From positions 1 to 64,000 of the forward strand of contig NZ_ATDP01000097.1 in the NCBI RefSeq assembly GCF_000445105.1: DNA of 64,000 bases, read 5' to 3'. A program made the translations under genes and the position numbers. Under the pieces are notes generated by a model. That model was not told where the DNA came from, did not search any database, and worked only from the letters and a program-made list of their open reading frames with translations. Shown piece by piece: positions 1-64,000 of this stretch. Source of the DNA: Sphingobium lactosutens DS20 (GTDB taxonomy: Bacteria; Pseudomonadota; Alphaproteobacteria; Sphingomonadales; Sphingomonadaceae). How positions within the stretch are numbered: the stretch's first letter is position 1; each line of letters opens with the position of its first letter.

Positions 1-3000
1 GCGCTGGTAAGGTTGCCACCTGGTACGAAGCGAGCGTCAAACTTGATATTGTTAACGATGGCGTCGATTGAGCGGGCGAAGGTCTCTCCGACATCCGCAA
101 TGTTTGACGCTTTGACGATAGGACCTACAACACCAGGACCGCCGATAATGCTGCCCTCGCCCATGCCGATGATTTTTAACAACGTGCCCTCGGCGGTAAC
201 AACAGCGCCAGTGTTGCACCAGATAGGCTCGGTGACGATTAAGTCGCGCCCCTTCCTGAGCGCATCGAATATCGCAGATGTCAGCCGCGGGCCGTCATCA
301 ATCAGCGAATCACCAGCAATATGCGCGGCAATCAGCGCCCGCTTGGTGCGGTAGATATTGCTCGATCTGAAATGGATCGGCAGGACCGCCTGCGCACCTG
401 TGAGAATGGCACTGGGAGAGAGTGAAAGGCCGTTGCCGTCGATGGGGATAACATTCGCGCCTTCACTTGGTATCCGCCCAATCGCCTCAATATTGTCGGG
501 ATCGCCCAGCGCGCCGATCGTGTCATAGGCTGCCTGTACCAGATCGGCCGCCTGATCGACGACATCCTGCCCATCAATCTGCGTGCGAACCGCGACCGTC
601 CACAGTCCCGCGCCCAGCGAACCACGAACGACCGGCAGGATGCCCGACCCACTGACGTTGTTGGACAGGACATAGCCAGGCTTGGCAGGGTCGATCGCGA
701 ATGTGGTACCAAGGTTCGGGCTGCCGCCATCCGAACGCAGCAGGTCGGCCGTGGGCAACCACCCATCCGTTTTGACCCGGCCATGCGCGCCGGGGCGAAT
801 ATCCTCCCAAGCAACGCCGGCGAACGCGGTGGGCAGGTCGGTCGCGGTCATCGGCCGCACCGTGCCCGCGCCATCGCTGTCGACGGCCAGCGCCATGCCC
901 ATCAGGATCGTCGTGCCGCTGCTGTTCTTCAGCTGCCGCTCTTCGTCGCTAAAGAAGGGGCGATAGCGTTCGCCAACCGCATATTCAGAGACGATGGCGA
1001 CGCCGCCCAGCGCCGCGTTCATGTCGGCGATGATTTCGGCATTGGTCATCGCCAGATAATTTTTGTTGAGGACGATATCGATCGGCGCCAGCGCATCGAC
1101 ATGCACCGTCAGCGTGATCGGCGAAGCGGTGCGGTTGCCCAGCTTCGCCTTCAATGCGGTGATGTCCGCCTTGGTGCTGGCGTCGGAAATGTCGATATAG
1201 CCATAGGCGTAGCCCGAAAGGCCGACATCGCCATCGACCTGGGTGACGCCCTCCGTTCCGGTCTTGCCGAACAGGATCGGCGTTGCGGCGTTGGAAACGG
1301 CCACCTTCGATCCCGGGCCGGTCGTCGCTGACGTGATCCGCAGCGCACGGCCGAAATCTTGGATCCGGAACGCGGCGGGGCTGTTTCCATAGCCCGTCAG
1401 TTCCCAGCAGCGATGATCCGCCGGCTGATTTTCCGGTTCATCGGGCAGCCATGGCTGCGCCGCCATGCTGATTTCCCCGCCCAGCGACGCATGCGCCAGC
1501 AGCGCGCGGTTCATGACCATCGACCCGATCGATTCGAGGCGATAGCTCCAGCCTGTCGTATCGACGGCCGTCAGGGGGCCGCCGACCCATTCGACCGTCG
1601 ACGGCTGCTCGAAATTGCGCTGGTCATGCGCGGAAAAGGCGGCACGACGACCCTTCAGCCGGCATTCGTAATAGCCGTAGAAGGACCCTGACGTGGTGCC
1701 GATCGCGATCGGGTGCTGCGATGGCCAGACCGTCGTGCCATGATAGGCGTCGGCCGCGTCATTGCCGCGATGCTCCACCTCGACATGTCGCCAGATCAGG
1801 CAGGTATTTTTCTTGTAATTGGCATTGTCGACATGGCCGCCATAGCGCTCGCCCTCGGCGATCAGGGTCACGCCTTCCAGATACTGGTTCGCGTTAAAGT
1901 CGATCGTGCTGGTCGCGCGGATCTCGTCGATCGGCGTGTTGGCGGGCAGCGACCCGTCGATCCGCGTGCGCCCCATGCCCTTGCCGCGAAGGCCGATGAA
2001 CGCGCCATCCTGGCCGGGCAGCACCCCATCGGTGCCGTTGGTGATCTTGCCCAAGCTGTGTTCGAAATAGGTCCCTTCGTCCAGTTCGACCATCGCGATC
2101 GCGCCGGGCCCCGCCAGCGCGGTCGCCGCCTTCAGCGCTTCTGCAATGCTGCCATAGTCCGACACGGGCAGCTGCGCCCCGACCCGCTTGCCCGTGCCAT
2201 AGACGGTGGCCAGCGCCTGTTCGACGGCCGATGCGCGCGACACCTCGCCGGCCAGCATCAGCGTGCGCGGCACCGGCAATTCGCCATTGCCGCGCGTTCG
2301 GAACATCTTGATCGAATAGCCGGTCAGGCGGATACGCTCAGCAACCGTCGCCGGCGTCGCGTCAGTAAGGGCGATATAGGCGCGCAGGTCCGAAAATTCC
2401 GACAGGTCGTCGGGCGCCAGGAAGGAAAAGCCCATCACCCGCTTGGTGCGTTGACCGGTCGCCAGGTCGATCGTTTGATAATCGCGCCGGTTGGCGGTCA
2501 AGAAATCGACCCAGGTCAGGTCGAACTTGCCGGCCTGCATGTTGATGGCATGGGCCCGGTCCCATCCCGGACTCGTCTCGAACACCAGCTCCAGTTCGGG
2601 CTGCCCGCCCTGCATTGCTTCGCGCAATGCGCCGGTCAGTGGTAGTTTCCATTGGAGGATGGTGCCCGCGCCCGTGGCGCCGATCTCCACGGTCGCGCCC
2701 ATGTCGCGGCCCGCCGCGTCCAGCAGGACCTGCGCGCCGCCATTCATCTTCAGCGCGGGCTCGATCGACCGGAACACATCGACCTTGGGCGCCGTCGCCG
2801 CGAAGCGATTGTCCAGTACCGCATCCGCACCCGTGGTGGCGGTAGACGCCGGCGTGGCGACGACTTCATAAACGCAGGACGTCACCTTGAAATAGCGCAC
2901 GGCGCTGGTCGGCGCATTGGGCGCGATCTGCAGCGTCGGCCCGACCCAAATTTCGTCGCCCTGCATCACATAGAGATAATCGCGGGTCAGGACCGTGCTG

Positions 3001-3455
3001 CCCTCGGCTTGCTCCGCCGCCAGCGCCGATCCTTCGTTCAGGTCGATAAAGCCAGTGTCGCGATCGGCCCGCACGGCGTTGCCGCCAAATGGCGTCGCCG
3101 CCCGGAAGCCGACACTGGCTTCCATCACGACGGGAAAGCGGATGGTGCAACCCTTCAGGCGCTGCGCCTCTTCCTTAGTGAAGAAGGTGCGCGGCAGCGT
3201 GAAGGAGCCCGCGCCCGTCTGCCCTGCGGGGATGGTGAAACCGACGACCCGCCCGCCTTCGACGATCGCCACGGCCCCACCGTTCGCGCCATTGAGCGCG
3301 GAAGTGAACGGCAGCTGCTCGCCCGACGTCGGCCGAATATTGGGAATGGCCTCGCCGGCCGCGATCGCTTCTTCCACCTGCGCTTCCTGCTCGCTGGTCA
3401 GGCCAGGACCGCGCAGACCGCGCGCGCGGTCCCTGATAGGCGTCTGCAAATTCAT
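1..3455 (-). CDS. Phage tail fibre/spike-type protein, C-terminus cut by window edge
   Basis: An open frame of at least 1151 codons starts at the ATG at 3453-3455, which overlaps the upstream stop as ATGA, and stays open to position 1. The N-terminal part starts MNLQTPIRDRARGLRGPGLT and is followed by long beta-rich, Gly/Thr/Asp-rich segments without recognisable enzymatic motifs. The last visible stretch (IIGMGEGSIIGGPGVVGP, near positions 115-170) has the glycine/isoleucine ladder of right-handed beta-helices of pectate-lyase-like spikes. It follows the tail-tip gene in the series, the usual place for a receptor-binding fibre. Depolymerase activity is possible but not shown. The stop codon is outside the window. 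Confidence 0.82.
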   Translation of the reverse strand, partial: MNLQTPIRDRARGLRGPGLTSEQEAQVEEAIAAGEAIPNIRPTSGEQLPFTSALNGANGGAVAIVEGGRVVGFTIPAGQTGAGSFTLPRTFFTKEEAQRLKGCTIRFPVVMEASVGFRAATPFGGNAVRADRDTGFIDLNEGSALAAEQAEGSTVLTRDYLYVMQGDEIWVGPTLQIAPNAPTSAVRYFKVTSCVYEVVATPASTATTGADAVLDNRFAATAPKVDVFRSIEPALKMNGGAQVLLDAAGRDMGATVEIGATGAGTILQWKLPLTGALREAMQGGQPELELVFETSPGWDRAHAINMQAGKFDLTWVDFLTANRRDYQTIDLATGQRTKRVMGFSFLAPDDLSEFSDLRAYIALTDATPATVAERIRLTGYSIKMFRTRGNGELPVPRTLMLAGEVSRASAVEQALATVYGTGKRVGAQLPVSDYGSIAEALKAATALAGPGAIAMVELDEGTYFEHSLGKITNGTDGVLPGQDGAFIGLRGKGMGRTRIDGSLPANTPIDEIRATSTIDFNANQYLEGVTLIAEGERYGGHVDNANYKKNTCLIWRHVEVEHRGNDAADAYHGTTVWPSQHPIAIGTTSGSFYGYYECRLKGRRAAFSAHDQRNFEQPSTVEWVGGPLTAVDTTGWSYRLESIGSMVMNRALLAHASLGGEISMAAQPWLPDEPENQPADHRCWELTGYGNSPAAFRIQDFGRALRITSATTGPGSKVAVSNAATPILFGKTGTEGVTQVDGDVGLSGYAYGYIDISDASTKADITALKAKLGNRTASPITLTVHVDALAPIDIVLNKNYLAMTNAEIIADMNAALGGVAIVSEYAVGERYRPFFSDEERQLKNSSGTTILMGMALAVDSDGAGTVRPMTATDLPTAFAGVAWEDIRPGAHGRVKTDGWLPTADLLRSDGGSPNLGTTFAIDPAKPGYVLSNNVSGSGILPVVRGSLGAGLWTVAVRTQIDGQDVVDQAADLVQAAYDTIGALGDPDNIEAIGRIPSEGANVIPIDGNGLSLSPSAILTGAQAVLPIHFRSSNIYRTKRALIAAHIAGDSLIDDGPRLTSAIFDALRKGRDLIVTEPIWCNTGAVVTAEGTLLKIIGMGEGSIIGGPGVVGPIVKASNIADVGETFARSIDAIVNNIKFDARFVPGGNLTS

Positions 3456-3847
3456 GTGTCGTCCACTCCGGGCTCAAGGAAGAAGGCGCCGGTCCAGAGC
3501 GTGTCTTGCGCCCCGTCCGCATAGGTCAGCTTGATTTCGTGGAAATGCCGGTCCGCTTCCCCGACTTCGGGCGCATTGAGCCCGGTCGGCATCGCTTCCA
3601 GCGTCGCGCGCGACAGGGCTGGCTCCACGCGCAACGTGCGAAGGCCAGGCTCGCTTTCATGCGCGGCATCGGTAAAGGGCACATCGACATGCTCGCCGAT
3701 CGGTTCGCCGGGCTGACCGGCATATTGCCGCACCTGCATCGAAATGCTGGCTCCGGTCAGCGGCAACTCCGCGCCCTCATAATCGAGCTCCAGCACGACG
3801 CCAAAGGGGCGATTGCGCGCGGCGAAGAGTACGCGGGTCACGCCCAT
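3452..3847 (-). CDS. Small phage tail-region protein, unknown function
   Basis: A 131-residue protein rich in short beta-strand-like segments (GVVLELDYEGAELPLTGASI) with no signal peptide or membrane segment. It sits between the tail-tip protein and the fibre, and its stop overlaps the fibre start (ATGA). Such small beta proteins in this place are often fibre-attachment or baseplate accessory proteins, but that is inference from position. The start has no good ribosome site of its own. A 21-codon reading frame with a good Shine-Dalgarno overlaps the start, so translation may be coupled. Confidence 0.7.
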   Translation of the reverse strand: MGVTRVLFAARNRPFGVVLELDYEGAELPLTGASISMQVRQYAGQPGEPIGEHVDVPFTDAAHESEPGLRTLRVEPALSRATLEAMPTGLNAPEVGEADRHFHEIKLTYADGAQDTLWTGAFFLEPGVDDT

Positions 3848-3903
3848 GACGCGCGCGCTTTCGCGCCGCGAGCCGCAAAGCGCGGCGCGGTTAATCCGTT
3901 CAT
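3838..3903 (-). CDS. Possible 21-residue leader peptide
   Basis: ATG at 3901-3903 is preceded by GGAAAG at a good distance and opens a 21-codon frame (MNGLTAPRFAARGAKARASWA). Its stop at 3838-3840 lies just inside the next gene. It fills the only real gap between the tail-tip gene and the 131-residue gene, whose own start lacks a ribosome site. It may only deliver ribosomes to the downstream start. It could equally be chance, because the segment is short and GC-rich. Confidence 0.3.
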   Translation of the reverse strand: MNGLTAPRFAARGAKARASWA

Positions 3904-3925
3904 TGACTTTCCTTTGTGTGATGGA

Positions 3926-5821
3926 TCAGGCGTCGGAGCGCTTGACCGCCATTATGCTGCTTAAAGCGACCATCCCAGTCCCAATCTCGACCGCCAGGGG
4001 CCCAACCGGGTCAGATGCGATATCGTCGTCGGTATAGGCCACCGCCCAGTAATAGCGCGTCACCCCAGTCACCTGACCATCTTCCGCTACGGTCCAGACC
4101 TTCCCCGGCGCGTCGATCAAGCGCGGCGTGATGGGTGCGGCATCCCCGAAATCGTCGCTATCGCCACCGAAAAACACGGTATAGCCCAGCAGCGGCGTCG
4201 TTGGTGCTCGCACGCTGATCGTGGCGCTGTCCGCGTCTGTATCCACCAGCGTCAGCAGGGTCGGCGGCTCCATCGAGAATGGAACCGGCGTCGTGCTGTC
4301 GGTCATGGGGGCAGGCACGCCAACCCGGCTCAGCGCCCAGGGGTGCTTGGCAGGCGTTTCGGTGCGCAGCGTCAGCGTGACGGTCGCGCCATTCGGTTCG
4401 ATTTGCCGCTTCGTGACGATGACGTCCTTGCCGGCGATCTGGCCAAAGGCAGGATGATCCTCGATCGTCAGGCAGTCGCCGCCGCGATAGCCCAGGAAGC
4501 GCAGCTTGAGCGGCAGCATGATCGGCCCGGCCTCGCGCGCATTGGCGATGTCATAGGCCGCCAGCTGCGCCACCTGATCGGGTGTTTCGCCTGCCGGGCA
4601 TTGCACCATCGGATAGGCGACCATCTTGGTCCGCTCCCGCCCGTCGGTCGCGCGATAGTCTGTATTGACCACGGTGCCTGCCGGCACCTGCTCCCAGAAA
4701 TGATCCTCGCTGGTGTAGCGCGGCGTGATACCGTTCACCCGATCGCGAACGGATTGCGCGGTCGATATCGACGCCTGCCCGATGACATCATCGATGCCGA
4801 TCGTGCCGATCGAAACGCGCGGCGCATTCACGAAGCAGGACAGAATCGCGCCATAGCGGATCGGCTCGCCGCCCCCGGCCTGCGCCAGCGACTTCATCAC
4901 CTCCCACTTGTCGTCGGCCGTCGTCACGCGGCCGCCGGACTTCCATTCATTGGCGTCCGCGATATTGGCCGCCTCGACATAGGCCGGCACGTCGATCGCG
5001 GCGATATTCATGCCCACGCCGCCGACCCGCACGCTCTCCGGCCCTTGGTGCCATCCGATGGCGAAGCTGATCGCCTGTATCCAGCCGCATTCGCTATAGA
5101 CCCAGGTCGACGGGTCATCCCAGCGGCAGGGGCCCGACCCGCCGGGATAGCTGCTGTCCAGGCGCGGATCGTAGCAGAGGACGCCTTCGCCCAGCCAGTT
5201 GAAGCGCGGCGTGCTGGTCAGCGTATGATCGCCCGACGCGTCATATTCAAAGCTGTTGAGAACCGCGGCATAGCCCGACAGTTTATGCGCGGGCGTCCAT
5301 TGCGGCGGCGTCCCGACCATCGGCGCCAGATAGCTGGGCTCGGGGCAAGCGCCCAGCTGGGTGCGTTGCCAGATGCGATCGTGACCGTCGATCTTGTAGA
5401 CCCCTGCCAGCCCGCCTGAAAAGCTGATCGGCTCCTTTTCCATGTAGGTTTGCGTGATGGCATGGATCGGGCCGCAGCCCGACAGCACGCTGACGATGGT
5501 GTCCCACTTGTTCTTGCTGCCATGCTGCTTGCGGTAACGAATATCCCCGCTCATCAGCGTGCGACCGAAAATGATCGGGATCGCGGCGTCGGGGTCGGCC
5601 GACCAGCTGGTCTGGACGCCCGACACCTTCGGTTTTTTCGCCGTCAGCGACGTTGCAAGATTAAGGCCTATTGCCAGCCCGCCTGCAATTGCACTCGCGG
5701 CGGTCGCCGTGGCCGCGATACCGGCTGACATCAGGCCAGCGCCCAACAGCGACGTCCCACCTGAAGGAATGGCGGCGGCGATGGCGACGACGACGGCGGC
5801 GATTTTCAACACCTTCGCCAT
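3926..5821 (-). CDS. Tail tip / host-specificity (J-like) protein
   Basis: 631 residues. The chosen ATG at 5819-5821 overlaps the upstream TGA (ATGA) and has GGAGGG just upstream; a longer start at 5833 would lie inside the previous gene. The N-terminus carries a hydrophobic Ala/Gly-rich stretch (about residues 4-60, KIAAVVVAIAAAIPSGGTSL) typical of phage tail-tip proteins. A large central domain follows, then fibronectin-like beta segments near the C-terminus (SATISVRAPTTPLLGYTVFF). Position after the DUF6950 protein and before the fibre matches lambda J or GTA host-specificity proteins. It probably forms the tail hub contacting the cell surface. Confidence 0.8.
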   Translation of the reverse strand: MAKVLKIAAVVVAIAAAIPSGGTSLLGAGLMSAGIAATATAASAIAGGLAIGLNLATSLTAKKPKVSGVQTSWSADPDAAIPIIFGRTLMSGDIRYRKQHGSKNKWDTIVSVLSGCGPIHAITQTYMEKEPISFSGGLAGVYKIDGHDRIWQRTQLGACPEPSYLAPMVGTPPQWTPAHKLSGYAAVLNSFEYDASGDHTLTSTPRFNWLGEGVLCYDPRLDSSYPGGSGPCRWDDPSTWVYSECGWIQAISFAIGWHQGPESVRVGGVGMNIAAIDVPAYVEAANIADANEWKSGGRVTTADDKWEVMKSLAQAGGGEPIRYGAILSCFVNAPRVSIGTIGIDDVIGQASISTAQSVRDRVNGITPRYTSEDHFWEQVPAGTVVNTDYRATDGRERTKMVAYPMVQCPAGETPDQVAQLAAYDIANAREAGPIMLPLKLRFLGYRGGDCLTIEDHPAFGQIAGKDVIVTKRQIEPNGATVTLTLRTETPAKHPWALSRVGVPAPMTDSTTPVPFSMEPPTLLTLVDTDADSATISVRAPTTPLLGYTVFFGGDSDDFGDAAPITPRLIDAPGKVWTVAEDGQVTGVTRYYWAVAYTDDDIASDPVGPLAVEIGTGMVALSSIMAVKRSDA

Positions 5822-6234
5822 CAGACCCTCCACGCCCCCAGATATTGCGCCGGCTGAATGATTGCCGCGCCCTCGGCATCCTCATGATAGGCCAGCACCC
5901 GCCCATTGCCCACGCACACGCCGAAGGCCCCGAACGGCTCTTCGCCAGGCATTTCGACGATATCGCCGATGATCGCCTGCGCCGGGATGATCCGGCTGCC
6001 CGGCATCCACCCGTCCAGGCACGCCGACCCGCTCCCGCCATGCCGGCGCGCGAACCGATGCGCGCCCGCCATCGTCTTCCAGCTGCCGCCGGGGCCTAGC
6101 ACCGGGCGGCGCCCCATCAGCCGCAGATGTGCGATGACCATCTTCCCGCAGTCATATCGACCCCACACGAAGGGGTGCCCCGCGAACCGCTCCACGGTCC
6201 TGCGGGTGGCGTCGCGCCGCGCTGCCAGGTCCAT
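5821..6234 (-). CDS. DUF6950-type tail protein (NlpC/P60-like position)
   Basis: 137 residues from the ATG at 6232-6234, two bases after the upstream stop. An in-frame start at 6360 would overlap the previous gene by over 120 bases and is rejected. The segment HPFVWGRYDCGKM carries a Cys in the place of the NlpC/P60 nucleophile. The C-terminal GAFGVCVGNGRVLAYHED...GAWRV follows the DUF6950 pattern (GVCLG...AWR). In related phages the gene between the distal-tail and tip proteins encodes a cell-wall peptidase that helps DNA entry. A clear catalytic histidine is not obvious, so activity is uncertain. Confidence 0.72.
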   Translation of the reverse strand: MDLAARRDATRRTVERFAGHPFVWGRYDCGKMVIAHLRLMGRRPVLGPGGSWKTMAGAHRFARRHGGSGSACLDGWMPGSRIIPAQAIIGDIVEMPGEEPFGAFGVCVGNGRVLAYHEDAEGAAIIQPAQYLGAWRV

Positions 6235-6236
6235 CG

Positions 6237-6890
6237 CTACAGCCGCGCGTTCGGGCGATTCTCTATCGCCTGCCGGACAGCGCTGAAACCGCGCGTCGTT
6301 TGGATGCCACCGCTGGGCGGGTTCTGTCCCCAATAGCCATTGTCGGTGACACCCGTGCAATGGTCCATGCCCAGTTCGCCGGGCCAGACCCGGTGATGGA
6401 ACGCCGGCGACATGACCCGGTCCTCATCGTTGAACATCAACAATTCCATCTCGCTGACCACGTCCAGCTCGACGGAAGTTTCGCGCATCCCGAATGTATG
6501 AATCGGCACGTCGATGACGCCGCGGATCGCGACATAGGGTTCCCCGATGATCAGCCCGGTTTCATCGTCACGCGCGCCTACCATGACGGTGATCGGCGAA
6601 TATTGGTTGTCCGGGTCGGAAATCAGCGCTGCGGCAGCGTCATCCTCGGGCAGGATGGTGACTGTTGTGCCCGGCGCCTCATCGCCAAAGCCATCCTCAA
6701 TTTCCTCGATCGACTCCCAGGCGCCGAACCCGTCCACTGCGCCTGCATAATCCTCGCCGTCGATCTCGATCTCCGCCGACCCGTCTAGCAACCGCGCTGT
6801 CATCGCCGGCAACTCGATCTTGAGCGCGCCGAACATGGTCACGCGCGCGCCAGCCAGTGCCGCGTCGAGGGCGGGGGAAAGGACGGTCAT
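6237..6890 (-). CDS. Minor tail / distal tail protein
   Basis: 217 residues, starting MTVLSPALDAALAGARVTMF, soluble and beta-rich with an acidic middle (EEIEDGFGDEAPG). The ATG overlaps the upstream stop (ATGA). Gene order (tape measure, two small proteins, this protein, DUF6950, tip protein) resembles the lambda M-L-K-I-J and GTA gp12-gp15 segments. It probably occupies the lambda L or DUF2163 slot as a hub component. The family is assigned by context rather than by a diagnostic motif. Confidence 0.7.
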   Translation of the reverse strand: MTVLSPALDAALAGARVTMFGALKIELPAMTARLLDGSAEIEIDGEDYAGAVDGFGAWESIEEIEDGFGDEAPGTTVTILPEDDAAAALISDPDNQYSPITVMVGARDDETGLIIGEPYVAIRGVIDVPIHTFGMRETSVELDVVSEMELLMFNDEDRVMSPAFHHRVWPGELGMDHCTGVTDNGYWGQNPPSGGIQTTRGFSAVRQAIENRPNARL

Positions 6891-7144
6891 GACTCGATCC
6901 AGCTCAACTCGACATGGCCAGTGATAATTCTTGTGACAGGGGCGTCGTCGCGAACGATAAGATGGCCGGCCTGATCAGTCTCGTAAACGCCGATCCAGCC
7001 AGCGGGGACGTCGACCGCCCAAACCGAATTTTGTTCGATGCCATCAACCCGACAGCGTAGCCGGCCATACAGTCCGGGATCGAGCGGCGGGAGGCCAAGG
7101 TCTGGCTTAGATCCGCAGACAAACCGCGTTGGAATTTCTGTCAT
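6887..7144 (-). CDS. Small hypothetical phage tail-region protein
   Basis: 85 residues with no signal peptide or membrane segment (VDVPAGWIGVYETDQAGHLI in the middle). It overlaps both neighbours by four bases (ATGA), so it is clearly part of the tail operon. The local DNA is visibly richer in A and T than the flanking genes, suggesting a more recent acquisition. The function is not recognised. Confidence 0.65.
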   Translation of the reverse strand: MTEIPTRFVCGSKPDLGLPPLDPGLYGRLRCRVDGIEQNSVWAVDVPAGWIGVYETDQAGHLIVRDDAPVTRIITGHVELSWIES

Positions 7145-7740
7145 GCGCGCTCCACCACATCGAACTTGAGGCCGACCGTCCGTTGCATGTCGATCGGCCA
7201 GTTGAAATTGTCGCCTTCGATCCAGCCTTCGATCACCGGCTTCACCAGTCGCACCGGCTCGCTGCCGACCAGCTTGGTGCGCAGGGGGGCTGTCAGTTCG
7301 ATGGTGCCGGCGCCCGCTTCGTCCAATATGACCTGGCTGAAGGCGAAATAAAGGTAGCGATGGCCGTTCCGCGTGATGTTGAACGCCTGCCCCATCCGCA
7401 CCGCGTAACGCGGCGTGGCGCCGGTGATCTGCACATACCGTCCGCCGGCCGCCGGCACGGCGACCATCGTGTCAAATCCCGGCGCGCCCACGTCGAATTC
7501 GACCTGCGGCACCTCCAGCACGGCGCCATAGCGCTTTGCCATCTGGCAACGCGCCACCAGCCGCCGCCCATCGGGCTCCATCATCTTGGGCGGCACTGTG
7601 TAGGATAGCGTGTACCCACCGCCCAGGCGATCGACCTTGTTGATCTTCCCGCCCAGCACCGGCTTCTGCAATACGCCGAAATCGGGCATCCCCGGCTCGG
7701 CCAGCTGGCATTCGACATCGGTCAGGTCGACGAACGCCAT
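7141..7740 (-). CDS. Minor tail protein downstream of the tape measure
   Basis: 199 residues from the ATG at 7738-7740, which shares its first base with the stop of the tape-measure gene (TAATG); a longer start at 7842 lies inside that gene and is rejected. The protein (MAFVDLTDVECQLAEPGMPD at the start) is beta-rich and soluble. Position directly after the tape measure corresponds to a distal-tail protein of siphoviruses (lambda M slot). The exact family is not recognised. Confidence 0.7.
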   Translation of the reverse strand: MAFVDLTDVECQLAEPGMPDFGVLQKPVLGGKINKVDRLGGGYTLSYTVPPKMMEPDGRRLVARCQMAKRYGAVLEVPQVEFDVGAPGFDTMVAVPAAGGRYVQITGATPRYAVRMGQAFNITRNGHRYLYFAFSQVILDEAGAGTIELTAPLRTKLVGSEPVRLVKPVIEGWIEGDNFNWPIDMQRTVGLKFDVVERA

Positions 7741-10265
7741 TATTTGCCCATCCTGCGCCGCGCGCGCCGCGAGGCGCGGCGTTCCGTGGTGCCTACCGCC
7801 TGCGCGCTGGAGACATTGTCCATCATCTGGATCTGCGCCCACATCTCCGGAGTCAGAACGTTGCCGCTGATGTGGAAAGTGTCACCGCCCCGACCTCCAT
7901 TGTCGTTCCCCGGCTTGCGGATATCGACCATTTCGCCGCGGTTGGCGCGGAAAGCGACCAGCTGCTGATCGCCGATGGACGACGAACCGCCGACACGGAA
8001 CGAACCGCCCGTCGCAAAGCCGGGAAGATCGCGCGGCACGGCAAGTTGCGAAGCCATTCCGTCGATATAAGCCATGGAGGAAGCACTGACGCCGCCGACG
8101 CCGCTCCCGCCGGCAAGGGTGCCCAAGCTACCCAATAGGCCGCCCAGAAGCCCCCCGCCACCGCCACCGCTCGAACCCACCAGCATGCGCTGCAGGTTGA
8201 TCCGAATGATGTCGGCGATGATCTGGTTCGCGACAGACTTGAACACGTCACCCAAGGACCGGGCGCCGGTCGCGACCCCGGCCAGGCCATCGATCAGGCC
8301 GTCTATCCCATCCACCTGTACCCGCTCCAGCGCCTCGCGCGCTTCGTCCGCACTTTTGGGAATGCGATCGAGATAGGCCTCCAGCGGACCTTGCGTGTCG
8401 CGCATCAGCTGGCCGGTCGCCGCAGCCCGCAGGGCAGGCAACTGGGCAAGGCGCAACCGCGCTTCCGACGCCTTTTCCAGGTCGCTGCTTAACGCTTCGA
8501 GCCGCAGGCGATTTTCTTCCTCCGCAAACTGCGCCTCCAGGATGCGTAGCTCCACCGCGCGCCGTTCGCGGGCCGTGCGCGCGGCATCCGCGCTATACTG
8601 CATCAGTTCGATCGACAGCTGCGAACGGACCTGATCGGCGCGGATCTGCCGATCGCGTATCTCATCTTCGGCCCGCTGCCGCGCCAGTCGCTTGCGCGCT
8701 TCGGCATTCTGGTTGTTGAGCTCGATCAGCTGCTGCTTTTTGGCCGCATCGATCATCTCGTCATCGTTGATCGCCCGCTCGCGGATCTGCCGCTCGGTTT
8801 CGATGTGCTGCAGATCGGCGTCGCGGCGCGCTTCCACCGTGCCGCTCAGGTCGGCGAGGGTCGTCGTCAGGTCGCTATTTTCGCGATCGACGTCATCGGT
8901 GAAACGCCGAAGCGCATCGGCCGCGCGCTCGGCTTCGCGCTGGGCGCGCTTGCGCAGGGTCTCCTCTGACGGCCCCTTGGCACCGCCGGATTTCTTCGAG
9001 GTAGATGGTGCTGATGGTCTGTAATCAGCGCCTTTGCGATTGCCGAAAACGTCATAGCCGGACATGAGTGCGTCAAACTTGCGTTGAGCCGCTTCCCCTT
9101 GGCCACGAGCAGTAGCTGCGTCGAACCCTTTGAGGAACGTGCCGCGCATGTTGGAAGTAGGACTATCGGGCGCAAATTGCCGACCAAAGACCCTTCGATC
9201 AAAGGCATTCGCCTTGTTTTGCAGTGTTGGCAGTGCATTCCGAACATCGTCGATGGCGCCCAAAATGCTGGCAAGGCCATTCCTCAGGTAATTGGCGCGG
9301 TCTTCTATGCGACCGAAGGCGCTTAGAGCACCTTCGACCATAGGTTCGAAAGCATCATGGAGGCCCTCGAACGCAGCCCTCATTTCGATGCCAGATTGCT
9401 CTGCGCTGTCGGCCAAGGAGGCTAAGTCTCGCGACCCGCCTAATACGAAGGATGCGATGCTGCTGGAAAACTGGCCACCCTGATCGAATGCCCCGAATGC
9501 TGTGATCGCTGAATTCGAGATCTGCTCGATTGCTTCACTAAAAGTGACCGGCATTTGCCGAAATTCAGCGTCGATCCCTTTAGTAAAATCGCGATCGGTT
9601 AAAGCGCGGAATAGAACATCCGAAGTGAGCTTACCATCCTCTGCCATCGCCCGCAGCTGACCAATCGGGATATTAAGGCTGTCCGCCAGCAATCGTGCCA
9701 ACCTGGGAGAGGATTCCATGATGCTGTTGAATTCATCGCCGCGAAGGACACCAGAAGCCAATGCCTGCCCAAACTGGGTCGTGGCGGCGGATGCCTCTGC
9801 CTGTGTTGCACCGCTGATTTTCAACGTTTTCGAGAATGTTTCAGTCGCCCGCGCGGCTTCCGTCTGCGTCCCGCCCAATTCTCGGGTGGCGCGCATGAAG
9901 TTGCCATAAAGCGCCGCGGTTTCGGTCAGGCCATTACGGGTGGCGGTCGCAATATTTTGGACATCCTTTTGCGCCTGTCCAAAGCTTCCAAACTGCTGCG
10001 TCGCAAGGCGCAACTGTGCAGACATCTGCTTAGAGGCATCGGCGAGCCGCAGATACTGAGTGGTCGCCGCCCCTACAGATGCGATACCGAGTGCTGCGCC
10101 TAAACCCCGCAAGGAAGCCGATATCGCAGCTGACGCCGCCCCCACATCCTTCGCCGCGCGGCCAAACTGCTTTGTAGAGCTACTCGCGCGCTTGATACCG
10201 GTTTCGAACTGTGCAGAGTCTAGGCCTAGAGTGACGCGCAGCGCGCCAATAACAGAACGTGCCAT
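7740..10265 (-). CDS. Tail tape measure protein
   Basis: 841 residues. Residues about 70-240 match the conserved tape-measure domain (LRLATQQFGSFGQAQKDVQN, then RGDEFNSIMESSPRLARLLA). Long charged helices follow (about 430-640, many Arg/Glu/Gln), then a glycine-rich C-terminal segment (GSSGGGGGGLLGGLLGS). It fixes tail length and is probably injected with DNA. It lies between the tail chaperones and the distal-tail genes, as expected. The N-terminal half (about 9000-10265) is noticeably more AT-rich than the C-terminal half, suggesting a recombination joint inside the gene. Confidence 0.93.
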   Translation of the reverse strand: MARSVIGALRVTLGLDSAQFETGIKRASSSTKQFGRAAKDVGAASAAISASLRGLGAALGIASVGAATTQYLRLADASKQMSAQLRLATQQFGSFGQAQKDVQNIATATRNGLTETAALYGNFMRATRELGGTQTEAARATETFSKTLKISGATQAEASAATTQFGQALASGVLRGDEFNSIMESSPRLARLLADSLNIPIGQLRAMAEDGKLTSDVLFRALTDRDFTKGIDAEFRQMPVTFSEAIEQISNSAITAFGAFDQGGQFSSSIASFVLGGSRDLASLADSAEQSGIEMRAAFEGLHDAFEPMVEGALSAFGRIEDRANYLRNGLASILGAIDDVRNALPTLQNKANAFDRRVFGRQFAPDSPTSNMRGTFLKGFDAATARGQGEAAQRKFDALMSGYDVFGNRKGADYRPSAPSTSKKSGGAKGPSEETLRKRAQREAERAADALRRFTDDVDRENSDLTTTLADLSGTVEARRDADLQHIETERQIRERAINDDEMIDAAKKQQLIELNNQNAEARKRLARQRAEDEIRDRQIRADQVRSQLSIELMQYSADAARTARERRAVELRILEAQFAEEENRLRLEALSSDLEKASEARLRLAQLPALRAAATGQLMRDTQGPLEAYLDRIPKSADEAREALERVQVDGIDGLIDGLAGVATGARSLGDVFKSVANQIIADIIRINLQRMLVGSSGGGGGGLLGGLLGSLGTLAGGSGVGGVSASSMAYIDGMASQLAVPRDLPGFATGGSFRVGGSSSIGDQQLVAFRANRGEMVDIRKPGNDNGGRGGDTFHISGNVLTPEMWAQIQMMDNVSSAQAVGTTERRASRRARRRMGK

Positions 10266-10287
10266 GCAGCCTCCGAAGGGATTGATG

Positions 10288-10644
10288 ATGAAAATTACGG
10301 TTGCAACGCTGCTAGCCGCGCTCGCCCTTTCGGGTTGCGGCGGCCGCGAGAATGAGGCCCGAAAGATTGCAGCGCACGACCTCCTAGATCCAAATGCCGC
10401 TCAGTTTCGCAAAGTCGAACCAGCAGGGGAAAACTGCTTTGCGGGTGAGATAAACGCTAAAAACAAGGTCGGGGCATACACGGGATTTCGCCCTTTTCTG
10501 GTCGACCTTCGGAAAGGCGAGGTGGCGATCGCTGCCGAACCACCCAGCGACCAACATGACTCCGACGCTGCAATTTCTCTCGCTCGCTATGGCGTTTTTG
10601 CGGCCGACTGCGGGGTAGATGAAAACCTCATCCCACCCGCCTGA
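10288..10644 (+). CDS. Small lipoprotein encoded against the tail operon (moron candidate)
   Basis: 118 residues from the second of two adjacent ATGs, which has GAAGGG seven bases upstream. The N-terminus (MKITVATLLAALALSGCGG) is a lipoprotein signal with lipobox ALSGC, so the mature protein should be lipid-anchored. The mature part contains LLDPNAAQFRKVE and GEINAKNKVGAYTGFRPF, a motif pair I associate with small uncharacterised proteins of bacteria and phages. It is the only gene on the plus strand in a 27-kb minus-strand series, and its end overlaps the tail-chaperone extension by 17 bases. It may be expressed in the lysogen, for example to exclude other phages; that is inference. Confidence 0.8.
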   Translation: MKITVATLLAALALSGCGGRENEARKIAAHDLLDPNAAQFRKVEPAGENCFAGEINAKNKVGAYTGFRPFLVDLRKGEVAIAAEPPSDQHDSDAAISLARYGVFAADCGVDENLIPPA

Positions 10645-10948
10645 TCGTTAGCGGAACGCCCTTCTTTGCCATCGATTTGAACATGGCCAGCATCTGTCCA
10701 TTTGTCCGAACCTGGGGCGCCTTCTTGTCGCCAAGGGCGGCTGAAAGGGCCGGCATCTTCTTCGCGCGCTGAAACGCGGCCTGGTGCCACGCCACATACA
10801 TGGCATCGCGCATCTTCATTTTCTCGCGCCGCACATAGCCGCGAATAGTGGCTTGGATGATGCGCGGCGTCTGTCGCCAGAATATATCGGGGTCAAACCC
10901 GGCTTCGGTCCATAGCTCTAGGAGCTTGAGCCAGTCCCAGCCGTTGTC
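10628..10948 (-). CDS. Tail assembly chaperone extension, reached by -1 frameshift
   Basis: This frame follows the smaller chaperone in the -1 frame and has no good start of its own. It contains AGFDPDIFWRQTPRIIQATI, which resembles the core of the Phage_TAC_6 tail-chaperone family (A-G-x-x-P-x-x-F-W-x-x-T-P). A -1 slip at 10948-10954 would add 106 residues to the 113 upstream ones, giving a 219-residue fusion. This is the arrangement of lambda G/GT. The frame in principle opens at 11050 but is read only after the slip. Confidence 0.75.
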   Translation of the reverse strand, partial: DNGWDWLKLLELWTEAGFDPDIFWRQTPRIIQATIRGYVRREKMKMRDAMYVAWHQAAFQRAKKMPALSAALGDKKAPQVRTNGQMLAMFKSMAKKGVPLTIRRVG

Positions 10949-11286
10949 TTTGCCTGACCCCGCTTCCGAGGGTTTGCCTCTTTCTCCGGCTCCGGCCAGG
11001 CATGCTTCATCGCGGAGGCGATCGCATCTCTGATGATAGGAAGGCCCCAAGCCATGACCTTGTCGCGGAACCCTTCCCAGGGCATGCCATATTGGCGGAA
11101 CATGCCGGCCCAGGCGAGTGCGGCCGTCATGCCCAGATGCGCCCCGCTGTCAAAGAGCGCGACCACCACACTGATCGGTTTGCCCGTCACTTCTTCGGCC
11201 ATGCACAGGGCATCGGCGTCCATGGTGACAACGTAGGTCGTGCCCTCTGCCTGGAATGAGCCTTCGCCGCGCATTGGATTGACCAT
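10918..11286 (-). CDS. Tail assembly chaperone, short form
   Basis: 122 residues from the ATG at 11284-11286, overlapping the upstream stop (TAATG); a longer start at 11340 lies inside the tube gene. The protein (MVNPMRGEGSFQAEGTTYVV at the start) resembles the GTA gp10-like/gpG-like chaperones found between the major tail protein and the tape measure. The C-terminal tail (PEPEKEANPRKRGQAKTTAG) is polar and holds the slip site. The short form and the frameshifted long form probably coat the tape measure during tail assembly. Confidence 0.82.
   Translation of the reverse strand: MVNPMRGEGSFQAEGTTYVVTMDADALCMAEEVTGKPISVVVALFDSGAHLGMTAALAWAGMFRQYGMPWEGFRDKVMAWGLPIIRDAIASAMKHAWPEPEKEANPRKRGQAKTTAGTGSSS
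10948..10954 (-). other. Candidate -1 ribosomal frameshift site GGCAAAG
   Basis: Read in the zero frame the heptamer is G GCA AAG. The AAG codon preceded by A allows lysyl-tRNA to slip from AAG to AAA, as in the lambda G/GT site GGGAAAG, though the P-site repairing is poorer here. It lies 30 bases before the zero-frame stop at 10918 and inside the overlap with the -1 frame. Other slip positions in the overlap cannot be excluded. Confidence 0.5.
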
Positions 11287-11729
11287 TATGCGCCCGCCGC
11301 CTCCGTGCGCTCGCCCGTGAACTGAAGCGTCACTTGGCAAGTCATCCGGTCATCCATGGGGATCGTTGGTGTGCGGCTTAGCACGTTGACATGGCCGCCG
11401 ATTTCCCATGTGCCCCCTTCATTGTCGGCGGGCACGATGATTTTGAAAGCGCGGGCAGCCGGATCTTGATGGGCATCGCTGATCAGCGCATCGGTCGGCT
11501 TGCCGGGCAGCCAGTTGACCTGGAAGCTCCCCTGACCCGTTTCGATCAGCGTCTTGATATATTCGCGGCGCCGGCCAGGGCTTTTGAAGTGGGTCGCTTC
11601 CGTGGTGCCCCATTCCTCCGAACCCGGCTCCAGCCCGATCAGCTCGCCGACCTCGGTCAGTACGCCCGCGGCGTTCGCCAGGTGAAATTCGGAGCCGAAG
11701 CCCGTAATCGCGTCAGTCTCGCCTGCCAT
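11286..11729 (-). CDS. Major tail tube protein
   Basis: 147 residues from the ATG at 11727-11729, which has GGAG about eight bases upstream. Soluble and beta-rich, starting MAGETDAITGFGSEFHLANA and containing THFKSPGRRREYIKTLIETG, typical of siphovirus and GTA tail-tube subunits that form stacked hexameric rings. It lies between the tail-terminator-like protein and the tail chaperones, the normal position for the major tail protein. Confidence 0.85.
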   Translation of the reverse strand: MAGETDAITGFGSEFHLANAAGVLTEVGELIGLEPGSEEWGTTEATHFKSPGRRREYIKTLIETGQGSFQVNWLPGKPTDALISDAHQDPAARAFKIIVPADNEGGTWEIGGHVNVLSRTPTIPMDDRMTCQVTLQFTGERTEAAGA

Positions 11730-11740
11730 CTGTCTTGCTC

Positions 11741-12133
11741 CTACTGGGTGGACGTCCACCAAATTCGAAAATCGGCCGATATGCGGAAAACGGTGCCGAT
11801 CCCGTCGACCTCTTCCGCCGGCATGTCGCGCTCGCTCTCCAGCAGCGAACGGCTGAAAATCGTGTCGCCATACTGTCCTGGCTGCTCCAGCAGCGCGACG
11901 GTCGCGCGCGTCAGGGGATCAATATCCCGCATCGCCAGGCCCCAGAAATCGAACCGAACGATGCTGTCATGCAGGTCGATGGCCGAGCTCATGGCATATG
12001 CCCGCCCAGGGCTGATCTGCTGCAGCGTGATGCCGGGCAAACCCGCCTTTGGCGGGCGAGATACCCACGATATGCTCTGCGCCGCGTTGAGGGCGTCATC
12101 GGCCTCCAGACGCGCCAGCAGGTCCACTCTCAT
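11741..12133 (-). CDS. Tail terminator/completion protein (DUF3168-like)
   Basis: 130 residues (MRVDLLARLEADDALNAAQS). Size, N-terminal helix and position between the gp10-like protein and the tube protein match DUF3168/tail-terminator proteins that cap the tail tube at the head side. The start overlaps the upstream stop (ATGA). Assignment is mostly by context. Confidence 0.72.
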   Translation of the reverse strand: MRVDLLARLEADDALNAAQSISWVSRPPKAGLPGITLQQISPGRAYAMSSAIDLHDSIVRFDFWGLAMRDIDPLTRATVALLEQPGQYGDTIFSRSLLESERDMPAEEVDGIGTVFRISADFRIWWTSTQ

Positions 12134-12564
12134 CGCTTCGCTGCCTTCCGTGCGATCCTCGCTGCAGTTTTTTCAACCTCGATCCCGAGCCCCGTGCCGA
12201 CGATGTCGAGCGCGTTCATCCGCTCGGCCTCCCAGGCAGGCGTCAGGTACGGCTGCGCCGGCTCCTTGTAGGTGCCGAATTCCTGGGTGATCGCCTGCGG
12301 GTGCTGCCCTGGGCCGACATGGACTTCCACGGGGGCAACCGCCCCCTTGTCGGCCTGTTGCGACCGCGCCAGCGCCGTGCCGACATCGATGCTCTCGACC
12401 AGATCGCCTTGATTGACCGGCGCCAGGCGGCGCGCGGCTCGGGCGATCGGCTCGCCGGCCTGACGCAATACTCTGAAACCTACCGCACGCGCGGTCGCCT
12501 TCGGCATTTGACCGAGCGCCTGATCCAGCTCCTTCAGCCCGGTCAGCTTGAATGTCTCGGCCAT
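12130..12564 (-). CDS. HK97 gp10-like head-tail joining protein
   Basis: 144 residues starting MAETFKLTGLKELDQALGQM. The pattern G-L-K-E-L-x-x-A-L followed by an Arg/Ala-rich helix (RQAGEPIARAARRLAPVNQG) and a later E-F-G-T motif is characteristic of the HK97 gp10 family. These proteins sit at the neck between head-closure and tail-terminator proteins. It overlaps its downstream neighbour by four bases. Confidence 0.87.
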   Translation of the reverse strand: MAETFKLTGLKELDQALGQMPKATARAVGFRVLRQAGEPIARAARRLAPVNQGDLVESIDVGTALARSQQADKGAVAPVEVHVGPGQHPQAITQEFGTYKEPAQPYLTPAWEAERMNALDIVGTGLGIEVEKTAARIARKAAKR

Positions 12565-12890
12565 CAGACGGCTGCCCGAATGGCAGTAATGCGACGTCCG
12601 CCATTGTCTAGATCATGTGCCCCTGTCACATCCCAGACACTGTTATCGAATACGATCCGGTGATCCACTCGGCTGACAGTTCGCGTTTTTCTGTTGCTCA
12701 GCACCTCAAATGATGCGGCTTGCGATCCACCCTCCTGAGCTGCCGCGCGTTGTTCACGGCCTGTGCCAAAATAAACGGCGGCAAATTCTTGAGTGAAAAG
12801 CGACCATGTTTCCTTCTCGCCGCCGTATCCGTCATTAACGACCGTGCGAACTTCAATGGCAATAAGGTGCCTGCGCGGGCTCGCCTTCAT
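12564..12890 (-). CDS. Head-closure / head-tail adaptor protein
   Basis: 108 residues from the ATG at 12888-12890, overlapping the upstream stop (ATGA). The segment NDGYGGEKETWSLFTQEFAA followed by GREQRAA and a late RIVFDNSVWDVTGAHDLDN is typical of SPP1 gp16-like head-tail adaptors, small beta-barrels that close the neck. Gene order (connector, this, gp10-like) agrees. The gene and its upstream neighbour are richer in A/T than the surrounding structural genes. Confidence 0.82.
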   Translation of the reverse strand: MKASPRRHLIAIEVRTVVNDGYGGEKETWSLFTQEFAAVYFGTGREQRAAAQEGGSQAASFEVLSNRKTRTVSRVDHRIVFDNSVWDVTGAHDLDNGGRRITAIRAAV

Positions 12891-13411
12891 ATGCCCCACC
12901 GTTTCATACTGCGGCACAGGCGCTTGGCGGCCGTTTCAAGATCACCTGCAAGGCCGCCAGTTTCTCGGTCATTGAAGAACCCGGCTGTAAGGATGCGCAT
13001 AGCTCGCATGATGTTTGGCGAGAAAAGCTGGATCGCTTCGGGGCTGGCGAACCCGGCCGTCATGGTGACAGCAATAGTGCTTCCGCTCATCATGCGGGGC
13101 CAAGCCCGGGCAACCAAGCGCGCCGGTCGCCGCGCGATCTGTGCGAAATAGTTCGTATCGACTAACACATGATCAAGGCCGTCGGTATCAGTGTAATCGA
13201 CAGAATCGATCGACACGATGGGCCAGGTCGACAGGTCATGCCCAAAGTCTGCAATGACTTCCGTAACCGCACGGCGAGTGAGGATCAGGCCGGTATAATC
13301 TTCTATCCACCCCCGCGCATCGGTTATGGCTGCCATGACCACATCATCTTCGTCGTCCGACAAGATGCGGAGCTGCGCCTTGGCATCCTCAAGGGAAATT
13401 GGCTCTGCCAT
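12887..13411 (-). CDS. Head-tail connector protein (gp6-like)
   Basis: 174 residues, opening with ISLEDAKAQLRILSDDEDDV and then AAITDARGWIEDYTGLIL. The L-x-x-A-K-x-x-L-R-x-x-x-x-E-D-D pattern followed by a helix is the signature of the HK97 gp6/phage connector family. It forms the ring attached below the portal. It lies after the capsid gene and a small unknown protein, as in HK97-like phages. Confidence 0.9.
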   Translation of the reverse strand: MAEPISLEDAKAQLRILSDDEDDVVMAAITDARGWIEDYTGLILTRRAVTEVIADFGHDLSTWPIVSIDSVDYTDTDGLDHVLVDTNYFAQIARRPARLVARAWPRMMSGSTIAVTMTAGFASPEAIQLFSPNIMRAMRILTAGFFNDRETGGLAGDLETAAKRLCRSMKRWGI

Positions 13412-13435
13412 ACGCAGCCCCCTACCGGTTTCGGC

Positions 13436-13732
13436 TTACTCGCCCGCTTGGCTGGCGAGGTTCTTTTCGACCGCCTCACGGCCATCGAGATAAGGATCGT
13501 TGAAGTCGATTTGATTGGCGATCTTCGGCTGACCCTTGCGCGGATGGTTGTCCACCGCCGGATGATCGACGTCGACGCGCTCAACGATCTCGGGTTCGAT
13601 GAACGCGCCGCTGGCTTCCACCTTCGTGGCGGCGGTGAGGTTGTCCTCGGTCATGCCGGCCGTGTCGGACGTGCCCGGAACGTCAGGGGTCTTAATGTCG
13701 GTCGTATCGACCGTTGCCTTGGTGCTGGCCAT
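13436..13732 (-). CDS. Small acidic hypothetical protein next to the capsid gene
   Basis: 98 residues from the ATG at 13730-13732 with GGAG nine bases upstream; the in-frame start at 13786 has no such site. The N-terminal half is Thr/Asp-rich and likely disordered (TKATVDTTDIKTPDVPGTSD). The C-terminal part is charged. It sits between capsid and connector genes, where phages often carry head decoration or assembly accessory proteins, but no family is recognised. Confidence 0.65.
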   Translation of the reverse strand: MASTKATVDTTDIKTPDVPGTSDTAGMTEDNLTAATKVEASGAFIEPEIVERVDVDHPAVDNHPRKGQPKIANQIDFNDPYLDGREAVEKNLASQAGE

Positions 13733-13793
13733 GTTTGTCGCTCCTTCAGGGGGATGCAGGGCCGGCCTCATCGCCGGCCCTGTCAACGTGGAA

Positions 13794-15059
13794 TTACGCG
13801 GCGCCGATCTTGAGCGCCCGCATGGCGGTGGGGTTCTTCACGCCGCCGCCCACGCGCTTGGTCGTGTAGAACAGCACGAAGGGCTTGGCGGTGTAGGGAT
13901 CGCGCAGGACGCGCACGCCGATGCGGTCGATCACCTGATACGTCTCCGCCATGTCGCCATAGAGAGCAGCGATATTGCCAGCCCCGACGTTCGGCATGCC
14001 CGGCATGTCGACGACGGGCTCGCCCGCCAGCGTCGGCGGCACACCGAGCGCCAGGCTGGGCTGCCACAGATATGCGCCATCGCTGGTCTTGAGCTTGCGG
14101 AAGGACGCCTGCGAACCGCGGTTCATGAAGAACTTGGCGTTCGGCAGAAACTCTGCCGGCAGGTCCGCCTGCAGATCGAAAAGCGCGTCCGCCTTGACGT
14201 CGGCCGCAGCGCCAGACAGCAGGGCAGGGATCGCACCATAGGGATGCTTTGCCGCATTCGCCGCGCCTTCGATATAGGTCAGGACGCCGTCAGGCTTGTT
14301 GCTGCCATCACCCGACAGAAAGGCGATACCCTCCTGCTTGTCGAACTCGACCGATACCTCGTCGGCGAGCCACGCTTCGATGTCGATCTCGGCATCGTCG
14401 ATCAGACCCTGCGATGCAGCAGGATTGGCGTAGATTTCGCCCATAGTGAACGACAGGGTGCTAAGGCCGGGCGTGGTGGTCTGGGGGCGTGCGGCGGTTT
14501 CGCCGACCCAGCCGCTGCCGACCACACCATCGGAATAGACTTTCTTGAACCCCGCACCGCTGATCGTGATGACCGAGCTGTTCTGACGCATCGGCGAGAT
14601 GACCTTTGTCTTCTTGCTGATGGTGCGATCCCATTCGATCGGCGCGAGATATCCGCCCTCGCCGTCGGTCTTGGTCGCCGCCGCACGCAGTTCCTCCAGC
14701 TTCGCGGAGGCCGAGCCGCCCTTGAAGTATGCCTGGAATTCCTGAGTATATTCCGGATCGCGCGGCTTGGCGCTGTCGTGACCATCGCCGAGCGATGCGG
14801 CGAGGTTGACCTTCTCGACGGCTTCCTGGAGCTTGTCGAGATCGGCTTCGATCTTGCCGAGCTTCTCGGTCGTGACGACGTCGGTCTTGCCGGCCTTGAT
14901 CTCATCCAGAGAGGCGGTGTGGGTTTCCTTGAACGCCTCGAACGCCGTGGCGAGCGCCTCGATGCTATCGGGCTTTTTAGGCTGGGCCTCCGCGCGCACG
15001 GCGAGCAGGCCACCGATGGCCGTCGCGCGAGCGAGGCCGATCATTGCGATGGTCTTCAT
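13794..15059 (-). CDS. HK97-fold major capsid protein with scaffold domain
   Basis: 421 residues. The first 120 or so form a charged helical delta/scaffold domain (EALATAFEAFKETHTASLDE, then KIEADLDKLQEAVEK). The capsid part follows, with YLAPIEWDRTISKK, a late KFFMNRGSQASFRKLKTSDG and WQPSLALGVPPTLAGEPVV, all typical of Phage_capsid (HK97) proteins. The adjacent ClpP-like protease probably removes the scaffold domain. The first 20 residues resemble a short hydrophobic leader, but that is unlikely to be a signal peptide. Confidence 0.95.
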   Translation of the reverse strand: MKTIAMIGLARATAIGGLLAVRAEAQPKKPDSIEALATAFEAFKETHTASLDEIKAGKTDVVTTEKLGKIEADLDKLQEAVEKVNLAASLGDGHDSAKPRDPEYTQEFQAYFKGGSASAKLEELRAAATKTDGEGGYLAPIEWDRTISKKTKVISPMRQNSSVITISGAGFKKVYSDGVVGSGWVGETAARPQTTTPGLSTLSFTMGEIYANPAASQGLIDDAEIDIEAWLADEVSVEFDKQEGIAFLSGDGSNKPDGVLTYIEGAANAAKHPYGAIPALLSGAAADVKADALFDLQADLPAEFLPNAKFFMNRGSQASFRKLKTSDGAYLWQPSLALGVPPTLAGEPVVDMPGMPNVGAGNIAALYGDMAETYQVIDRIGVRVLRDPYTAKPFVLFYTTKRVGGGVKNPTAMRALKIGAA

Positions 15060-15074
15060 GATACGGGTTCCTTT

Positions 15075-15938
15075 TTAGGACATTGCTCGAAGGAGCCGGG
15101 AAGTCTGCTCCGCTGAAATGCCGGCGTCGCGCTCGGCTTGTCCCTCGGCTCGGCGCGCTTCGGGGATCATCTCGCGGAACAGCTCGCGCCGCTCGGAACG
15201 CGGCATTCCCTGTTTCGCAAGAAAGCTGTCGAGCGAGGCACGGTCGCTCGGGAAATTCTCATCGGCCGCAGCATACACGGGCATCTGCGCTTCGCGTTCG
15301 ATCAGGGTGTCGGCAAGGCCAGCCTCAATCGCCTGTTGGCCTCGGAAGAAGACGTCCTTGCCGGCGATCATCGCCTCGAATTCGGCCACCTCGCGGCCCG
15401 ATCGCGCCGCGTATGTCTCGCACATGGCGGTGTCGAGATGAGCCAGCGTCTCCCATGCATCCTGCATTTCCGACTTGGTGCCCATGAAAAGCCCGCGCGC
15501 TTCATGGATCATGATCTCGGCATTTGCTGCGATCTGGATCTCATCGCCGGCCATGGCGATGACAGACGCAGCCGACGCAGCGACGCCCAACACCTGGACG
15601 ATGACCTTGCCCTCGTGGCGGCGAAGCAGATTATAGGCCGCCACACCCTCGAAATAGTTGCCACCGGGGGAATTGATCTCGACGATGATGTCCTTGCCCG
15701 CCAGAGGACGGAGCGCTCCCGCGATGCGCTTGGCGCCCACGCCGCCGCCCTCGCCATCGTCCCCGATATAATCGAAGATCGAGATTGTCGGCATGGCCTG
15801 GGCGGTGACGTCGACGGTGAAATGGCGGAAGTCATCGGCCAGGGCGCGCGTCTCGAACTTCCAGTCCGAGCCCGAGCCCAGATTGGGCATCTCAGGCGGA
15901 CGTTGCGATGCGAATACGGCGCGAAGGTGGTTACTCAT
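15075..15938 (-). CDS. ClpP-like prohead maturation protease
   Basis: 287 residues from the ATG at 15936-15938, which overlaps the portal stop by eight bases; a start at 16001 is less likely. ClpP-family landmarks are visible: EINSPGGNYFEGVAAYNLL, GVAASAASVIAMAGDEI with the nucleophile Ser region, then IMIHEARG with the catalytic His. The charged C-terminal tail may help capsid binding. It should cleave the capsid scaffold region during head maturation. The order portal, protease, capsid is the standard HK97 block. Confidence 0.93.
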   Translation of the reverse strand: MSNHLRAVFASQRPPEMPNLGSGSDWKFETRALADDFRHFTVDVTAQAMPTISIFDYIGDDGEGGGVGAKRIAGALRPLAGKDIIVEINSPGGNYFEGVAAYNLLRRHEGKVIVQVLGVAASAASVIAMAGDEIQIAANAEIMIHEARGLFMGTKSEMQDAWETLAHLDTAMCETYAARSGREVAEFEAMIAGKDVFFRGQQAIEAGLADTLIEREAQMPVYAAADENFPSDRASLDSFLAKQGMPRSERRELFREMIPEARRAEGQAERDAGISAEQTSRLLRAMS

Positions 15939-17256
15939 CGGTCTGATCCTCGGCGATTGCAGCGGCGGATGTTCCAGGGCGCGGCGCGAGGCCAGCGCCA
16001 TCGGGGTGTGGGTTCATGTCGAGCGCCTCGCGCGCCTCGTTCGCTTCCATCCATGGCTTACCGCCGCCGGAGCCAAGGGCGCGAGCGAGGAAGTCGGCTT
16101 GGTCCTTCATCGACCCGCGCAGCAGCGCGCGTTCGTTGAACTTGGCGTAAAGAATGTCACCGCCGCGCGCCCGCTTCTCCTGTCGGCTGAGCAGGCGCCA
16201 AATGGCTTCCTCCCAGATGACGAACCAAGGCAACAGACAGTAGACCACGAAGTAGAGCCCCAGCTGCTCGATGCCGCTACCCCATGCAGTCTCGTCGAAC
16301 ATGAGCAGTGGGCGGGGAACGCCAGTGAAGCGCGATCCCTGCTCTGCCTCCAGCTTGCGAAGTTCGACGAGCTGGCTGTCCTTTGCCGATCCGGAAAACG
16401 GCTTCGCTTCGGCCCCATCCTCCAGCAGCATCCAGTCGCCGGCATTATCAGCGCCCGAATATTGCTCGGCGAGGCTGCCTTTCAGGCGGGCATATGCGAC
16501 ATCGCCCAATTCGGTGCCCGCAGGAAACTGGATCGCGCCGCCGGCCATGACGCCTTTTCGGAACAGATTGGCCATGGCCTTCTCGGCAATCGCAGCCAAG
16601 CCAATCGTATCGGCGGCGACGTCGAGCAGGCCAAGGCCGTTGATGCCGTCGAGAGACACCGGCGCGCGGAAGTGGAAGACGTCCGCGCCAGACAGATACT
16701 CCGTTCCGCCGCTCTTGGGCGTATGCTTGAACCGCAGCTGTCCGCGATGAAATTCCTTCTTCACGGTCTTACGTTCGAAGGGCACCAGTGCCTGAATATC
16801 GCCCCCCATGCGAACGACGCGGGCAAATGCATTGCCATCGAACAGGGCGGCCAGCTGCATGAAGCTCTTGAACTCGCTGGGCGTCATCGACCCGTTGCCC
16901 AACGGGTCAAGTTTCAGCACCGAATAGAGCGGATGGTCGGTTGCCTTTTCCGTCGTGCCGTCCGCTTTGCGCCGGAACATGGAAAGCGGCAGCATGCCGA
17001 TGGATCCCGCGATCAGTGAGGTGCCCCGATAGAAGACCGAATTGCGCATCGCCATGCGATCGCTGATCGTCAGCCCGGAGAGGGACTCCCTGCCGCCCTG
17101 CAGGAAAGCGCTCAAAACCGGATCGTTGGCATCGCGAATATCATGCGTCGAGTAAGCGTAGACCGGCGGACCAGCCGCATGACTACGCAAGGTAGATGGC
17201 GCGGAGTTGCGGCGCCCTTCTGCCGCGCGCCGATAATCATCGGGCGAAAGTGCCAT
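15931..17256 (-). CDS. HK97-type portal protein
   Basis: 441 residues. Portal features include SVFYRGTSLIAGSIGMLPLS near residue 75, HPLYSVLKLDPLGNGSMTPS and the later FTGVPRPLLMFDETAWGSG, typical of Phage_portal (HK97 gp3) proteins. It forms the dodecameric DNA channel at one capsid vertex. The C-terminal 30 residues are Pro/Ala/Gly-rich and likely flexible. It lies 13 bases downstream of the terminase large subunit. Confidence 0.95.
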   Translation of the reverse strand: MALSPDDYRRAAEGRRNSAPSTLRSHAAGPPVYAYSTHDIRDANDPVLSAFLQGGRESLSGLTISDRMAMRNSVFYRGTSLIAGSIGMLPLSMFRRKADGTTEKATDHPLYSVLKLDPLGNGSMTPSEFKSFMQLAALFDGNAFARVVRMGGDIQALVPFERKTVKKEFHRGQLRFKHTPKSGGTEYLSGADVFHFRAPVSLDGINGLGLLDVAADTIGLAAIAEKAMANLFRKGVMAGGAIQFPAGTELGDVAYARLKGSLAEQYSGADNAGDWMLLEDGAEAKPFSGSAKDSQLVELRKLEAEQGSRFTGVPRPLLMFDETAWGSGIEQLGLYFVVYCLLPWFVIWEEAIWRLLSRQEKRARGGDILYAKFNERALLRGSMKDQADFLARALGSGGGKPWMEANEAREALDMNPHPDGAGLAPRPGTSAAAIAEDQTDE

Positions 17257-17269
17257 TCATCGCCCTCCA

Positions 17270-18787
17270 TTAAACCCGACGGATGCCTCGCTTGGCGTAG
17301 ACAGAAGCTTTCTTTGGCTCTTCAAGGGCCACCTGACCCATAGCCATGACGAGGGCGACCATGCCATCGATGCGGCCGGTCGACTTCGCCTTGTTCAGCT
17401 TGCGGTCGCCTGCTGCGTTTTTTTCGACCACTGCGTTCGAGGCGCACATGGTCATGACGGCGTTGCCGCCATGCACCACTTGCTTGTTGAGGAACGCGAT
17501 CTCAGCAACATCCATGGCCGGCGCCATCGATACGTGCCCTTGCCCGAATGGCTCGAAGGGTAGCCGAATGCCCAGCTTGGACATCTGAGCTTCGAGCGTT
17601 TTGAAGCGATACCGGTCAAAGCCGATTTTCGCGATATCTAACCCGTTGCAGATGCCGCCTATCTTGGCAGCGACGAATTCATAATCGACAGCGACGCCTG
17701 GGGTCGTTTCTATCAACCCCTGCTTTACCCATAAATCATATGGAACACGATCTCGCTTGGCATGATCCTCGACTGTCTTTTCCGGTTTCCAAAACCATGC
17801 TTTCACATGCCATCGCCCGTCCGCGCCTCGCGCGATCAGGACAAAAGCGCACAGGTCGGTCGTCTCCGCCAGATCGAGCCCGCCGTAAATCGGGCCGTTG
17901 ATAAAGGCCTGTTCATCAACCGGACCGCCGCCCTCGGCCCAGACCATGGGAGAGATGAAGGGTGAGAATCGATTGACGCGTTGGTTTAAATATAGGTTGC
18001 GAAAACCATTTTCCGCCGAAGGCATGCGAGCCGCCTTCTCGGCAGCCGCCAACAATTCCACCTCAGACCGGAATGTGCCAAGCGCCGGATTTGCGGCGCG
18101 ATGCGCTGCTGGATCAAGCACATCACAATCTGGCTCTGCCGCATAGACGTGGCAGACGATCTTAGGATCGCCCGACCGCTTCGCGTCGTCAATCTTCACC
18201 GACAGCATGTCGGCATCCGTCGGGGCCTGGGTCGATATGATCAGACGAAGCGCGTCGTCATATGCGCCAGATGCTGTTTCGATCGCCTCAACGAAATCGT
18301 CCTGCGGTCCGCGCACCTGGCCCAACTCGTCGAGAATGGCCAGAACCGGCGAAAGCCCGTGCGCGGTATGCCCATCTGCGGCCAATGCGCGATATTCGAC
18401 ATTTTTGGCGAGGCCGATCAATCGCTTTCCCGATGGCACAATCCGCACCAGCTTCGAAAGGTCCGGCGATTGCGTCACCATCTTTGCGGCCAGGTTGAAC
18501 ACGAGCGCTGCTTGGTCGCGCGACCGGGCACCACTGACAATCTGACTGTTGAGCCGGGCCTCCGGGCCGGCGAGATGAGCAAGCAGGATGGCCGCGATCA
18601 GACCGGACTTGCCATTCTTGCGAGCGATCGAGAGGATGCCTTCGGAGGTGCCAGCGGGATTGTCGTAAACATCGAGAATAAATTTCTGCTGGAAATCGTC
18701 GAGCCGCATTGGCTTCCCGACCAGCTTGCCCTCGGGCACCAGGCAATATTTGTGGATGAACGCAATAACGCGCTCGCCGCGCGTCAC
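17270..18787 (-). CDS. Terminase large subunit (ATPase-nuclease)
   Basis: 505 residues, read from a GTG at 18785-18787 that overlaps the TerS stop (GTGA). Visible motifs are Walker A ARKNGKSG (about 55-62), Walker B VLAILDEL (about 148-155), coupling motif STQAPT (about 185-190) and the nuclease motif YGGLDLAETTD (about 301-311) with the first metal-binding Asp. It is the motor that packages DNA through the portal and cuts concatemers. The neighbouring HNH protein suggests a cos-type packaging system of the HK97 kind. Composition is slightly less GC-rich than the portal gene. Confidence 0.96.
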   Translation of the reverse strand: MTRGERVIAFIHKYCLVPEGKLVGKPMRLDDFQQKFILDVYDNPAGTSEGILSIARKNGKSGLIAAILLAHLAGPEARLNSQIVSGARSRDQAALVFNLAAKMVTQSPDLSKLVRIVPSGKRLIGLAKNVEYRALAADGHTAHGLSPVLAILDELGQVRGPQDDFVEAIETASGAYDDALRLIISTQAPTDADMLSVKIDDAKRSGDPKIVCHVYAAEPDCDVLDPAAHRAANPALGTFRSEVELLAAAEKAARMPSAENGFRNLYLNQRVNRFSPFISPMVWAEGGGPVDEQAFINGPIYGGLDLAETTDLCAFVLIARGADGRWHVKAWFWKPEKTVEDHAKRDRVPYDLWVKQGLIETTPGVAVDYEFVAAKIGGICNGLDIAKIGFDRYRFKTLEAQMSKLGIRLPFEPFGQGHVSMAPAMDVAEIAFLNKQVVHGGNAVMTMCASNAVVEKNAAGDRKLNKAKSTGRIDGMVALVMAMGQVALEEPKKASVYAKRGIRRV

Positions 18788-19254
18788 TGGATGGTCGACG
18801 GCCTCGCCAGGAGGTCGTCTCCGTCACCCTCCATCGGGTTGTGCCCGGCCTCGATTTCCTTCGCTTGGGCGCGCCGTTTGTTGACGTCGCGCTGCTCGCC
18901 ATTCTTGGCTCGATTGTCCAGCCCCAGTGCGCGGCGCAATGTGACGATACGCCTGGCGAGTTTGTCGCTCGCCTCGATAGTCTGCAACATGGTCGACACT
19001 TTCACATTTCCGCCGCGGTCGACGGAAAAGGCTGCAACCTTTTCCGCGTCTGCCATTGCCCTCGCGAGGTTGGCGGCGACAGCAAGATCCGCGTCTGTCC
19101 ATTCGGATTTAGCGCGCTCGCCTATGACCGCATCCCAAAACGGCTTATCGCCGCGGCGCAGTTTCAGATGAGATGGTGGCGACAGATCACGGGCAGCCGC
19201 CGCCATCACGGCCACGGCGCCGGCCGCGCTGTCGACGCGCTGGCGACGGCCCAT
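18784..19254 (-). CDS. Terminase small subunit
   Basis: 156 residues. A short disordered N-terminus is followed by PPSHLKLRRGDKPFWDAVI and helical segments (ADLAVAANLARAMADAEKVA). Size and position directly before TerL, with a four-base overlap, fit P27-type terminase small subunits, which recognise the packaging site. Sequence similarity is modest, so the call rests partly on context. Its start lies inside the HNH gene (68-base overlap). Confidence 0.82.
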   Translation of the reverse strand: MGRRQRVDSAAGAVAVMAAAARDLSPPSHLKLRRGDKPFWDAVIGERAKSEWTDADLAVAANLARAMADAEKVAAFSVDRGGNVKVSTMLQTIEASDKLARRIVTLRRALGLDNRAKNGEQRDVNKRRAQAKEIEAGHNPMEGDGDDLLARPSTIQ

Positions 19255-19624
19255 AGAGCAAATCCTGTGTTAGCGATTGAAATTGAGGGGGCGCCGGTGT
19301 CCGCGACCAGCTTGCTAAAACTTTCGCCCGGGGGGGGCTATTCCACGGATGCTTCGGATCAAGTGGCATCCCATCGATCCCGCACCCTCCGACGGCGCGA
19401 CGACCGAACTGCTCTGCTGTTACATCGCGGTGACAGTCGTCGCATAGGTTCCGTGTGTTCTCATCATCGTCGTTTCCGCCCAGTGCAAGCGGCTGGATAT
19501 GATCAACGACAGTGGCGAAGACAATCAGCCCCTTGGCATCGCACCGCTCACAGAGTCCATCAGTGCGCGCTAGCCGCTTCTGACGCTGCCGCATTCCGGC
19601 GCGGCCACGAAGGCGGTCAGCCAC
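19187..19624 (-). CDS. HNH endonuclease of the packaging module
   Basis: 145 residues read from a GTG that overlaps the previous gene's stop. The HNH signature is complete: a zinc knuckle Cys pair (GLCERC), VVDHIQPLALGGNDDDENTR with the catalytic His, then NLCDDCHRD with the second Cys pair and His. HNH proteins next to terminases in HK97-like phages are required for cutting at cos and for morphogenesis. The last 40 residues are Arg/Pro/Gly-rich and overlap TerS in another frame. Confidence 0.92.
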   Translation of the reverse strand: MADRLRGRAGMRQRQKRLARTDGLCERCDAKGLIVFATVVDHIQPLALGGNDDDENTRNLCDDCHRDVTAEQFGRRAVGGCGIDGMPLDPKHPWNSPPRAKVLASWSRTPAPPQFQSLTQDLLYGPSPARRQRGRRRGRDGGGCP

Positions 19625-19844
19625 GACCGCGAACTAAAGCTCGAACCTGCGCGGCAATCCGCTCCGCCTCGCCGATGATGCGATCAGACCTCGCGATGGA
19701 ACGGGACGGCTCGCGCATGTCGAAGGCCAGCATGTGCAGTTCGCCGGCCAGTCGCTCCATCTGATCGGCGGGTGAAGGCTGGTGGATCACATGCAGCGCT
19801 CCACATACAGGAAGCGCCCGCAAGCCATTCGGCTCCGGGCGCAA
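19617..19844 (-). CDS. Small hypothetical protein before the HNH gene
   Basis: 75 residues with a helical, Arg/Glu-rich C-terminal half (MEREPS-type pattern, IIGEAERIAAQVRALVRGRG). The stop overlaps the HNH start. There is no recognised domain. It is kept because it fills the space between two genes in the same series and is translationally linked to the HNH gene. Confidence 0.5.
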   Translation of the reverse strand: MRPEPNGLRALPVCGALHVIHQPSPADQMERLAGELHMLAFDMREPSRSIARSDRIIGEAERIAAQVRALVRGRG

Positions 19845-19887
19845 TTCACGACGTTGATGATTTAGCTATCCGAGTTTTCCGCAATGC

Positions 19888-20424
19888 TCAAGCGCAAATG
19901 CGCATGTAGAACGCAAGAGCGTCGAGGGTATCGCGGATCTGTGCCAATGACCGGTAATATTGCCGACCGCCGTAACGGGGCAGGTCGTCATGAATGAGCA
20001 GCCGATCCATGAAGCCGCGCATCTCGAACGGGATCTGCTCCCTGCACTGCCTGACGAACTGTCGAGCCCGCACCTGGGCTTCGGTTCGCGCCAAGCCATA
20101 GCTGCATTCGCCCACGGTTGTGCGCTCGCCATAGCTGGCCGTGACGCTGGGCGCGAGCGCGGCGCGGGCATGTGCATTGCGATAGCATTCACCCGCATAC
20201 CATTGATGCCAATTCAACTGGCCAGCCTTGTGCAGGCGGTCCAGCGTGGACGAACGGAACCGGCGCACTCGTCCGATCGGCTGTTCGCGCGGATCGATTA
20301 GGGCGGGATCGACGAACTCGCTATCATCTCCCTTGGCAAGACGCTCCGGGGTAGCGTCGACGGGCGGCACATAGGCCACGACCGCCCGTATTTTCCTGAT
20401 CTTGGTTCTGTTCCTGCGCGCCAT
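19888..20424 (-). CDS. DUF6456-like phage protein, possible late regulator
   Basis: 178 residues with an Arg/Lys-rich start (MARRNRTKIRKIRAVVAYVP). The central layout, LDRLHKAGQLNWHQWYAGEC, then PSVTASYGE, then GLARTEAQVRAR and a C-terminal helical segment ending in LDALAFYMRI, follows the pattern of DUF6456-type proteins (L-x-x-L-x-x-x-G-x-I/L ... Q-x-x-A-G-E ... V-T-A-S). Position between replication and packaging genes is where late-gene antiterminators are found. A regulatory role is inference. Confidence 0.65.
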   Translation of the reverse strand: MARRNRTKIRKIRAVVAYVPPVDATPERLAKGDDSEFVDPALIDPREQPIGRVRRFRSSTLDRLHKAGQLNWHQWYAGECYRNAHARAALAPSVTASYGERTTVGECSYGLARTEAQVRARQFVRQCREQIPFEMRGFMDRLLIHDDLPRYGGRQYYRSLAQIRDTLDALAFYMRICA

Positions 20425-20452
20425 CTCGAAAGCCCCTGTTCTTTTAATGTTC

Positions 20453-21025
20453 TTACCGCTGTTCGCCGCTCACGGCCAGCCCGTCGCGCGCTTCGCGGCG
20501 CAGGGCGGCGACCTCCTCGATCGACACCACATCCGCCACTGGCGGCACCCACTCGCGCTCATGTTTCAGCAGCAACAGGCCGGCGCGGTTGACGCGGGCC
20601 ATGCGCTTCGCCCGGATCGGCGCGATGATCTGCTCGATCTCGGCAATGGTCGGGAAGAACCGGCACTTGCGCAGGATCTGGTCGAACGCCGCATACAGGT
20701 CGGGCAGCGCATGGCTGGACAGAGCGCGCCAATATATCTCCAGCCGAGCCTCTTCACCCGCTTCGCTGGACTGTGGCATCACCATCACCAGCGACAATTC
20801 GCCAATCATATTCTCGAATTCATCCTCGGTGGGCGAGGGCGGCATGCATGCCGCAATATACTGGCTAAGGTAGGCGGCCGACTTAGGTCCGATCACCGGC
20901 ATGTCCGGCAACATGGTCCTCTGGTCCAACAGCGCGCCGAGCTTTTCGGGCAACGATGGCTCTTGCCATTGTCTCACGAACCGGGCCGCTGCTGGGCTGA
21001 TTGTGATGGCGGTCTGTGCGGTCAT
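20453..21025 (-). CDS. Replication-region protein, possible helicase loader
   Basis: 190 residues from the ATG at 21023-21025, which has GGAAG six bases upstream; ATG 21043 is an alternative with a weaker site. The middle (LEIYWRALSSHALPDLYAAF and FFPTIAEIEQIIAPIRAKRM) resembles the compact helical pattern Y-x-x-L-x-D...FFPTxAEI of phage helicase loaders and G39P-like inhibitors. It overlaps the HTH replication gene by 143 bases in a different frame, much more than elsewhere here. The function is inferred from this pattern and from position. Confidence 0.65.
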   Translation of the reverse strand: MTAQTAITISPAAARFVRQWQEPSLPEKLGALLDQRTMLPDMPVIGPKSAAYLSQYIAACMPPSPTEDEFENMIGELSLVMVMPQSSEAGEEARLEIYWRALSSHALPDLYAAFDQILRKCRFFPTIAEIEQIIAPIRAKRMARVNRAGLLLLKHEREWVPPVADVVSIEEVAALRREARDGLAVSGEQR

Positions 21026-21656
21026 GGCGTCTTCCAAATTCATCGGCGTTCGTGATCCAGGTCCGCCATGCGGCGTTCCAGTCGTGCTTGCGGGCCTTCG
21101 CGCCACTGGCGGCGGCCCAGTGATCCCGGAACTTTGATAGCTCCCGCTCCAGCCGCCCGGGCTCCCATCGGCTCACGATGTCGAATGCGACCGTGCCGGG
21201 GTTCAGCAGGGCAGGTTGCCAGTCAGCGGGCAGGCGCATCGCGCGCTTTCCCGAAGATGCGTCAGCATCTGAGGGTATGATGGTTCTTGACGGTTTGTCC
21301 GAAGCCGCTTCTGGGGTCGGCGTCGCTGGCTTCGGGGGGCAATCTTTTCGGGGCGAAGCCGCTTCGGGGCGAAGCCGCTTCGGGGGTGAAGTGGCTTCGG
21401 GGGTGCATTGGGGATGGACGCTGTAACGGCACCCCTTACCCGGCACTTCGATGCGCGTCAGGTGGCCGGCCGCGACCAGGCTCTTGATTGCCGCCTGCAC
21501 GGTCCGGTCGGTCTTGCTGCACTTGCGCGCCAGCGTCGCCATCGACGGCCAGCATTGGCCCTCGTCGTTCGCGCTGTCGGCCAGCGCCAGCAGCACGATC
21601 TTTTCGCTATCCGGAAGGTCGATCGCCCAGACGAGCGACATCACGCGCACACTCAC
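20883..21656 (-). CDS. HTH-domain phage replication initiator-like protein
   Basis: 257 residues from a GTG at 21654-21656 overlapping the upstream stop (GTGA); ATG 21641 (MSLVWAIDLPDSEKIVLLAL) is the alternative. Residues about 8-75 form a winged-helix domain with CWPSMATLARKCSKTDRTVQ, as in phage O/RepA N-terminal domains. A Pro/Ser/Lys-rich linker follows and then a C-terminal WNAAWRTWI patch seen in phage replication proteins. It probably binds the phage origin. The linker has a repeated GAAGCCGCTTC-type sequence at about 21300-21380. The gene end overlaps the next gene by 143 bases. Confidence 0.82.
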   Translation of the reverse strand: MSVRVMSLVWAIDLPDSEKIVLLALADSANDEGQCWPSMATLARKCSKTDRTVQAAIKSLVAAGHLTRIEVPGKGCRYSVHPQCTPEATSPPKRLRPEAASPRKDCPPKPATPTPEAASDKPSRTIIPSDADASSGKRAMRLPADWQPALLNPGTVAFDIVSRWEPGRLERELSKFRDHWAAASGAKARKHDWNAAWRTWITNADEFGRRHDRTDRHHNQPSSGPVRETMARAIVARKARRAVGPEDHVAGHAGDRT

Positions 21657-22078
21657 CTGATCCACCCCCAACCGCGCACGACGTCGAGCGCCTCTTCCGG
21701 CTGCCGGATCATCGCCCATGGAAAGCCCCAGGCGATCAGGTCGTCGCGCCAGCTTTCCTGATCTTCTGATAGGCCGTTGCCGATCTCGCGCTTCACCTCC
21801 ACGAAACCGATCTGCAATGCGCGCGGCCCGAACAGGATCAGGTCAGGAAAGCCCGGCCGCAGGCCATCCTTGCGCAGCGCCGCCATCTGCTTGATGCGCG
21901 CCAGCTTGTCGCCGGCCAGGTGCGTGCCGTTGGGCACATGCACCGCCTCGATGCGGTGCATGGCAAGCAGGCGGATCGCGCCGCGCTGGACCGGGCGCTC
22001 CTGCATCCCGGCCGGCGCGACGCCGCCAGCCTTCTTGCCTGCGCGCCTGCGCGGCGTCTGGAACCATGAGGCTGCCAC
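21653..22078 (-). CDS. VRR-NUC domain nuclease
   Basis: 141 residues from a GTG. The VRR-NUC/PD-(D/E)XK core is visible: RPGFPDLILFGPRALQIGFV with the catalytic Asp, EVKRE with the E-x-K pair, then LSEDQESWRDDLIAWGFPW. Stand-alone VRR-NUC proteins of phages are thought to act as structure-specific nucleases during replication or recombination. It lies between the GapR-like gene and the replication HTH gene. The basic N-terminus (RRRAGKKAGG) may bind DNA. Confidence 0.87.
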   Translation of the reverse strand: MAASWFQTPRRRAGKKAGGVAPAGMQERPVQRGAIRLLAMHRIEAVHVPNGTHLAGDKLARIKQMAALRKDGLRPGFPDLILFGPRALQIGFVEVKREIGNGLSEDQESWRDDLIAWGFPWAMIRQPEEALDVVRGWGWIR

Positions 22079-22084
22079 TGGGGC

Positions 22085-22327
22085 TTATTCCATCCCCAGC
22101 GCGGCCAGATAGGTCTGGAGGATAGCCTCCATCTCCTGCCGGTCATGCGGTTGCATCTTCCGCAGGCGGATGATCTGGCGCATGATCTTCGCGTCATAAC
22201 CATTGGCCTTGGCTTCCAGGTAGACGTCCTTGACGTCATCGCCGATGCCCTTCTTCTCTTCCTCCAGCCGCTCGATGCGCTCGATGTAAAGGCGCAGCTG
22301 ATCGCCTGCGATATTGCCTTCAGACAT
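22085..22327 (-). CDS. GapR-family (DUF2312) DNA-binding protein
   Basis: 80 residues covering the whole GapR/DUF2312 domain: [20 protein letters not shown], then [20 protein letters not shown] and [12 protein letters not shown] at the end. In Caulobacter GapR forms a tetrameric clamp around overtwisted DNA ahead of forks and stimulates type II topoisomerases. A phage copy inside a replication module suggests help with supercoil removal during phage replication; that is inference. The start overlaps the preceding coiled-coil gene by eight bases. Confidence 0.9.
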
Positions 22328-22544
22328 TGGTCAGTTCCTCGAATATGGACCGCTGTGGGTCGGGATTGGCTTCGATCCAGCGCGCCAGCCGCTGTTCGGC
22401 GGCGAGCAGGGATGCGTCGGCGTCCGCTTGCTCGACCTGCGCTGCGCACAGTTTTTCCCGCGCGCGATCGACGCGCCGCCGGCAGAGGCTGATCACCTCT
22501 TGCAGCCGGGCTTTTTCGCCATCGTCGGATGCGGGATCGGGCAC
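22320..22544 (-). CDS. Small coiled-coil protein before GapR-like gene
   Basis: 74 residues if read from the GTG at 22542-22544 just after the upstream stop; an in-frame ATG at 22676 would lie deep in the previous gene. The whole protein is helical and charged ([20 protein letters not shown], later [11 protein letters not shown]), suggesting a coiled coil. No domain is recognised. The start is uncertain because no strong ribosome site is visible. Confidence 0.5.
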
Positions 22545-22545
22545 T

Positions 22546-22935
22546 TCAGGCCGCCAGCGCCAGCGCGCCCTGGCGGCGGTCATGGACCGTGCGCGCCAGC
22601 AGCACGTCTTCAACCACCCGCATGGCGTCGGGCCATTCGCTGAAGGCGCGCTGGAGCAGCGTGACGGCCGTGCCACGATCGCCCTGGATCAGCGACCGAA
22701 GGCCATCCTCCAGATCGCGCGCCTCGGGCGAATAACCGTCCATGATTTCATCCTCATGGACATATCCCAGATCGCTCGCCCGGTCGTAAAACAGGTCTTC
22801 GTCGATCGTCGCTTCGACCTCGAGCTGCAATCCATCGTTGAGCTCCGCGAACGTCTCCAGTCCGCGCCGATCAATGGCATTGTTCAACGCTGCCAGCATC
22901 TCTTCGACGGTTACGTCTACGCTATATGTCGTCAT
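22546..22935 (-). CDS. Acidic hypothetical protein in replication module
   Basis: 129 residues, strongly acidic and mostly helical (VEEMLAALNNAIDRRGLETF, later EDLFYDRASDLGYVHEDEI). The ATG has a strong site (GGAGGGAG) seven bases upstream. No known domain was recognised. It follows the sliding clamp by 11 bases, so the two are probably co-translated. Confidence 0.7.
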   Translation of the reverse strand: MTTYSVDVTVEEMLAALNNAIDRRGLETFAELNDGLQLEVEATIDEDLFYDRASDLGYVHEDEIMDGYSPEARDLEDGLRSLIQGDRGTAVTLLQRAFSEWPDAMRVVEDVLLARTVHDRRQGALALAA

Positions 22936-22946
22936 CGCTCCCTCCT

Positions 22947-24098
22947 TCAGGCGCGCATGGGCATGACGCCGGCGATCACGCCCGGCCGGTCGTCACTGGT
23001 GATCATGATGAGGTCGGGCGCCTGGCTGCCGAACCCGATGGACAGCTTGGGGGTCGGCCCGAATATCTTGGCTATCGACTGGGCGTAGATCAGGTTGACG
23101 CGTGTGACGATTTCAGGGCCGTTATAGCTGCCATCCATCGGCTCGATCGAACGGCCGCCATCTGCCGCCGAACCGATCGCCTCGCACCGGCCGCCGTCGA
23201 GCTCCAGCCGCACCGCGCGGGTTTTGCCGTCGGATGCGCTGCCCGCGGCGCGGATGCTGCGATCCCATTCGGTGGACTGGATTTCCAGCGTACTGGCATG
23301 GTCGAAGCGCAGCACGCGGCGATATTGGGGATAGGTCGCGTCCACCAGCTTCCCGGCGATCGACGCGCGGCCGGCCGACACGGCAAAGCCTTTGTCGTTG
23401 ATCGACACCTCGACCTGCGATCCTTCGGGCAGGTCCGCCAGCATCGCGCAGATCAGGCTGACCGCCTTCGTTCCGATAATGCTGTCCGGCATGCCTTCTG
23501 ATCCGGCCGGGGCAGGGTGCTTCACCTGCACCACGCGGTGACCGTCCGTCGACGCAGCGATCAGATGACCGTCTTCGACGTGCAGGAAAACGCCGCACAG
23601 ATAGTAGCGCGTCTCTTCCTGGCTGACGCAGACGCGGGCCGTTTCCAGGACGCGTAGCAGGGGCGCGGCATCGATGGCGAAACCAGTGCTGTCGGCCATG
23701 GCCTTGGGCACCGGGAAATCGGTGGAAGGCATCGTCATCAGCTTGCGGGTGGAACGACCCTGCTTGATCGTGAGCGCGCCGTGCAGGTAACCGATGTCGA
23801 TCGTACCCGGGCGCAGCGTATCGATGGCGGTGAGCAGGCGCTCGGCCTCGACCGTGGTGTCGATCGGTTGGCCTTCATAGGCGATCTGCCGGCGCGACCA
23901 ATGGTCCAGGTCGGACGCGCAGATGGTCAGCAGGCCGTTCTCCACGCGCAACAGCACGTTGGACAGGATGGGGATGGTGTTGCGGCGCTCCACCGTCTGG
24001 CGCACGGCGCGCACGGCGGTCAGCAGCGTATCGCGATCGACGCGCAGGCCTGTGGCGGCTTGCGTATCGGGTCGCTCAAGGGTGTAGGTGTCGGGCAT
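22947..24098 (-). CDS. dnaN: Phage-encoded DNA polymerase III beta sliding clamp
   Basis: 383 residues, the full length of a three-domain bacterial clamp. Recognisable pieces are LLTAVRAVRQTVERRNTIPI (domain 1), then DFPVPKAMADSTGFAI, YYLCGVFLHVEDGHLIAAST and TDGHRVV (domain 2) and the C-terminal VIAGVMPMRA (equivalent of the canonical VMPMR end). It should form a ring that tethers a polymerase to DNA. No phage polymerase is seen nearby, so the clamp may redirect the host polymerase III or protect the phage from inhibition of the host clamp. Such clamps are uncommon in temperate siphoviruses. Confidence 0.93.
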   Translation of the reverse strand: MPDTYTLERPDTQAATGLRVDRDTLLTAVRAVRQTVERRNTIPILSNVLLRVENGLLTICASDLDHWSRRQIAYEGQPIDTTVEAERLLTAIDTLRPGTIDIGYLHGALTIKQGRSTRKLMTMPSTDFPVPKAMADSTGFAIDAAPLLRVLETARVCVSQEETRYYLCGVFLHVEDGHLIAASTDGHRVVQVKHPAPAGSEGMPDSIIGTKAVSLICAMLADLPEGSQVEVSINDKGFAVSAGRASIAGKLVDATYPQYRRVLRFDHASTLEIQSTEWDRSIRAAGSASDGKTRAVRLELDGGRCEAIGSAADGGRSIEPMDGSYNGPEIVTRVNLIYAQSIAKIFGPTPKLSIGFGSQAPDLIMITSDDRPGVIAGVMPMRA

Positions 24099-24108
24099 GG
24101 CGGTCCTT

Positions 24109-24372
24109 TCAGGATGAACGGGATTGGCTGGGCGGCATGTCGACTTCCATGCCGAGGTAGGCGCGGGCGAAGGCCAGGCGTCGGTGCTGCCACTGCGGCG
24201 GCACGTCGATGCGGGCGGCCGTGCGGGCGATCAGGTCCTCGATGGCGTCGCACAGCGCTTCGCTGCCCAGAGTGTGCGCCGTCCTGCGCATCTTGAGCTC
24301 CGCATCACCAAGCGGCGCGACATCCTTGCGCATGGAGCCGCAATGTCGGGCAACGGGACGCTTCCCGGTCAT
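24109..24372 (-). CDS. Small hypothetical protein after methyltransferase
   Basis: 87 residues from the ATG at 24370-24372, overlapping the methyltransferase stop (ATGA); the longer start at 24480 lies inside that gene. Helical, with SEALCDAIEDLIARTAARID and QWQHRRLAFARAYLGMEVD. No domain is recognised. Translational coupling to the helicase-methyltransferase suggests a partner or accessory, but there is no direct evidence. Confidence 0.65.
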   Translation of the reverse strand: MTGKRPVARHCGSMRKDVAPLGDAELKMRRTAHTLGSEALCDAIEDLIARTAARIDVPPQWQHRRLAFARAYLGMEVDMPPSQSRSS

Positions 24373-27038
24373 GCCGCCTTCTCCCGGCCGGCATCCTGCT
24401 CCATGTCGAGCAGGTCGAAGAGCGACGGGACGGCCATCTGATCCTCGGCTTCGCGCAGATAGGTGACGCTGTGCGCCCAATAATCGGGATTGAGCTCGCT
24501 GCCCGCGCCGCGGCGGCCGAGCAGGATCGCGCGCATGGGCACGGTGCCCAGGCCGCAGAAGGGATCATAGACCAGCTCGCCTTTGGCCGAATATCGCTCG
24601 ATCAGCCTGTCGACGATGTCGAACTGCAGGGGACAGACATGCTTTTCGCGGCCCTTCTGCACCTGCTCGGCATTGAGCGTGCGCATACGCACCACATCGT
24701 CCCAGACGTCGGGATGATGGCTGCCCGGGTCCAGCGCCATGAAGGTGCGGGGCAGTTTGCCGCGAGAATCATTGCCGGCGCGCGCCTCGATCGTCTCGCC
24801 AATCTCCCTGTGCGCCTTGAAGCTGTAGACCAGGTCGCGACTTTCCTCGCGGAACCGCTTGGCGAGCTTGCCCACGGCCATATGCGCGAACCGCTCTTCG
24901 ACCTCCCACAATTCGGGGATGGTGAGCGGGCGCGCGCCGCTGGAGCGCCAAAAGGCATGGGCGTCCAGCTGCCAGCGCGCCAGGCTGTAATCGTCGGCAT
25001 CCTTGGCAACCGGCCGGTCGGCATAGCCGCGGCTCCGGTCGCTCTGCGGCTTGCGCATCAACAGCACATATTCCGGGCTGCCCACGCCCATCTTCGTGCC
25101 GTCCTTCAGCATCTCGCTATAGGACAGGCGATAGGTCTGGTTGTTCTCGCGAACGACGTCGGTGACGACCGTGATCATGCCCATGAACTGGAAGCCGTGG
25201 CGCATATAATGCTCGATGCACTTGGCATGGAACGGGTTCACCGTCGGCACGCCTTCGCCCGTGACCGACCCGAACAGGATCCGGTCCTTCACATGGATGC
25301 AGGCCAGCCGGCCGGGCGCGAGTGCCCGGAACAGCGCGGGCGTCAGATAGTCCATCTGCGCGAAGAAATGCGCGTCATCGTCGGTATGGCCGAAGTCGTT
25401 ATAGCTCGGCGTATATTCATAGTGATTGCTGAAGGGGATCGATGTGACGATCAGGTCCAGCGACCCTTCCTCCAACCGCTGCGCTTCGGCGACGCAATCA
25501 TTATGCGCCAGCCGCCAATTGTCGCCAGCCGCTTCCCGACGGTCGACGCCGATGGAGCGCTTCACATTCTCTGCCGCCGCCGCGTGGTTGAGGCCATAGC
25601 GCCGGATCAGGTCGGACATGGTGGCGCGGAATTCGTCATCGCGCGCCCACTTTTCCTGCAACTCGCGCACGACCTCCGTTTCCGTCTCGGCATGGATGAT
25701 GTCGATTTCGACGGGATGCGACTGGCCAAAGCGCTGCACGCGGTGGATCGCCTGGATGAAATCGCGGAACTTGAAGCCGACCCCGGCGAAGATCGCGCGG
25801 TGACAATGGCGTTGCAGGTTGACGCCGCCGCCCAGCATGATCGGCTTTGCCCCGATCAGCGGCAGCACGCCATCTGCGAACCGGCCGACAATATCCTCCC
25901 GCACGTCCAGCTTCTGCGTGCCATAGACCGTCTCGCAGGCGGGCAGGGCAGCCTCGATCGCCCGGCGCTCATCCTCCAGATCGTGCCAGATGATGAAATG
26001 ATCGTGCGGCGCGGCGGCGACGATCTCGGCGGCCTTGCCGATCCGGCTGGCGAGCGTCCGCCGCTTTTCGCGCGATGCCTGCACGACGCCCATGGCGGTG
26101 TCGCGCATCAGGCGGCCCTGACCGTTGCTTTCCGGCTCCGCGTCCGCGATGTCCGCTTCCACGCAGTGCCAGCGCACCGTGATCGGTGGCAGGTCATAGC
26201 CTTCATCGGAAAAGCCCAGGTCGCTCGGGCGCTGGATGCACACCGACCAGCTGTTCACCCAGGTCCAGAATTCATCGACCTTGTGCGGATATAGCGTCAG
26301 GTCGCCCGCCTTCTCGCTGTTGCGCTGGAAAAAGCGGGTGAGCGCCTGGCCAGTGTCCATGATGCCCAGAAACCCGGCATAATGGATCATCTCCTTGTAC
26401 CGGTTCGGCGCGGGCGTGGCGGTCGCGACGAAGCGATAGGGCACGCCCTCGAACAGGGGCAGGAACTCCTGATAGGTCTTCGACCCGTAGGACCGCAGCA
26501 CGTCCGCCTCGTCCAGGCTGGCGAAGCCGAACCGGCTGCCGTCGATCTTGCCTTCGCGAACGCTCTCGTAATTGGTCAGGATGATCGGACGGCCGCGCGG
26601 CTGGCAGCGCTTGGCGGCGTCGGCCAGGATCGCTTCGATCTCGGCATCTGACTGCGCGAAGGCGACCGGGATATCCAGCAGCGCCGCATCGTTGAAAAAT
26701 TCGCGCCGCACATTGAGCGGCAGCACGATGATGCCCCAGCAATTCGCCTTGGCGCAGATCAGCGACCCGATCAGCAATTGCTGCATCGTCTTGTGCAGGC
26801 CGAAGCTCTCGAACAGCCCGCGCCGGCCCCCTTCCACCGCCCAGCGGACGATATGGCGGACATGCTCCTTCATCGGCCGGCCGTCGGTCAAATGCGTCGG
26901 CACCTCGTCCAGGTCGCACGGGAAGCCGGCTGGCTGCGCCAGCGGGATCTTCGCCTCCAGAAAGGCGCGGTAATCAGGGTGCAGGTCATCGTTCGCGGAA
27001 CCGGCTTCAACCGGCGCCGCGTCAATCGCGCTGTTCAT
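24369..27038 (-). CDS. Helicase-adenine/cytosine N-methyltransferase fusion protein
   Basis: 889 residues, two enzymatic halves. The N-terminal part is an SF2 helicase: FGLHKT (79-84) stands where Walker A (GxGKT) is expected, LDEADVLRS carries the DEAD box (176-179), TATP is at 206-209 and the arginine motif AIHRVQRFGQ at 430-439. The C-terminal part is a DNA N-methyltransferase: TSIPF (532-536) as catalytic motif IV, then DPFCGLGT (825-832) as the SAM-binding motif. Motif IV before motif I, with about 290 residues between, is the beta-class order. No nuclease is fused. It resembles in layout the helicase-methylase DarB of phage P1, which protects phage DNA from restriction; that role is inference here. 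ATG has AGGAG upstream. Confidence 0.88.
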   Translation of the reverse strand: MNSAIDAAPVEAGSANDDLHPDYRAFLEAKIPLAQPAGFPCDLDEVPTHLTDGRPMKEHVRHIVRWAVEGGRRGLFESFGLHKTMQQLLIGSLICAKANCWGIIVLPLNVRREFFNDAALLDIPVAFAQSDAEIEAILADAAKRCQPRGRPIILTNYESVREGKIDGSRFGFASLDEADVLRSYGSKTYQEFLPLFEGVPYRFVATATPAPNRYKEMIHYAGFLGIMDTGQALTRFFQRNSEKAGDLTLYPHKVDEFWTWVNSWSVCIQRPSDLGFSDEGYDLPPITVRWHCVEADIADAEPESNGQGRLMRDTAMGVVQASREKRRTLASRIGKAAEIVAAAPHDHFIIWHDLEDERRAIEAALPACETVYGTQKLDVREDIVGRFADGVLPLIGAKPIMLGGGVNLQRHCHRAIFAGVGFKFRDFIQAIHRVQRFGQSHPVEIDIIHAETETEVVRELQEKWARDDEFRATMSDLIRRYGLNHAAAAENVKRSIGVDRREAAGDNWRLAHNDCVAEAQRLEEGSLDLIVTSIPFSNHYEYTPSYNDFGHTDDDAHFFAQMDYLTPALFRALAPGRLACIHVKDRILFGSVTGEGVPTVNPFHAKCIEHYMRHGFQFMGMITVVTDVVRENNQTYRLSYSEMLKDGTKMGVGSPEYVLLMRKPQSDRSRGYADRPVAKDADDYSLARWQLDAHAFWRSSGARPLTIPELWEVEERFAHMAVGKLAKRFREESRDLVYSFKAHREIGETIEARAGNDSRGKLPRTFMALDPGSHHPDVWDDVVRMRTLNAEQVQKGREKHVCPLQFDIVDRLIERYSAKGELVYDPFCGLGTVPMRAILLGRRGAGSELNPDYWAHSVTYLREAEDQMAVPSLFDLLDMEQDAGREKAA

Positions 27039-27077
27039 GGTTTCACTCCTGGGCCGCCCGGCCCGCTCGGGTCTGTG

Positions 27078-27593
27078 TCAGCCGTCCTTCAGCCGTACTT
27101 CGTTGCGCCGCCGCTCCAGCATGGACGCGGCGTTGATGATGGTGTCGATGGCGCCCGACGTATGCAGCTTGCGCACATCGTCGTCGCAGCAAACATTGTC
27201 GCCAAGCAGCGTGATCAGCAGCGGCAGCGCCTGCGCGATGGCCACGGGGATATGTGAGACATTGCCGCAGCAGATCGCGTCAGCAGGCACCGCCTTCGCG
27301 CCGATCAGCGCCATGATGGTATTCAGCGCCTCGGGGCCGAACGCCTTGCCGATCGACAGCATGGAGACGGCGCTCATGTCGCCCTTCTTGTTGCGAGCGT
27401 TACCGATGCTCGCGGCGCTGTTCCCGATCAGTTCGGCCATGTCCTGGTCGGTCAGGCCTTCGGGCGCGGCCAGCCCGCTGATCGTCTGGCTCACCGCTTC
27501 GCGATAAGAACTTTGGGTAAGCCGGGGCAACTTGCCCAACCCGCTGGGCGCGCCTGCGCGTAGACCGGCATCATGATCACAGCATCCAGCCAT
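27078..27593 (-). CDS. HTH-like early phage regulator
   Basis: 171 residues from the ATG at 27591-27593 that overlaps the preceding stop (TGATG). The segment LTDQDMAELIGNSAASIGNA followed by ARNKKGDMSAVSMLSIGKAF reads as a helix-turn-helix with Cro/C1-like spacing. The rest contains several Cys (AICCGN, NVCCDDD) that could bind metal. It is the second gene of the leftward early operon, a position of CII-like or other early regulators. The exact family is not recognised. Confidence 0.68.
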   Translation of the reverse strand: MAGCCDHDAGLRAGAPSGLGKLPRLTQSSYREAVSQTISGLAAPEGLTDQDMAELIGNSAASIGNARNKKGDMSAVSMLSIGKAFGPEALNTIMALIGAKAVPADAICCGNVSHIPVAIAQALPLLITLLGDNVCCDDDVRKLHTSGAIDTIINAASMLERRRNEVRLKDG

Positions 27594-27898
27594 CACGCCG
27601 CATCCTTCTGGGCATTGGGGCAATCACGCTCACCGCAGGCGCGGATCGTCGCATCCTCCAGCCGCAGGTCGCAGATGGTGCAGAGGGCGGGGGTTGTATC
27701 CTCTGGCGGTAGAAAGTCGGTCCAAGCCACCGATCCGCCCCGTCGGGCGGCGGCATCAATGATGCGCTGCCAATAGCGAGGCGGGATATTTTCCCGGTTG
27801 CGCCACTGACGGACTAGCACGCCGCTCTCGCCGATATCGGCCGCGAGCGCCTCTGCATTGCCATCCCAGACGGAATAGATCGATGACAGGTGAGACAT
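27593..27898 (-). CDS. Cro-like repressor, first gene of leftward operon
   Basis: 101 residues from ATG 27896-27898 (MSHLSSIYSVWDG). NAEALAADIGESGVLVRQWR is a helix-turn-helix of the YdaS/Cro type. The C-terminal half has a zinc-ribbon-like Cys set (CTICD, then ACGERDC). An upstream in-frame ATG at 27911-27913 lies inside the promoter -10 region and cannot be used if the promoter is right. The promoter predicts transcription starting at or within a base or two of the ATG, so the message is probably leaderless. It should oppose the divergent S24 repressor. Confidence 0.8.
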   Translation of the reverse strand: MSHLSSIYSVWDGNAEALAADIGESGVLVRQWRNRENIPPRYWQRIIDAAARRGGSVAWTDFLPPEDTTPALCTICDLRLEDATIRACGERDCPNAQKDAA

Positions 27899-27904
27899 GC
27901 CAGG

Positions 27905-27923
27905 ACGATACATGCCGTATCGT
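27905..27923. promoter_or_regulatory. Repressor operator O1, perfect inverted repeat
   Basis: ACGATAC-ATGCC-GTATCGT, a perfect 7-bp inverted repeat with 5-bp spacer. It covers the -10 box of the leftward promoter. The same 19-bp design recurs at 27929, 29420 and 29444. Confidence 0.85.
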
Positions 27924-27932
27924 TAAAGTCAA
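27905..27932 (-). promoter_or_regulatory. Leftward lytic promoter, sigma70-type
   Basis: On the minus strand TTGACT (27927-27932) is followed after 16 bases by TATCGT (27905-27910). The expected start point, about seven bases on, coincides with the ATG of the Cro-like gene. Both boxes are contained in operator repeats, so repressor binding would block polymerase. Confidence 0.75.
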
Positions 27933-27947
27933 TACCCAACGTATCGC
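27929..27947. promoter_or_regulatory. Repressor operator O2, imperfect copy
   Basis: TCAATAC-CCAAC-GTATCGC: five of seven arm positions pair, with the same 5-bp spacer as O1. Its centre lies 24 bp from O1, and it overlaps the -35 box of the leftward promoter. Placed between the Cro-like gene and the divergent repressor gene, it could also control the repressor's own transcription. Confidence 0.7.
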
Positions 27948-27969
27948 CACGCGATGTATTGGTGACGGC

Positions 27970-28638
27970 ATGTCATCCGAACCAGCGGCGCGTTTGAGGC
28001 GTGCGAGAATTGATGCCGGCTACCAGAGCGCGCAGGCGGCGGCAGATGCCTTCGGCTGGTCCATCGCGGCCTATCGCCATCATGAGAACGGCACCCGCGG
28101 TTTCGATTTTGCGACGGCCCAGCGCTACGGCAAGGCATTCAAGGTTCAGGCCGCATGGCTAATGGGCGAAGGTTCAATGGCGAGCGCCCCGGACGTGCCT
28201 GCCACGATCAGTTCGGCAGACGGCGACGGCACCATATCGCTCAAGCGCATCAATTTAGGCTTTGCCATGGGTGATGGCACGAACCTGGACGATTATGTCG
28301 AGGAAGGCACGATCGATTTCGACGCCAACCTCCTGCGCCTGATCAGCCCGTCCCCAGCACACCGCCTGGTCGTCGCCGATGGGGTAGGGGACAGCATGCA
28401 ACCGACCCTGCTCGACAGCGACATGATCGTCATCGACACAATGCAGAACCAGCTCAACAAGTGGGATCGCATCTGGGCGATGAGCTTGCAGGGCGGCGGC
28501 GCGGTCAAGCGCGTCGGACCGGCCGAGAAAGGCAAGGTGGAAATTATTTCCGATAATCCGGCGATCCCGAACCGGACTGTCGCTTTGGAGGATGTACGGA
28601 TTATTGGAAGGGTTGTATGGTCCGGGCGCAGGCATTGA
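27970..28638 (+). CDS. S24 (LexA/CI-like) phage repressor
   Basis: 222 residues from the ATG at 27970-27972, with GGTGA eight bases upstream. Residues about 8-62 are a helix-turn-helix (SAQAAADAFGWSIAAYRHHE). The C-terminal domain is S24 peptidase-like: VGDSMQPTLLDSDMIVID with the Ser at about 142 and AVKRVG with the Lys at about 180 form the autocleavage dyad. No clear Ala-Gly or Cys-Gly cleavage bond is obvious in the linker. It is divergent from the Cro-like gene across the operators and should maintain lysogeny and respond to RecA. Two genes follow without a gap. Confidence 0.92.
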   Translation: MSSEPAARLRRARIDAGYQSAQAAADAFGWSIAAYRHHENGTRGFDFATAQRYGKAFKVQAAWLMGEGSMASAPDVPATISSADGDGTISLKRINLGFAMGDGTNLDDYVEEGTIDFDANLLRLISPSPAHRLVVADGVGDSMQPTLLDSDMIVIDTMQNQLNKWDRIWAMSLQGGGAVKRVGPAEKGKVEIISDNPAIPNRTVALEDVRIIGRVVWSGRRH

Positions 28639-29027
28639 AGCTATCATGGATCGCGATGCTCGCGCTGGCGGGCTGTTCGGACATGACGAAAGAGCGCGAC
28701 GATTTGCGTCGCGAGGTCGCTGAGCTTCAAAACAAAGTGAAGCTGGAACAAGCGAAACTCGATGTCCTTGTAGAAGCCAATCGGCTGCGTCGCCAGCAAA
28801 TTGACGAACCAATCGAAGCCGTAGAACCATCATCGACTCCGCCAACGAAGGTGCGAAGCGTGGCAATGTGCTATAAGGACTATTGTCCGTGCGAAGGCGA
28901 TCAGCAAGGGATGGATACTGTTCTTTGCGATCAACTGGAGGCGGGCGTCGACGTTGATGTACGCATGATGATAGCAGGCCGTGGCAATCGAGAGGTCAGG
29001 CGTCAGCTAGAAACCGGAGATTACTGA
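28617..29027 (+). CDS. Lipoprotein with coiled coil, co-expressed with repressor
   Basis: 136 residues. The N-terminus (ALKLSWIAMLALAGCSD) is a lipoprotein signal with lipobox ALAGC. Residues 23-60 form a charged coiled coil (TKERDDLRREVAELQNKVKL). The C-terminal part has several Cys (MCYKDYCPCEGD) and no known domain. It begins inside the last 22 bases of the repressor gene, with GGAAGG upstream, so it is probably made in the lysogen. Superinfection exclusion at the envelope is the natural guess, as many prophage lipoproteins do this. The DNA is more AT-rich than the late genes. Confidence 0.8.
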   Translation: MVRAQALKLSWIAMLALAGCSDMTKERDDLRREVAELQNKVKLEQAKLDVLVEANRLRRQQIDEPIEAVEPSSTPPTKVRSVAMCYKDYCPCEGDQQGMDTVLCDQLEAGVDVDVRMMIAGRGNREVRRQLETGDY

Positions 29028-29030
29028 CCT

Positions 29031-29420
29031 TTGGGACAACTCTCCCTTATCATCGTCGGCGCTGACCATCCGAACAAGGATAAGTCGAACCGCCGATCGG
29101 AAATCCTCTGGTCGCACCCCGGGGAGGAGGTGCATCTTGCTCCCGAACCAAAGAACCCCGTTGATCCCCAGGCGGTTGCCGTATTCAGCGCGCGCGGCGT
29201 GCAAATCGGGTATGTTCGTGGTGAGCAGTGCCAGCTGATCCGCAGCTACCTCTCCCGTGACCGCATAACAGGCGCGATCTTTCAGGATCGGCACGACAAG
29301 GGGGCGGTTATACGTCTAGCCCTCGATGGAGATGCGCCGACATTGCCCGACCTGCCTCCCGAATCGGCCGCCGAGGGGCAGGATGGGTTTTACCCTGATC
29401 CTGAATATGACGACTTCTAG
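29031..29420 (+). CDS. HIRAN-domain protein in the immunity operon
   Basis: 129 residues from a TTG (29031-29033), three bases after the previous stop. Residues about 5-90 fit the HIRAN domain: VHLAPEPKNPVDPQAVAVFS, then ARGVQIGYVRGEQCQLI. HIRAN domains bind DNA ends or stalled forks and occur in HLTF helicases and as stand-alone bacterial and phage proteins. The acidic tail (EYDDF) is short. Placed third in the repressor operon and just before the rightward operators, it is likely expressed in lysogens. Its role is unknown; a defence or DNA-processing function is inference. Confidence 0.8.
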   Translation: MGQLSLIIVGADHPNKDKSNRRSEILWSHPGEEVHLAPEPKNPVDPQAVAVFSARGVQIGYVRGEQCQLIRSYLSRDRITGAIFQDRHDKGAVIRLALDGDAPTLPDLPPESAAEGQDGFYPDPEYDDF

Positions 29421-29438
29421 CGATACGATACGTATTGA
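29420..29438. promoter_or_regulatory. Repressor operator O3
   Basis: GCGATAC-GATAC-GTATTGA: an imperfect copy of the O1 design (five of seven arm positions pair) with the same 5-bp spacer. It overlaps the -35 box of the rightward promoter. Its centre is 24 bp from the next copy. Confidence 0.7.
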
Positions 29439-29462
29439 CATGAACGATACATAGAGTATTGT
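29435..29462 (+). promoter_or_regulatory. Rightward prophage promoter, sigma70-type
   Basis: TTGACA (29435-29440) is a perfect -35 box, followed after 16 bases by TATTGT (29457-29462). The architecture (same spacing, same operators over each box) mirrors the leftward promoter. Transcription should begin near 29469 and drive the operon from 29523 through the integrase. Confidence 0.8.
29444..29462. promoter_or_regulatory. Repressor operator O4
   Basis: ACGATAC-ATAGA-GTATTGT: identical to O1 in the left arm and one mismatch in the right arm, same 5-bp spacer. It covers the -10 box of the rightward promoter. With O3 it repeats the 24-bp pair seen at the leftward promoter. Confidence 0.82.
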
Positions 29463-29489
29463 CTCTCCATCGCCTGATCACCCGCGCAT

Positions 29490-29516
29490 CCCGCCGGGTC
29501 GCAAGACGGCGGGGAG
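29490..29516 (+). promoter_or_regulatory. Leader hairpin abutting the ribosome site
   Basis: In the leader, CCCGCC (29490-29495) pairs with GGCGGG (29508-29513). GTC (29498-29500) pairs with GAC (29505-29507) across a GCAA loop, a GNRA tetraloop, with a two-base bulge. The GGGGAG ribosome site at 29511-29516 is partly inside the stem. The hairpin could limit translation of the first gene. It may also be chance in GC-rich DNA. Confidence 0.5.
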
Positions 29517-29522
29517 ATCAAC

Positions 29523-29807
29523 ATGCGTGTCCCGCACTACACCGTGGGCTCGGCCGCTGCGCTGACGCTGTCCAGGTTGGAGCATTTGCGCCGCCGCGAA
29601 AGCCCGCTGAGCGTCGATGACCTGATCAAGATTGCGCGCTTCAACGCTGGTGAGGCGCATGCGCTGTTCGCCACCGATCCGGCGACCGCCCGCGACTTTC
29701 TGCTGAACGGCGCCAGCCGCATGATCCGTGCAGCCGAACAGCTGGAGCAGGACGTCGCCGCCGCCCACCGCCCGGCCGCCGTCATGCCGTTGAGGGCCGT
29801 ATCGTGA
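29523..29807 (+). CDS. First gene of rightward prophage operon, unknown
   Basis: 94 residues, mostly helical and soluble (ALTLSRLEHLRRRESPLSVD, then LLNGASRMIRAAEQLEQDVA). It has GGGGAG seven bases before the ATG. No known domain. As the first gene behind the repressor-controlled promoter it is expected early in induction, together with the genes that overlap its end (GTGA). Confidence 0.7.
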   Translation: MRVPHYTVGSAAALTLSRLEHLRRRESPLSVDDLIKIARFNAGEAHALFATDPATARDFLLNGASRMIRAAEQLEQDVAAAHRPAAVMPLRAVS

Positions 29808-29953
29808 GCGCCGCCCTCTACTTCGCCGCCAAGGCACTGATCACGTTTGCGGGCCTGTCCTCGCTCGCGCTGATCGTGCGCGAATTCCAGCGCTACGCCG
29901 ACAAGATGATCGCCGCGCTGCTGATGGAGGGCCGCGATGCAGCCGAACGCTGA
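29804..29953 (+). CDS. Small single-pass membrane peptide
   Basis: 49 residues from a GTG that overlaps the previous stop (GTGA). Residues about 5-25 are hydrophobic (ALYFAAKALITFAGLSSLAL), followed by a charged amphipathic tail (REFQRYADKMIAALLMEGRD). It overlaps the next small gene by 17 bases. Its size and membrane segment recall phage inner-membrane peptides such as exclusion or holin-like proteins, but neither role is supported further. Confidence 0.55.
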   Translation: MSAALYFAAKALITFAGLSSLALIVREFQRYADKMIAALLMEGRDAAER

Positions 29954-30089
29954 TCCCCCGCGCTTCGACATGCACCCGCTCGCCTTTGGCACGCTGTGCC
30001 TGATCGGCGCGGCGCTCTGGCTCGGCGGCTTCAAGCTGCTGACGGCCGCCTGCCGCGCGACCTCTGGCCTGTGGGGGCTTGGGCAATGA
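29937..30089 (+). CDS. Second small membrane peptide
   Basis: 50 residues starting MQPNADPPRFDMHPLAFGTL. Residues about 15-40 are hydrophobic (LCLIGAALWLGGFKLLTAA), one membrane segment. The ATG lies inside the previous gene and the stop overlaps the next start (ATGA). Together with the preceding peptide it forms an unusual pair of tiny overlapping membrane genes. The function is unknown. Confidence 0.5.
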   Translation: MQPNADPPRFDMHPLAFGTLCLIGAALWLGGFKLLTAACRATSGLWGLGQ

Positions 30090-30445
30090 GTGCGGAAATC
30101 AATGTAGCCGCCGTGTTCGCGCTCAAGGCGATGTGGCGCAGCGACACCTATATGTCGAAGCTGCTGCCTCTTGAAGGCAAGCTCCGGGCGATCGAAGCGG
30201 CCAAGGCCGGCGCGACGCCGACAGAGGCGATGTATTTCGGCCAGGGCTATCGCCTACCGACTGGATGGCAGTGGAGCGACGTCGCGCGCCATCGGGCCAG
30301 ATACGGGACAGCCTCTCACCTTGTCCCGGTCAGGCAGGCAAGCGGCGTAGTGGGATGGGGCGTGCCGATCATCGAGGGCAAGTTTCTCCAGCGCCCACGT
30401 GACATTTTCGGCAACATCCTTTGGCCGGAGGGAACGGCGCAATGA
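30086..30445 (+). CDS. Hypothetical phage protein
   Basis: 119 residues from an ATG overlapping the previous stop (ATGA). The N-terminal half is helical (AAVFALKAMWRSDTYMSKLL, then LRAIEAAKAGATPTEAMYFG) and the C-terminal half is beta-rich. No domain recognised. It is translationally coupled at both ends to its neighbours. Confidence 0.65.
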   Translation: MSAEINVAAVFALKAMWRSDTYMSKLLPLEGKLRAIEAAKAGATPTEAMYFGQGYRLPTGWQWSDVARHRARYGTASHLVPVRQASGVVGWGVPIIEGKFLQRPRDIFGNILWPEGTAQ

Positions 30446-30726
30446 TCAACATGCCCGCCACCGCCTTCTGCCGCTATCTGCGCGCCCGCGCGGCTGCATC
30501 GCATTCCCCACTGCCTGACCGCGCCGTCAACCCCCTGGCGGCGCGCCAGGCAGGAGCCTCGGGCGACCCTGAACCCCTCTCCCCTGGGTCGCCATCCCTC
30601 CCGCGCGGGTCGGCCGTCGAGGCCGGTCGATCCGCCATGCAATCCGATCCGGGCGACGAATGCGGCTGCCCGTCCTGCCAAAGCGACTGCGCCGGCATCG
30701 CGCCGTGCGAATGTGCCATCTCATGA
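30442..30726 (+). CDS. Cys-rich hypothetical protein
   Basis: 94 residues from the ATG at 30442-30444 that overlaps the previous stop (ATGA). The middle is low complexity (Pro, Ser, Gly, Ala), and the C-terminus has five Cys (CGCPSCQSDCAGIAPCEC), a possible metal-binding knuckle. The function is unknown. The next gene starts inside its last codons. Confidence 0.55.
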   Translation: MINMPATAFCRYLRARAAASHSPLPDRAVNPLAARQAGASGDPEPLSPGSPSLPRGSAVEAGRSAMQSDPGDECGCPSCQSDCAGIAPCECAIS

Positions 30727-31076
30727 CCGGTCCAGCGGACATCACATCTGCGCTGCGCCGCGCGCGCCTGCCTGTCGGCAACGAATCGGCCCTGCAGGAA
30801 GCCCTCGGCCGGGCACTGGAGCGGGCAGGCGTGGCCTTCGAGCGGGAGGTGCGCATCAGTGCGGCCGATCGCATCGATTTTCTCGCGGCCGGGGGCATCG
30901 GGATAGAGGCGAAGGCACGATATCCGCGCCGCGCCATCTATCGCCAATTAGAACGCTACGCCCAGCAGGACGCCATCACGTCGCTGATCCTCGTCACCGG
31001 CACCGCCATCGGTTTGCCAGCGCAGATCAACGGCAAGCCGATCTATCACGTCTCCATTGGAAGGGCTTCGCTTTGA
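30723..31076 (+). CDS. PD-(D/E)XK nuclease-like protein
   Basis: 117 residues from the ATG at 30723-30725 overlapping the previous stop. The core QEALGRALERAGVAFEREVR, then ISAADRIDFLAAGGIGIEAK fits a restriction-nuclease fold: Glu in the first helix, the R-I-D-F Asp and the E-A-K pair (D...ExK). The following helix and strand (AIYRQLERYAQQDAITSLIL) complete the fold. Its stop overlaps the TTG start of a SNF2-like helicase (TTGA), so the two are probably partners. The fold is inferred from pattern only. Confidence 0.72.
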   Translation: MTGPADITSALRRARLPVGNESALQEALGRALERAGVAFEREVRISAADRIDFLAAGGIGIEAKARYPRRAIYRQLERYAQQDAITSLILVTGTAIGLPAQINGKPIYHVSIGRASL

Positions 31077-32731
31077 AGACCTATGGCTTCCTCGCCCTCG
31101 ACCGCTCGCGCCGGGAATGGTGCCTGACTCAGCTCGAACCGCACGTCGCGATTGCGTTCAAGCGCCTGTTCCCGCGTGTGCCAGTAACCGCCACGGAAAT
31201 CCGCATGTCCGATGCGGACGACGTGCGCGCGGATCTCGACTGGTTTATGCACCGCTATCCCCTGGCGCACGATGAGCACGAAGCCATCGGTGAGGCGCTG
31301 GCGCGTATCGCAGCGACCATTGCAGAGCGCGACCGGATCCTGCTGCCCGACTGGTCACCGCCCGATATGGTTGCCTTTCGGCCGGGCTATGCGCCGTACC
31401 TCTATCAAAGCCAGGCGGCGCAGGTGGCGCTCCGCAATCCTGGCCTTTTGCTGGGCGACGACGTCGGCCTGGGCAAGACGATTTCCGCTATCGCCGCTTG
31501 TGCAATGGGCGCCCCCTTGCCGGCCGCCGTTGTTGTCCAGGCGCACTTGGCGCAGCAATGGGCGGATCGCATCGAAGAATTCACGACGCTTCGGACGCAT
31601 GTGATCAAAGGGACAACGCCCTACAGTCTGCCGCCCGCCGACATCTACATCTTCCGCTATTCGAACATCGCCGGCTGGGTGAACGTCATAGCGCAGAATA
31701 CCTTCAAGACTGTCATCTATGACGAGATGCAGGAGCTGCGGCACGGGCGGGGCACGAACAAAGGCAACGCCTGCTACACCGCTTCCCGCGCCGCACAACT
31801 GCGCCTCGGCCTAACCGCCACCCCGATCTATAATTATGGCGATGAAATCTGGAACGTCATGGATTTCATCCAGCCGGATCTGCTGGGCCGGCCGGACGAA
31901 TTTGCGCGTGAGTGGTGCAACGGGAAGATCGTGAAGAATCCCGATGGGCTCGGCTCCTATCTGCGCGACAAGGGCTTTTTCCTGCGCCGCGCAGAGGATG
32001 ATGAAACGGTGGCCCAAGCGATGCCGCCGCCGAACATCATCGACTGGGAAGTGGACTTCGACCAGTCGGCCGCCGATGACGAAGCGGCCCTGACCCGGAT
32101 GCTGGCGCAGACGGTGCTGACAGGCAATTTCGTGGAAGCCGGCCGCGCCGCGCGCGAGCTTGATCTCAAGATGCGCCAGATTACTGGCATCGCGAAGGCA
32201 CGATCGGTCGCAGCCTATGTCCGCCTGTTGCTGAAGGATGCGCCGCGCGTGCTGCTGACGGGCTGGCACCGCGAGGTCTATGCCATTTGGCAGCATGAGC
32301 TCGCCGAGTTTGCGCCCGTGCTCTACACCGGTTCCGAAACCGCCGTGGCCAAGGGCCGCAGCGTGGACGCCTTCACAACTGGCGATAGCCGGGTGATGAT
32401 GATCTCGCTGCGATCGGGCATCGGCCTTGATGGGCTCCAGCATCATTGTCAGGACGTCGTCTTCGGCGAACTCGATTGGTCGCCGCAGGTCCATTATCAG
32501 ATCATTGGCCGCCTCCGCCGCCCCGGGCAGCGTCATCAGGTGACTGCGCACTATCTCCACACCAATGGAGGCAGCGACCCGGTACTGCTCGAAACGCTGG
32601 GGATAAAGACTGACCAAAGCCGCGGCATCCTCCAGCCGGGGCAGGACGCGGCAGAGCGCTTTTGCGACGACAGCAGGATCAAGCGACTGGCTGCGCACAT
32701 CCTCGCAGAGACGGAGGCTCGGGCGGCATGA
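31073..32731 (+). CDS. SNF2-type DEAD/DEAH helicase
   Basis: 552 residues if read from the TTG at 31073-31075 (GGAAGG upstream); ATG 31205 is a shorter alternative. Walker A DVGLGKT is at about 130-136, the DExx motif DEMQ at 217-220, TATP at 248-251 and the arginine motif YQIIGRLRRPGQ at about 475-486, all intact. It is an SF2 translocase of the SNF2 type, with a phage-type N-terminal extension of about 100 residues. It overlaps a PD-(D/E)XK-like gene upstream and a small gene downstream (ATGA). The pair could process DNA in replication, recombination or anti-phage defence; the sequence does not say which. Confidence 0.85.
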   Translation: MKTYGFLALDRSRREWCLTQLEPHVAIAFKRLFPRVPVTATEIRMSDADDVRADLDWFMHRYPLAHDEHEAIGEALARIAATIAERDRILLPDWSPPDMVAFRPGYAPYLYQSQAAQVALRNPGLLLGDDVGLGKTISAIAACAMGAPLPAAVVVQAHLAQQWADRIEEFTTLRTHVIKGTTPYSLPPADIYIFRYSNIAGWVNVIAQNTFKTVIYDEMQELRHGRGTNKGNACYTASRAAQLRLGLTATPIYNYGDEIWNVMDFIQPDLLGRPDEFAREWCNGKIVKNPDGLGSYLRDKGFFLRRAEDDETVAQAMPPPNIIDWEVDFDQSAADDEAALTRMLAQTVLTGNFVEAGRAARELDLKMRQITGIAKARSVAAYVRLLLKDAPRVLLTGWHREVYAIWQHELAEFAPVLYTGSETAVAKGRSVDAFTTGDSRVMMISLRSGIGLDGLQHHCQDVVFGELDWSPQVHYQIIGRLRRPGQRHQVTAHYLHTNGGSDPVLLETLGIKTDQSRGILQPGQDAAERFCDDSRIKRLAAHILAETEARAA

Positions 32732-33147
32732 AGTTCGGCGGCGACCTCGACCCGACCGACCGCGTCACCATCGTGATGGGCAAATACGGCCCTGCGCACG
32801 CGATCAGGCAGAATGACGGCCGCTATGTCGTCTGCCCGCGCAAGGCCGCACTCTGCAAGCTGTGCGCGGAGCAGGGCGTGCCCCAGATCGAGCCCGACCC
32901 GTTCGACGTCGCCTGCGACGCGCTGCGCGCCCACTGGGGCCAGCGCTGGGCTGAAAGCCACCGCAACCCAGTCGAGGTCAAGGATGGCGAGGTCTGGCAG
33001 GGCAGGGGGCTACACATCGTTGCCCTGGCCGATGACGATCCGGCCGACCGCACCGTGTTGGTCAGCTTCGGCGACAATGACGTCGCCACCGCCGCGATCA
33101 GCGCGATTGTGCATGTCCATAACGAGATGATCGGGAGGCCGGATTGA
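32728..33147 (+). CDS. Hypothetical protein downstream of SNF2 helicase
   Basis: 139 residues from ATG 32728-32730, overlapping the helicase stop. A Cys-rich patch (CPRKAALCKLCAEQGV) suggests a zinc-binding element. The C-terminal half is acidic (ALADDDPADRTVLVSFGDND). No domain recognised. It is translationally coupled on both sides. Confidence 0.6.
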   Translation: MKFGGDLDPTDRVTIVMGKYGPAHAIRQNDGRYVVCPRKAALCKLCAEQGVPQIEPDPFDVACDALRAHWGQRWAESHRNPVEVKDGEVWQGRGLHIVALADDDPADRTVLVSFGDNDVATAAISAIVHVHNEMIGRPD

Positions 33148-33527
33148 TGATCGACCCGCTCGATCCGGCCGCGATCGGCGCCGCCGATGCCGCCGACCAT
33201 CTCTATCCTGGCGAGCATCAGGCGGCCGAGCGCGCTGCCTTCTGCGCTGGCGCCGGCCTGGGCACGGTTGCGATCGACATGGTCATCGCCTCCCTGTCGC
33301 CGGTCCAGACGAAGCTGCTCGCGCGCCTGCGCCGTCATCCCGGCTGCTGGACCTATCGCGTCCAGACGCGCGGCGTGGCGCTCCAGACCTGCATGGCGCT
33401 GGTGAAGCGCGGGATCATGATGGATGGCCCGCACCGGCCGTTCGAGCATGGCGGCAACGGCGTCGTGAACCTGACGCCCTTCGGCGTGGCGCTGCGGGAC
33501 ATCATCATCGGGAGGGCAAGCGCATGA
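33144..33527 (+). CDS. Possible winged-helix protein
   Basis: 127 residues. A segment from about 50 (LSPVQTKLLARLRRHPGCWT, then QTCMALVKRGIMM) has the helix-turn-helix spacing of small DNA-binding proteins, ending in a beta-like wing (GGNGVVNLTPFGVALRD). No specific family is recognised. The start overlaps the previous stop. Confidence 0.5.
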   Translation: MMIDPLDPAAIGAADAADHLYPGEHQAAERAAFCAGAGLGTVAIDMVIASLSPVQTKLLARLRRHPGCWTYRVQTRGVALQTCMALVKRGIMMDGPHRPFEHGGNGVVNLTPFGVALRDIIIGRASA

Positions 33528-33772
33528 CTTGGCCGAACCTGTCCGCGCCGCAGCGCAAGATGCTGCTCGACAGCGGGCCTGATGACCGCACCGGCCGAGA
33601 AGGGTTCGGTATCGAATTGCGCACTGGTGCTGATTACGCTGTTGCCAAGGCGCTGGAGCGGCGTGGCCTTGGTCACCGCGAAGGTCCGGGCGGGGCGCTG
33701 CCGGGCATGTATTGGAACAACGCTATGGGCCTTGCCGTGCGGGCTGCCGTGTTGACGGAGCCGGGCGAATGA
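33524..33772 (+). CDS. Small hypothetical phage protein
   Basis: 82 residues (MTWPNLSAPQRKMLLDSGPD at the start). A short helical segment (YAVAKALERRGLGHR) follows, without a known domain. The ATG overlaps the previous stop (ATGA). The function is unknown. Confidence 0.55.
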   Translation: MTWPNLSAPQRKMLLDSGPDDRTGREGFGIELRTGADYAVAKALERRGLGHREGPGGALPGMYWNNAMGLAVRAAVLTEPGE

Positions 33773-33796
33773 GCGCGATCATAATGGGGATTTTCA

Positions 33797-34417
33797 ATGG
33801 CTGATACCATCGAATCGCTGCGCGCAGAGCGCGATGATGCGGATCGCCGCGCGGGTGCGGCCGAGAGGGAAATGGAGAGCCTCAAAGCCTCGATCGCCGC
33901 CAGAAAGGCCTGGTTGGCAAAAGCGAAGCGTGACGCCGGGTTCAGCGACAACACATCGTTTGATCGGGTATGGGAGCAGGCCCTGCCTCTTTTGCTGGAT
34001 ACCCGCAATAACAAACAGCCGCCAGCCGTAGACGGGATGCCGGTTCTCGACAATGGGATCAATACCATCATTGACGGCGCATTAGAAGTCGTCCGCAAAC
34101 ACGACGGCGGGAGGCATGGGCTTATCCTCAACCTGAAACGCCTTCAGGATTGGCTCGATCTCTATATCGCCCGCGCGAAAGCGCCAGAAGGTCCCCAGGC
34201 TGCCTGGGACTGGCTGACCAGCCACACCACGTTGGAGCTAACCTATTATCGGCCGACTTATGCTGACGATGACGATCTTGACGAGGAGTGGCGCGTCCAT
34301 CGTCGCAGCGGATCAATTAATGATCGCGAATGGGATCTAGTTGGGAAGGGGCTCTCGCCACAGCTAGCTATTGAGGATGCCCGGCGCACCATAGAGCTAG
34401 AGAAGGACCAACGCTGA
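33797..34417 (+). CDS. Coiled-coil hypothetical protein, AT-rich region
   Basis: 206 residues with GGGGA eight bases before the ATG. Residues 1-50 form a charged coiled coil (TIESLRAERDDADRRAGAAE), then a helical middle (GINTIIDGALEVVRKHDGGR) and an acidic patch (YADDDDLDEEWR). The local DNA is clearly more AT-rich than the neighbours. No known domain. It is preceded by the only 24-base gap in the operon, and the AT content suggests a later insertion. Confidence 0.6.
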   Translation: MADTIESLRAERDDADRRAGAAEREMESLKASIAARKAWLAKAKRDAGFSDNTSFDRVWEQALPLLLDTRNNKQPPAVDGMPVLDNGINTIIDGALEVVRKHDGGRHGLILNLKRLQDWLDLYIARAKAPEGPQAAWDWLTSHTTLELTYYRPTYADDDDLDEEWRVHRRSGSINDREWDLVGKGLSPQLAIEDARRTIELEKDQR

Positions 34418-34659
34418 TGGGCGCGCATGAGCGCTGGCCGCGCATGATGAAGCGAGCAACGGCCTGCCAGTATGTCGAATTGTCGGCCGCAGAGCTGGAG
34501 CGCGAGATCGCTGCCGGCCGCCTGCCGCATCCGGTGATGCTGGGCAACGTCGTCCACTGGAGCCGTGCGGAGATCGACGCCTACCTTGAGCGCCTGACCG
34601 AAAACGAGGCTGCCGCCACCGACTGGCGCAGCGGAACGAAGCTGTATGCGAATGGCTAG
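34417..34659 (+). CDS. AlpA/excisionase-like DNA-binding protein
   Basis: 80 residues; start at 34417 shares a base with the upstream stop (TGATG), with ATG 34444 as alternative. The core MMKRATACQYVELSAAELER and the later LGNVVHWSRAEIDAYLERL is the MerR-like winged helix of AlpA/excisionase proteins. It lies directly before the integrase and overlaps it by 14 bases. It probably directs excision or regulates the integrase. Confidence 0.75.
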   Translation: MGAHERWPRMMKRATACQYVELSAAELEREIAAGRLPHPVMLGNVVHWSRAEIDAYLERLTENEAAATDWRSGTKLYANG

Positions 34660-35659
34660 GATCGTCAAATATGTGAAGCAGACGAAGGCCAAGGGTCACA
34701 AATATTATTATTTCGACACGGGCCAGACTGACGAAAAGGGCAAGAAGGTGTGGAAGCGCCTGCCTGATCCTGCCGACCGCACTTTTGGCGCCGTCTATGC
34801 CGCCCTGCTGGGCCACCGCACGCGACGGGCGAATGTCGTCGCGCAATTGACCCTGTCCGGCTTGGTCGACCTGTATCAGGCAAGCGACAAGTTCGCGAAA
34901 CTCGCAGCATCGACCCAGCGGCTCTATCGTCTCTACCAGGGTGAACTGGTCGACAAACTAGGCAACGCGCCAGCGCAGCTGGTCGAGCGCAAGGATATCG
35001 TCCTGTTGCTCGATCTGATGGCCGACCGGCCGGGCGCGGCGAACATGGTGCAACGGGCGGCTGGCGCGGCCTATGCATGGGGCCGCAAGCGCGGCCATGT
35101 GACCAATGATCCGCTTGTCGGGATCGAGGAAATGGAGACAGGCGAACACCAGCCATGGCCCGATGAGGCACTGGCGAAGGGGCTGGCAAGCGACGATGCG
35201 CTCGCACGGCTGTCCGTGCATTTGCTCTACTATACTGCCCAGAGAATCGGGGACGTAGCGGCGCTGACCTGGGGCAGCTTCGACGGTCATATGATTTCGC
35301 TGACCCAGGAAAAGACGGGCAAGTATCTCGACATTCCGGTGCACGATGCGCTGGCGAAGGAATTGGCGCAGCACCCGCGCGGCAATAGTGACGAACCGAT
35401 CATTCCCGGCAAGCCGTCGCCGGCAAAGGCCAACCGGATCCGCCTGGCCGTCCAGGCGGCGGTCGCGCCCACGAAGGTGGTGCCTCATGGCTTGCGAAAG
35501 AACGCCGTCAATGCTCTGCTCGAAAAGGGCTGCACCGCGGCGGAAACGGCAGCGATCAGCGGCCAGTCGCTGGCCATGGTTGAGTATTATGCTCGCCGCC
35601 GGTCGCAGAAGAAGCTCGGCCAGACTGCCATGCGGAAGTGGCAGCAGGACGAAACGTGA
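34646..35659 (+). CDS. int: Tyrosine-recombinase phage integrase
   Basis: 337 residues (or 335 from ATG 34652). An arm-binding/core-binding N-terminal half is followed by the catalytic half: Arg200 in AQRIGDVAALTW, Lys223 in TQEKTGK, His281 and Arg284 in VPHGLRKN, and the nucleophile Tyr at 315 (MVEYYARR). The position usually held by His or Trp (about 307) is Gln in GQSLA. The gene ends 72 bases before the first chromosomal gene. It inserts and excises the prophage. Confidence 0.92.
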   Translation: MRMARIVKYVKQTKAKGHKYYYFDTGQTDEKGKKVWKRLPDPADRTFGAVYAALLGHRTRRANVVAQLTLSGLVDLYQASDKFAKLAASTQRLYRLYQGELVDKLGNAPAQLVERKDIVLLLDLMADRPGAANMVQRAAGAAYAWGRKRGHVTNDPLVGIEEMETGEHQPWPDEALAKGLASDDALARLSVHLLYYTAQRIGDVAALTWGSFDGHMISLTQEKTGKYLDIPVHDALAKELAQHPRGNSDEPIIPGKPSPAKANRIRLAVQAAVAPTKVVPHGLRKNAVNALLEKGCTAAETAAISGQSLAMVEYYARRRSQKKLGQTAMRKWQQDET

Positions 35660-35730
35660 ACTATCAAACCCTTTCAAACCGCCCTATTTTTGCGCGCAGG
35701 GCTGTCATTGTGGCTTACCAAACCGTAACC
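35660..35730. other. Right prophage-chromosome junction with candidate att features
   Basis: Between the integrase stop and the first chromosomal gene there are three copies of CAAACC (35665, 35675, 35719), possible integrase arm sites. TTAC-CAAACC-GTAA at about 35716-35729 is a short inverted repeat with a 6-bp spacer, like a tyrosine-recombinase core. No tRNA is present. The crossover cannot be fixed without the other end. Confidence 0.35.
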
Positions 35731-36696
35731 ATGCGCGCGATGGATTCGCCGCTATTCCCCGCTTCCCAGCCGTTCGACCGGCGCGCCTGGCCGATGAACG
35801 GGCGGCTGGACTTCTGGCATGCGCGGGACGGCTGGCCGATCCGTCGCTATCGTTTGGGCGATGGTGCGCGCGGCCGACTGCTGGTCATCAATGGCCGTGG
35901 CGACATGATCGAGAAATATCTTGAATTGATCGACCATATGGCGCGGCGCGGCTGGGCCGTCACTGCGTTCGACTGGCGCGGGCAGGGCGGGTCGGGCCGG
36001 CTGACGGACGATCCGTTATGCGGGCATATTCCCGACTTTGCCGACTATATCACGGACTTGCGCGACCTTGCACGGGACTGGCGCGCGGATGGTGAGGGGC
36101 CGACCGCGATGCTGGGGCATTCGATGGGCGGGCATATGCTGCTGCGCGCGCTCAGCGAAGGCATGACGCAGCCCGACGGCGCCATTTTGACCGCGCCGAT
36201 GCTGGGGTTGCACACAGGGCCGATGCCGCGCTGGCTGGCGGTCGCCCTGACGCGCCTGATGCTGTGGCGCGGCTTGGGCGACAGGCGCGCCTGGACGCAA
36301 AAGGAGGAATCCGAACGCCAGCGCCGCATGCGCCAGAAGCGACTGACTCACGATCCCGAACGCTATGCCGACGAAATCTGGTGGCGCGACCATAGCCGGG
36401 ACATCGCCTTGGGACCGCCAAGCTGGTCTTGGGTCAACCAGGCGCTCGAATCGACGCGGGCCTTGGAACAGGGCGATGGACTGTCGCGCATCCGATGCCC
36501 CATGCTGATCCTGGCGGCGCAAACCGACCAGCTGGTGTCGACGGCTGCGATCCGCCGCTTCGCCGCCCGATTGCCCACCGCGCGCCTGCATGTCTATGGC
36601 CGCGAGGCGGCGCATGAAATTCTGCGGGAGCTGGACCCGGTGCGGCTTGATGCGTTCGCCCGGATCGAGGCGTTTCTGGACGAGACGGCACGTTGA
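35731..36696 (+). CDS. Alpha/beta hydrolase (lysophospholipase/monoacylglycerol lipase-like)
   Basis: 321 residues from the ATG at 35731; ATG 35740 is nearly as likely and no clear ribosome site is visible. The nucleophile elbow GHSMGGHMLLRAL, an Asp in AAQTDQLVS and a His in GREAAHEILRE make a full Ser-Asp-His triad of the Hydrolase_4 type. It probably hydrolyses lipid esters in the cytoplasm. It overlaps the next gene by four bases. The prophage sits directly upstream, so its native promoter may lie in the junction. Confidence 0.85.
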   Translation: MRAMDSPLFPASQPFDRRAWPMNGRLDFWHARDGWPIRRYRLGDGARGRLLVINGRGDMIEKYLELIDHMARRGWAVTAFDWRGQGGSGRLTDDPLCGHIPDFADYITDLRDLARDWRADGEGPTAMLGHSMGGHMLLRALSEGMTQPDGAILTAPMLGLHTGPMPRWLAVALTRLMLWRGLGDRRAWTQKEESERQRRMRQKRLTHDPERYADEIWWRDHSRDIALGPPSWSWVNQALESTRALEQGDGLSRIRCPMLILAAQTDQLVSTAAIRRFAARLPTARLHVYGREAAHEILRELDPVRLDAFARIEAFLDETAR

Positions 36697-37796
36697 AGAC
36701 CTATGATATCGTCATTGTCGGCGGCGGCATGGCGGGCGCAAGCCTGGGCGCGCATCTTGCGGCCGATGCCAGCGTCCTGATTGTGGAGATGGAGCCGCTG
36801 CCGGGCTATCATGCCACCGGTCGGTCCGTGGCGTTCTGGGAAGAAACCTATGGCGGCCCGGCGGTCCAGCCGTTGACCACCGCGTCCGGGCCGTTGCTGG
36901 CGTCTCCCGAATTCGATTTCCACGATCGCAGCTTCTTGTCGCCGCGGCGGACGCTGCATGTGGGACGCGCTGGCGACGAAGCGCTGCGCGATGCTTTTTT
37001 AAGTCGATTCGCTGGCAGGGTCGTGCTGGACCCCGTCGATCCGGCTCCATTGGTGCCGGGCCTGCGGCCGGACTGGACCATTGGCGTGATGGAGGCCAGT
37101 TGTCGCGACATCGACGTGGCCGCGCTGCATCAAGCCTATCTGCGCCGCTTTGCCGCAAACGGTGGCGACATATGGCTGAATGCGAGGTTTGGGTCGGCAC
37201 AACCCGATGCCGGCCGCTGGCGTATCCGGACGTCTCAGGGCGTCGTGCAGTGCGGGCTGCTGGTCAACGCGGCCGGGGCCTGGGCGGATGATGTCGCCAT
37301 CCACAGCGGCGTCGCACCCATCGGCATTGCGCCACTGCGCCGCACGGTCGTGCAATTGAGCGTGCCCGCCATGCCATCGGCCGACCTGCCGCTCATCATG
37401 GATTTGCGCGCGGGATTTTATTTCAAGCCGGAAGGGCCGGGCCGCGTCTGGCTGACCCCGCATGATGAAGCTCCCTCGCCGCCGTGCGACGCAGCGCCCG
37501 AGGAACTGGCAGTTGCGCAGGCGGTCGCCCGGTTCGAGGAAGTGGTGGACTGGCCGGTCGAACGAATCGAGCATCGCTGGGCGGGGCTGCGCAGCTTTGC
37601 GCCCGATCGCGCGCCGGTTTATGGCGCCGATCCCGCACAGCCGGGCTTTTTCTGGTTTGCCGGGCAGGGAGGTTTTGGCATCCAGACCGCACCGGCCGCC
37701 GCGCTTCTGGGACAGGCGCTGATTACGGGATCGCCATTGCCGCCTGCAATTGCCGGGCTGCCCGTCCACCTCTATCGGCCCGACCGTTTCCGCTGA
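36693..37796 (+). CDS. FAD-dependent oxidoreductase (DAO family)
   Basis: 367 residues from a TTG (TTGA overlap with the hydrolase stop). The N-terminal Rossmann motif VIVGGGMAGASLGAHL binds FAD. The C-terminal GFFWFAGQGGFGIQTAPAAA closes the FAD site as in D-amino acid dehydrogenases and glycine oxidase-like enzymes. The substrate cannot be told from sequence. It is co-transcribed with the hydrolase. Confidence 0.85.
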   Translation: MKTYDIVIVGGGMAGASLGAHLAADASVLIVEMEPLPGYHATGRSVAFWEETYGGPAVQPLTTASGPLLASPEFDFHDRSFLSPRRTLHVGRAGDEALRDAFLSRFAGRVVLDPVDPAPLVPGLRPDWTIGVMEASCRDIDVAALHQAYLRRFAANGGDIWLNARFGSAQPDAGRWRIRTSQGVVQCGLLVNAAGAWADDVAIHSGVAPIGIAPLRRTVVQLSVPAMPSADLPLIMDLRAGFYFKPEGPGRVWLTPHDEAPSPPCDAAPEELAVAQAVARFEEVVDWPVERIEHRWAGLRSFAPDRAPVYGADPAQPGFFWFAGQGGFGIQTAPAAALLGQALITGSPLPPAIAGLPVHLYRPDRFR

Positions 37797-38531
37797 TCAG
37801 CCCTTGTGTCGCGCGGTCAGCAGATAATTGATCGCCTTGTTCGCGGACAGGGCAAAGCCGCGCGCGGGATCGAAACTCAATCCGCTGCTGTCGATGACCT
37901 CCAGACCCACGTCGTCCAACAGCGCGGTCAGTTCGTCGGGGGTTAGGAATTTGCCCCAGTCATGTGTCCCTTTCGGTATCCCGCCAATGCTTTCGCCCAC
38001 GGTGATCATGGCGATGCGCGACAGCGGCGTCCGGTTGGGCGTGGACAGGATGAGCAGCCCGTCAGGCGAAACCTTGCTCGCCAGCGCGCGCACGAACGCG
38101 GCCGGATCGGCGACATGCTCGATAACCTCCATCGACGTCACCAGGTCGAAACCGCTGTCCGCCAGCTCTTCCACCGGCGTGGCGCGATAGTCGATGGTCA
38201 GCCCCTGCCTCTTGGCATGGCCTAGCGCCGCGGCAATATTTTCCGGCGCCGCATCCAGCCCTGTGACCGACGCGCCAAGCCGGGCAAGCGGCTCCGTCAG
38301 CAGCCCTGCGCCGCACCCGACATCCAGGGCTGATTTGCCTTCCAATGGGCGGAAGGCCTTTTCCTTCCCCGGCCAATGCTGGTCGATGGCAGCGCGAATA
38401 TAGCGCAGCCGCACGGGGTTGAGCTTGTGCAGCATCGCGCTCGATCCCTGCGGGTCCCACCAGTCGGCGGCCATCGCCCCGAAATGCGCCGCTTCCTTTG
38501 GATCGATCGTTTGAAAACCAGTTTCAGCCAT
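37797..38531 (-). CDS. ubiG: Ubiquinone biosynthesis O-methyltransferase UbiG
   Basis: 244 residues from ATG 38531 (38534 and 38585 are in-frame alternatives; the ribosome site is weak). SAM-binding motif LDVGCGAGLLTEPLARLG, then TSMEVIEHVADPAAFVRALA and a late HDWGKFLTPDEL are typical of UbiG. It performs both O-methylations in coenzyme Q synthesis. The stop abuts the stop of the convergent oxidoreductase. Confidence 0.92.
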   Translation of the reverse strand: MAETGFQTIDPKEAAHFGAMAADWWDPQGSSAMLHKLNPVRLRYIRAAIDQHWPGKEKAFRPLEGKSALDVGCGAGLLTEPLARLGASVTGLDAAPENIAAALGHAKRQGLTIDYRATPVEELADSGFDLVTSMEVIEHVADPAAFVRALASKVSPDGLLILSTPNRTPLSRIAMITVGESIGGIPKGTHDWGKFLTPDELTALLDDVGLEVIDSSGLSFDPARGFALSANKAINYLLTARHKG

Positions 38532-38593
38532 CATCACTCGCAGTCTCGAACGACCTGCTTTTAGCATCATGAGCGTGACCGACAATCCAATCG

Positions 38594-38779
38594 TCAGCCA
38601 TTATCTCTGCCTTTGTCCCGCGCATCCATTTCCTTGTAAAGGTCAGCGGTCGCCGCTTCCGTGCGCTCGACATCCCCAGGGTTGCGGCGTCGTTTGTTGC
38701 CGACAATCACGAAAATCAGCACCAGTCCGAGCATGATTGGGCCACCGACGATCGCGAGGCTCCATAAGCTTCCATCCAT
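38594..38779 (-). CDS. Small single-span membrane protein
   Basis: 61 residues from an ATG with a near-perfect site (AGAGGAGG) five bases upstream. One hydrophobic segment (LAIVGGPIMLGLVLIFVIVG) is followed by a cytoplasmic Arg-rich stretch and a charged helix (AATADLYKEMDARDKGRDNG). No family is recognised. It lies upstream of ubiG and divergent from lysC. Confidence 0.75.
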   Translation of the reverse strand: MDGSLWSLAIVGGPIMLGLVLIFVIVGNKRRRNPGDVERTEAATADLYKEMDARDKGRDNG

Positions 38780-38937
38780 CCTATCCTCCTCTATCTTATC
38801 AGGGAAAGATCGGCCGCCCGGCTTGTTCCATCCTGCCTCCGGATTGCTTGCCATATCCGCCGCGACTGCTAATAGAGGCGCCGTTTTGCCCCTTTGGGAC
38901 ATATTCTTTCACATTTACGGCAAGGTTCGGCACACAA

Positions 38938-40203
38938 ATGGCGCGCATCGTGATGAAATTCGGCGGCACCTCCATGGCGGGGATGGAGCGAATTCGCAAT
39001 GTTGCCGCGCGCGTCAAATATGTGGCGAGCCAGGGACATGAGGTCGCGGTCGTCGTCTCCGCCATGGCCGGTGAAACCGATCGCCTGGTCGGCTTTTGCA
39101 AGGAAGCGTCAGCCCTTTACGACCCGGCCGAATATGATGTCGTCGTGGCCTCGGGCGAGCAGGTGACGAGCGGCCTCCTGGCGATGACGCTGAAGGCGAT
39201 GGGCGTGGACGCGCGTAGTTGGCTCGGCTGGCAATTGCCGATTCGCACGATCGAGGCGCATGCCAAGGCGCGCATTTCAACGATCGAAACCGACGCGCTG
39301 GTGGCTGCGATGCAGGCTGGGCAGGTCGCGGTCATCCCCGGATTTCAGGGTATGATGGGCGATGGCCGCGTGTCGACGCTGGGGCGTGGCGGGTCCGACA
39401 CGTCGGCGGTCGCGGTGGCGGCGGCGATCAAGGCCGATCGCTGCGACATCTACACCGACGTGGACGGCGTCTACACCACCGACCCGCGCATCGTCGCTCG
39501 CGCCCGCAAGCTCGACCTTGTCACCTATGAGGAGATGCTGGAGCTGGCTTCGGTCGGCGCGAAGGTGCTCCAGACCCGTTCCGTCGGCCTCGCCATGAAG
39601 GAAGGCGTGGTCGTGCAGGTGCTTTCTTCCTTCGATGAACCCACCCAGGACGACCTTCCCGGCACGCTGATCGTGAGCGACGAGGACCTGGAAGCCAAGC
39701 TCAAGGAAACGAAGATGGAACGTCAGCTCATCACCGGCATCGCCCATGACAAGAATGAGGCGAAGATCATCGTCACGCGCGTTCCCGACAAGCCGGGTGC
39801 GGTGGCGAGCATCTTCACGCCGTTGGCGGACGCGGCGATCAATGTCGACATGATCATCCAGAATGACAGCAAGGACACGGAAGAAACGGACGTGACCTTC
39901 ACCGTGCCGCGCGCCGACCTGGCGCGCAGCGTCGACATTCTGGAGGCACGCCAGGAAGAGATCGGCTTTCGCCGGATCATCACCGACACCGAAGTCGCCA
40001 AGATCAGCGTCGTAGGCGTCGGCATGCGCAGCCATGCGGGCGTCGCGGCCACCATGTTCAAGACGCTGGCCGATCGCGGCATCAATATCGAGGCGATTTC
40101 CACCAGCGAGATCAAGGTCAGCGTGCTGATCGACGAGGATGAAACCGAACTGGCGGTGCGTGTACTGCACACCGCCTATGGGCTCGATGCCCCGGCGGCC
40201 TGA
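38938..40203 (+). CDS. lysC: Aspartate kinase
   Basis: 421 residues from the ATG at 38938. The kinase domain has VMKFGGTSMAGMERIRN, then GRGGSDTSAVAVAAAIKAD and YTDVDGVYTTDPRI. Two ACT domains follow, with KPGAVASIFTPLADAAINVD and GVGMRSHAGVAATMFKTLAD. It makes aspartyl phosphate, the first step to lysine, threonine and methionine. The ACT domains mediate feedback inhibition. Size fits the monofunctional type. Confidence 0.96.
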   Translation: MARIVMKFGGTSMAGMERIRNVAARVKYVASQGHEVAVVVSAMAGETDRLVGFCKEASALYDPAEYDVVVASGEQVTSGLLAMTLKAMGVDARSWLGWQLPIRTIEAHAKARISTIETDALVAAMQAGQVAVIPGFQGMMGDGRVSTLGRGGSDTSAVAVAAAIKADRCDIYTDVDGVYTTDPRIVARARKLDLVTYEEMLELASVGAKVLQTRSVGLAMKEGVVVQVLSSFDEPTQDDLPGTLIVSDEDLEAKLKETKMERQLITGIAHDKNEAKIIVTRVPDKPGAVASIFTPLADAAINVDMIIQNDSKDTEETDVTFTVPRADLARSVDILEARQEEIGFRRIITDTEVAKISVVGVGMRSHAGVAATMFKTLADRGINIEAISTSEIKVSVLIDEDETELAVRVLHTAYGLDAPAA

Positions 40204-40222
40204 TCTTCCCCCTTTACTAAAT

Positions 40223-40312
40223 GCGTCATTCCCGCGAAGGCGGGTTTCCATCTCACATCCCATCCCCGGTCGTAGCGCCGGGAGATGGATCCCTGCGTGC
40301 GCGGGGATGACG
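40223..40312. repeat. REP-like palindromic intergenic repeat
   Basis: Nested inverted repeats: GCGTCATTCCCGCG pairs with CGCGGGGATGAC at the two ends (12 of 14 positions), TCCATCTC (40247-40254) pairs perfectly with GAGATGGA (40282-40289), and CCCGG with CCGGG inside. This matches the GTCATTCCCGCGAAGGCGGG-type element common between genes in sphingomonads. It lies between lysC and a nitronate monooxygenase-like gene. Confidence 0.8.
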
Positions 40313-40329
40313 ACAAGAAGTATAGAGAC

Positions 40330-41343
40330 ATGACCACCGCCAAACTCGCCTCCCTCATGGCTCGCGGCACGGATTTTCTGGGCTGCGAAACCGCTATCCT
40401 TTGCGGCGCGATGAGCTGGGTCAGCGAACGCAATCTGGTCGCGGCGATATCCAATGCCGGCGGCTTTGGCGTGATCGCCTGCGGGGCGATGACCCCGGAG
40501 CTTCTGGATGCGGAGATCGCGGCGACCAAGGCGCTGACCGACCGTCCTTTCGGCGTCAACCTCATCACCATGCATCCGCAGCTGTTCGACCTGATCGACA
40601 TATGCGCGCGCCATGATGTCGGCCATGTCGTGCTGGCCGGCGGCTTGCCGCCCAAGGGCAGCATCGAGGCGATCAAGCAGAAGGGCGCGAGACTGATCTG
40701 CTTCGCGCCCGCGCTCAGCCTCGCCAAGAAGCTGGTGCGATCGGGCGTCGACGCGCTCGTGGTCGAAGGGATGGAGGCCGGCGGCCATATCGGCCCTGTT
40801 TCCACCAGTGTGCTGGCGCAGGAAATCCTGCCAGACATGGCAGGGCAGGTGCCCGTCTTCGTCGCGGGCGGCATCGGCCGTGGCGAGGCGATCGCCGCCT
40901 ATCTGGAAATGGGGGCGGCGGGCGTGCAGCTCGGCACCCGTTTCGCCTGCGCGACCGAAAGCATCGCGCACCCCAATTTCAAGAAAGCCTTTTTCCGCGC
41001 TTCCGCGCGCGACGCGGTGGCCAGCGTCCAGATTGACGCGCGGCTGCCCGTCATCCCGGTGCGGGCGCTCAAAAATGCCGGCACGGAAAGCTTCACCGCC
41101 AAGCAGCGCGAAGTGGCAAACCTGCTCGACAGCGGCACCATCGAAATGATGGAGGCGCAATTGCAGATCGAACATTATTGGGCGGGCGCCTTGCGCCGCG
41201 CGGTGATCGATGGCGATGTGGAAGGGGGGTCGCTGATGGCGGGTCAATCGGTCGGGATGGTGACGAAGGAGGAACCCGTCGCCGCCATCATCGCGCAACT
41301 GATGGAAGAGGCCGCGCAGGCATTGGCGCGGCGAACTGCCTGA
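40330..41343 (+). CDS. Nitronate monooxygenase/2-nitropropane dioxygenase-like enzyme
   Basis: 337 residues from ATG 40330. The NMO-type TIM barrel is visible with ILCGAMSWVSERNLVAAISN, then SNAGGFGVIACGAMT, later VEGMEAGGHIGP with the conserved glycine-rich His and QVPVFVAGGIGRGEAIAAYL. FMN-dependent oxidation of nitronates or a related reaction is expected. Family members also act on other substrates, so the exact role is open. Confidence 0.85.
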   Translation: MTTAKLASLMARGTDFLGCETAILCGAMSWVSERNLVAAISNAGGFGVIACGAMTPELLDAEIAATKALTDRPFGVNLITMHPQLFDLIDICARHDVGHVVLAGGLPPKGSIEAIKQKGARLICFAPALSLAKKLVRSGVDALVVEGMEAGGHIGPVSTSVLAQEILPDMAGQVPVFVAGGIGRGEAIAAYLEMGAAGVQLGTRFACATESIAHPNFKKAFFRASARDAVASVQIDARLPVIPVRALKNAGTESFTAKQREVANLLDSGTIEMMEAQLQIEHYWAGALRRAVIDGDVEGGSLMAGQSVGMVTKEEPVAAIIAQLMEEAAQALARRTA

Positions 41344-41429
41344 AACCTTGCGGTAAACCGAGTGTTGGGCATATTCCCCTCAAGTCCACTGCCCGGCATG
41401 ACCGGCCTGTCTTCCTCTCGGAGAATATG

Positions 41430-42392
41430 ATGTTCGTCTCGCGCCGACTATTAGGCCGGATTTCGCTGGTGTCGCTAGCGGTTCTTGCCGCCTGTTCGAC
41501 ACCGCCGCCACCGCCGCCACCCACGCCGCCCCCGGCCGTCGTGCCCACCATCATGCCTGTGCCGCCCGAAAATGCGGCGGAAGGCATGGCGATTCCGACC
41601 AAGGATGAAGACGGCAAATATCTGACCGCCAACCGCGGCGTCACGTCCAACACCGCGCTGTGGCATGTGCGCATGGCGCTCAATGTCGCGGCGCTCAACT
41701 GCGACAAATATGGGGCGACCGCGCGCAACCAATATAATCAGATATTGGCGGTCCATAGCCAGGTGCTGAAAGCGGCCAATGCGGCGGTCGACCGCAATTA
41801 TAAATATGCGTTCGGCAATGCGGCGATCGGATCGCGCGAGCAATTGAATACGGTGGTCTATAATTTCTTCGCTTTGCCGCCGGTCATCAAGCATTTTTGT
41901 CCAGTCGCCGTAACGGTAGGGGCCAAGGTGCTGTCGACGCCATCCTCGCAACTCCTGCAAATGGCGCCGGCCTGGCTGGACGAGTTGGAAAAGCCGTTTC
42001 AGGAATTTTACGCCGCCTATGAGGATTATCTGCGGCGGCTTGCCGAATGGCAGTCGCGCTTTGGCGCGACCGTTCGGGTCATCATAGCGCCTAACTCCAT
42101 GCCACCCCCGCCCAAGGCTCCGGGCGAAGCGCCGCCATCGGGATGGCGCCCCAGTTCCATGGGCGCATCGCCGGTTAATGATGCGGCGGCGGCCCCCGCA
42201 TCCTCATCTGCCACGGTGCAGCCTTTGCCGGGCGCCACCGGTGCGGACGTTCCGTCCTCAGCGACCGTGCAGCCATTGCCGCCGTCCTCATCCAGCGCGA
42301 TCAGCGGGCCACCCGCGCCCGCGCGGACCTTGCCGGACAATAGCGCGCCGCCGCGTCTGGAAGTCCAGCCCTTGCCGACGACCGGCGAGTAG
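41430..42392 (+). CDS. Lipoprotein with Pro-rich tail
   Basis: 320 residues from the second ATG of an ATGATG pair, six bases after GGAG. Lipobox LAVLAACS is followed by a proline run and a helical soluble domain (about 60-220). The last 100 residues are Pro/Ala/Ser-rich with three VQPLP motifs (SSATVQPLP twice and LEVQPLP). It is anchored in the envelope; the function is unknown. The tail may vary in repeat number among relatives. Confidence 0.75.
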   Translation: MFVSRRLLGRISLVSLAVLAACSTPPPPPPPTPPPAVVPTIMPVPPENAAEGMAIPTKDEDGKYLTANRGVTSNTALWHVRMALNVAALNCDKYGATARNQYNQILAVHSQVLKAANAAVDRNYKYAFGNAAIGSREQLNTVVYNFFALPPVIKHFCPVAVTVGAKVLSTPSSQLLQMAPAWLDELEKPFQEFYAAYEDYLRRLAEWQSRFGATVRVIIAPNSMPPPPKAPGEAPPSGWRPSSMGASPVNDAAAAPASSSATVQPLPGATGADVPSSATVQPLPPSSSSAISGPPAPARTLPDNSAPPRLEVQPLPTTGE

Positions 42393-42397
42393 GGGCA

Positions 42398-42832
42398 TCA
42401 GCCGCGCGCGTCGAACCGGGCGCGCGCGGCTTCCACCATGTCCAGATTGCGCTCGGCCCAGACCCAGACGCCGCAAAAGGCTGCGCTCAGGCTGTTGCCA
42501 AGTGGTGTCAGCGCATAATCGACGCGCGGGGGCACCACGGGGTGAACGGTACGGGTGAGAAGGCCGTCCCGCTCCATCTGGCGCAGCGTCTGTGTCAGCA
42601 TCTTCTGGCTGATGCCGTCGACCGCTCGCCCGATCTGCGTGAAGCGCATCGTGCCCCTTTCCTCGAGCAGTTCCAGGATCAGCATCGTCCATTTGTCGGC
42701 GACCCGGCCGATCAATTGGTTGACGAGTCGCTCCACCCGCGGATCGATATCGCTGGGCGGAACGGCATCCAGATAGCGCTCCGCCTCGGAAATTTCCACA
42801 GCATCGAACCGATTTTCCAGCGATTTTGCCAT
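42398..42832 (-). CDS. HxlR-family transcriptional regulator
   Basis: 144 residues from ATG 42830-42832 (AAGG eight bases upstream); a start at 42898 would add 22 residues. The winged-helix domain has LIGRVADKWTMLILELLEER, then GISQKMLTQTLRQMERDGLL and VPPRVDYALTPLGNSL, the HxlR signature. It is divergent from a short-chain dehydrogenase and probably controls it. Confidence 0.93.
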   Translation of the reverse strand: MAKSLENRFDAVEISEAERYLDAVPPSDIDPRVERLVNQLIGRVADKWTMLILELLEERGTMRFTQIGRAVDGISQKMLTQTLRQMERDGLLTRTVHPVVPPRVDYALTPLGNSLSAAFCGVWVWAERNLDMVEAARARFDARG

Positions 42833-42930
42833 TTCTAACCTTCTGGAGACTACCGCACCATGCGGTGCCTTCTTCCCAAAAGAGAGCATAGCGCCCACTT
42901 TGCCTCCACACCAATTGAAAGGAGCGAGCC

Positions 42931-43668
42931 ATGCAATCGACAGGCAACACCATTCTCATCACCGGCGGCGGATCAGGCATCGGCGCTGCCTTGGCGCATG
43001 AATTTCACCAGGCGGGCAACCAGGTCATCATCGCGGGGCGGCGGCAGTCGGCACTCGATGCCGTCATTGCCGATCATCCGGGCATGGCGGCCATGACGCT
43101 CGACATGGAAGATGCAGCGGCGATTCCCGGATTTGCGCAGGCGCTGATTGCCGATTTTCCGGGACTGAACGCGGTGGTGCTGAATGCCGGCATCATGGTG
43201 GCGGAGGACCGGATCGATCTTGAAACAGCCGAGGCGACGATCGCGACCAATTTGCTGGGTCCGATCCGGCTCGCGCATGCGCTGCTGCCGCATCTTCAAA
43301 AACAGCCTGCCTCCACGATCCTGACGGTATCGTCGGGCCTGGCCTTTGTCCCTCTGGCCGCGACGCCGACCTATTGTGCGACGAAGGCGGCCGTTCACAG
43401 CTGGTCCATGTCCCTGCGCGCGCAGTTGAAGGACAGCAGCGTTGAAGTGGTCGAGATCGTGCCGCCTGCCGTGCAGACCGATCTGATGCCCGGCCATGCG
43501 GAAAATCCCAACGCCTTGCCGCTCGCCGACTATATCGCTGAAACCATGGCGCTGCTTCGGCAAGAACCCACGCCGCCCGAAATCCATGTCGAACGCGTCA
43601 AATATCTGAGCGAAGCGGCCCAACGCGGGGAATTGGAAGACGTCTTCCGCACGCTCAATTCGCACTGA
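42931..43668 (+). CDS. Short-chain dehydrogenase/reductase
   Basis: 245 residues. Cofactor motif TGGGSGIGAALA, NAG motif and Y-x-x-x-K (YCATKAA) are all present; LTVSSGLAFVPLAATPTYCA gives the catalytic Ser. NAD(P)-dependent oxidoreductase of the DltE/YciK type. It is divergent from the HxlR regulator, whose inducer may be related to its substrate. The start has GAAAGGAG upstream. Confidence 0.9.
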   Translation: MQSTGNTILITGGGSGIGAALAHEFHQAGNQVIIAGRRQSALDAVIADHPGMAAMTLDMEDAAAIPGFAQALIADFPGLNAVVLNAGIMVAEDRIDLETAEATIATNLLGPIRLAHALLPHLQKQPASTILTVSSGLAFVPLAATPTYCATKAAVHSWSMSLRAQLKDSSVEVVEIVPPAVQTDLMPGHAENPNALPLADYIAETMALLRQEPTPPEIHVERVKYLSEAAQRGELEDVFRTLNSH

Positions 43669-43736
43669 CGGTCTAAGCCGGGCGCGCGGTGCATGCCGCT
43701 GCCATCAATGCCCCTTTTGGAACCGGTCGCCCAGGC

Positions 43737-44615
43737 TCAGGCCTGGGCGGCGCCGTCTTCGGCCTGGCCTTGCAACGGGACGGGAGCCTTGAAGGTGTGC
43801 GTGACATAGGGGAAGGGGATTTCGATCCCCGCCTTGTCCAGCGCGGCCTTGATTGCGCGCACCACACGGTCGCGGCTGTCATGCATGTCATAGGGCTTTG
43901 ACCCTGCCCACCAGCGGACCAGAAAATCGATCGAACTGGAATTGAATTCGCGCGCGAAGATCTCGATGCGACGATCCTGGTCGATGATATCGATGCCTTC
44001 CATAGCAGATCGAATGACGTCGCGCGCCTGCTCCAGATCCGTGTCGTAGGATACGCCTACGACGATTTCATGCCGGCGCTGGGCGCCGTCAGTCAATATC
44101 TCCACCGGGTTCTTGAACAGGGTGGAATTGGGAACGATCGTCAGTTCGTTCGACAGTTTGCGGACATGGGTTTCGCGCAGCGACACATGCTCGACCCGGC
44201 CGATAATCCCTTCGCACTCGATAATGTCGCCAATGCGCATCTTCTTGCGGACCATGATCAGGATACCGGCCAGGAAATTTTGGAAAAAATCCTGAAAGGC
44301 AAAGCCGATCGCGATGGTGCCGATACCCAGGCCCGCGACAAGGCTGGCGGGCGTCAGACCGGGCAGAACGACGGTCGCCGCGATGACAAGGCCGATCACC
44401 CACACGCTGATCGACACGACCGTATGAATCAATTGCTTCAGGCTTTCGCGGATCGATGCCTTGCCGGTGACACGATCAACGATCCGGCGGGCGATGCGGG
44501 ATACCACCCAGGTGATGAGCAGGATGACAAGCGCGATCACCATATTGGGCACCAGCGCGACAAAGCCCGCCCACATGCCCCATAATTGCTTGGCGAGAAT
44601 ATCGATCGCGGTCAT
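43737..44615 (-). CDS. Small-conductance mechanosensitive channel (MscS family)
   Basis: 292 residues. Two or three membrane helices lie in residues 10-110 (NMVIALVILLITWVVSRIAR; VSISVWVIGLVIAATVVLPG). The pore helix has LVAGLGIGTIAIGFAFQDFF, then NFLAGILIMVRKKMRIGDII and a soluble beta domain. It releases solutes on hypo-osmotic shock. Confidence 0.93.
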   Translation of the reverse strand: MTAIDILAKQLWGMWAGFVALVPNMVIALVILLITWVVSRIARRIVDRVTGKASIRESLKQLIHTVVSISVWVIGLVIAATVVLPGLTPASLVAGLGIGTIAIGFAFQDFFQNFLAGILIMVRKKMRIGDIIECEGIIGRVEHVSLRETHVRKLSNELTIVPNSTLFKNPVEILTDGAQRRHEIVVGVSYDTDLEQARDVIRSAMEGIDIIDQDRRIEIFAREFNSSSIDFLVRWWAGSKPYDMHDSRDRVVRAIKAALDKAGIEIPFPYVTHTFKAPVPLQGQAEDGAAQA

Positions 44616-44805
44616 TTCGCTTCCCCAATGGCCTGTATCAAAGGCGAACGGGTTAGCCGCGAATTTGATCCCTTTATGCGCCTTGGCCAGCCGATCCTTG
44701 ACCTGAGCGTCAACCGCATGCCGGGTCGCTGTTGAAAGGGCCAGGGCCCGACGCCTCCATGCCGAAGGCGCCGGGATCTGATTGCGGGGTCAGCCGCGAC
44801 AGGCC

Positions 44806-47604
44806 TCAGAACTTGACCGACGCGTTCACGAAGAAGGCACGGCCATAAACGTCATAGGTCGACGGGTAGGTATTCGACTGCTCCTGATTGTCGCCCATGA
44901 TTGGCGGCTTTTTGTCAAAGACGTTGTTCATGCCGATCGACCAGCCGAAATGTTCGGTGGGCTGCACCTGCAAGGCCAGGTCGAACAGATTATAGGCCTT
45001 GATCTTCTCGACGCTGTAGGTCGTCGTATCGTCATCATCCTTGACGCCCGACAGATAACGATGCGTCAGGCCCAACGTGATCGGCCCGCTGGTCCAGGTA
45101 ATGCGGTTATTGAGCCGCAGCTTGGAATAGGGGTCGCCGCAATAGACGCCGAACTTGCCCGCGCAGCTCTGATTAAGGTCGGGGATCGCCGCGACCGGAT
45201 TAAGGTCAAAGCGGATGAGCCGGGTTCCGGCAACGCGAAAGGCCAGCTTGCCGGTTTTTGCCCCAAACACCCCGAAATTCAGCGGAACGCTGTAATTTAC
45301 CTCGAAATCGACGCCCTCCGTCTTCAATCCACCCGTGTTCGAAAGCAAATTTTCAGCGCCCTCGATCGCGTAGCTGTTGGCGTTGCGCGGCAGGAGCGAG
45401 CAATAGCTGCTGTCATAGGGCGTCCAGCCATTGGCCGCAGTGCCATAACAGGCGGCGATGATATTCGCGGTGCCTGGCGTGGAAATATAATTGTCGATCG
45501 AGATGTGATAATAATCGACCGTCGCGGTGAAACGCGGCAGGAAACCGGGTTGCAACACAACGCCAGCCGTCCAGGTGTTCGACGTTTCCTCCCGCAGGTC
45601 AGGATTGCCGCCAGTGATGGATTCAATCTGCGAACTGCCGCCGTTGATCGCGGTCCCAAGCGCGCTGGCAGCCACGCCGGAGGCAAGGCAACTGGCGTTG
45701 AGGTTCGCGTTCGTCACGGCCGCAGACAATTCGCACGGATCGCTGGCGGTCGGGAAATTCTGCGACTGGCCCGAATAAAGGTCCGCAACCGTGGGCGCAC
45801 GCACCGCGCGGCTGATCTGGCCGCGGAAGGTCACATCCCTGACCGGGGCGTAGATCAGTCCGACTGAATAGGTGCCGACATTCTTTGCCGCCGTGGAATA
45901 ATGGGAATAGCGATACGCGCCATTAGCCTCCAGCTTATGGACAAAGGGCAGGTCTGCCAGCAGCGGCACGCCGATTTCGGCGAACAGTTCCTTGACATTA
46001 TAGCCGCCTGACAGGCCTTCGCCTGCGTTGAAACCTACGACATCCCCCGAAGACAGGGCGTAATCGGGATCATAGCTGCCATGTTCCGATCGATATTCCG
46101 CGCCGATCGCAATGCCCGCCGGGCCTGCGCCCAGATCGAACAGATTGCCGTTGGTGATGGCGACGTTGGCGACCTGTTCCGTGATGGTGCTGACATTCTG
46201 CACCGGGATGGAGATGAAAGCGGCTGCCTCGTCGCTGATATTGCCTGCGCCGAAGATGTTGAGCGGCACGCAGCCATTGCTGGTGTCGGAGCAGACCAGG
46301 TTGCCGTCCGCGTCATATGTGGTCAACAGCGCCTGGCGGACGCGGCTGTCCGACACGTTCCCCGTCTGCTTTTCCACCTGTTTCGTCCGCGCATAGCTGT
46401 AATAGCCGTCATAATTCCAGTCGCCGGCAATCTGGCCGCGGGCGCCGATCAGCGCACGATAGGCCGTATTGTCTACGCTGGATATACGCGGACCCACTTC
46501 GCTTAACCGGCGATAGATGGCTGCGGTGGTATAGCCGTCGCCATCGGTGTCGGCGGCGCCCAGCAACGCCTGTGAATCGGCCGAGAGGAAAGACGAGTCG
46601 ACGTCCAGCGAGACCGACCCGGTATAGGGGGTGGGCGCCAACTGATTTTTGACCCCGTTGTTGATAAACTGGCCTTCGGCATAGACGGTCAGATGGTCAT
46701 CGACCTCATAATGGGTCTGTGCGCTCAGCAGGATCCGCTTCTGGGGCACCTGCAGATAGTTGTAGGGGGCATAATTATAGGCGTCGCTGGCGGCGCTATA
46801 GGCCGAAATGCTGCCGTCCTGCCCGAACTTGTACTGGCTGCCGGACAGGGCCATGCGCGTGCCGGGAATGGAGCCGGATCCGCCAGCCGCCAGGCCGCCT
46901 TCGCCGTCGTCGGTATAGGCCTGGCGGGTGTAGCTGCGCGCGCTCTGCAACACGCCGTCACGCTTGGTGTAGTCGATGTAGAAGGTCGCGTTGCCCCGAC
47001 CATCGGCGAAGTTTCCGCCGATCAGCAGATTGCTGTTGAACGTGCCGCCGTCGCCTTCCTGATTGATGCGATAGCTGGCATTGGCTTCAACGCCGGAAAA
47101 GTCCTGTTTCATGACGAAATTGATGACACCGGCGATCGCGTCCGAGCCGTAGACGGCCGAGCGCCCGCCCGAAACCACTTCGACATGGTCGATCAGGCCG
47201 GCCGGAACGGTGTTGAGGTCGACAATCTGGCTGCTGTCATAGCTGATGTAGCGCCGACCATTGACCAGCACGAGCGTCCGATTGGCGCCCAGCCCGCGCA
47301 GGTCGGCCGTGGACACGCCGCCCCCGGGATTGTTGGAGGCGCCCGTCGTGCTGGGGACCAACTGGGGCAGATCGTTGATGATCGCTTCGACATTGACCTT
47401 GCCGCTCAATTTGAGTTCCTGCGCGGACACGATGGCAATGGGGGATGCCTGCTGAAGGTCGGGGCGCGCGATGCGCGACCCTGTGACCACGATCGTGTCC
47501 GCACCGGAACCCGCGTCCTCATCGGCCGTCTGGGCCATGGCCGGCGTCGTCAGGCCGAACAGCAGCGTCGACGCCAGCAGGCGCCGTTGGAAGGATGTAC
47601 GCAT
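44806..47604 (-). CDS. TonB-dependent outer-membrane receptor
   Basis: 932 residues from ATG 47602-47604, giving a signal peptide (RRLLASTLLFGLTTPAMAQ). TonB-box-like DTIVVTGSRIARP is followed by a plug (VEAIINDLPQLVPSTTGASN, then GANRTLVLVNGRRYISYDSS) and a large beta-barrel. It ends in FFVNASVKF with the terminal Phe needed for barrel insertion. The plug is of the OAR-like type common in sphingomonads. The substrate is unknown. Confidence 0.94.
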   Translation of the reverse strand: MRTSFQRRLLASTLLFGLTTPAMAQTADEDAGSGADTIVVTGSRIARPDLQQASPIAIVSAQELKLSGKVNVEAIINDLPQLVPSTTGASNNPGGGVSTADLRGLGANRTLVLVNGRRYISYDSSQIVDLNTVPAGLIDHVEVVSGGRSAVYGSDAIAGVINFVMKQDFSGVEANASYRINQEGDGGTFNSNLLIGGNFADGRGNATFYIDYTKRDGVLQSARSYTRQAYTDDGEGGLAAGGSGSIPGTRMALSGSQYKFGQDGSISAYSAASDAYNYAPYNYLQVPQKRILLSAQTHYEVDDHLTVYAEGQFINNGVKNQLAPTPYTGSVSLDVDSSFLSADSQALLGAADTDGDGYTTAAIYRRLSEVGPRISSVDNTAYRALIGARGQIAGDWNYDGYYSYARTKQVEKQTGNVSDSRVRQALLTTYDADGNLVCSDTSNGCVPLNIFGAGNISDEAAAFISIPVQNVSTITEQVANVAITNGNLFDLGAGPAGIAIGAEYRSEHGSYDPDYALSSGDVVGFNAGEGLSGGYNVKELFAEIGVPLLADLPFVHKLEANGAYRYSHYSTAAKNVGTYSVGLIYAPVRDVTFRGQISRAVRAPTVADLYSGQSQNFPTASDPCELSAAVTNANLNASCLASGVAASALGTAINGGSSQIESITGGNPDLREETSNTWTAGVVLQPGFLPRFTATVDYYHISIDNYISTPGTANIIAACYGTAANGWTPYDSSYCSLLPRNANSYAIEGAENLLSNTGGLKTEGVDFEVNYSVPLNFGVFGAKTGKLAFRVAGTRLIRFDLNPVAAIPDLNQSCAGKFGVYCGDPYSKLRLNNRITWTSGPITLGLTHRYLSGVKDDDDTTTYSVEKIKAYNLFDLALQVQPTEHFGWSIGMNNVFDKKPPIMGDNQEQSNTYPSTYDVYGRAFFVNASVKF

Positions 47605-47847
47605 GGATGATATTCTCCCTAATGTGGCGCCTGCCCGAAGGCGGCGCCGCGACCATTTTTTACTGAACACACCGGTGCGATGGCCATTTGGTGTGTCAGG
47701 GTCGCGGGGGCGTCAAACCCTTTCGATCGCCGGATTGGACTTTTGAAACGCCTGTGTCATTCCGAGCACAACGATTTCAAAACATTGCATAATCTTGTGA
47801 AATATTGCGCTACCTGCTGTAAGACGGAGACATAAACGTCAATCGCA

Positions 47848-48816
47848 TCACAGCCATTTCAATTTCTTGAAGCGGGCATAGAGCAGGGTGCAGAGCGAGG
47901 CGATCACGACCAGCACGACCGGATAGCCATAGCGGGTGCGCAATTCGGGCATATGTTCAAAATTCATGCCGTAAATGCCTGCGATGGCGGTCGGCACCGC
48001 CAGAATGGCGGCCCAGGCGGCAAGCTGGCGCGTGATGTCGCCGGTGCGTTGCTGCTCCAGCAGGTTCGACGATTCGAACACGCTGCTCAATATTTCCCGC
48101 AGATCCTCCACCATCACCTGCACCCGGCGAACATGGTCGCGCACGTCACTGAAATAGGGACGGGCTTCTGCATCGATACAGGGCAGGTCTATCTTCACGA
48201 ACTTGGTCGCGACCTCATGCATGGGCACGAGGATGCGCTGGAACCGGATCAGCTGACGGCGCAGGCTGAAGATACGCGTGACGTCATCCCGACCCAGGAA
48301 ATGGTCGATCATCTGCTGCTCCATGGTCAGCACTTCGTCCTCTATCCCCTCGACGATCGGCAGATAGCCATCGACGATGAAGTCCAGAACCGCGTGCAAC
48401 ACATAGTCGGTGCCCTGCGCTAGCCGTTGCGGCACGGCCTCCAATTCCTGACGCAGCATGCCATGGCCACGCGCGGACCCGTGCCGCACGCTGACGATAT
48501 GGTCTTGGCCGACGAATAGCGCGGTTTCGCCGTAGCAGATCGTCTCCTCCTCCAGATGCGCGGTGCGCGCGACCACAAACAGCTGGTCGCCATACAGGTC
48601 GACCTTGGGCAATTGATTGGCCTTCAGGGCGTCCTCCACGGCAAGCGGATGGAGATTATAGGTGCGCGCCAGCGTCTGCATTTCCTCGGCGGTGGGGTCG
48701 GCCACGCCGATCCAGACAAATTCCGACTTGTCGGCGGGGCAGTCGATCCGCTCGTCGATCGCCACGCGGCGCACGCGCTGCCCGTTGCGGTAAAGAAAGG
48801 CGGCTATCACGGTCAT
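47848..48816 (-). CDS. corA: CorA-type magnesium/cobalt transporter
   Basis: 322 residues. A large cytoplasmic N-domain (HPLAVEDALKANQLPKVDLY) is followed by two C-terminal membrane helices. The selectivity motif YGMNFEHMPEL (G-M-N) lies between them and the C-terminus is Lys-rich (ARFKKLKWL). It admits divalent cations as a pentamer. GTG and TTG alternatives were not needed. Confidence 0.94.
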   Translation of the reverse strand: MTVIAAFLYRNGQRVRRVAIDERIDCPADKSEFVWIGVADPTAEEMQTLARTYNLHPLAVEDALKANQLPKVDLYGDQLFVVARTAHLEEETICYGETALFVGQDHIVSVRHGSARGHGMLRQELEAVPQRLAQGTDYVLHAVLDFIVDGYLPIVEGIEDEVLTMEQQMIDHFLGRDDVTRIFSLRRQLIRFQRILVPMHEVATKFVKIDLPCIDAEARPYFSDVRDHVRRVQVMVEDLREILSSVFESSNLLEQQRTGDITRQLAAWAAILAVPTAIAGIYGMNFEHMPELRTRYGYPVVLVVIASLCTLLYARFKKLKWL

Positions 48817-49022
48817 GGGCGTCTGTTGTCCTTATGTGTCGCGGACTCGACAGAAAAGCGCGACATCTCGTTTCCGGTCCATTTTTTCTGCACTGGCCGA
48901 CGACTTGCGCCAGCCGCTGACTTTTTCCTGACACAGAAAGATGGAAGAGCGCGACGGGCAATGATGGATGCGACGTCCGGCTTGGGGTGGGGCGGGTCGC
49001 GCGATGATCGTGGAGCCGTAGC

Positions 49023-49559
49023 GTGACCATCCTGACACTTGATTTCGAGGCGTCGTGCCTGCCGCGCCACGGGCGCTCCTTCCCGATCGAGGTCGGCGTG
49101 GCCGGAGGCGGTCTGTCGCGAAGCTGGTTGATCCGCCCCGATGACCGCTGGGCCGGCTGGGACTGGACGCGCGAGGCGGAGGCCGTCCACGGCCTGACCT
49201 TCGATCGCATCATGCGCGACGGGCTGCCAGCCGCCCGGGTGCTTGCCGAACTTGTCGATCATGTGCAGGGGCGACGGGTCATCGCGGACAGCCTTCTCGA
49301 TTCCTATTGGCTGGGTGAACTCGCCGCAGCGGCTGCTGTGTCGACGCCCTTTGCCATAGACCATATCACCATGTTGTTTGATGAGCAGCGCGCGGATGAC
49401 GCCCGGATTGCAAAAGCGGTGGCTTATGCGGACTCGCTGGGGCTGGTGCGGCATCGGGCGGAAGGGGATGCCCAATGGCTGTCTGCACTGATCGCTGACC
49501 TTATACAGACGTCAAATTCTCGATCAACAGTCCCGATGCTGGTTGCTGCCGCTTCATGA
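49023..49559 (+). CDS. DEDD-family 3'-5' exonuclease
   Basis: 178 residues from a GTG. The Exo motifs are LTLDFEASCLPRHGRSFPIE (D-x-E), HGLTFDRIM, ADSLLDSYWLGEL with an Asp and HRAEGDAQWLSALI (H-x-A-x-G-D), which fits DEDDh. It acts on nucleic-acid 3' ends. Upstream lies corA on the other strand; no operon partner is obvious. Confidence 0.85.
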   Translation: MTILTLDFEASCLPRHGRSFPIEVGVAGGGLSRSWLIRPDDRWAGWDWTREAEAVHGLTFDRIMRDGLPAARVLAELVDHVQGRRVIADSLLDSYWLGELAAAAAVSTPFAIDHITMLFDEQRADDARIAKAVAYADSLGLVRHRAEGDAQWLSALIADLIQTSNSRSTVPMLVAAAS

Positions 49560-49681
49560 TTTTTGCAACGCAGCAATATTTTGTCACATTCGACCCACGC
49601 GCCAGACATTCACGGAATTTAGAGCCGGCCCTCATCGCCATTGATGCCCGCAGGGCAGGACGAACTGACCGTGCAGACCGA

Positions 49682-50389
49682 ATGCATTCACCACTCATCC
49701 TGATCGCTGAAACCCGGCAGGACTTGCGCAGCGCGACGCGTGACCATCTGGAACATAGCGGCTTCCGGGTGCTGCCCGCGTTTACCGCCAACGATATTTT
49801 CAGTGCGCTGTCGACCACGCCGGTGCGCGCCGTCGTGCTGGATTCAGCCTTGCGCGGTGCGGACGGGCTGGATCTGTGCCGCGATGTGCGTGAACGCAGC
49901 CATGTTCCGATCATATTGGTAGGCGACAATAGTTCGGAAGTGGACCGTGTCGTCGGCCTGGAACTGGGCGCGGACGATTATATGGCCAAACCCTATTCCG
50001 CGCGCGAACTGGCGGCCCGCCTGCGGGCGGTTCTGCGCCGCGGTGGTGATCGCACCACCGGGCTGCGCCGGCATAGCCAGGCGATGTTCGACGGCTGGAC
50101 CGTCGACTTCGCCCGGCGCGAAGTGACGGAGCCGGGCGGGCAGCCGGTCGTGCTGACCGCCGCGGAATTCGCGCTCCTGGCAATCTTTCTCGATCATCCG
50201 CGCGCCGTCATCGCCCGCAGCCGCCTGATGGAGCTAGCCGGGGTGCGTGACGGCGCGTCCTCCGACCGCAGCGTGGATGTGCTGGTCAGCCGGTTGCGGC
50301 GCAAGCTGGGGGTTGGCGGGCGTCCTGCACCCATCGTCACCGTCCGGGGCGTCGGCTATATGTTCGCGGCCAATGTCGAGCGGCACTGA
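49682..50389 (+). CDS. Atypical OmpR-family response regulator
   Basis: 235 residues from ATG 49682; an in-frame start at 49556 is unlikely. Receiver domain followed by a winged-helix domain (SVDVLVSRLRRKLGVGGRPA, then TVRGVGYMFAAN). The phospho-acceptor Asp (VVLDSALRGADG) and the Lys (DDYMAKPYS) are present. The usual acidic pair near the start reads ET (IAETRQDLR), and the Thr/Ser switch position reads Gly (LVGDNSSEVD). No kinase gene is next to it. It may be regulated without phosphorylation. Confidence 0.85.
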   Translation: MHSPLILIAETRQDLRSATRDHLEHSGFRVLPAFTANDIFSALSTTPVRAVVLDSALRGADGLDLCRDVRERSHVPIILVGDNSSEVDRVVGLELGADDYMAKPYSARELAARLRAVLRRGGDRTTGLRRHSQAMFDGWTVDFARREVTEPGGQPVVLTAAEFALLAIFLDHPRAVIARSRLMELAGVRDGASSDRSVDVLVSRLRRKLGVGGRPAPIVTVRGVGYMFAANVERH

Positions 50390-50511
50390 TGACAACAGTC
50401 AGACACAGTTTTTAACAAAGCCGCTGCGACGCAGCAAAAACCTGTCTCTATTGTGCACACTATCCCGGTCCGTCCCCCGCCGGCCCCCGTGAGATATAAG
50501 AGGATAGCGCC

Positions 50512-51210
50512 ATGAATGAGCTTATCGGCCGCGTGTTCAGCTTCGAAACTCAAGTGTTTCCCAATGAAAGCGCGCTTTACAATCAATTGGCGAGCCAGGG
50601 GCAAAGCCCCAAGGCGCTGATGATATCCTGCGCCGATTCGCGCATCGTTCCCGAACATATCATGCAGGCGCAGCCGGGCGATCTGTTCGTCTGCCGCAAT
50701 GCCGGCAACATCGTGCCGCCCCATGCCAGCCAGTTGGGCGGCGTTACCGCCACGGTCGAATATGCCGTGATGGTGCTGGGCGTGCGCGACATCATCGTGT
50801 GCGGTCATAGCGACTGCGGCGCGATGAAGGCGCTGGCGACCGAGGCTGACCTGACGTCCATGCCCAATGTGGCCGCCTGGCTGCGTCACAGCCACGCCGC
50901 GCAGAAGGTCTGCCGCGACAGCTATCCCAGCGACATCAGCGACGCGGAAAAGCTGCGCAACATGGCGCTGGAAAATGTCATCGTCCAACTGACCCATCTG
51001 CGCACGCATCCGTCGGTGGCTTCCGGCATCGCGCGCGGCGATATTGCGCTGCATGGCTGGTATGTCGACATTCATGCAGGCCAGGTGCTGGGCCTCGATG
51101 GCGAAACCAATCGCTTCATGCCGCTGCGTGAGGGGCAGAAGCTGCCCGTCGCGCTGCCCCACGGCCGTCGCCTCGCCGGCGTCGAACCCCTCGCGCAAGC
51201 CGCGGAGTAA
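50512..51210 (+). CDS. Beta-class carbonic anhydrase
   Basis: 232 residues, ATG with AGAGGAT upstream. Zinc-site motifs CADSR, CRNAGN and GHSDCGA are complete, so CO2 hydration to bicarbonate is expected. The gene is followed after three bases by a SulP transporter, a common carbonic anhydrase-bicarbonate transporter pair. Confidence 0.94.
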   Translation: MNELIGRVFSFETQVFPNESALYNQLASQGQSPKALMISCADSRIVPEHIMQAQPGDLFVCRNAGNIVPPHASQLGGVTATVEYAVMVLGVRDIIVCGHSDCGAMKALATEADLTSMPNVAAWLRHSHAAQKVCRDSYPSDISDAEKLRNMALENVIVQLTHLRTHPSVASGIARGDIALHGWYVDIHAGQVLGLDGETNRFMPLREGQKLPVALPHGRRLAGVEPLAQAAE

Positions 51211-51213
51211 TCC

Positions 51214-52710
51214 ATGCTTAAAGCCCTTTCCGGCGGCTCATTCAGCCGCGACTTCACCGCCTCCATCGTCGTATTCCTGGTGGCGATGCCGCTCTGCATG
51301 GGCATTGCCGTCGCGTCCGGCGTGCCTCCGGAAAAGGGCCTCATTACCGGTATCATCGGCGGCATCATCGTCGGCCTGTTCGCCGGCTCTCCGCTTCAGG
51401 TCAGCGGCCCCGCCGCCGGCCTTGCCGTCATTGTGTTCGAAATCGTGCGCGAACAGGGCCTGTCCGCGCTCGGCCCGATCCTGATCCTGGCCGGCGCCAT
51501 TCAGGTGATTGCCGGCGTCGCCCGCGTCGGCGGCTGGTTTCGGGCGATTTCGCCGGCCGTCGTTCACGGCATGCTGGCGGGCATCGGCGTACTCATCGTC
51601 GTGGGGCAGTTCCACGTCCTGTTCGATGACAAGCCCTTGTCGAGTGGTCTGTCGAACCTGATTGCAATGCCGGGACAGCTTTTGGGCCTCACCAATCAGG
51701 ACGCCGCGACCGCCTTTGCCGTGGGCCTGGTGACCATCCTTGGCATGCTGGGCTGGGAGAAGTTTCGCCCGGCCTCGATGAAATTGGTGCCCGGCGCGCT
51801 GGTCGGCGTCGTGCTGGCGACGCTCGTCGCCTTTGCGCTCAACCTCCCGGTGGCGCGCGTCGTCGTGCCCGAATCGATCCTGTCCGCGATCACCCCGCCC
51901 GAAGCCGGGCTGATGGCGCAGTTGCTCAACCCAACCGTCATCACCACCGCCATCGCCATCGCCTTCATCGCCAGTGCCGAAACATTGCTGTCGGCCGCGG
52001 CGGTCGATCGCATGCATGATGGCGTGCGCACCAACTATAACAAGGAATTGAGCGCGCAGGGCGTGGGCAATCTGCTCTGCGGCTTTGCCGGTGCGTTGCC
52101 GATGACCGGCGTCATCGTCCGGTCTTCCGCCAACGTTCAGGCCGGGGCGAAGACCCGACTGTCGACCATCCTGCACGGCATCTGGATCCTGGCCTTCGTC
52201 GCGCTGCTGCCCTGGCTGCTGCGGGAAATTCCGATGGCCGCACTGGCCGGCATCCTTGTCATCACGGGCGTCCGGCTGGTCAGCGTGGCGCATGTGAAGC
52301 ATCTCTTCCATCTCTATGGCCCGCTGCCGGCCATTGTGTGGGCCGCGACGCTGATCTGCGTGGTGGCGACCGATCTGCTCACCGGCGTTCTGGTCGGCAT
52401 CGGCCTGTCGCTGCTCGAATTGCTGCCGCAAGCGCGCAAGCTGGGCCTGAAGGTCGAAGAGGAAAGCCGGGGCGAGGCGCATGAAATCGCCCTGCGCGGC
52501 ACGGCGACCTTCCTCAATCTGCCTAAGCTGTCGGCGAAGCTGGAATCGCTCCCGGCCGCCGGTCTTGTGATCCTCAATGTCGAGCGTCTGGGCCATATCG
52601 ACCACACCTGCGCGGAAATGGTCCGCGAATGGGTGGAGCGCCGTCGGAAGGCCGGCAATCCGGTCGAGCTGTTCGGCGCCACCGGCAAGATGCGTCAGTT
52701 CGCCGCCTGA
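51214..52710 (+). CDS. SulP-family anion (bicarbonate) transporter with STAS domain
   Basis: 498 residues. About 10-12 membrane helices; the conserved LVAMPLCMGIAVASGVPPEK and GSPLQVSGPAAGLAVIVFE lie in the first helices. The C-terminal 100 residues form a STAS-like domain (LVILNVERLGHIDHTCAEMV). The SulP family moves sulfate or bicarbonate. The neighbouring carbonic anhydrase favours bicarbonate. The gene ends before a strong terminator. Confidence 0.9.
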   Translation: MLKALSGGSFSRDFTASIVVFLVAMPLCMGIAVASGVPPEKGLITGIIGGIIVGLFAGSPLQVSGPAAGLAVIVFEIVREQGLSALGPILILAGAIQVIAGVARVGGWFRAISPAVVHGMLAGIGVLIVVGQFHVLFDDKPLSSGLSNLIAMPGQLLGLTNQDAATAFAVGLVTILGMLGWEKFRPASMKLVPGALVGVVLATLVAFALNLPVARVVVPESILSAITPPEAGLMAQLLNPTVITTAIAIAFIASAETLLSAAAVDRMHDGVRTNYNKELSAQGVGNLLCGFAGALPMTGVIVRSSANVQAGAKTRLSTILHGIWILAFVALLPWLLREIPMAALAGILVITGVRLVSVAHVKHLFHLYGPLPAIVWAATLICVVATDLLTGVLVGIGLSLLELLPQARKLGLKVEEESRGEAHEIALRGTATFLNLPKLSAKLESLPAAGLVILNVERLGHIDHTCAEMVREWVERRRKAGNPVELFGATGKMRQFAA

Positions 52711-52738
52711 GCTGAACCCCCTCAAGCGACGCTCCCGG

Positions 52739-52774
52739 GTCGCCGCGTTCTTCCCCGAACGCGGCGACTTTTTT
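52739..52774 (+). terminator. Strong Rho-independent terminator after SulP gene
   Basis: GTCGCCGCGTTC (52739-52750) pairs perfectly over 12 bp with GAACGCGGCGAC (52757-52768), loop TTCCCC, then six T. It ends the carbonic anhydrase-SulP transcript. The rest of the gap up to 52969 shows no other clear feature. Confidence 0.92.
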
Positions 52775-52969
52775 GGTTGAGGGCTCGATCAAAAATGTTG
52801 CAGCGGCGCAACAGCGACATCATTCCTTTCGCAGATGCGGCAAAAATAGGTTTAATATTTTAGCAGCATTGCGTATGGGAAGCGTCATCCGCTGATATCG
52901 GGGGCGCCAAACAGACTCCCGGACCGGCGGATGCAGGACGGAACATTCCAACGTAAAAGGGGAATGTTC

Positions 52970-53809
52970 ATGAATTACAAGATCGCCTGTGCCGCCCTCG
53001 CGCTTCTTTCCAGCGCCCCGGCTTTCGCGCAGGAAGAGCCCGCCAGCCCCGTCACCGTATCCGGCAGCGTTGCTCTGGTGTCCGACTATCGCTTCCGCGG
53101 CGTGTCGATGACCGACAAGGGCGCAGCGGTGCAGGGCGGCATTACCGTGACTCACGAAAGCGGCGCTTATGCCGGCGCCTGGGCGTCCAACCTCTCGGGC
53201 TGGGGCACTTTCGGTGGGCCGAACCTCGAACTCGATCTCTATGCCGGTTATGCCATTCCGCTGGGCGAAAACGCCACGCTCGATGTCGGTTTGACCTGGT
53301 ATATGTATCCCTCGGGCGCGGACAATACCGACTTTGCCGAACCCTATGTGAAGCTGTCGAGCCAGATCGGTCCGGTCAAGGGCTTGGTTGGCGTCGCCTA
53401 TGCGCCGAAGCAGGAAGCCATCGGCAAATTCTACAATGATGCCGCCAGCTATGCGACGGGCATTCCCGACAATCCGGGCGACAAGGAAGATAATTTCTAC
53501 ATCTGGGGTGACGTCAGCAGCGCCATTCCCAACACCCCCGTGACGGTGAAGGCGCATCTGGGCTGGTCCAGCGGCAATAGCGGCCTTGGCCCGAATGGTA
53601 CGTCGCCCGCGCCGACCGGCAAATATGCCGACTGGATGGTCGGTGCGGATGTCGCCATTCCCGGCACGCCGCTGACGCTCGGCATCGCCTATGTCGACAC
53701 CGACATTGCCCGGGTCGAGGAAAATTACCTGCGCCCCAACCTGTCGGATGCCGATGGATCGTCCATCGTGCGCAGCCAGGTTGTCTTCTCGCTTTCGGCG
53801 GCCTTCTAA
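52970..53809 (+). CDS. TorF-family putative porin
   Basis: 279 residues from the third in-frame ATG, eight bases after AAGGGG. A signal peptide (IACAALALLSSAPAFAQ) is followed by a beta-barrel. VTVSGSVALVSDYRFRGVSM is the TIGR02001 signature, and the protein ends in SLSAAF with the terminal Phe. It is probably an outer-membrane channel with unknown substrate. Confidence 0.93.
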   Translation: MNYKIACAALALLSSAPAFAQEEPASPVTVSGSVALVSDYRFRGVSMTDKGAAVQGGITVTHESGAYAGAWASNLSGWGTFGGPNLELDLYAGYAIPLGENATLDVGLTWYMYPSGADNTDFAEPYVKLSSQIGPVKGLVGVAYAPKQEAIGKFYNDAASYATGIPDNPGDKEDNFYIWGDVSSAIPNTPVTVKAHLGWSSGNSGLGPNGTSPAPTGKYADWMVGADVAIPGTPLTLGIAYVDTDIARVEENYLRPNLSDADGSSIVRSQVVFSLSAAF

Positions 53810-53819
53810 CCTGAAAAAG

Positions 53820-53848
53820 CCGGACCCGGTCAGCCGGGTCCGGTCTTT
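53820..53848 (+). terminator. Terminator after the TorF-type porin gene
   Basis: CCGGACCCGG (53820-53829) pairs with CCGGGTCCGG (53834-53843) across a TCAG loop, followed by TCTTT. The stem is perfect; the T tract is short, so efficiency may be moderate. Confidence 0.78.
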
Positions 53849-53976
53849 GTAGTGGGCGGGACGTGACAAATTGTTGCTGCGGCCATGATCGTCCATGGCT
53901 TGCCCTTTGGGCCAGTTGACCGTCGATCCGCCGCCGCTTATTTCCCGGTCATGTCCTTGCCCAAGCAGCCGCATTC

Positions 53977-54687
53977 ATGACCGCTCCGTCGATCATCCTG
54001 GTCGAGGACGACCCGCCGCTGCGCACCCTTACCGCCCGCGCGCTTCAGGAACATGGCTATCAGGTGCGCCCCGCCTCGTCCGGCCCCGAAATGTGGGTGG
54101 CCTTCGATGCCGGCCCGGTAGACCTTGTCGTGCTGGACGTCATGCTGCCCGGCACCAACGGCATAGACCTGTGCCGCCAGATCCGGCGCAAGAGCGACGT
54201 GCCGATCATTTTCATCAGCGCCCGGGGCAGCGAAACCGACCGCATTGTCGGCCTTGAACTGGGCGCTGACGATTATCTGCCCAAACCCTTTGGCACGCGC
54301 GAACTCATCGCCCGCATACGCGCCATCCTGCGCCGCGTGGGCGTGGAGCGCGGGCCGGACGAACATCGCGAAAGCGAAGCGCATTTCGACGGCTGGTCCG
54401 TCAACTTTCCTCGTCGCGAACTGCGGTCCCCCACCGGAGCCATCGTCGACCTGACCGGTGCTGAGTTTGATCTTCTGGGCAGTTTCCTCAGCCACCCGCA
54501 GCGGGTCATCGCGCGCGAACGGCTGATCGAACTGTCCCGCACGCGCATGGGCGACAGCAGTGACCGCAGCATCGACGTGCTGGTCAGCCGCCTGCGCCGC
54601 AAGCTCAGCACCCAGGACAAGGGCGCGCCGATCACCACGGTTCGCGGTGTGGGCTATATGTTCAACGCCGAAGTCAGCCGCGCTTGA
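53977..54687 (+). CDS. OmpR-family response regulator
   Basis: 236 residues. The receiver keeps all key residues: acidic pair in IILVEDDPPLR, phospho-Asp in LVVLDVMLPGTNGID, switch Ser in IIFISARGSETD and Lys in DYLPKPFGTREL. The winged helix carries DRSIDVLVSRLRRKL and TVRGVGYMFNAEV. It is followed by a histidine kinase whose TTG start overlaps its stop. The two should act as a pair, with the convergent phosphatase gene downstream as a neighbour. Confidence 0.94.
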   Translation: MTAPSIILVEDDPPLRTLTARALQEHGYQVRPASSGPEMWVAFDAGPVDLVVLDVMLPGTNGIDLCRQIRRKSDVPIIFISARGSETDRIVGLELGADDYLPKPFGTRELIARIRAILRRVGVERGPDEHRESEAHFDGWSVNFPRRELRSPTGAIVDLTGAEFDLLGSFLSHPQRVIARERLIELSRTRMGDSSDRSIDVLVSRLRRKLSTQDKGAPITTVRGVGYMFNAEVSRA

Positions 54688-56015
54688 AACGGCATATGCG
54701 CGGATCGCTGGGGCTGCTGGGGCGGCTCTTTGCGATCCTGCTGCTGACCGTGCTGCTGGAATTTGCCGTCGGCACGCTGATCTACGAACGGACCAGCCAG
54801 CTTTATCTGCAGGATGACGAAGCGCGGCGCCTGGCCGAACATCTGGTGATCGCGCGCAAGCTGCTGACCGAACAACCGCCCGAAGACCGCCGCCTGCTGG
54901 GCATCCAGCTGACGACGGATCGCTACGACGTCCACTGGTCGCCCGCCGCGCCGCCGCCGCCGCCGCTGTCGCCGGAACTGGAACGGATGCGGCGGCAGAT
55001 CATCGCCTGGGAGCCCAGTCTGGAACGCTCGCAGCTGTGGTTGCGGCTCAGCCCCGGCCGCCACTCGGAAATCAACGGTGGGCTGCGGCTTGCCGATGGC
55101 AGCTGGCTCTATTTCGGGATGCAGCATAGCGGTGGCAAATGGGCCTTCACCATCGGGCGCATGGGTCTGGCGCTGATCCCGGTGCTGGCGCTGTTGCTTG
55201 CCGGATGGGTGCTGATCCGCCGGACGCTGGCGCCGCTGCGCGACCTGACCCATGCCACCCATCGCATTGGCCTCGGGTCCGAAGTCATCGTGCCGGAAGC
55301 GGGCACCGCAGACGTGCGCAACCTCATCAGCGCGTTCAACGCGATGCAGGCGCGCTTGCATCGCCTCATCAACGAACGGACTGAAACGCTGGCCGCCGTG
55401 GGTCACGACCTGCGCACGCCCCTGTCGCGCCTGCAATTGCGACTCGAAGCCATACGGGATGACGAAACGCGCGATGCCATGGCGGACGATCTGGAGGAAA
55501 TGGGCGCGATGCTGGAATCGCTCCTCGCGTTCCTGGGAGGAGAAAGAGACCCGGAGCCTGTCGTGCGCACCGATATCGCCGTCAGCATCGCCACGGTCGT
55601 CGATGCCTTTCAGGATCATGATCAGGATGTCAGCTATGATGGCCCCGATCATCTGGAAATGGATGTGCGCGGCCTGTCCCTGCGCCGGGCCGTACGCAAC
55701 CTCATCGAAAATGCACTCCATTATGGCGATCGCGCGCGCGTCACGCTGGTGCGCAAGGGACAGGAGGTGCTGATCCGCGTCGACGATGACGGGCCGGGCA
55801 TTCCGCGCGAGCGGCTGGAGGAAGTGTTGCGGCCCTTTTCCCGCCTGGACGACGCGCGCCAGCGCAACACGCGCGGATTGGGCCTGGGCCTCGCCATCGT
55901 GCAAAAGGCCGTGGCGGCCGAAGGCGGTCAATTGACCCTGGCGAACCGCCCGGACGGCGGCCTGCGCGCGGAAATCTGCCTGCATCTGCCCCGGTCCGCC
56001 GCGCGCGGCGGCTGA
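54684..56015 (+). CDS. Sensor histidine kinase
   Basis: 443 residues from a TTG (TTGA overlap); ATG 54696 is an alternative. Two membrane helices (about 10-30 and 150-175) flank a periplasmic region with a Pro-rich patch. HAMP follows, then H-box AVGHDLRTPLSRLQLRLEAI, N-box LRRAVRNLIENALHYGDRAR, G-boxes VDDDGPGIPRERLEE and RGLGLGLAIV. The kinase of the pair; the signal is unknown. Confidence 0.93.
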   Translation: MKRHMRGSLGLLGRLFAILLLTVLLEFAVGTLIYERTSQLYLQDDEARRLAEHLVIARKLLTEQPPEDRRLLGIQLTTDRYDVHWSPAAPPPPPLSPELERMRRQIIAWEPSLERSQLWLRLSPGRHSEINGGLRLADGSWLYFGMQHSGGKWAFTIGRMGLALIPVLALLLAGWVLIRRTLAPLRDLTHATHRIGLGSEVIVPEAGTADVRNLISAFNAMQARLHRLINERTETLAAVGHDLRTPLSRLQLRLEAIRDDETRDAMADDLEEMGAMLESLLAFLGGERDPEPVVRTDIAVSIATVVDAFQDHDQDVSYDGPDHLEMDVRGLSLRRAVRNLIENALHYGDRARVTLVRKGQEVLIRVDDDGPGIPRERLEEVLRPFSRLDDARQRNTRGLGLGLAIVQKAVAAEGGQLTLANRPDGGLRAEICLHLPRSAARGG

Positions 56016-56033
56016 CCGGGGCAGGGCGCGCTA

Positions 56034-57695
56034 TCAGCGCCTGGCGCAGCTGTCGCCGTCGCCAGCGATCAGGTCGAGGCAGCGGCCGTCAATCTCCCCC
56101 TGGGGCACGGGCAGATCGATCAGCGCGGCGAGGCTGGGCAGGATGTCCACCGTCTCCACGCCCAATGGCTGTTCGAAATGCCGCATCCCCTTGCGCCAGA
56201 ACAGGATCGGCACGCGGCGATCCATGTCCCATGGCGATCCATGGGTCGCCACCGCGCCCATCACCGCCCGTTCGGGGATCGACATGATATTGGGCTTGAG
56301 CAGCACCAGCAGGTCGCCCGACCGTTCGGGATAGAAGCTGGCTCGCGCCTCCTGGATCAGGCTCCAATTTTCAGGGCGTCCGGTGGGGGAGGGCGTCGCG
56401 GCGATCTCGGCCTTGGTAAAGACCGCCTGCACCTGCGGATGGGCGCGCAGGAGCTTCAGCGTCTCGGCTTCCACCTTTGTCCGTTCGGCAGCGGACAGTC
56501 CCCGATCGAAATAGAGGTCGCCGGCCGCGCCATCGGCCCAGATCAGCGTGCGGCCCGGCATGCCGACTTTCTGCGCGATCGTGGCGTTCAGCGCCTTGGG
56601 CGTCAGCGCCGCGTCGACCCGGCTTTCCATCGGCATGGCGTTCATCCGGTGCCGCTCGGGCAGGTCATGGCCGCCATGATCGGCGGTCAGCACGACGGCA
56701 TAGTCGATCCCGTCCTTGTCCAGCCGGTCGAAGAAGGCGCCCAGTTCCTGGTCCAGCCGCGCCACCTGGATGCAGCTTTCGGTGCCTTCAGTGCCATAGC
56801 TGTGCCCGATATAGTCCGTCGCGGACAGGCCGATCGAAATGATGTCGGTCTGCGCCTGCTTGCCCAGGTCCATGCTTTCGATCGCGGCGGCGGCAAAGGC
56901 CAGCGTCATCGCATCCTGTTCCGGCGAAACGCGGAATGCCTTGAAATCGCCGGCCTCGCGCGCAAAGCGGCCTGTACCGACGCTGCGGTCGCCCGCCTTT
57001 ACCGCGAAATCCTTGGACACGCATTGCTGTGGCAATTCAAAGCCCGGATTGGCCTGCGCCAGGCGCTGCGCCATGGCCTCGTTGACCTTGGCCACCAACG
57101 GGGGCGTGGCGATGCCCTTGTAGCTGACATAGCCCTGCGGACCGCCCAGCCACCAGACCTGATCGGCGGTCGGCCCACCCATCATGATCGCGGCCCGATC
57201 CTTGCCGGCGATCGACACGACACGGGTGGCGGGATTGGCCAGTTTCATGCGACCGCCCAGCGTCGGGACCTTGAGGTGCATGGGCGAGGCGACATAATTG
57301 TCGCTGCTGCTGCCCGGCTGGCTTTCATCCTCCGCGCAATAGACCGTCTTGTCGGCGCGCGCGGTGCCCAGGTCGATCCAGTTGTTGGCGACGATGCCGG
57401 TGCGCGACGGGCGACTGCCAGTCAGGATGGTCGAATGGCCGGGGCATGTCTCGGTCGCGGCATGGCTCTGATATCCGCGCGGGAAAACCGCGCCTTCCGT
57501 CAGCCGCTTGAGACCGCCGGCATAATATTGGCGATATTCGCTGAACAAGTCAGCCGAAAACTGGTCGACGGATATGGCGACGATCAGCTTGGGCGGGGTC
57601 GCAGGGACCGTGCTTGCGGGCGCCGGGGCAGGGCCTTGTGCCATTACGGGGATGGCGGTGGCGAGCAACAAAGCGGCGGCGACTCTTTTCAACAT
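56034..57695 (-). CDS. phoK: PhoK-type alkaline phosphatase
   Basis: 553 residues from ATG 57693-57695. Signal peptide (LKRVAAALLLATAIPVMAQ), then PPKLIVAISVDQFSADLFSE with a metal-binding Asp, HAATETCPGHSTILTGSRPS with the nucleophile Thr (about 83) and VVLTADHGGHDLPERHRMNA with metal ligands. It closely matches, from memory, the zinc-dependent PhoK of Sphingomonas BSAR-1, a secreted high-activity alkaline phosphatase. It is convergent with a histidine kinase gene and likely acts in phosphate supply. Confidence 0.92.
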   Translation of the reverse strand: MLKRVAAALLLATAIPVMAQGPAPAPASTVPATPPKLIVAISVDQFSADLFSEYRQYYAGGLKRLTEGAVFPRGYQSHAATETCPGHSTILTGSRPSRTGIVANNWIDLGTARADKTVYCAEDESQPGSSSDNYVASPMHLKVPTLGGRMKLANPATRVVSIAGKDRAAIMMGGPTADQVWWLGGPQGYVSYKGIATPPLVAKVNEAMAQRLAQANPGFELPQQCVSKDFAVKAGDRSVGTGRFAREAGDFKAFRVSPEQDAMTLAFAAAAIESMDLGKQAQTDIISIGLSATDYIGHSYGTEGTESCIQVARLDQELGAFFDRLDKDGIDYAVVLTADHGGHDLPERHRMNAMPMESRVDAALTPKALNATIAQKVGMPGRTLIWADGAAGDLYFDRGLSAAERTKVEAETLKLLRAHPQVQAVFTKAEIAATPSPTGRPENWSLIQEARASFYPERSGDLLVLLKPNIMSIPERAVMGAVATHGSPWDMDRRVPILFWRKGMRHFEQPLGVETVDILPSLAALIDLPVPQGEIDGRCLDLIAGDGDSCARR

Positions 57696-57772
57696 CAGCT
57701 GTAACCTTCTCTTGCCTTGACGGCGGATGGGGAGCGACCTAGCCCCCAAGCACCCACCCGACCAGAGGCCCG

Positions 57773-59800
57773 ATGCGGATTTTTCAAGTCATCGTCATGA
57801 CGCTTGCGCTGCTGGCGCTCCATCCGGTCGCATGGGCGCAGGGGGCGTTCGGGGGCGGTCCGGCTCATCTCGCGGCGCAGCTGGACAGTGAAAGCGACAG
57901 CCCCGCGCCCGGCGGCGCGACTGCGATTGCCTTTGCCATGACGCCCGAACCGGGCTGGCATGGATATTGGGAAAATCCTGGGGACGCGGGCCTTGGCATG
58001 ACCGTGGAATGGACCTTGCCCAAGGGGGTGACGGTCGGCCCGCTGCGCTATCCGGTGCCCGAGATGCTGCTGATTTCGGGTCTGATGAACCATGTGTATG
58101 AAGGGCCCTATGCGATCCTGGCCGATCTGAAGCTCGCCCGTGACGTGCAGCCCGGCACACGCCTGCCGGTCGTGGCCAAGGCACAGTGGCTGGCTTGCAC
58201 TGACAAGGTGTGCGTGCCCGAAAGCGGGACGTTGCGGCTCGATCTGGTCGCAGGCGATGGCGCGGTCGCGCCCGCGCAGCGGGCGCGATTCGACGTCTGG
58301 CGGACGCACCTGCCCCGGCCGCTGGGATCGCAAGCGCGCTACGAGGTCAAGGATGGCCGTCTGCGCATCGCGGTCCCTTTCCCGGCAGAAGCGGCGGCGC
58401 AGGATGTGCATCTGTTCGCCCTGACCGAGGGGCTGGCCCCCTATGCCGCCGAGCAGACCGTAACCCGATCGAATAATCAGATGGTTATCGAAATGCCGGC
58501 GGGCGAAGGCATCAAGGGCGAACAGGTGCAGGCGGTGCTGCGGACCGGCGATCATGTCGGCTTCCTGCTCACGGCGGTTCCGGGGGCGGTCGAGGACCCG
58601 CAAGCCGCAGGGCAGGCCGGCGCCATATTGGCGGCGCTGGGCGGCGCTTTGCTTGGCGGCCTGCTGCTCAACATCATGCCCTGCGTCTTTCCGATTTTGG
58701 GCCTCAAAGCGATGAAGCTGGCCAAAGCGGGCGGTGACGAACGCAGCGTCCGGCGGGAGGCACTGGCCTATGCGGCTGGCGTCGTCCTCACCTGCCTTGC
58801 GCTGGGCGGCCTGCTGCTTGCCCTGCGCGCGGCGGGCACTGCCGTTGGGTGGGCTTTTCAGTTGCAGGATCCCCGCGTCATTCTGGCGCTGCTGCTGCTG
58901 GTCAGCGCCATCGCGTTCAACCTCGCTGGCCTGTTTGAGCTGCGGCCCTTTGGCGGCGGCGACGGCCTGGCTCGCAAGGGCGGGGCAATGGGGGCTTTCT
59001 GGACCGGCGTACTGGTCGCCTTCGTGGCGACGCCCTGCACCGGGCCATTCATGGCGGCTGCGATGGGCGCGGCTCTGCTGCTGCCGCTGGCCGCAGCTCT
59101 CGCCATTTTTGCAGGTCTTGGCCTTGGCCTGGCGCTGCCCTTCCTGCTGCTGGCCTATATCCCGGCGCTGCGCAGCCGCCTGCCGCGCCCCGGCGCCTGG
59201 ATGGGCCGGTTCCAGAAGCTCTTGTCGGTGCCCATGTTCCTGACCGCGCTCGGCCTTGCCTGGCTATTGGGCCAGCAGCGCGGCGTTTCGGGCATGACCA
59301 TCGGCCTTGGCGCGGCGCTGCTGCTGGCGCTGCTCCTCTGGTGGCTGGGCGTGCGGCAGCATGGTGGGAAGGGCGGCGGTCTGATCGCCGGGATCGGCGC
59401 GCTGGCATTGCTGGCCGGGGCCGCGATCGCCTTGCCCGCCACCGCCCCGGCAAGGGCTGGAAACAGCGCCACTTCCGTCGCCTTCGCCGTCGAGAAACTG
59501 GATGGGTTGCGCGCGGCGAACAAGCCAGTCTTCCTCTATTTCACCGCTGACTGGTGCCTGACGTGCAAGGCCAATGAGGCCGCCGCCATCGACCGGGCGG
59601 AGGTGCGCGCGGCGTTCGACAAGGCTGGCGTCACTGTCATGGTCGGCGACTGGACCAATGCCGATCCCGCCATCACCCGCTTCCTCGAACGCCAGGGGCG
59701 TTCGGGTGTGCCGCTCTATCTTTGGTATGCGCCAGGGAAAGAGGCCGTCGTGCTGCCCCAGTTGCTGACACCTGCGACGCTCACCGGGCTGGTGCGCTGA
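57773..59800 (+). CDS. DsbD-like thiol:disulfide interchange protein
   Basis: 675 residues. A signal peptide (VIVMTLALLALHPVAWAQ) and a periplasmic domain come first, then about eight membrane helices (residues 280-560) and a C-terminal thioredoxin domain with YFTADWCLTCKANE at about 590. It carries reducing power to the periplasm. The N-terminal domain (GWHGYWENPGDAGLGM) fits the ScsB-like subtype rather than classical DsbD. The stop overlaps the next start. Confidence 0.9.
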   Translation: MRIFQVIVMTLALLALHPVAWAQGAFGGGPAHLAAQLDSESDSPAPGGATAIAFAMTPEPGWHGYWENPGDAGLGMTVEWTLPKGVTVGPLRYPVPEMLLISGLMNHVYEGPYAILADLKLARDVQPGTRLPVVAKAQWLACTDKVCVPESGTLRLDLVAGDGAVAPAQRARFDVWRTHLPRPLGSQARYEVKDGRLRIAVPFPAEAAAQDVHLFALTEGLAPYAAEQTVTRSNNQMVIEMPAGEGIKGEQVQAVLRTGDHVGFLLTAVPGAVEDPQAAGQAGAILAALGGALLGGLLLNIMPCVFPILGLKAMKLAKAGGDERSVRREALAYAAGVVLTCLALGGLLLALRAAGTAVGWAFQLQDPRVILALLLLVSAIAFNLAGLFELRPFGGGDGLARKGGAMGAFWTGVLVAFVATPCTGPFMAAAMGAALLLPLAAALAIFAGLGLGLALPFLLLAYIPALRSRLPRPGAWMGRFQKLLSVPMFLTALGLAWLLGQQRGVSGMTIGLGAALLLALLLWWLGVRQHGGKGGGLIAGIGALALLAGAAIALPATAPARAGNSATSVAFAVEKLDGLRAANKPVFLYFTADWCLTCKANEAAAIDRAEVRAAFDKAGVTVMVGDWTNADPAITRFLERQGRSGVPLYLWYAPGKEAVVLPQLLTPATLTGLVR

Positions 59801-60537
59801 TGGCCAGGGTTCGCGCCGATCAGCTGCTTGTCGATAACGGCCTTGCGGAAAGCCGGGCGCGGGCGCAGGCGCTGATCCTGGCTGGGCTGGTTTTTCTGGG
59901 CGATCGCAAGGTGGAAAAGGCGGGGCAGCAGGTGCCGGCCGACGCGGCGCTGGACGTGCGCGGGCGCGATCATCCCTGGGTATCGCGCGGCGGCGTCAAG
60001 CTTGCCCACGCGCTGGAAGCGTTCGCGATCGACGTGACGGCTTTTGTCGCGATCGATGTCGGATCGTCCACCGGCGGCTTTACCGACGTGCTGCTGACGC
60101 AGGGCGCGGCGAAGGTCTATGCCGTCGACAGCGGGACCAACCAGCTCGCCTGGAAATTGCGCAGCGACGACCGCGTCATCGTGCATGAACAGACCAGCGC
60201 CCGCATCCTGACCGATGCCCATATTCCAGAGCCCGTCGATATCATCGTGTGCGACGCCAGCTTCATCAGCCTGGCCAAGGTGCTGGAAAAGCCGATCGGC
60301 TTTGCCCGCCCCGGCGCGCACCTCGTCGCGCTCATCAAGCCGCAGTTCGAAGCGCGCCGGGAGGAGGTTGGCAAGAATGGCGTCGTGCGCGATCCCGCCG
60401 TTCATGATCGCGTCTGCATGGAGGTGCAGGAGTGGGTGACGACGCAGGGATGGACCGTCGCGGGACTGACGCAAAGTCCCATTACCGGTCCGCAGGGCAA
60501 TATCGAATTTCTTCTGCATGCCCGGCTTGGCGGATAA
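59800..60537 (+). CDS. tlyA: TlyA-family RNA 2'-O-methyltransferase
   Basis: 245 residues from the ATG that shares a base with the DsbD stop (TGATG). Residues 1-65 form an S4 RNA-binding domain (RADQLLVDNGLAESRARAQA), then an FtsJ-type fold with IDVGSSTGGFTDVLLTQGA and PQFEARREEVGKNGVVRD. It methylates ribosomal RNA (16S/23S cytidine in known cases) and sometimes has hemolysin-like annotation. Confidence 0.92.
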   Translation: MARVRADQLLVDNGLAESRARAQALILAGLVFLGDRKVEKAGQQVPADAALDVRGRDHPWVSRGGVKLAHALEAFAIDVTAFVAIDVGSSTGGFTDVLLTQGAAKVYAVDSGTNQLAWKLRSDDRVIVHEQTSARILTDAHIPEPVDIIVCDASFISLAKVLEKPIGFARPGAHLVALIKPQFEARREEVGKNGVVRDPAVHDRVCMEVQEWVTTQGWTVAGLTQSPITGPQGNIEFLLHARLGG

Positions 60538-60633
60538 TCGCGCCAGCTTCGTTCCCGCCGTCGATACATAATGATACAGACCGCGACCAAGGGTCAGGTT
60601 GTGTCGTGAGGAAAGGCCCGATAGCCCCTCATC

Positions 60634-61683
60634 ATGCGCCTTATTTTGCCCCTATTTCTCAGCGCCCTTTGTCTTGCCGGTTGCAGCGGCGAAGACCAAA
60701 AGCCGCAACGCGCCGCGCCGCTCGTCACGGTCAAGCCGATCGCCAAGGCCACTTTCACCGATCGGGTCGAAGCAGTGGGAACGGCGCTCGCCAATGAACA
60801 GGTCGTGCTGTCCGCGCCCGTGACCGAACGCATCGAGTCCGTAAACTTTGCCGACGGCGGCTTCGTCAGCCGTGGCCAGGTGATCGCCACCATGGCGGTC
60901 GCGCAGGAAAAGGCGGAACTCGCCGCCGCGCAGGCGCAGGCGCGCCAGGCCAGCCAGCAGCTGGAGCGCATCGAGGCGCTGAAGGCGCGCGGCTTTGCCA
61001 CGGCCGCATCGCTCGACCAGCAGCTGGCGCTCGCCAATGCGGCGAAGGCCGCGGCCGACCAGTCGCGCGCGGCGATCAGCGACCGGGTGATCCGCGCGCC
61101 CTTTGGCGGCTGGGTCAGCCTGCGCACCATATCGCCGGGTGCGATCATCCCGGCTGGCACGGCCATCGCCACCGTCAGCGACATCAGCCGCATCAAGCTG
61201 GACTTCACCATTCCCGAAACCCAGCTGTCGATGATCCGCGAGGGCATGCCGATCGACGCTGTGTCCGCCGCCTGGCCCGACCAGCCGTTCAGGGGCACGA
61301 TCGCCACCATCGATCCTGTGATCGATCCGGCCACGCGCGCGGTCAGGGTCCGGGCCATCCTGCCCAATGGGGACAAGAAACTGAAGCCCGGCATGTTGCT
61401 GACCGTCAGCGTCCAGGCGAGCCAGCGGGAGTCGCTGGCGGTGCCGGAGCTGGCCGTGGTGGGAGATGGCGAGGATCGTTACGTCTTCGCGCTGGACGGC
61501 CGCATTGCCAAGCGGGTCAAGGTCAAGACCGGGATGCGCCAGAACGGCATGGTCGAGATATTGGGCGGCGTGAAAGCCGGTCAGCCCATCGTGACCGAAG
61601 GTGTCGTCAAATTGAGCGACGGAGCAAAAGTGCGGCTGGCAGGCGACAAGCCGCAATCCGGCACCGCCAAGGCCAAGGGCTGA
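60634..61683 (+). CDS. RND efflux periplasmic adaptor (lipoprotein)
   Basis: 349 residues. Lipobox LCLAGCS at the N-terminus anchors it in the inner membrane. A helical hairpin (KAELAAAQAQARQASQQLER) and lipoyl halves, with APFGGWVSLRTISPGAIIPA, are typical of membrane-fusion proteins. It is followed after 12 bases by an RND pump. The substrate is unknown. Confidence 0.93.
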   Translation: MRLILPLFLSALCLAGCSGEDQKPQRAAPLVTVKPIAKATFTDRVEAVGTALANEQVVLSAPVTERIESVNFADGGFVSRGQVIATMAVAQEKAELAAAQAQARQASQQLERIEALKARGFATAASLDQQLALANAAKAAADQSRAAISDRVIRAPFGGWVSLRTISPGAIIPAGTAIATVSDISRIKLDFTIPETQLSMIREGMPIDAVSAAWPDQPFRGTIATIDPVIDPATRAVRVRAILPNGDKKLKPGMLLTVSVQASQRESLAVPELAVVGDGEDRYVFALDGRIAKRVKVKTGMRQNGMVEILGGVKAGQPIVTEGVVKLSDGAKVRLAGDKPQSGTAKAKG

Positions 61684-61695
61684 GGACGCGCCGCT

Positions 61696-64000
61696 ATGCA
61701 GTTGTCCGACCTGTCCGTCCGCCGCCCGGTATTCGCCGCGGTCGTCGCCGTGCTCCTCTGCATCGTCGGGGTGGTCGGCTATCTCAGCCTGTCGGTGCGC
61801 GAATATCCCGATACCGATCCGCCCATCGTTTCGGTCGAAACCATCTACACCGGCGCCGCCGCGTCGGTCGTGGAAACCCGCATCACGCAGCTGATCGAGG
61901 ATGCGGTGGCGGGCGTGCAGGGCATCCAGACGATCACGTCCACGTCGGAGGATGGCCAGTCCGATATCAATATCGAATTTGATCCGTCTCGCGATATCGA
62001 CAGTGCCGCCAATGACGTGCGCGACCGGGTCGGATCCGTGGTCGAGGATCTGCCCGAAGACGCGCTGGCGCCCGAAATCCGCAAGGTGGATTCCGACGCG
62101 CGCTCCATCCTCTTCCTCTCCATCTCCCGCCCCGGCTGGAGCTCCATCCAGATCAGCGATTATATCGACCGCAATATCGTCGATCGCTTTTCCGCCATCG
62201 ACGGCGTCGCCCGCGTGTTCATCGGCGGGGAGGCGCGTCCGTCCACCCGCATCTGGTTCAACGCGGAAAAGCTGGCTGCATTCGGGCTGACGCCAGCGGA
62301 TGTCGAAAATGCGCTGCGCACGCAGAATGTCGAATTGCCCGCCGGTCGTTTCGAATCGAAACAGCAAAACCAGACCCTGCGTGTCGAACGACCCTTCGCC
62401 ACGCCACAGCAATTCGCCGACCTGGTGATCGGGCGCGGGGCGGATGGCTACCAGGTGAAGCTGGGGGACGTCGCGCGGATCGAAGAGGGGCCGGAAAATC
62501 CCTATAGCAGTTTCCGTTCCAATGGCGGCACCGCCATCGGCCTGGGCATCATTCGCCAGTCGGGCGCCAACACGCTGGAAGTGGCGCAAAAGGCCAAGGC
62601 GCTGATCAAGGATCTGGAACCCACGCTGCCGGCGGGCATGTCCATCGCTATCGGCACTGACGAAAGCCTGTTCATCGAGCGCGCGATCGAGAATGTCTAT
62701 GATACGCTGCTGGAAGCGGCGCTGCTCGTCATCCTGGTCATCTTCCTGTTCCTGGGGTCCGTGCGCGCGACTCTGGTGCCGGCCGTCACCGTGCCGATCT
62801 GTTTGCTCGCGACCTGCGCGGTGATGTGGCTGCTGGGCCTGTCGATCAATCTGCTGACGTTGCTGGCATTCGTGCTGGCGATCGGCCTGGTGGTCGACGA
62901 TGCGATCGTCGTCCTCGAAAATGTCTATCACCGCGTCGAGCAGGGCGACGATCCGCTGGTCGCGGCCTATTTGGGGTCGCGTCAGGTGGGCTTCGCGATC
63001 ATCTCCACGACATTAGTGGTGTGCGCGGTCTTCGTGCCGATCATGTTCCTGGCGGGGCAGACCGGGCTGCTGTTCCGCGAACTCGCCATTGCCATGATCG
63101 CGGCGATCGGTTTTTCCGGCTTCATTTCCTTGAGCCTTGCGCCGATGCTCTGTTCCAAACTGCTCAAGACCGCCGAGCGCGGGCGATTGGCGCGCTGGGT
63201 CGATGACCGCTTCCAGCGGATCGAGGGCGGCTATGCCCGCTGGCTCGACCATGTGCTTCGCAAACCCGTGCTGCCGGTTCTGGGCGTGCTGCTGTTCCTG
63301 GGGGTCGCGGGTTTCTTCTTCACCCGCCTGCCGACCGAACTGGCGCCTGCTGAAGATACCGGCGTCGTCGAATCCAGCATCAGCGCGCCCGAAGGCACCG
63401 GCTATGACCAGATGCTGGCCTATATGCTCAAGATCGAGAAGGATCTCAATTTCCTGCGCAAGGATGGCACGCTGCAAAATCTGGTCGTGCGCGCGCCCGG
63501 CGGTTTTGGCACGACGGACGATTTCAACAGCGGTAATGTCATCGCCTTCCTGCGCCCGTGGGAAGATCGCAGCATCACCACCGCGGAAGTCGCGACCATC
63601 ATCAACAAGGTGATCGCTGACCAGCCTGGCGTGCGCGGCAATGCGGCGCCGCGATCGGGGCTGGGCCGAGGACGCGGGTTGCCTGTCAATCTCGTGCTGG
63701 CCGGCGCGACCTATGAAGGGCTGGCGGCGGCGCGGGACCGGATCATGGCGGCGGCGGCCAATTATCCCGGCCTCATCAACCTCGACAGCGACTACAAGGA
63801 ATCCAAGCCCCAGATGCGGATCGAAACCGATCTGCAACGGGCGGGCGACCTCGGCGTGTCGGTCAATGACGTCAGCCAGGCGCTGCAAAGCCTGCTTGGG
63901 TCCCGCCGCGTCACCACCTATGTCGACCGGGGCGAGGAATATCGCGTGCTGGTGCAGGCGGAGGATGAAGGGCGGGAAACCGTTGCCGATCTGGAGCGCA
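61696..64000 (+). CDS. RND efflux inner-membrane pump, C-terminus cut by window end
   Basis: At least 768 codons without a stop. It starts MQLSDLSVRRPVFAAVVAVL (first helix), then periplasmic porter domains and helices with LAIGLVVDDAIVVLENVY (about residues 395-412), where the Asp pair carries protons. HAE1-like in type, probably exporting hydrophobic drugs with the adaptor upstream. No outer-membrane factor gene is visible in the window. The frame stays open to the last base. Confidence 0.94.
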   Translation, partial: MQLSDLSVRRPVFAAVVAVLLCIVGVVGYLSLSVREYPDTDPPIVSVETIYTGAAASVVETRITQLIEDAVAGVQGIQTITSTSEDGQSDINIEFDPSRDIDSAANDVRDRVGSVVEDLPEDALAPEIRKVDSDARSILFLSISRPGWSSIQISDYIDRNIVDRFSAIDGVARVFIGGEARPSTRIWFNAEKLAAFGLTPADVENALRTQNVELPAGRFESKQQNQTLRVERPFATPQQFADLVIGRGADGYQVKLGDVARIEEGPENPYSSFRSNGGTAIGLGIIRQSGANTLEVAQKAKALIKDLEPTLPAGMSIAIGTDESLFIERAIENVYDTLLEAALLVILVIFLFLGSVRATLVPAVTVPICLLATCAVMWLLGLSINLLTLLAFVLAIGLVVDDAIVVLENVYHRVEQGDDPLVAAYLGSRQVGFAIISTTLVVCAVFVPIMFLAGQTGLLFRELAIAMIAAIGFSGFISLSLAPMLCSKLLKTAERGRLARWVDDRFQRIEGGYARWLDHVLRKPVLPVLGVLLFLGVAGFFFTRLPTELAPAEDTGVVESSISAPEGTGYDQMLAYMLKIEKDLNFLRKDGTLQNLVVRAPGGFGTTDDFNSGNVIAFLRPWEDRSITTAEVATIINKVIADQPGVRGNAAPRSGLGRGRGLPVNLVLAGATYEGLAAARDRIMAAAANYPGLINLDSDYKESKPQMRIETDLQRAGDLGVSVNDVSQALQSLLGSRRVTTYVDRGEEYRVLVQAEDEGRETVADLER

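What the first reader, a model, noticed from the sequence alone, without database searches (positions are those of the whole stretch)
27905..29462. One operator code controls both prophage arms: two pairs of 19-bp repeats at equal 24-bp spacing
Four 19-bp inverted repeats (7-bp arms, 5-bp spacer, close to ACGATAC-N5-GTATCGT) occur only around the repressor cassette as far as I could see. O1/O2 overlap the -10/-35 boxes of the leftward promoter; O4/O3 overlap those of the rightward promoter. Both pairs have centres 24 bp apart and both promoters are -35, 16-bp spacer, TATNGT. This gives a compact immunity circuit with a single repressor and two mirror promoters, and it is direct sequence evidence for the lysis-lysogeny switch of this phage type.
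Basis: partly seen in the sequence, partly recalled or inferred. Interest (0 to 1): 0.72.

Follow-up and report, generated by a model that had tools for sequence, protein, structure and literature searches.

The report
Phage switch with swappable operator code
This prophage appears to control its two opposing sets of early genes with one repressor that reads one short DNA password at both promoters, as phage lambda does, and its relatives carry many different passwords that have changed at both promoters together with the reading part of the repressor.

Summary
The four palindromes (27905, 27929, 29420, 29444) are the four best sites in the 64-kb window, and a model trained on either arm alone finds the other. 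The layout is lambda's, mirrored: cro <- O1/O2 - cI - accessory gene - HIRAN gene - O4/O3 -> rightward operon. For the window this is a new member of a known kind.

The relatives are the news. In 42 of 48 related loci (one is the window's own prophage), a code learned only beside cro/cI has its best match elsewhere in the locus just after the HIRAN stop. In a second set this held for 16 of 24. The 48 loci form 14 groups by the repressor's DNA-binding domain. The code follows that domain, not the C-terminal one: ordered pairs with similar C-terminal but unrelated DNA-binding domains share code in 0 of 62 cases.

Two relatives (L044, L045) have two DNA-binding domains in tandem; both arms carry the code of a phage (L061) whose domain resembles the outer one. 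Binding is not shown. No third left operator and no cI promoter were established in the window.

The parts
27905..27923 (.). O1, operator over the -10 box of the leftward promoter (OR-like)
27929..27947 (.). O2, operator overlapping the -35 box of the leftward promoter (OR-like)
29420..29438 (.). O4, operator overlapping the -35 box of the rightward promoter (OL-like)
   Evidence: aligned with relatives
29444..29462 (.). O3, operator over the -10 box of the rightward promoter (OL-like)
27905..27932 (-). leftward early promoter, TTGACT-16-TATCGT
   Evidence: consensus match only
29435..29462 (+). rightward early promoter, TTGACA-16-TATTGT
   Evidence: consensus match only
27593..27898 (-). Cro-like HTH protein, 101 aa, first gene of the leftward operon; N-terminal HTH, Cys-rich tail
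   Evidence: phrog_35, E 8e-4; YdaS_toxin E 0.065, below cut-off; model; best PDB match Xfaso 1 Cro 3bd1, probability 0.99 but E 0.39
27970..28638 (+). CI-type repressor, 222 aa: N-terminal HTH and C-terminal S24 peptidase-like domain (residues 99-216)
28617..29027 (+). 136-aa ORF in the rex-like slot between cI and HIRAN
   Evidence: no family above cut-off
29031..29420 (+). HIRAN-domain protein, 129 aa; its stop codon overlaps O4 by one base
   Evidence: HIRAN E 2.5e-9; phrog_27141
29463..29522 (+). leader of the rightward operon with a predicted hairpin that pairs the Shine-Dalgarno sequence
29523..29807 (+). first gene of the rightward operon, 94 aa, unknown function
27078..27623 (-). second gene of the leftward operon (phrog_16695, unknown function)
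24369..27038 (-). helicase / DNA methyltransferase fusion, third gene of the leftward operon

Best explanation
A lambda-type immunity region in mirror orientation. In the lysogen the S24 repressor (27970-28638) binds O1/O2 and O4/O3 as dimers and blocks both early promoters: leftward (cro, phrog_16695 gene, helicase/methyltransferase) and rightward (94-aa gene onward). cI, the 136-aa gene and the HIRAN gene run in one direction between the arms, in the place of cI-rexA-rexB, and are probably expressed in the lysogen. The Cro-like protein competes for at least the left sites during lytic growth. In the wider family, specificity sits in two physically separate cassettes that change together: [cro HTH - left operators - cI HTH], about 0.5 kb, and the right operators, about 50 bp, while the C-terminal domain of cI, the HIRAN gene and the rightward leader can be kept. 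Shown: sites, consensus promoters, gene order, code matching between arms, covariation with the HTH, retention of the C-terminal domain. Inferred: binding, repression, expression in the lysogen, role of Cro.
For: Reciprocal hold-out in the window. 42 of 48 loci: the left-learned code has its best hit elsewhere in the locus within -15..+80 bp of the HIRAN stop, a target of about 0.8% of a 12-kb locus by my arithmetic. Second set: 16 of 24, target about 1.4%. Own left/right score at least 21 in 45 of 48, against 292 of 2256 mixed ordered pairs; the observed mean 22.44 exceeds all 20,000 permutations (maximum 19.67). Mixed pairs by HTH similarity: below 0.15 29 of 1890, 0.15-0.30 22 of 98, 0.30-0.45 72 of 86, 0.45 or more 169 of 182 share code. 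Similar C-terminal domain (at least 0.8) with HTH below 0.3: 0 of 62; C-terminal below 0.45 with HTH at least 0.3: 147 of 166. Of eight loci scanned that were found by Cro alone, the four L104, L105, L106 and L112 carry the window's code as two pairs 24-25 bp apart on either side of a cI HTH that is 47-56% identical, with no hit to the window's C-terminal domain. Extent of the cassettes.
Against: No binding or expression data. Misses: 6 of 48 (L044, L045, L064, L066, L076, L101) and 8 of 24 (L113, L114, L116, L117, L124 with weaker repressor matches, L131 with the contig ending 32 bases after the stop, L149 and L152 with strong ones). In one search the own right region scored best (ties allowed) in only 38 of 48. 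25 of 49 HIRAN stretches in the second set had no such repressor upstream on the same strand. L111, also found by Cro, shows one weak pair. L074 and L091 join the ACACC group by HTH similarity but carry a TGCCC code, so HTH similarity does not always mean the same code. No promoter towards cI was reported. Only two left sites are firm in the window, while 26 of 48 loci score three; those counts come from models that include the counted sites, and count three for the window's own locus.
Confidence: 0.9

Rival explanations
1. The sites are bound mainly by the Cro-like protein, or by cI at one arm only, so 'one operator code for the repressor' is misleading.
For: The Cro HTH co-varies with the code: with similar Cro and similar cI HTH, 158 of 160 ordered pairs share code. 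Cro and cI HTH are swapped together (no pair had a similar cI HTH with a different Cro), so their roles cannot be separated fully.
Against: Where Cro is moderately similar but the cI HTH is unrelated, 0 of 20 ordered pairs share code. In L044 and L045 the code is that of L061, whose cI HTH resembles the outer cI HTH; their Cro also resembles L061's, so this point is not independent.
Confidence: 0.06
2. The palindromes are sites for a host regulator such as LexA that happens to control both early promoters.
For: S24 repressors are related to LexA (recalled), and palindromes over promoters are also typical of host regulators.
Against: The sequence differs among closely related prophages and follows the phage repressor's HTH. 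In the host genome, loose matches are near chance number.
Confidence: 0.02
3. The matching arms are chance or leftover homology from a duplication rather than selected operators.
For: The two arms of the window are 32 of 43 identical, which a duplication would also give.
Against: In the window what matches is mainly palindrome arms and promoter boxes. Arms match each other in 45 of 48 loci while the sequence itself differs between loci.
Confidence: 0.02

Closest known systems
Immunity region of phage lambda (cI, cro, OR, OL)
   Same: Divergent cI and cro with operators between them; second operator set at the other early promoter beyond accessory genes; one code for both. PMC6550527 (passages read) describes cI and cro competing for two tripartite operator sites.
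   Different: Mirrored; two firm sites per arm here (commonly scored 3 + 2 in relatives) instead of 3 + 3; a HIRAN gene in the rex-like slot; no recognised N gene.
Phage N15 immB
   Same: Passages of PMC4488713: the N15 repressor binds three sites between cB and cro and two sites (OL) upstream of repA, the 3 + 2 anatomy scored in many relatives here.
   Different: The partner arm there serves repA; no HIRAN gene is mentioned in the passages read.
Phage 933W repressor and its five sites
   Same: Five naturally occurring binding sites of a 15-bp symmetric code (PMC3317979, passages).
   Different: Another repressor and another code.
Cluster A mycobacteriophage immunity (L5, Bxb1)
   Same: Heteroimmune phages have distinct binding-site consensus sequences and repressors that prefer their own (PMC6550527, passages).
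   Different: There most sites are stoperators away from promoters; here a few palindromes at two promoters, and whole DNA-binding domains differ on one C-terminal domain.
rexAB / BstA slot downstream of cI
   Same: Accessory genes between cI and the next early operon; PMC8585504 (passages) calls the region between cI and n of lambdoid phages a hotspot of mosaic diversity.
   Different: A HIRAN gene sits at the operator end; function untested.

Membership tests
Lambda-type (lambdoid) immunity region | Divergent cI and cro with operators overlapping the cro promoter between them | tested here: met
   (by sequence; cro assignment rests on weak family hits and position)
Lambda-type (lambdoid) immunity region | Second operator set of the same code at the opposite early promoter | tested here: met
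   relatives
Lambda-type (lambdoid) immunity region | Repressor with N-terminal HTH and C-terminal S24 domain | tested here: met
   (S24 E 2.9e-15; HTH_31 E 2.4e-4, below its gathering cut-off)
Lambda-type (lambdoid) immunity region | Three operators in each arm | tested here: not met
   two firm sites per arm in the window; commonly 3 + 2 in relatives. Not a strict criterion: N15 has 3 + 2 (PMC4488713)
Lambda-type (lambdoid) immunity region | N, cII and cIII genes flanking the arms | tested here: inconclusive
   the 94-aa and phrog_16695 genes lie at the places expected of N and cII but matched no N or CII family; cIII was not sought
Lambda-type (lambdoid) immunity region | Binding of CI and Cro to both arms, cooperativity or looping | not testable with these tools
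   needs protein
Stoperator system (Cluster A mycobacteriophages) | Many binding sites scattered through the phage genome | tested here: not met
   the top four sites are all at the two arms (19.3-21.6); the next prophage sites score 11.8

The most novel reading that the evidence does not exclude
These phages form a plug-in immunity family in which specificity is exchanged as two separate cassettes. The tandem-HTH repressors (L044, L045) are stepping stones of such an exchange, and may be bispecific: the outer HTH holds the phage's own operators while the retained inner HTH still recognises the old code and makes the lysogen immune to two phage types. In L045 the inner HTH differs from that of L057 by 3 synonymous and 0 nonsynonymous codons of 88, so it is intact, but it may simply be recent.
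Probability: 0.3. Interest if true: 0.75.

Novelty: new variant of a known kind. Interest (0 to 1): 0.58.

Why it matters
How phage immunity systems diverge into new specificities is called poorly understood in PMC6550527 (passage read): repressor and all operators must change together, and here two operator sets lie about 1.5 kb apart with kept sequence between them. This family gives many codes on one scaffold, pairs of repressors with near-identical bodies and different heads, and two candidate intermediates. It makes that question testable and offers matched natural repressor/operator pairs. A tblastn search for the window's HIRAN protein found 1 weak match (E 1e-7) in 50,697 phage records, so the family appears little represented among isolated phages.

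Tried and rejected
Rejected: stoperator-like scatter; host-regulator sites. The site at 43315 was treated as chance because it lies in an ORF outside the prophage. A third left operator at 27944 was rejected as below background; the iterated model scored it 13, but with that site in its own training set. The cI structure model was poor (mean pLDDT 52) and was not used for a fold search. The Cro model is confident for about residues 1-60, but it is the best of five and the other four average 52-58; its PDB matches include Cro and CI folds with weak E-values (0.39 at best), and epoxidase chains rank among them. More tandem-HTH repressors were sought in 397 family genomes: 4 matches, each covering one HTH only. 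Searches for earlier reports (listings of titles and abstract beginnings) showed none on this cassette; the library holds open-licence papers only, and at most 25 papers were listed per search.

Rows dropped before counts. The 48 loci are L044, L045, L050 and 45 of the 49 HIRAN loci, and include the window's own prophage as L054; L077, L092, L097, L099 had no repressor match. L046 (taken as the prophage of L063), L053 (no HIRAN) and second copies of contigs already present (L005-L010, L047-L049, L051, L052) were not entered. Of ten loci found by Cro, eight were scanned: L103 is the window's own and L109 was not scanned. L107, L108 and L110, which match only the Cro tail, show no such sites above 11.7. 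In one search five loci with doubtful cro calls (L056, L071, L072, L079, L089) were left out of the Cro counts only, and the outer HTH was chosen for L044 and L045 after seeing them; with the inner HTH, 2% of 1850 unrelated pairs share code. One search lists 27 unordered pairs with similar C-terminal and unrelated (inner) HTH, of which only L044-L045 share code; they share the outer HTH. For the second set 49 of the 62 matches were fetched (the two in the window's own genome, one near a contig end and ten weaker ones were not); 25 had no repressor match and 24 were tested; 3 of the 24 repeat prophages of the first set (13 of 21 without them). The hairpin control (45 of 96 genes) uses a fixed 62-nt stretch and is not matched to each leader.

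Full report
Observation. They rank first to fourth in the 64-kb window with a position weight model; the fifth, 43315, lies in an ORF beyond the prophage end. A model trained only on the left pair puts both right sites above all other non-training places, and a model trained only on the right pair puts both left sites there. Read outward, the two arms are 32 of 43 bases identical; the next matches in the prophage are 24 (the same arms on the other strand) and 23 elsewhere. Both promoters fit the description, with 16-bp spacers.

Anatomy. The prophage part of the contig ends near 35,660: an IMG/VR record of 35,657 bp matches the repressor with 100% identity at the corresponding place, and an integrase-like ORF runs 34646-35659 (identified by eye). 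Leftward run cro-like, phrog_16695 and helicase/methyltransferase genes; rightward between the arms run cI, a 136-aa ORF and a HIRAN gene; rightward beyond O3 run a 94-aa gene and further genes including a SNF2-type helicase. O1/O2 correspond to lambda OR and O4/O3 to OL, in mirror image. The comparison with lambda rests on general knowledge and on passages of PMC6550527 and PMC4488713.

Relatives. A scan with an alignment of five HIRAN proteins gave 49 viral loci, 45 with an S24 repressor upstream on the same strand. With three more loci, 48 were analysed; one, L054, is the window's own prophage. Learning a palindromic code only from the cro/cI side and scanning the rest of the locus, the best hit fell within -15..+80 bp of the HIRAN stop in 42 of 48. 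Misses: L044, L045 (the search window was misplaced by their longer repressors), L064, L066, L076, L101. A direct left-right comparison gave shared palindromes in five of these six (scores 20-22) and nothing convincing in L101. Models refined on each locus score three left sites in 26 of 48 and two right sites in 39 of 48, with spacings that tend to be shared within a code; these counts use models that contain the sites.

What the code follows. Left/right scores of at least 21 occur in 45 of 48 loci against 292 of 2256 mixed ordered pairs; the own right region is the best or tied best in 38 of 48. Mixed pairs share code in 29 of 1890 cases when the cI HTHs are unrelated (below 0.15), 22 of 98 at 0.15-0.30, 72 of 86 at 0.30-0.45 and 169 of 182 at 0.45 or more. 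With C-terminal similarity of at least 0.8 and HTH below 0.3 it is 0 of 62; with C-terminal similarity below 0.45 and HTH of at least 0.3 it is 147 of 166 (outer HTH used for L044 and L045). By HTH similarity of at least 0.3 the 48 loci form 14 groups; L074 and L091 fall in the largest group but carry another code. Cro co-varies: both HTHs similar 158 of 160, both different 2 of 1444, Cro moderately similar but cI HTH unrelated 0 of 20. In the window, L044, L045, L057 and L058 the Cys-rich tail of Cro is shared while the Cro HTH differs, except that L044 and L045 are alike, as are L057 and L058. The left cassette thus seems bounded by kept protein ends on both sides; the unaligned stretch is about 480 bp between L045 and L057 and about 510 bp between the window and L057. 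The right cassette is short: in the window, L057, L056, L045 and L044 the leader downstream is almost identical while the operators differ.

A separate test. Eight loci found by Cro similarity alone were scanned with the window's model. L104, L105, L106 and L112 carry the window's code as two pairs 24-25 bp apart; L111 shows one weak pair; L107, L108 and L110, which share only the Cro tail, show none. The cI HTHs of the first five are 42-56% identical to the window's, and no match to its C-terminal domain was found.

Tandem repressors. L044 (Sphingobium naphthae) and L045 (a Sphingobium MAG) have one open frame with two HTHs before the C-terminal domain. Pfam finds two HTH stretches in L044; in L045 it finds the outer HTH, and the inner one is identical over 88 residues to the head of the L057 repressor, which Pfam does not recognise either. 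Both arms of both phages carry the ATATGCAC code of L061, whose HTH resembles the outer one; the four best matches to the ACACC and to the TGGGA code in each of the two loci lie away from the arms. Whether the inner HTH still works is open.

Verdict. The window's feature is a lambda-type switch, a new member of a known kind. The joint change of two separate operator sets with the repressor head while its body is kept, and the tandem intermediates, make the family a new variant worth experiment.

Noticed in passing
window 29463-29522; leaders listed: The leader of the rightward operon is predicted to pair the Shine-Dalgarno sequence of the first gene with an upstream stretch: 38 of 46 leaders, against 45 of 96 control genes. 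Stem sequences differ between phages, which suggests a kept structure.
   Followed up: partly
window 28617-29027 and the corresponding place in L006-L010: The slot between cI and HIRAN holds different ORFs in the window, L006, L007 and L010, while L008 and L009 share related ones (by eye); like the rex/BstA slot of lambdoid phages, candidate lysogen-expressed cargo.
   Followed up: no
window 27896-27910; L104, L105, L106, L111, L112 upstream of cro: By eye, the cro start codon lies 6-7 bases after the -10 box in all six, so cro mRNA may be leaderless.
   Followed up: partly
window 28264-28278 (cI residues 99-103): The place where CI/LexA proteins carry the Ala-Gly cleavage dipeptide (recalled) seems to read Ala-Met-Gly, invariant in six sequences including the window; induction may differ from the SOS model.
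   Followed up: no
window 22947-24098 (-): The prophage's leftward early region encodes a DNA polymerase III beta-clamp-like protein.
   Followed up: no
window 43315-43333: Operator-like site with 1 mismatch inside an ORF (42931-43668) outside the prophage; probably chance.
   Followed up: partly
second set, L113-L161: 25 of 49 HIRAN-like stretches from family genomes have no such repressor upstream on the same strand, so this HIRAN family also occurs in other settings.
   Followed up: no
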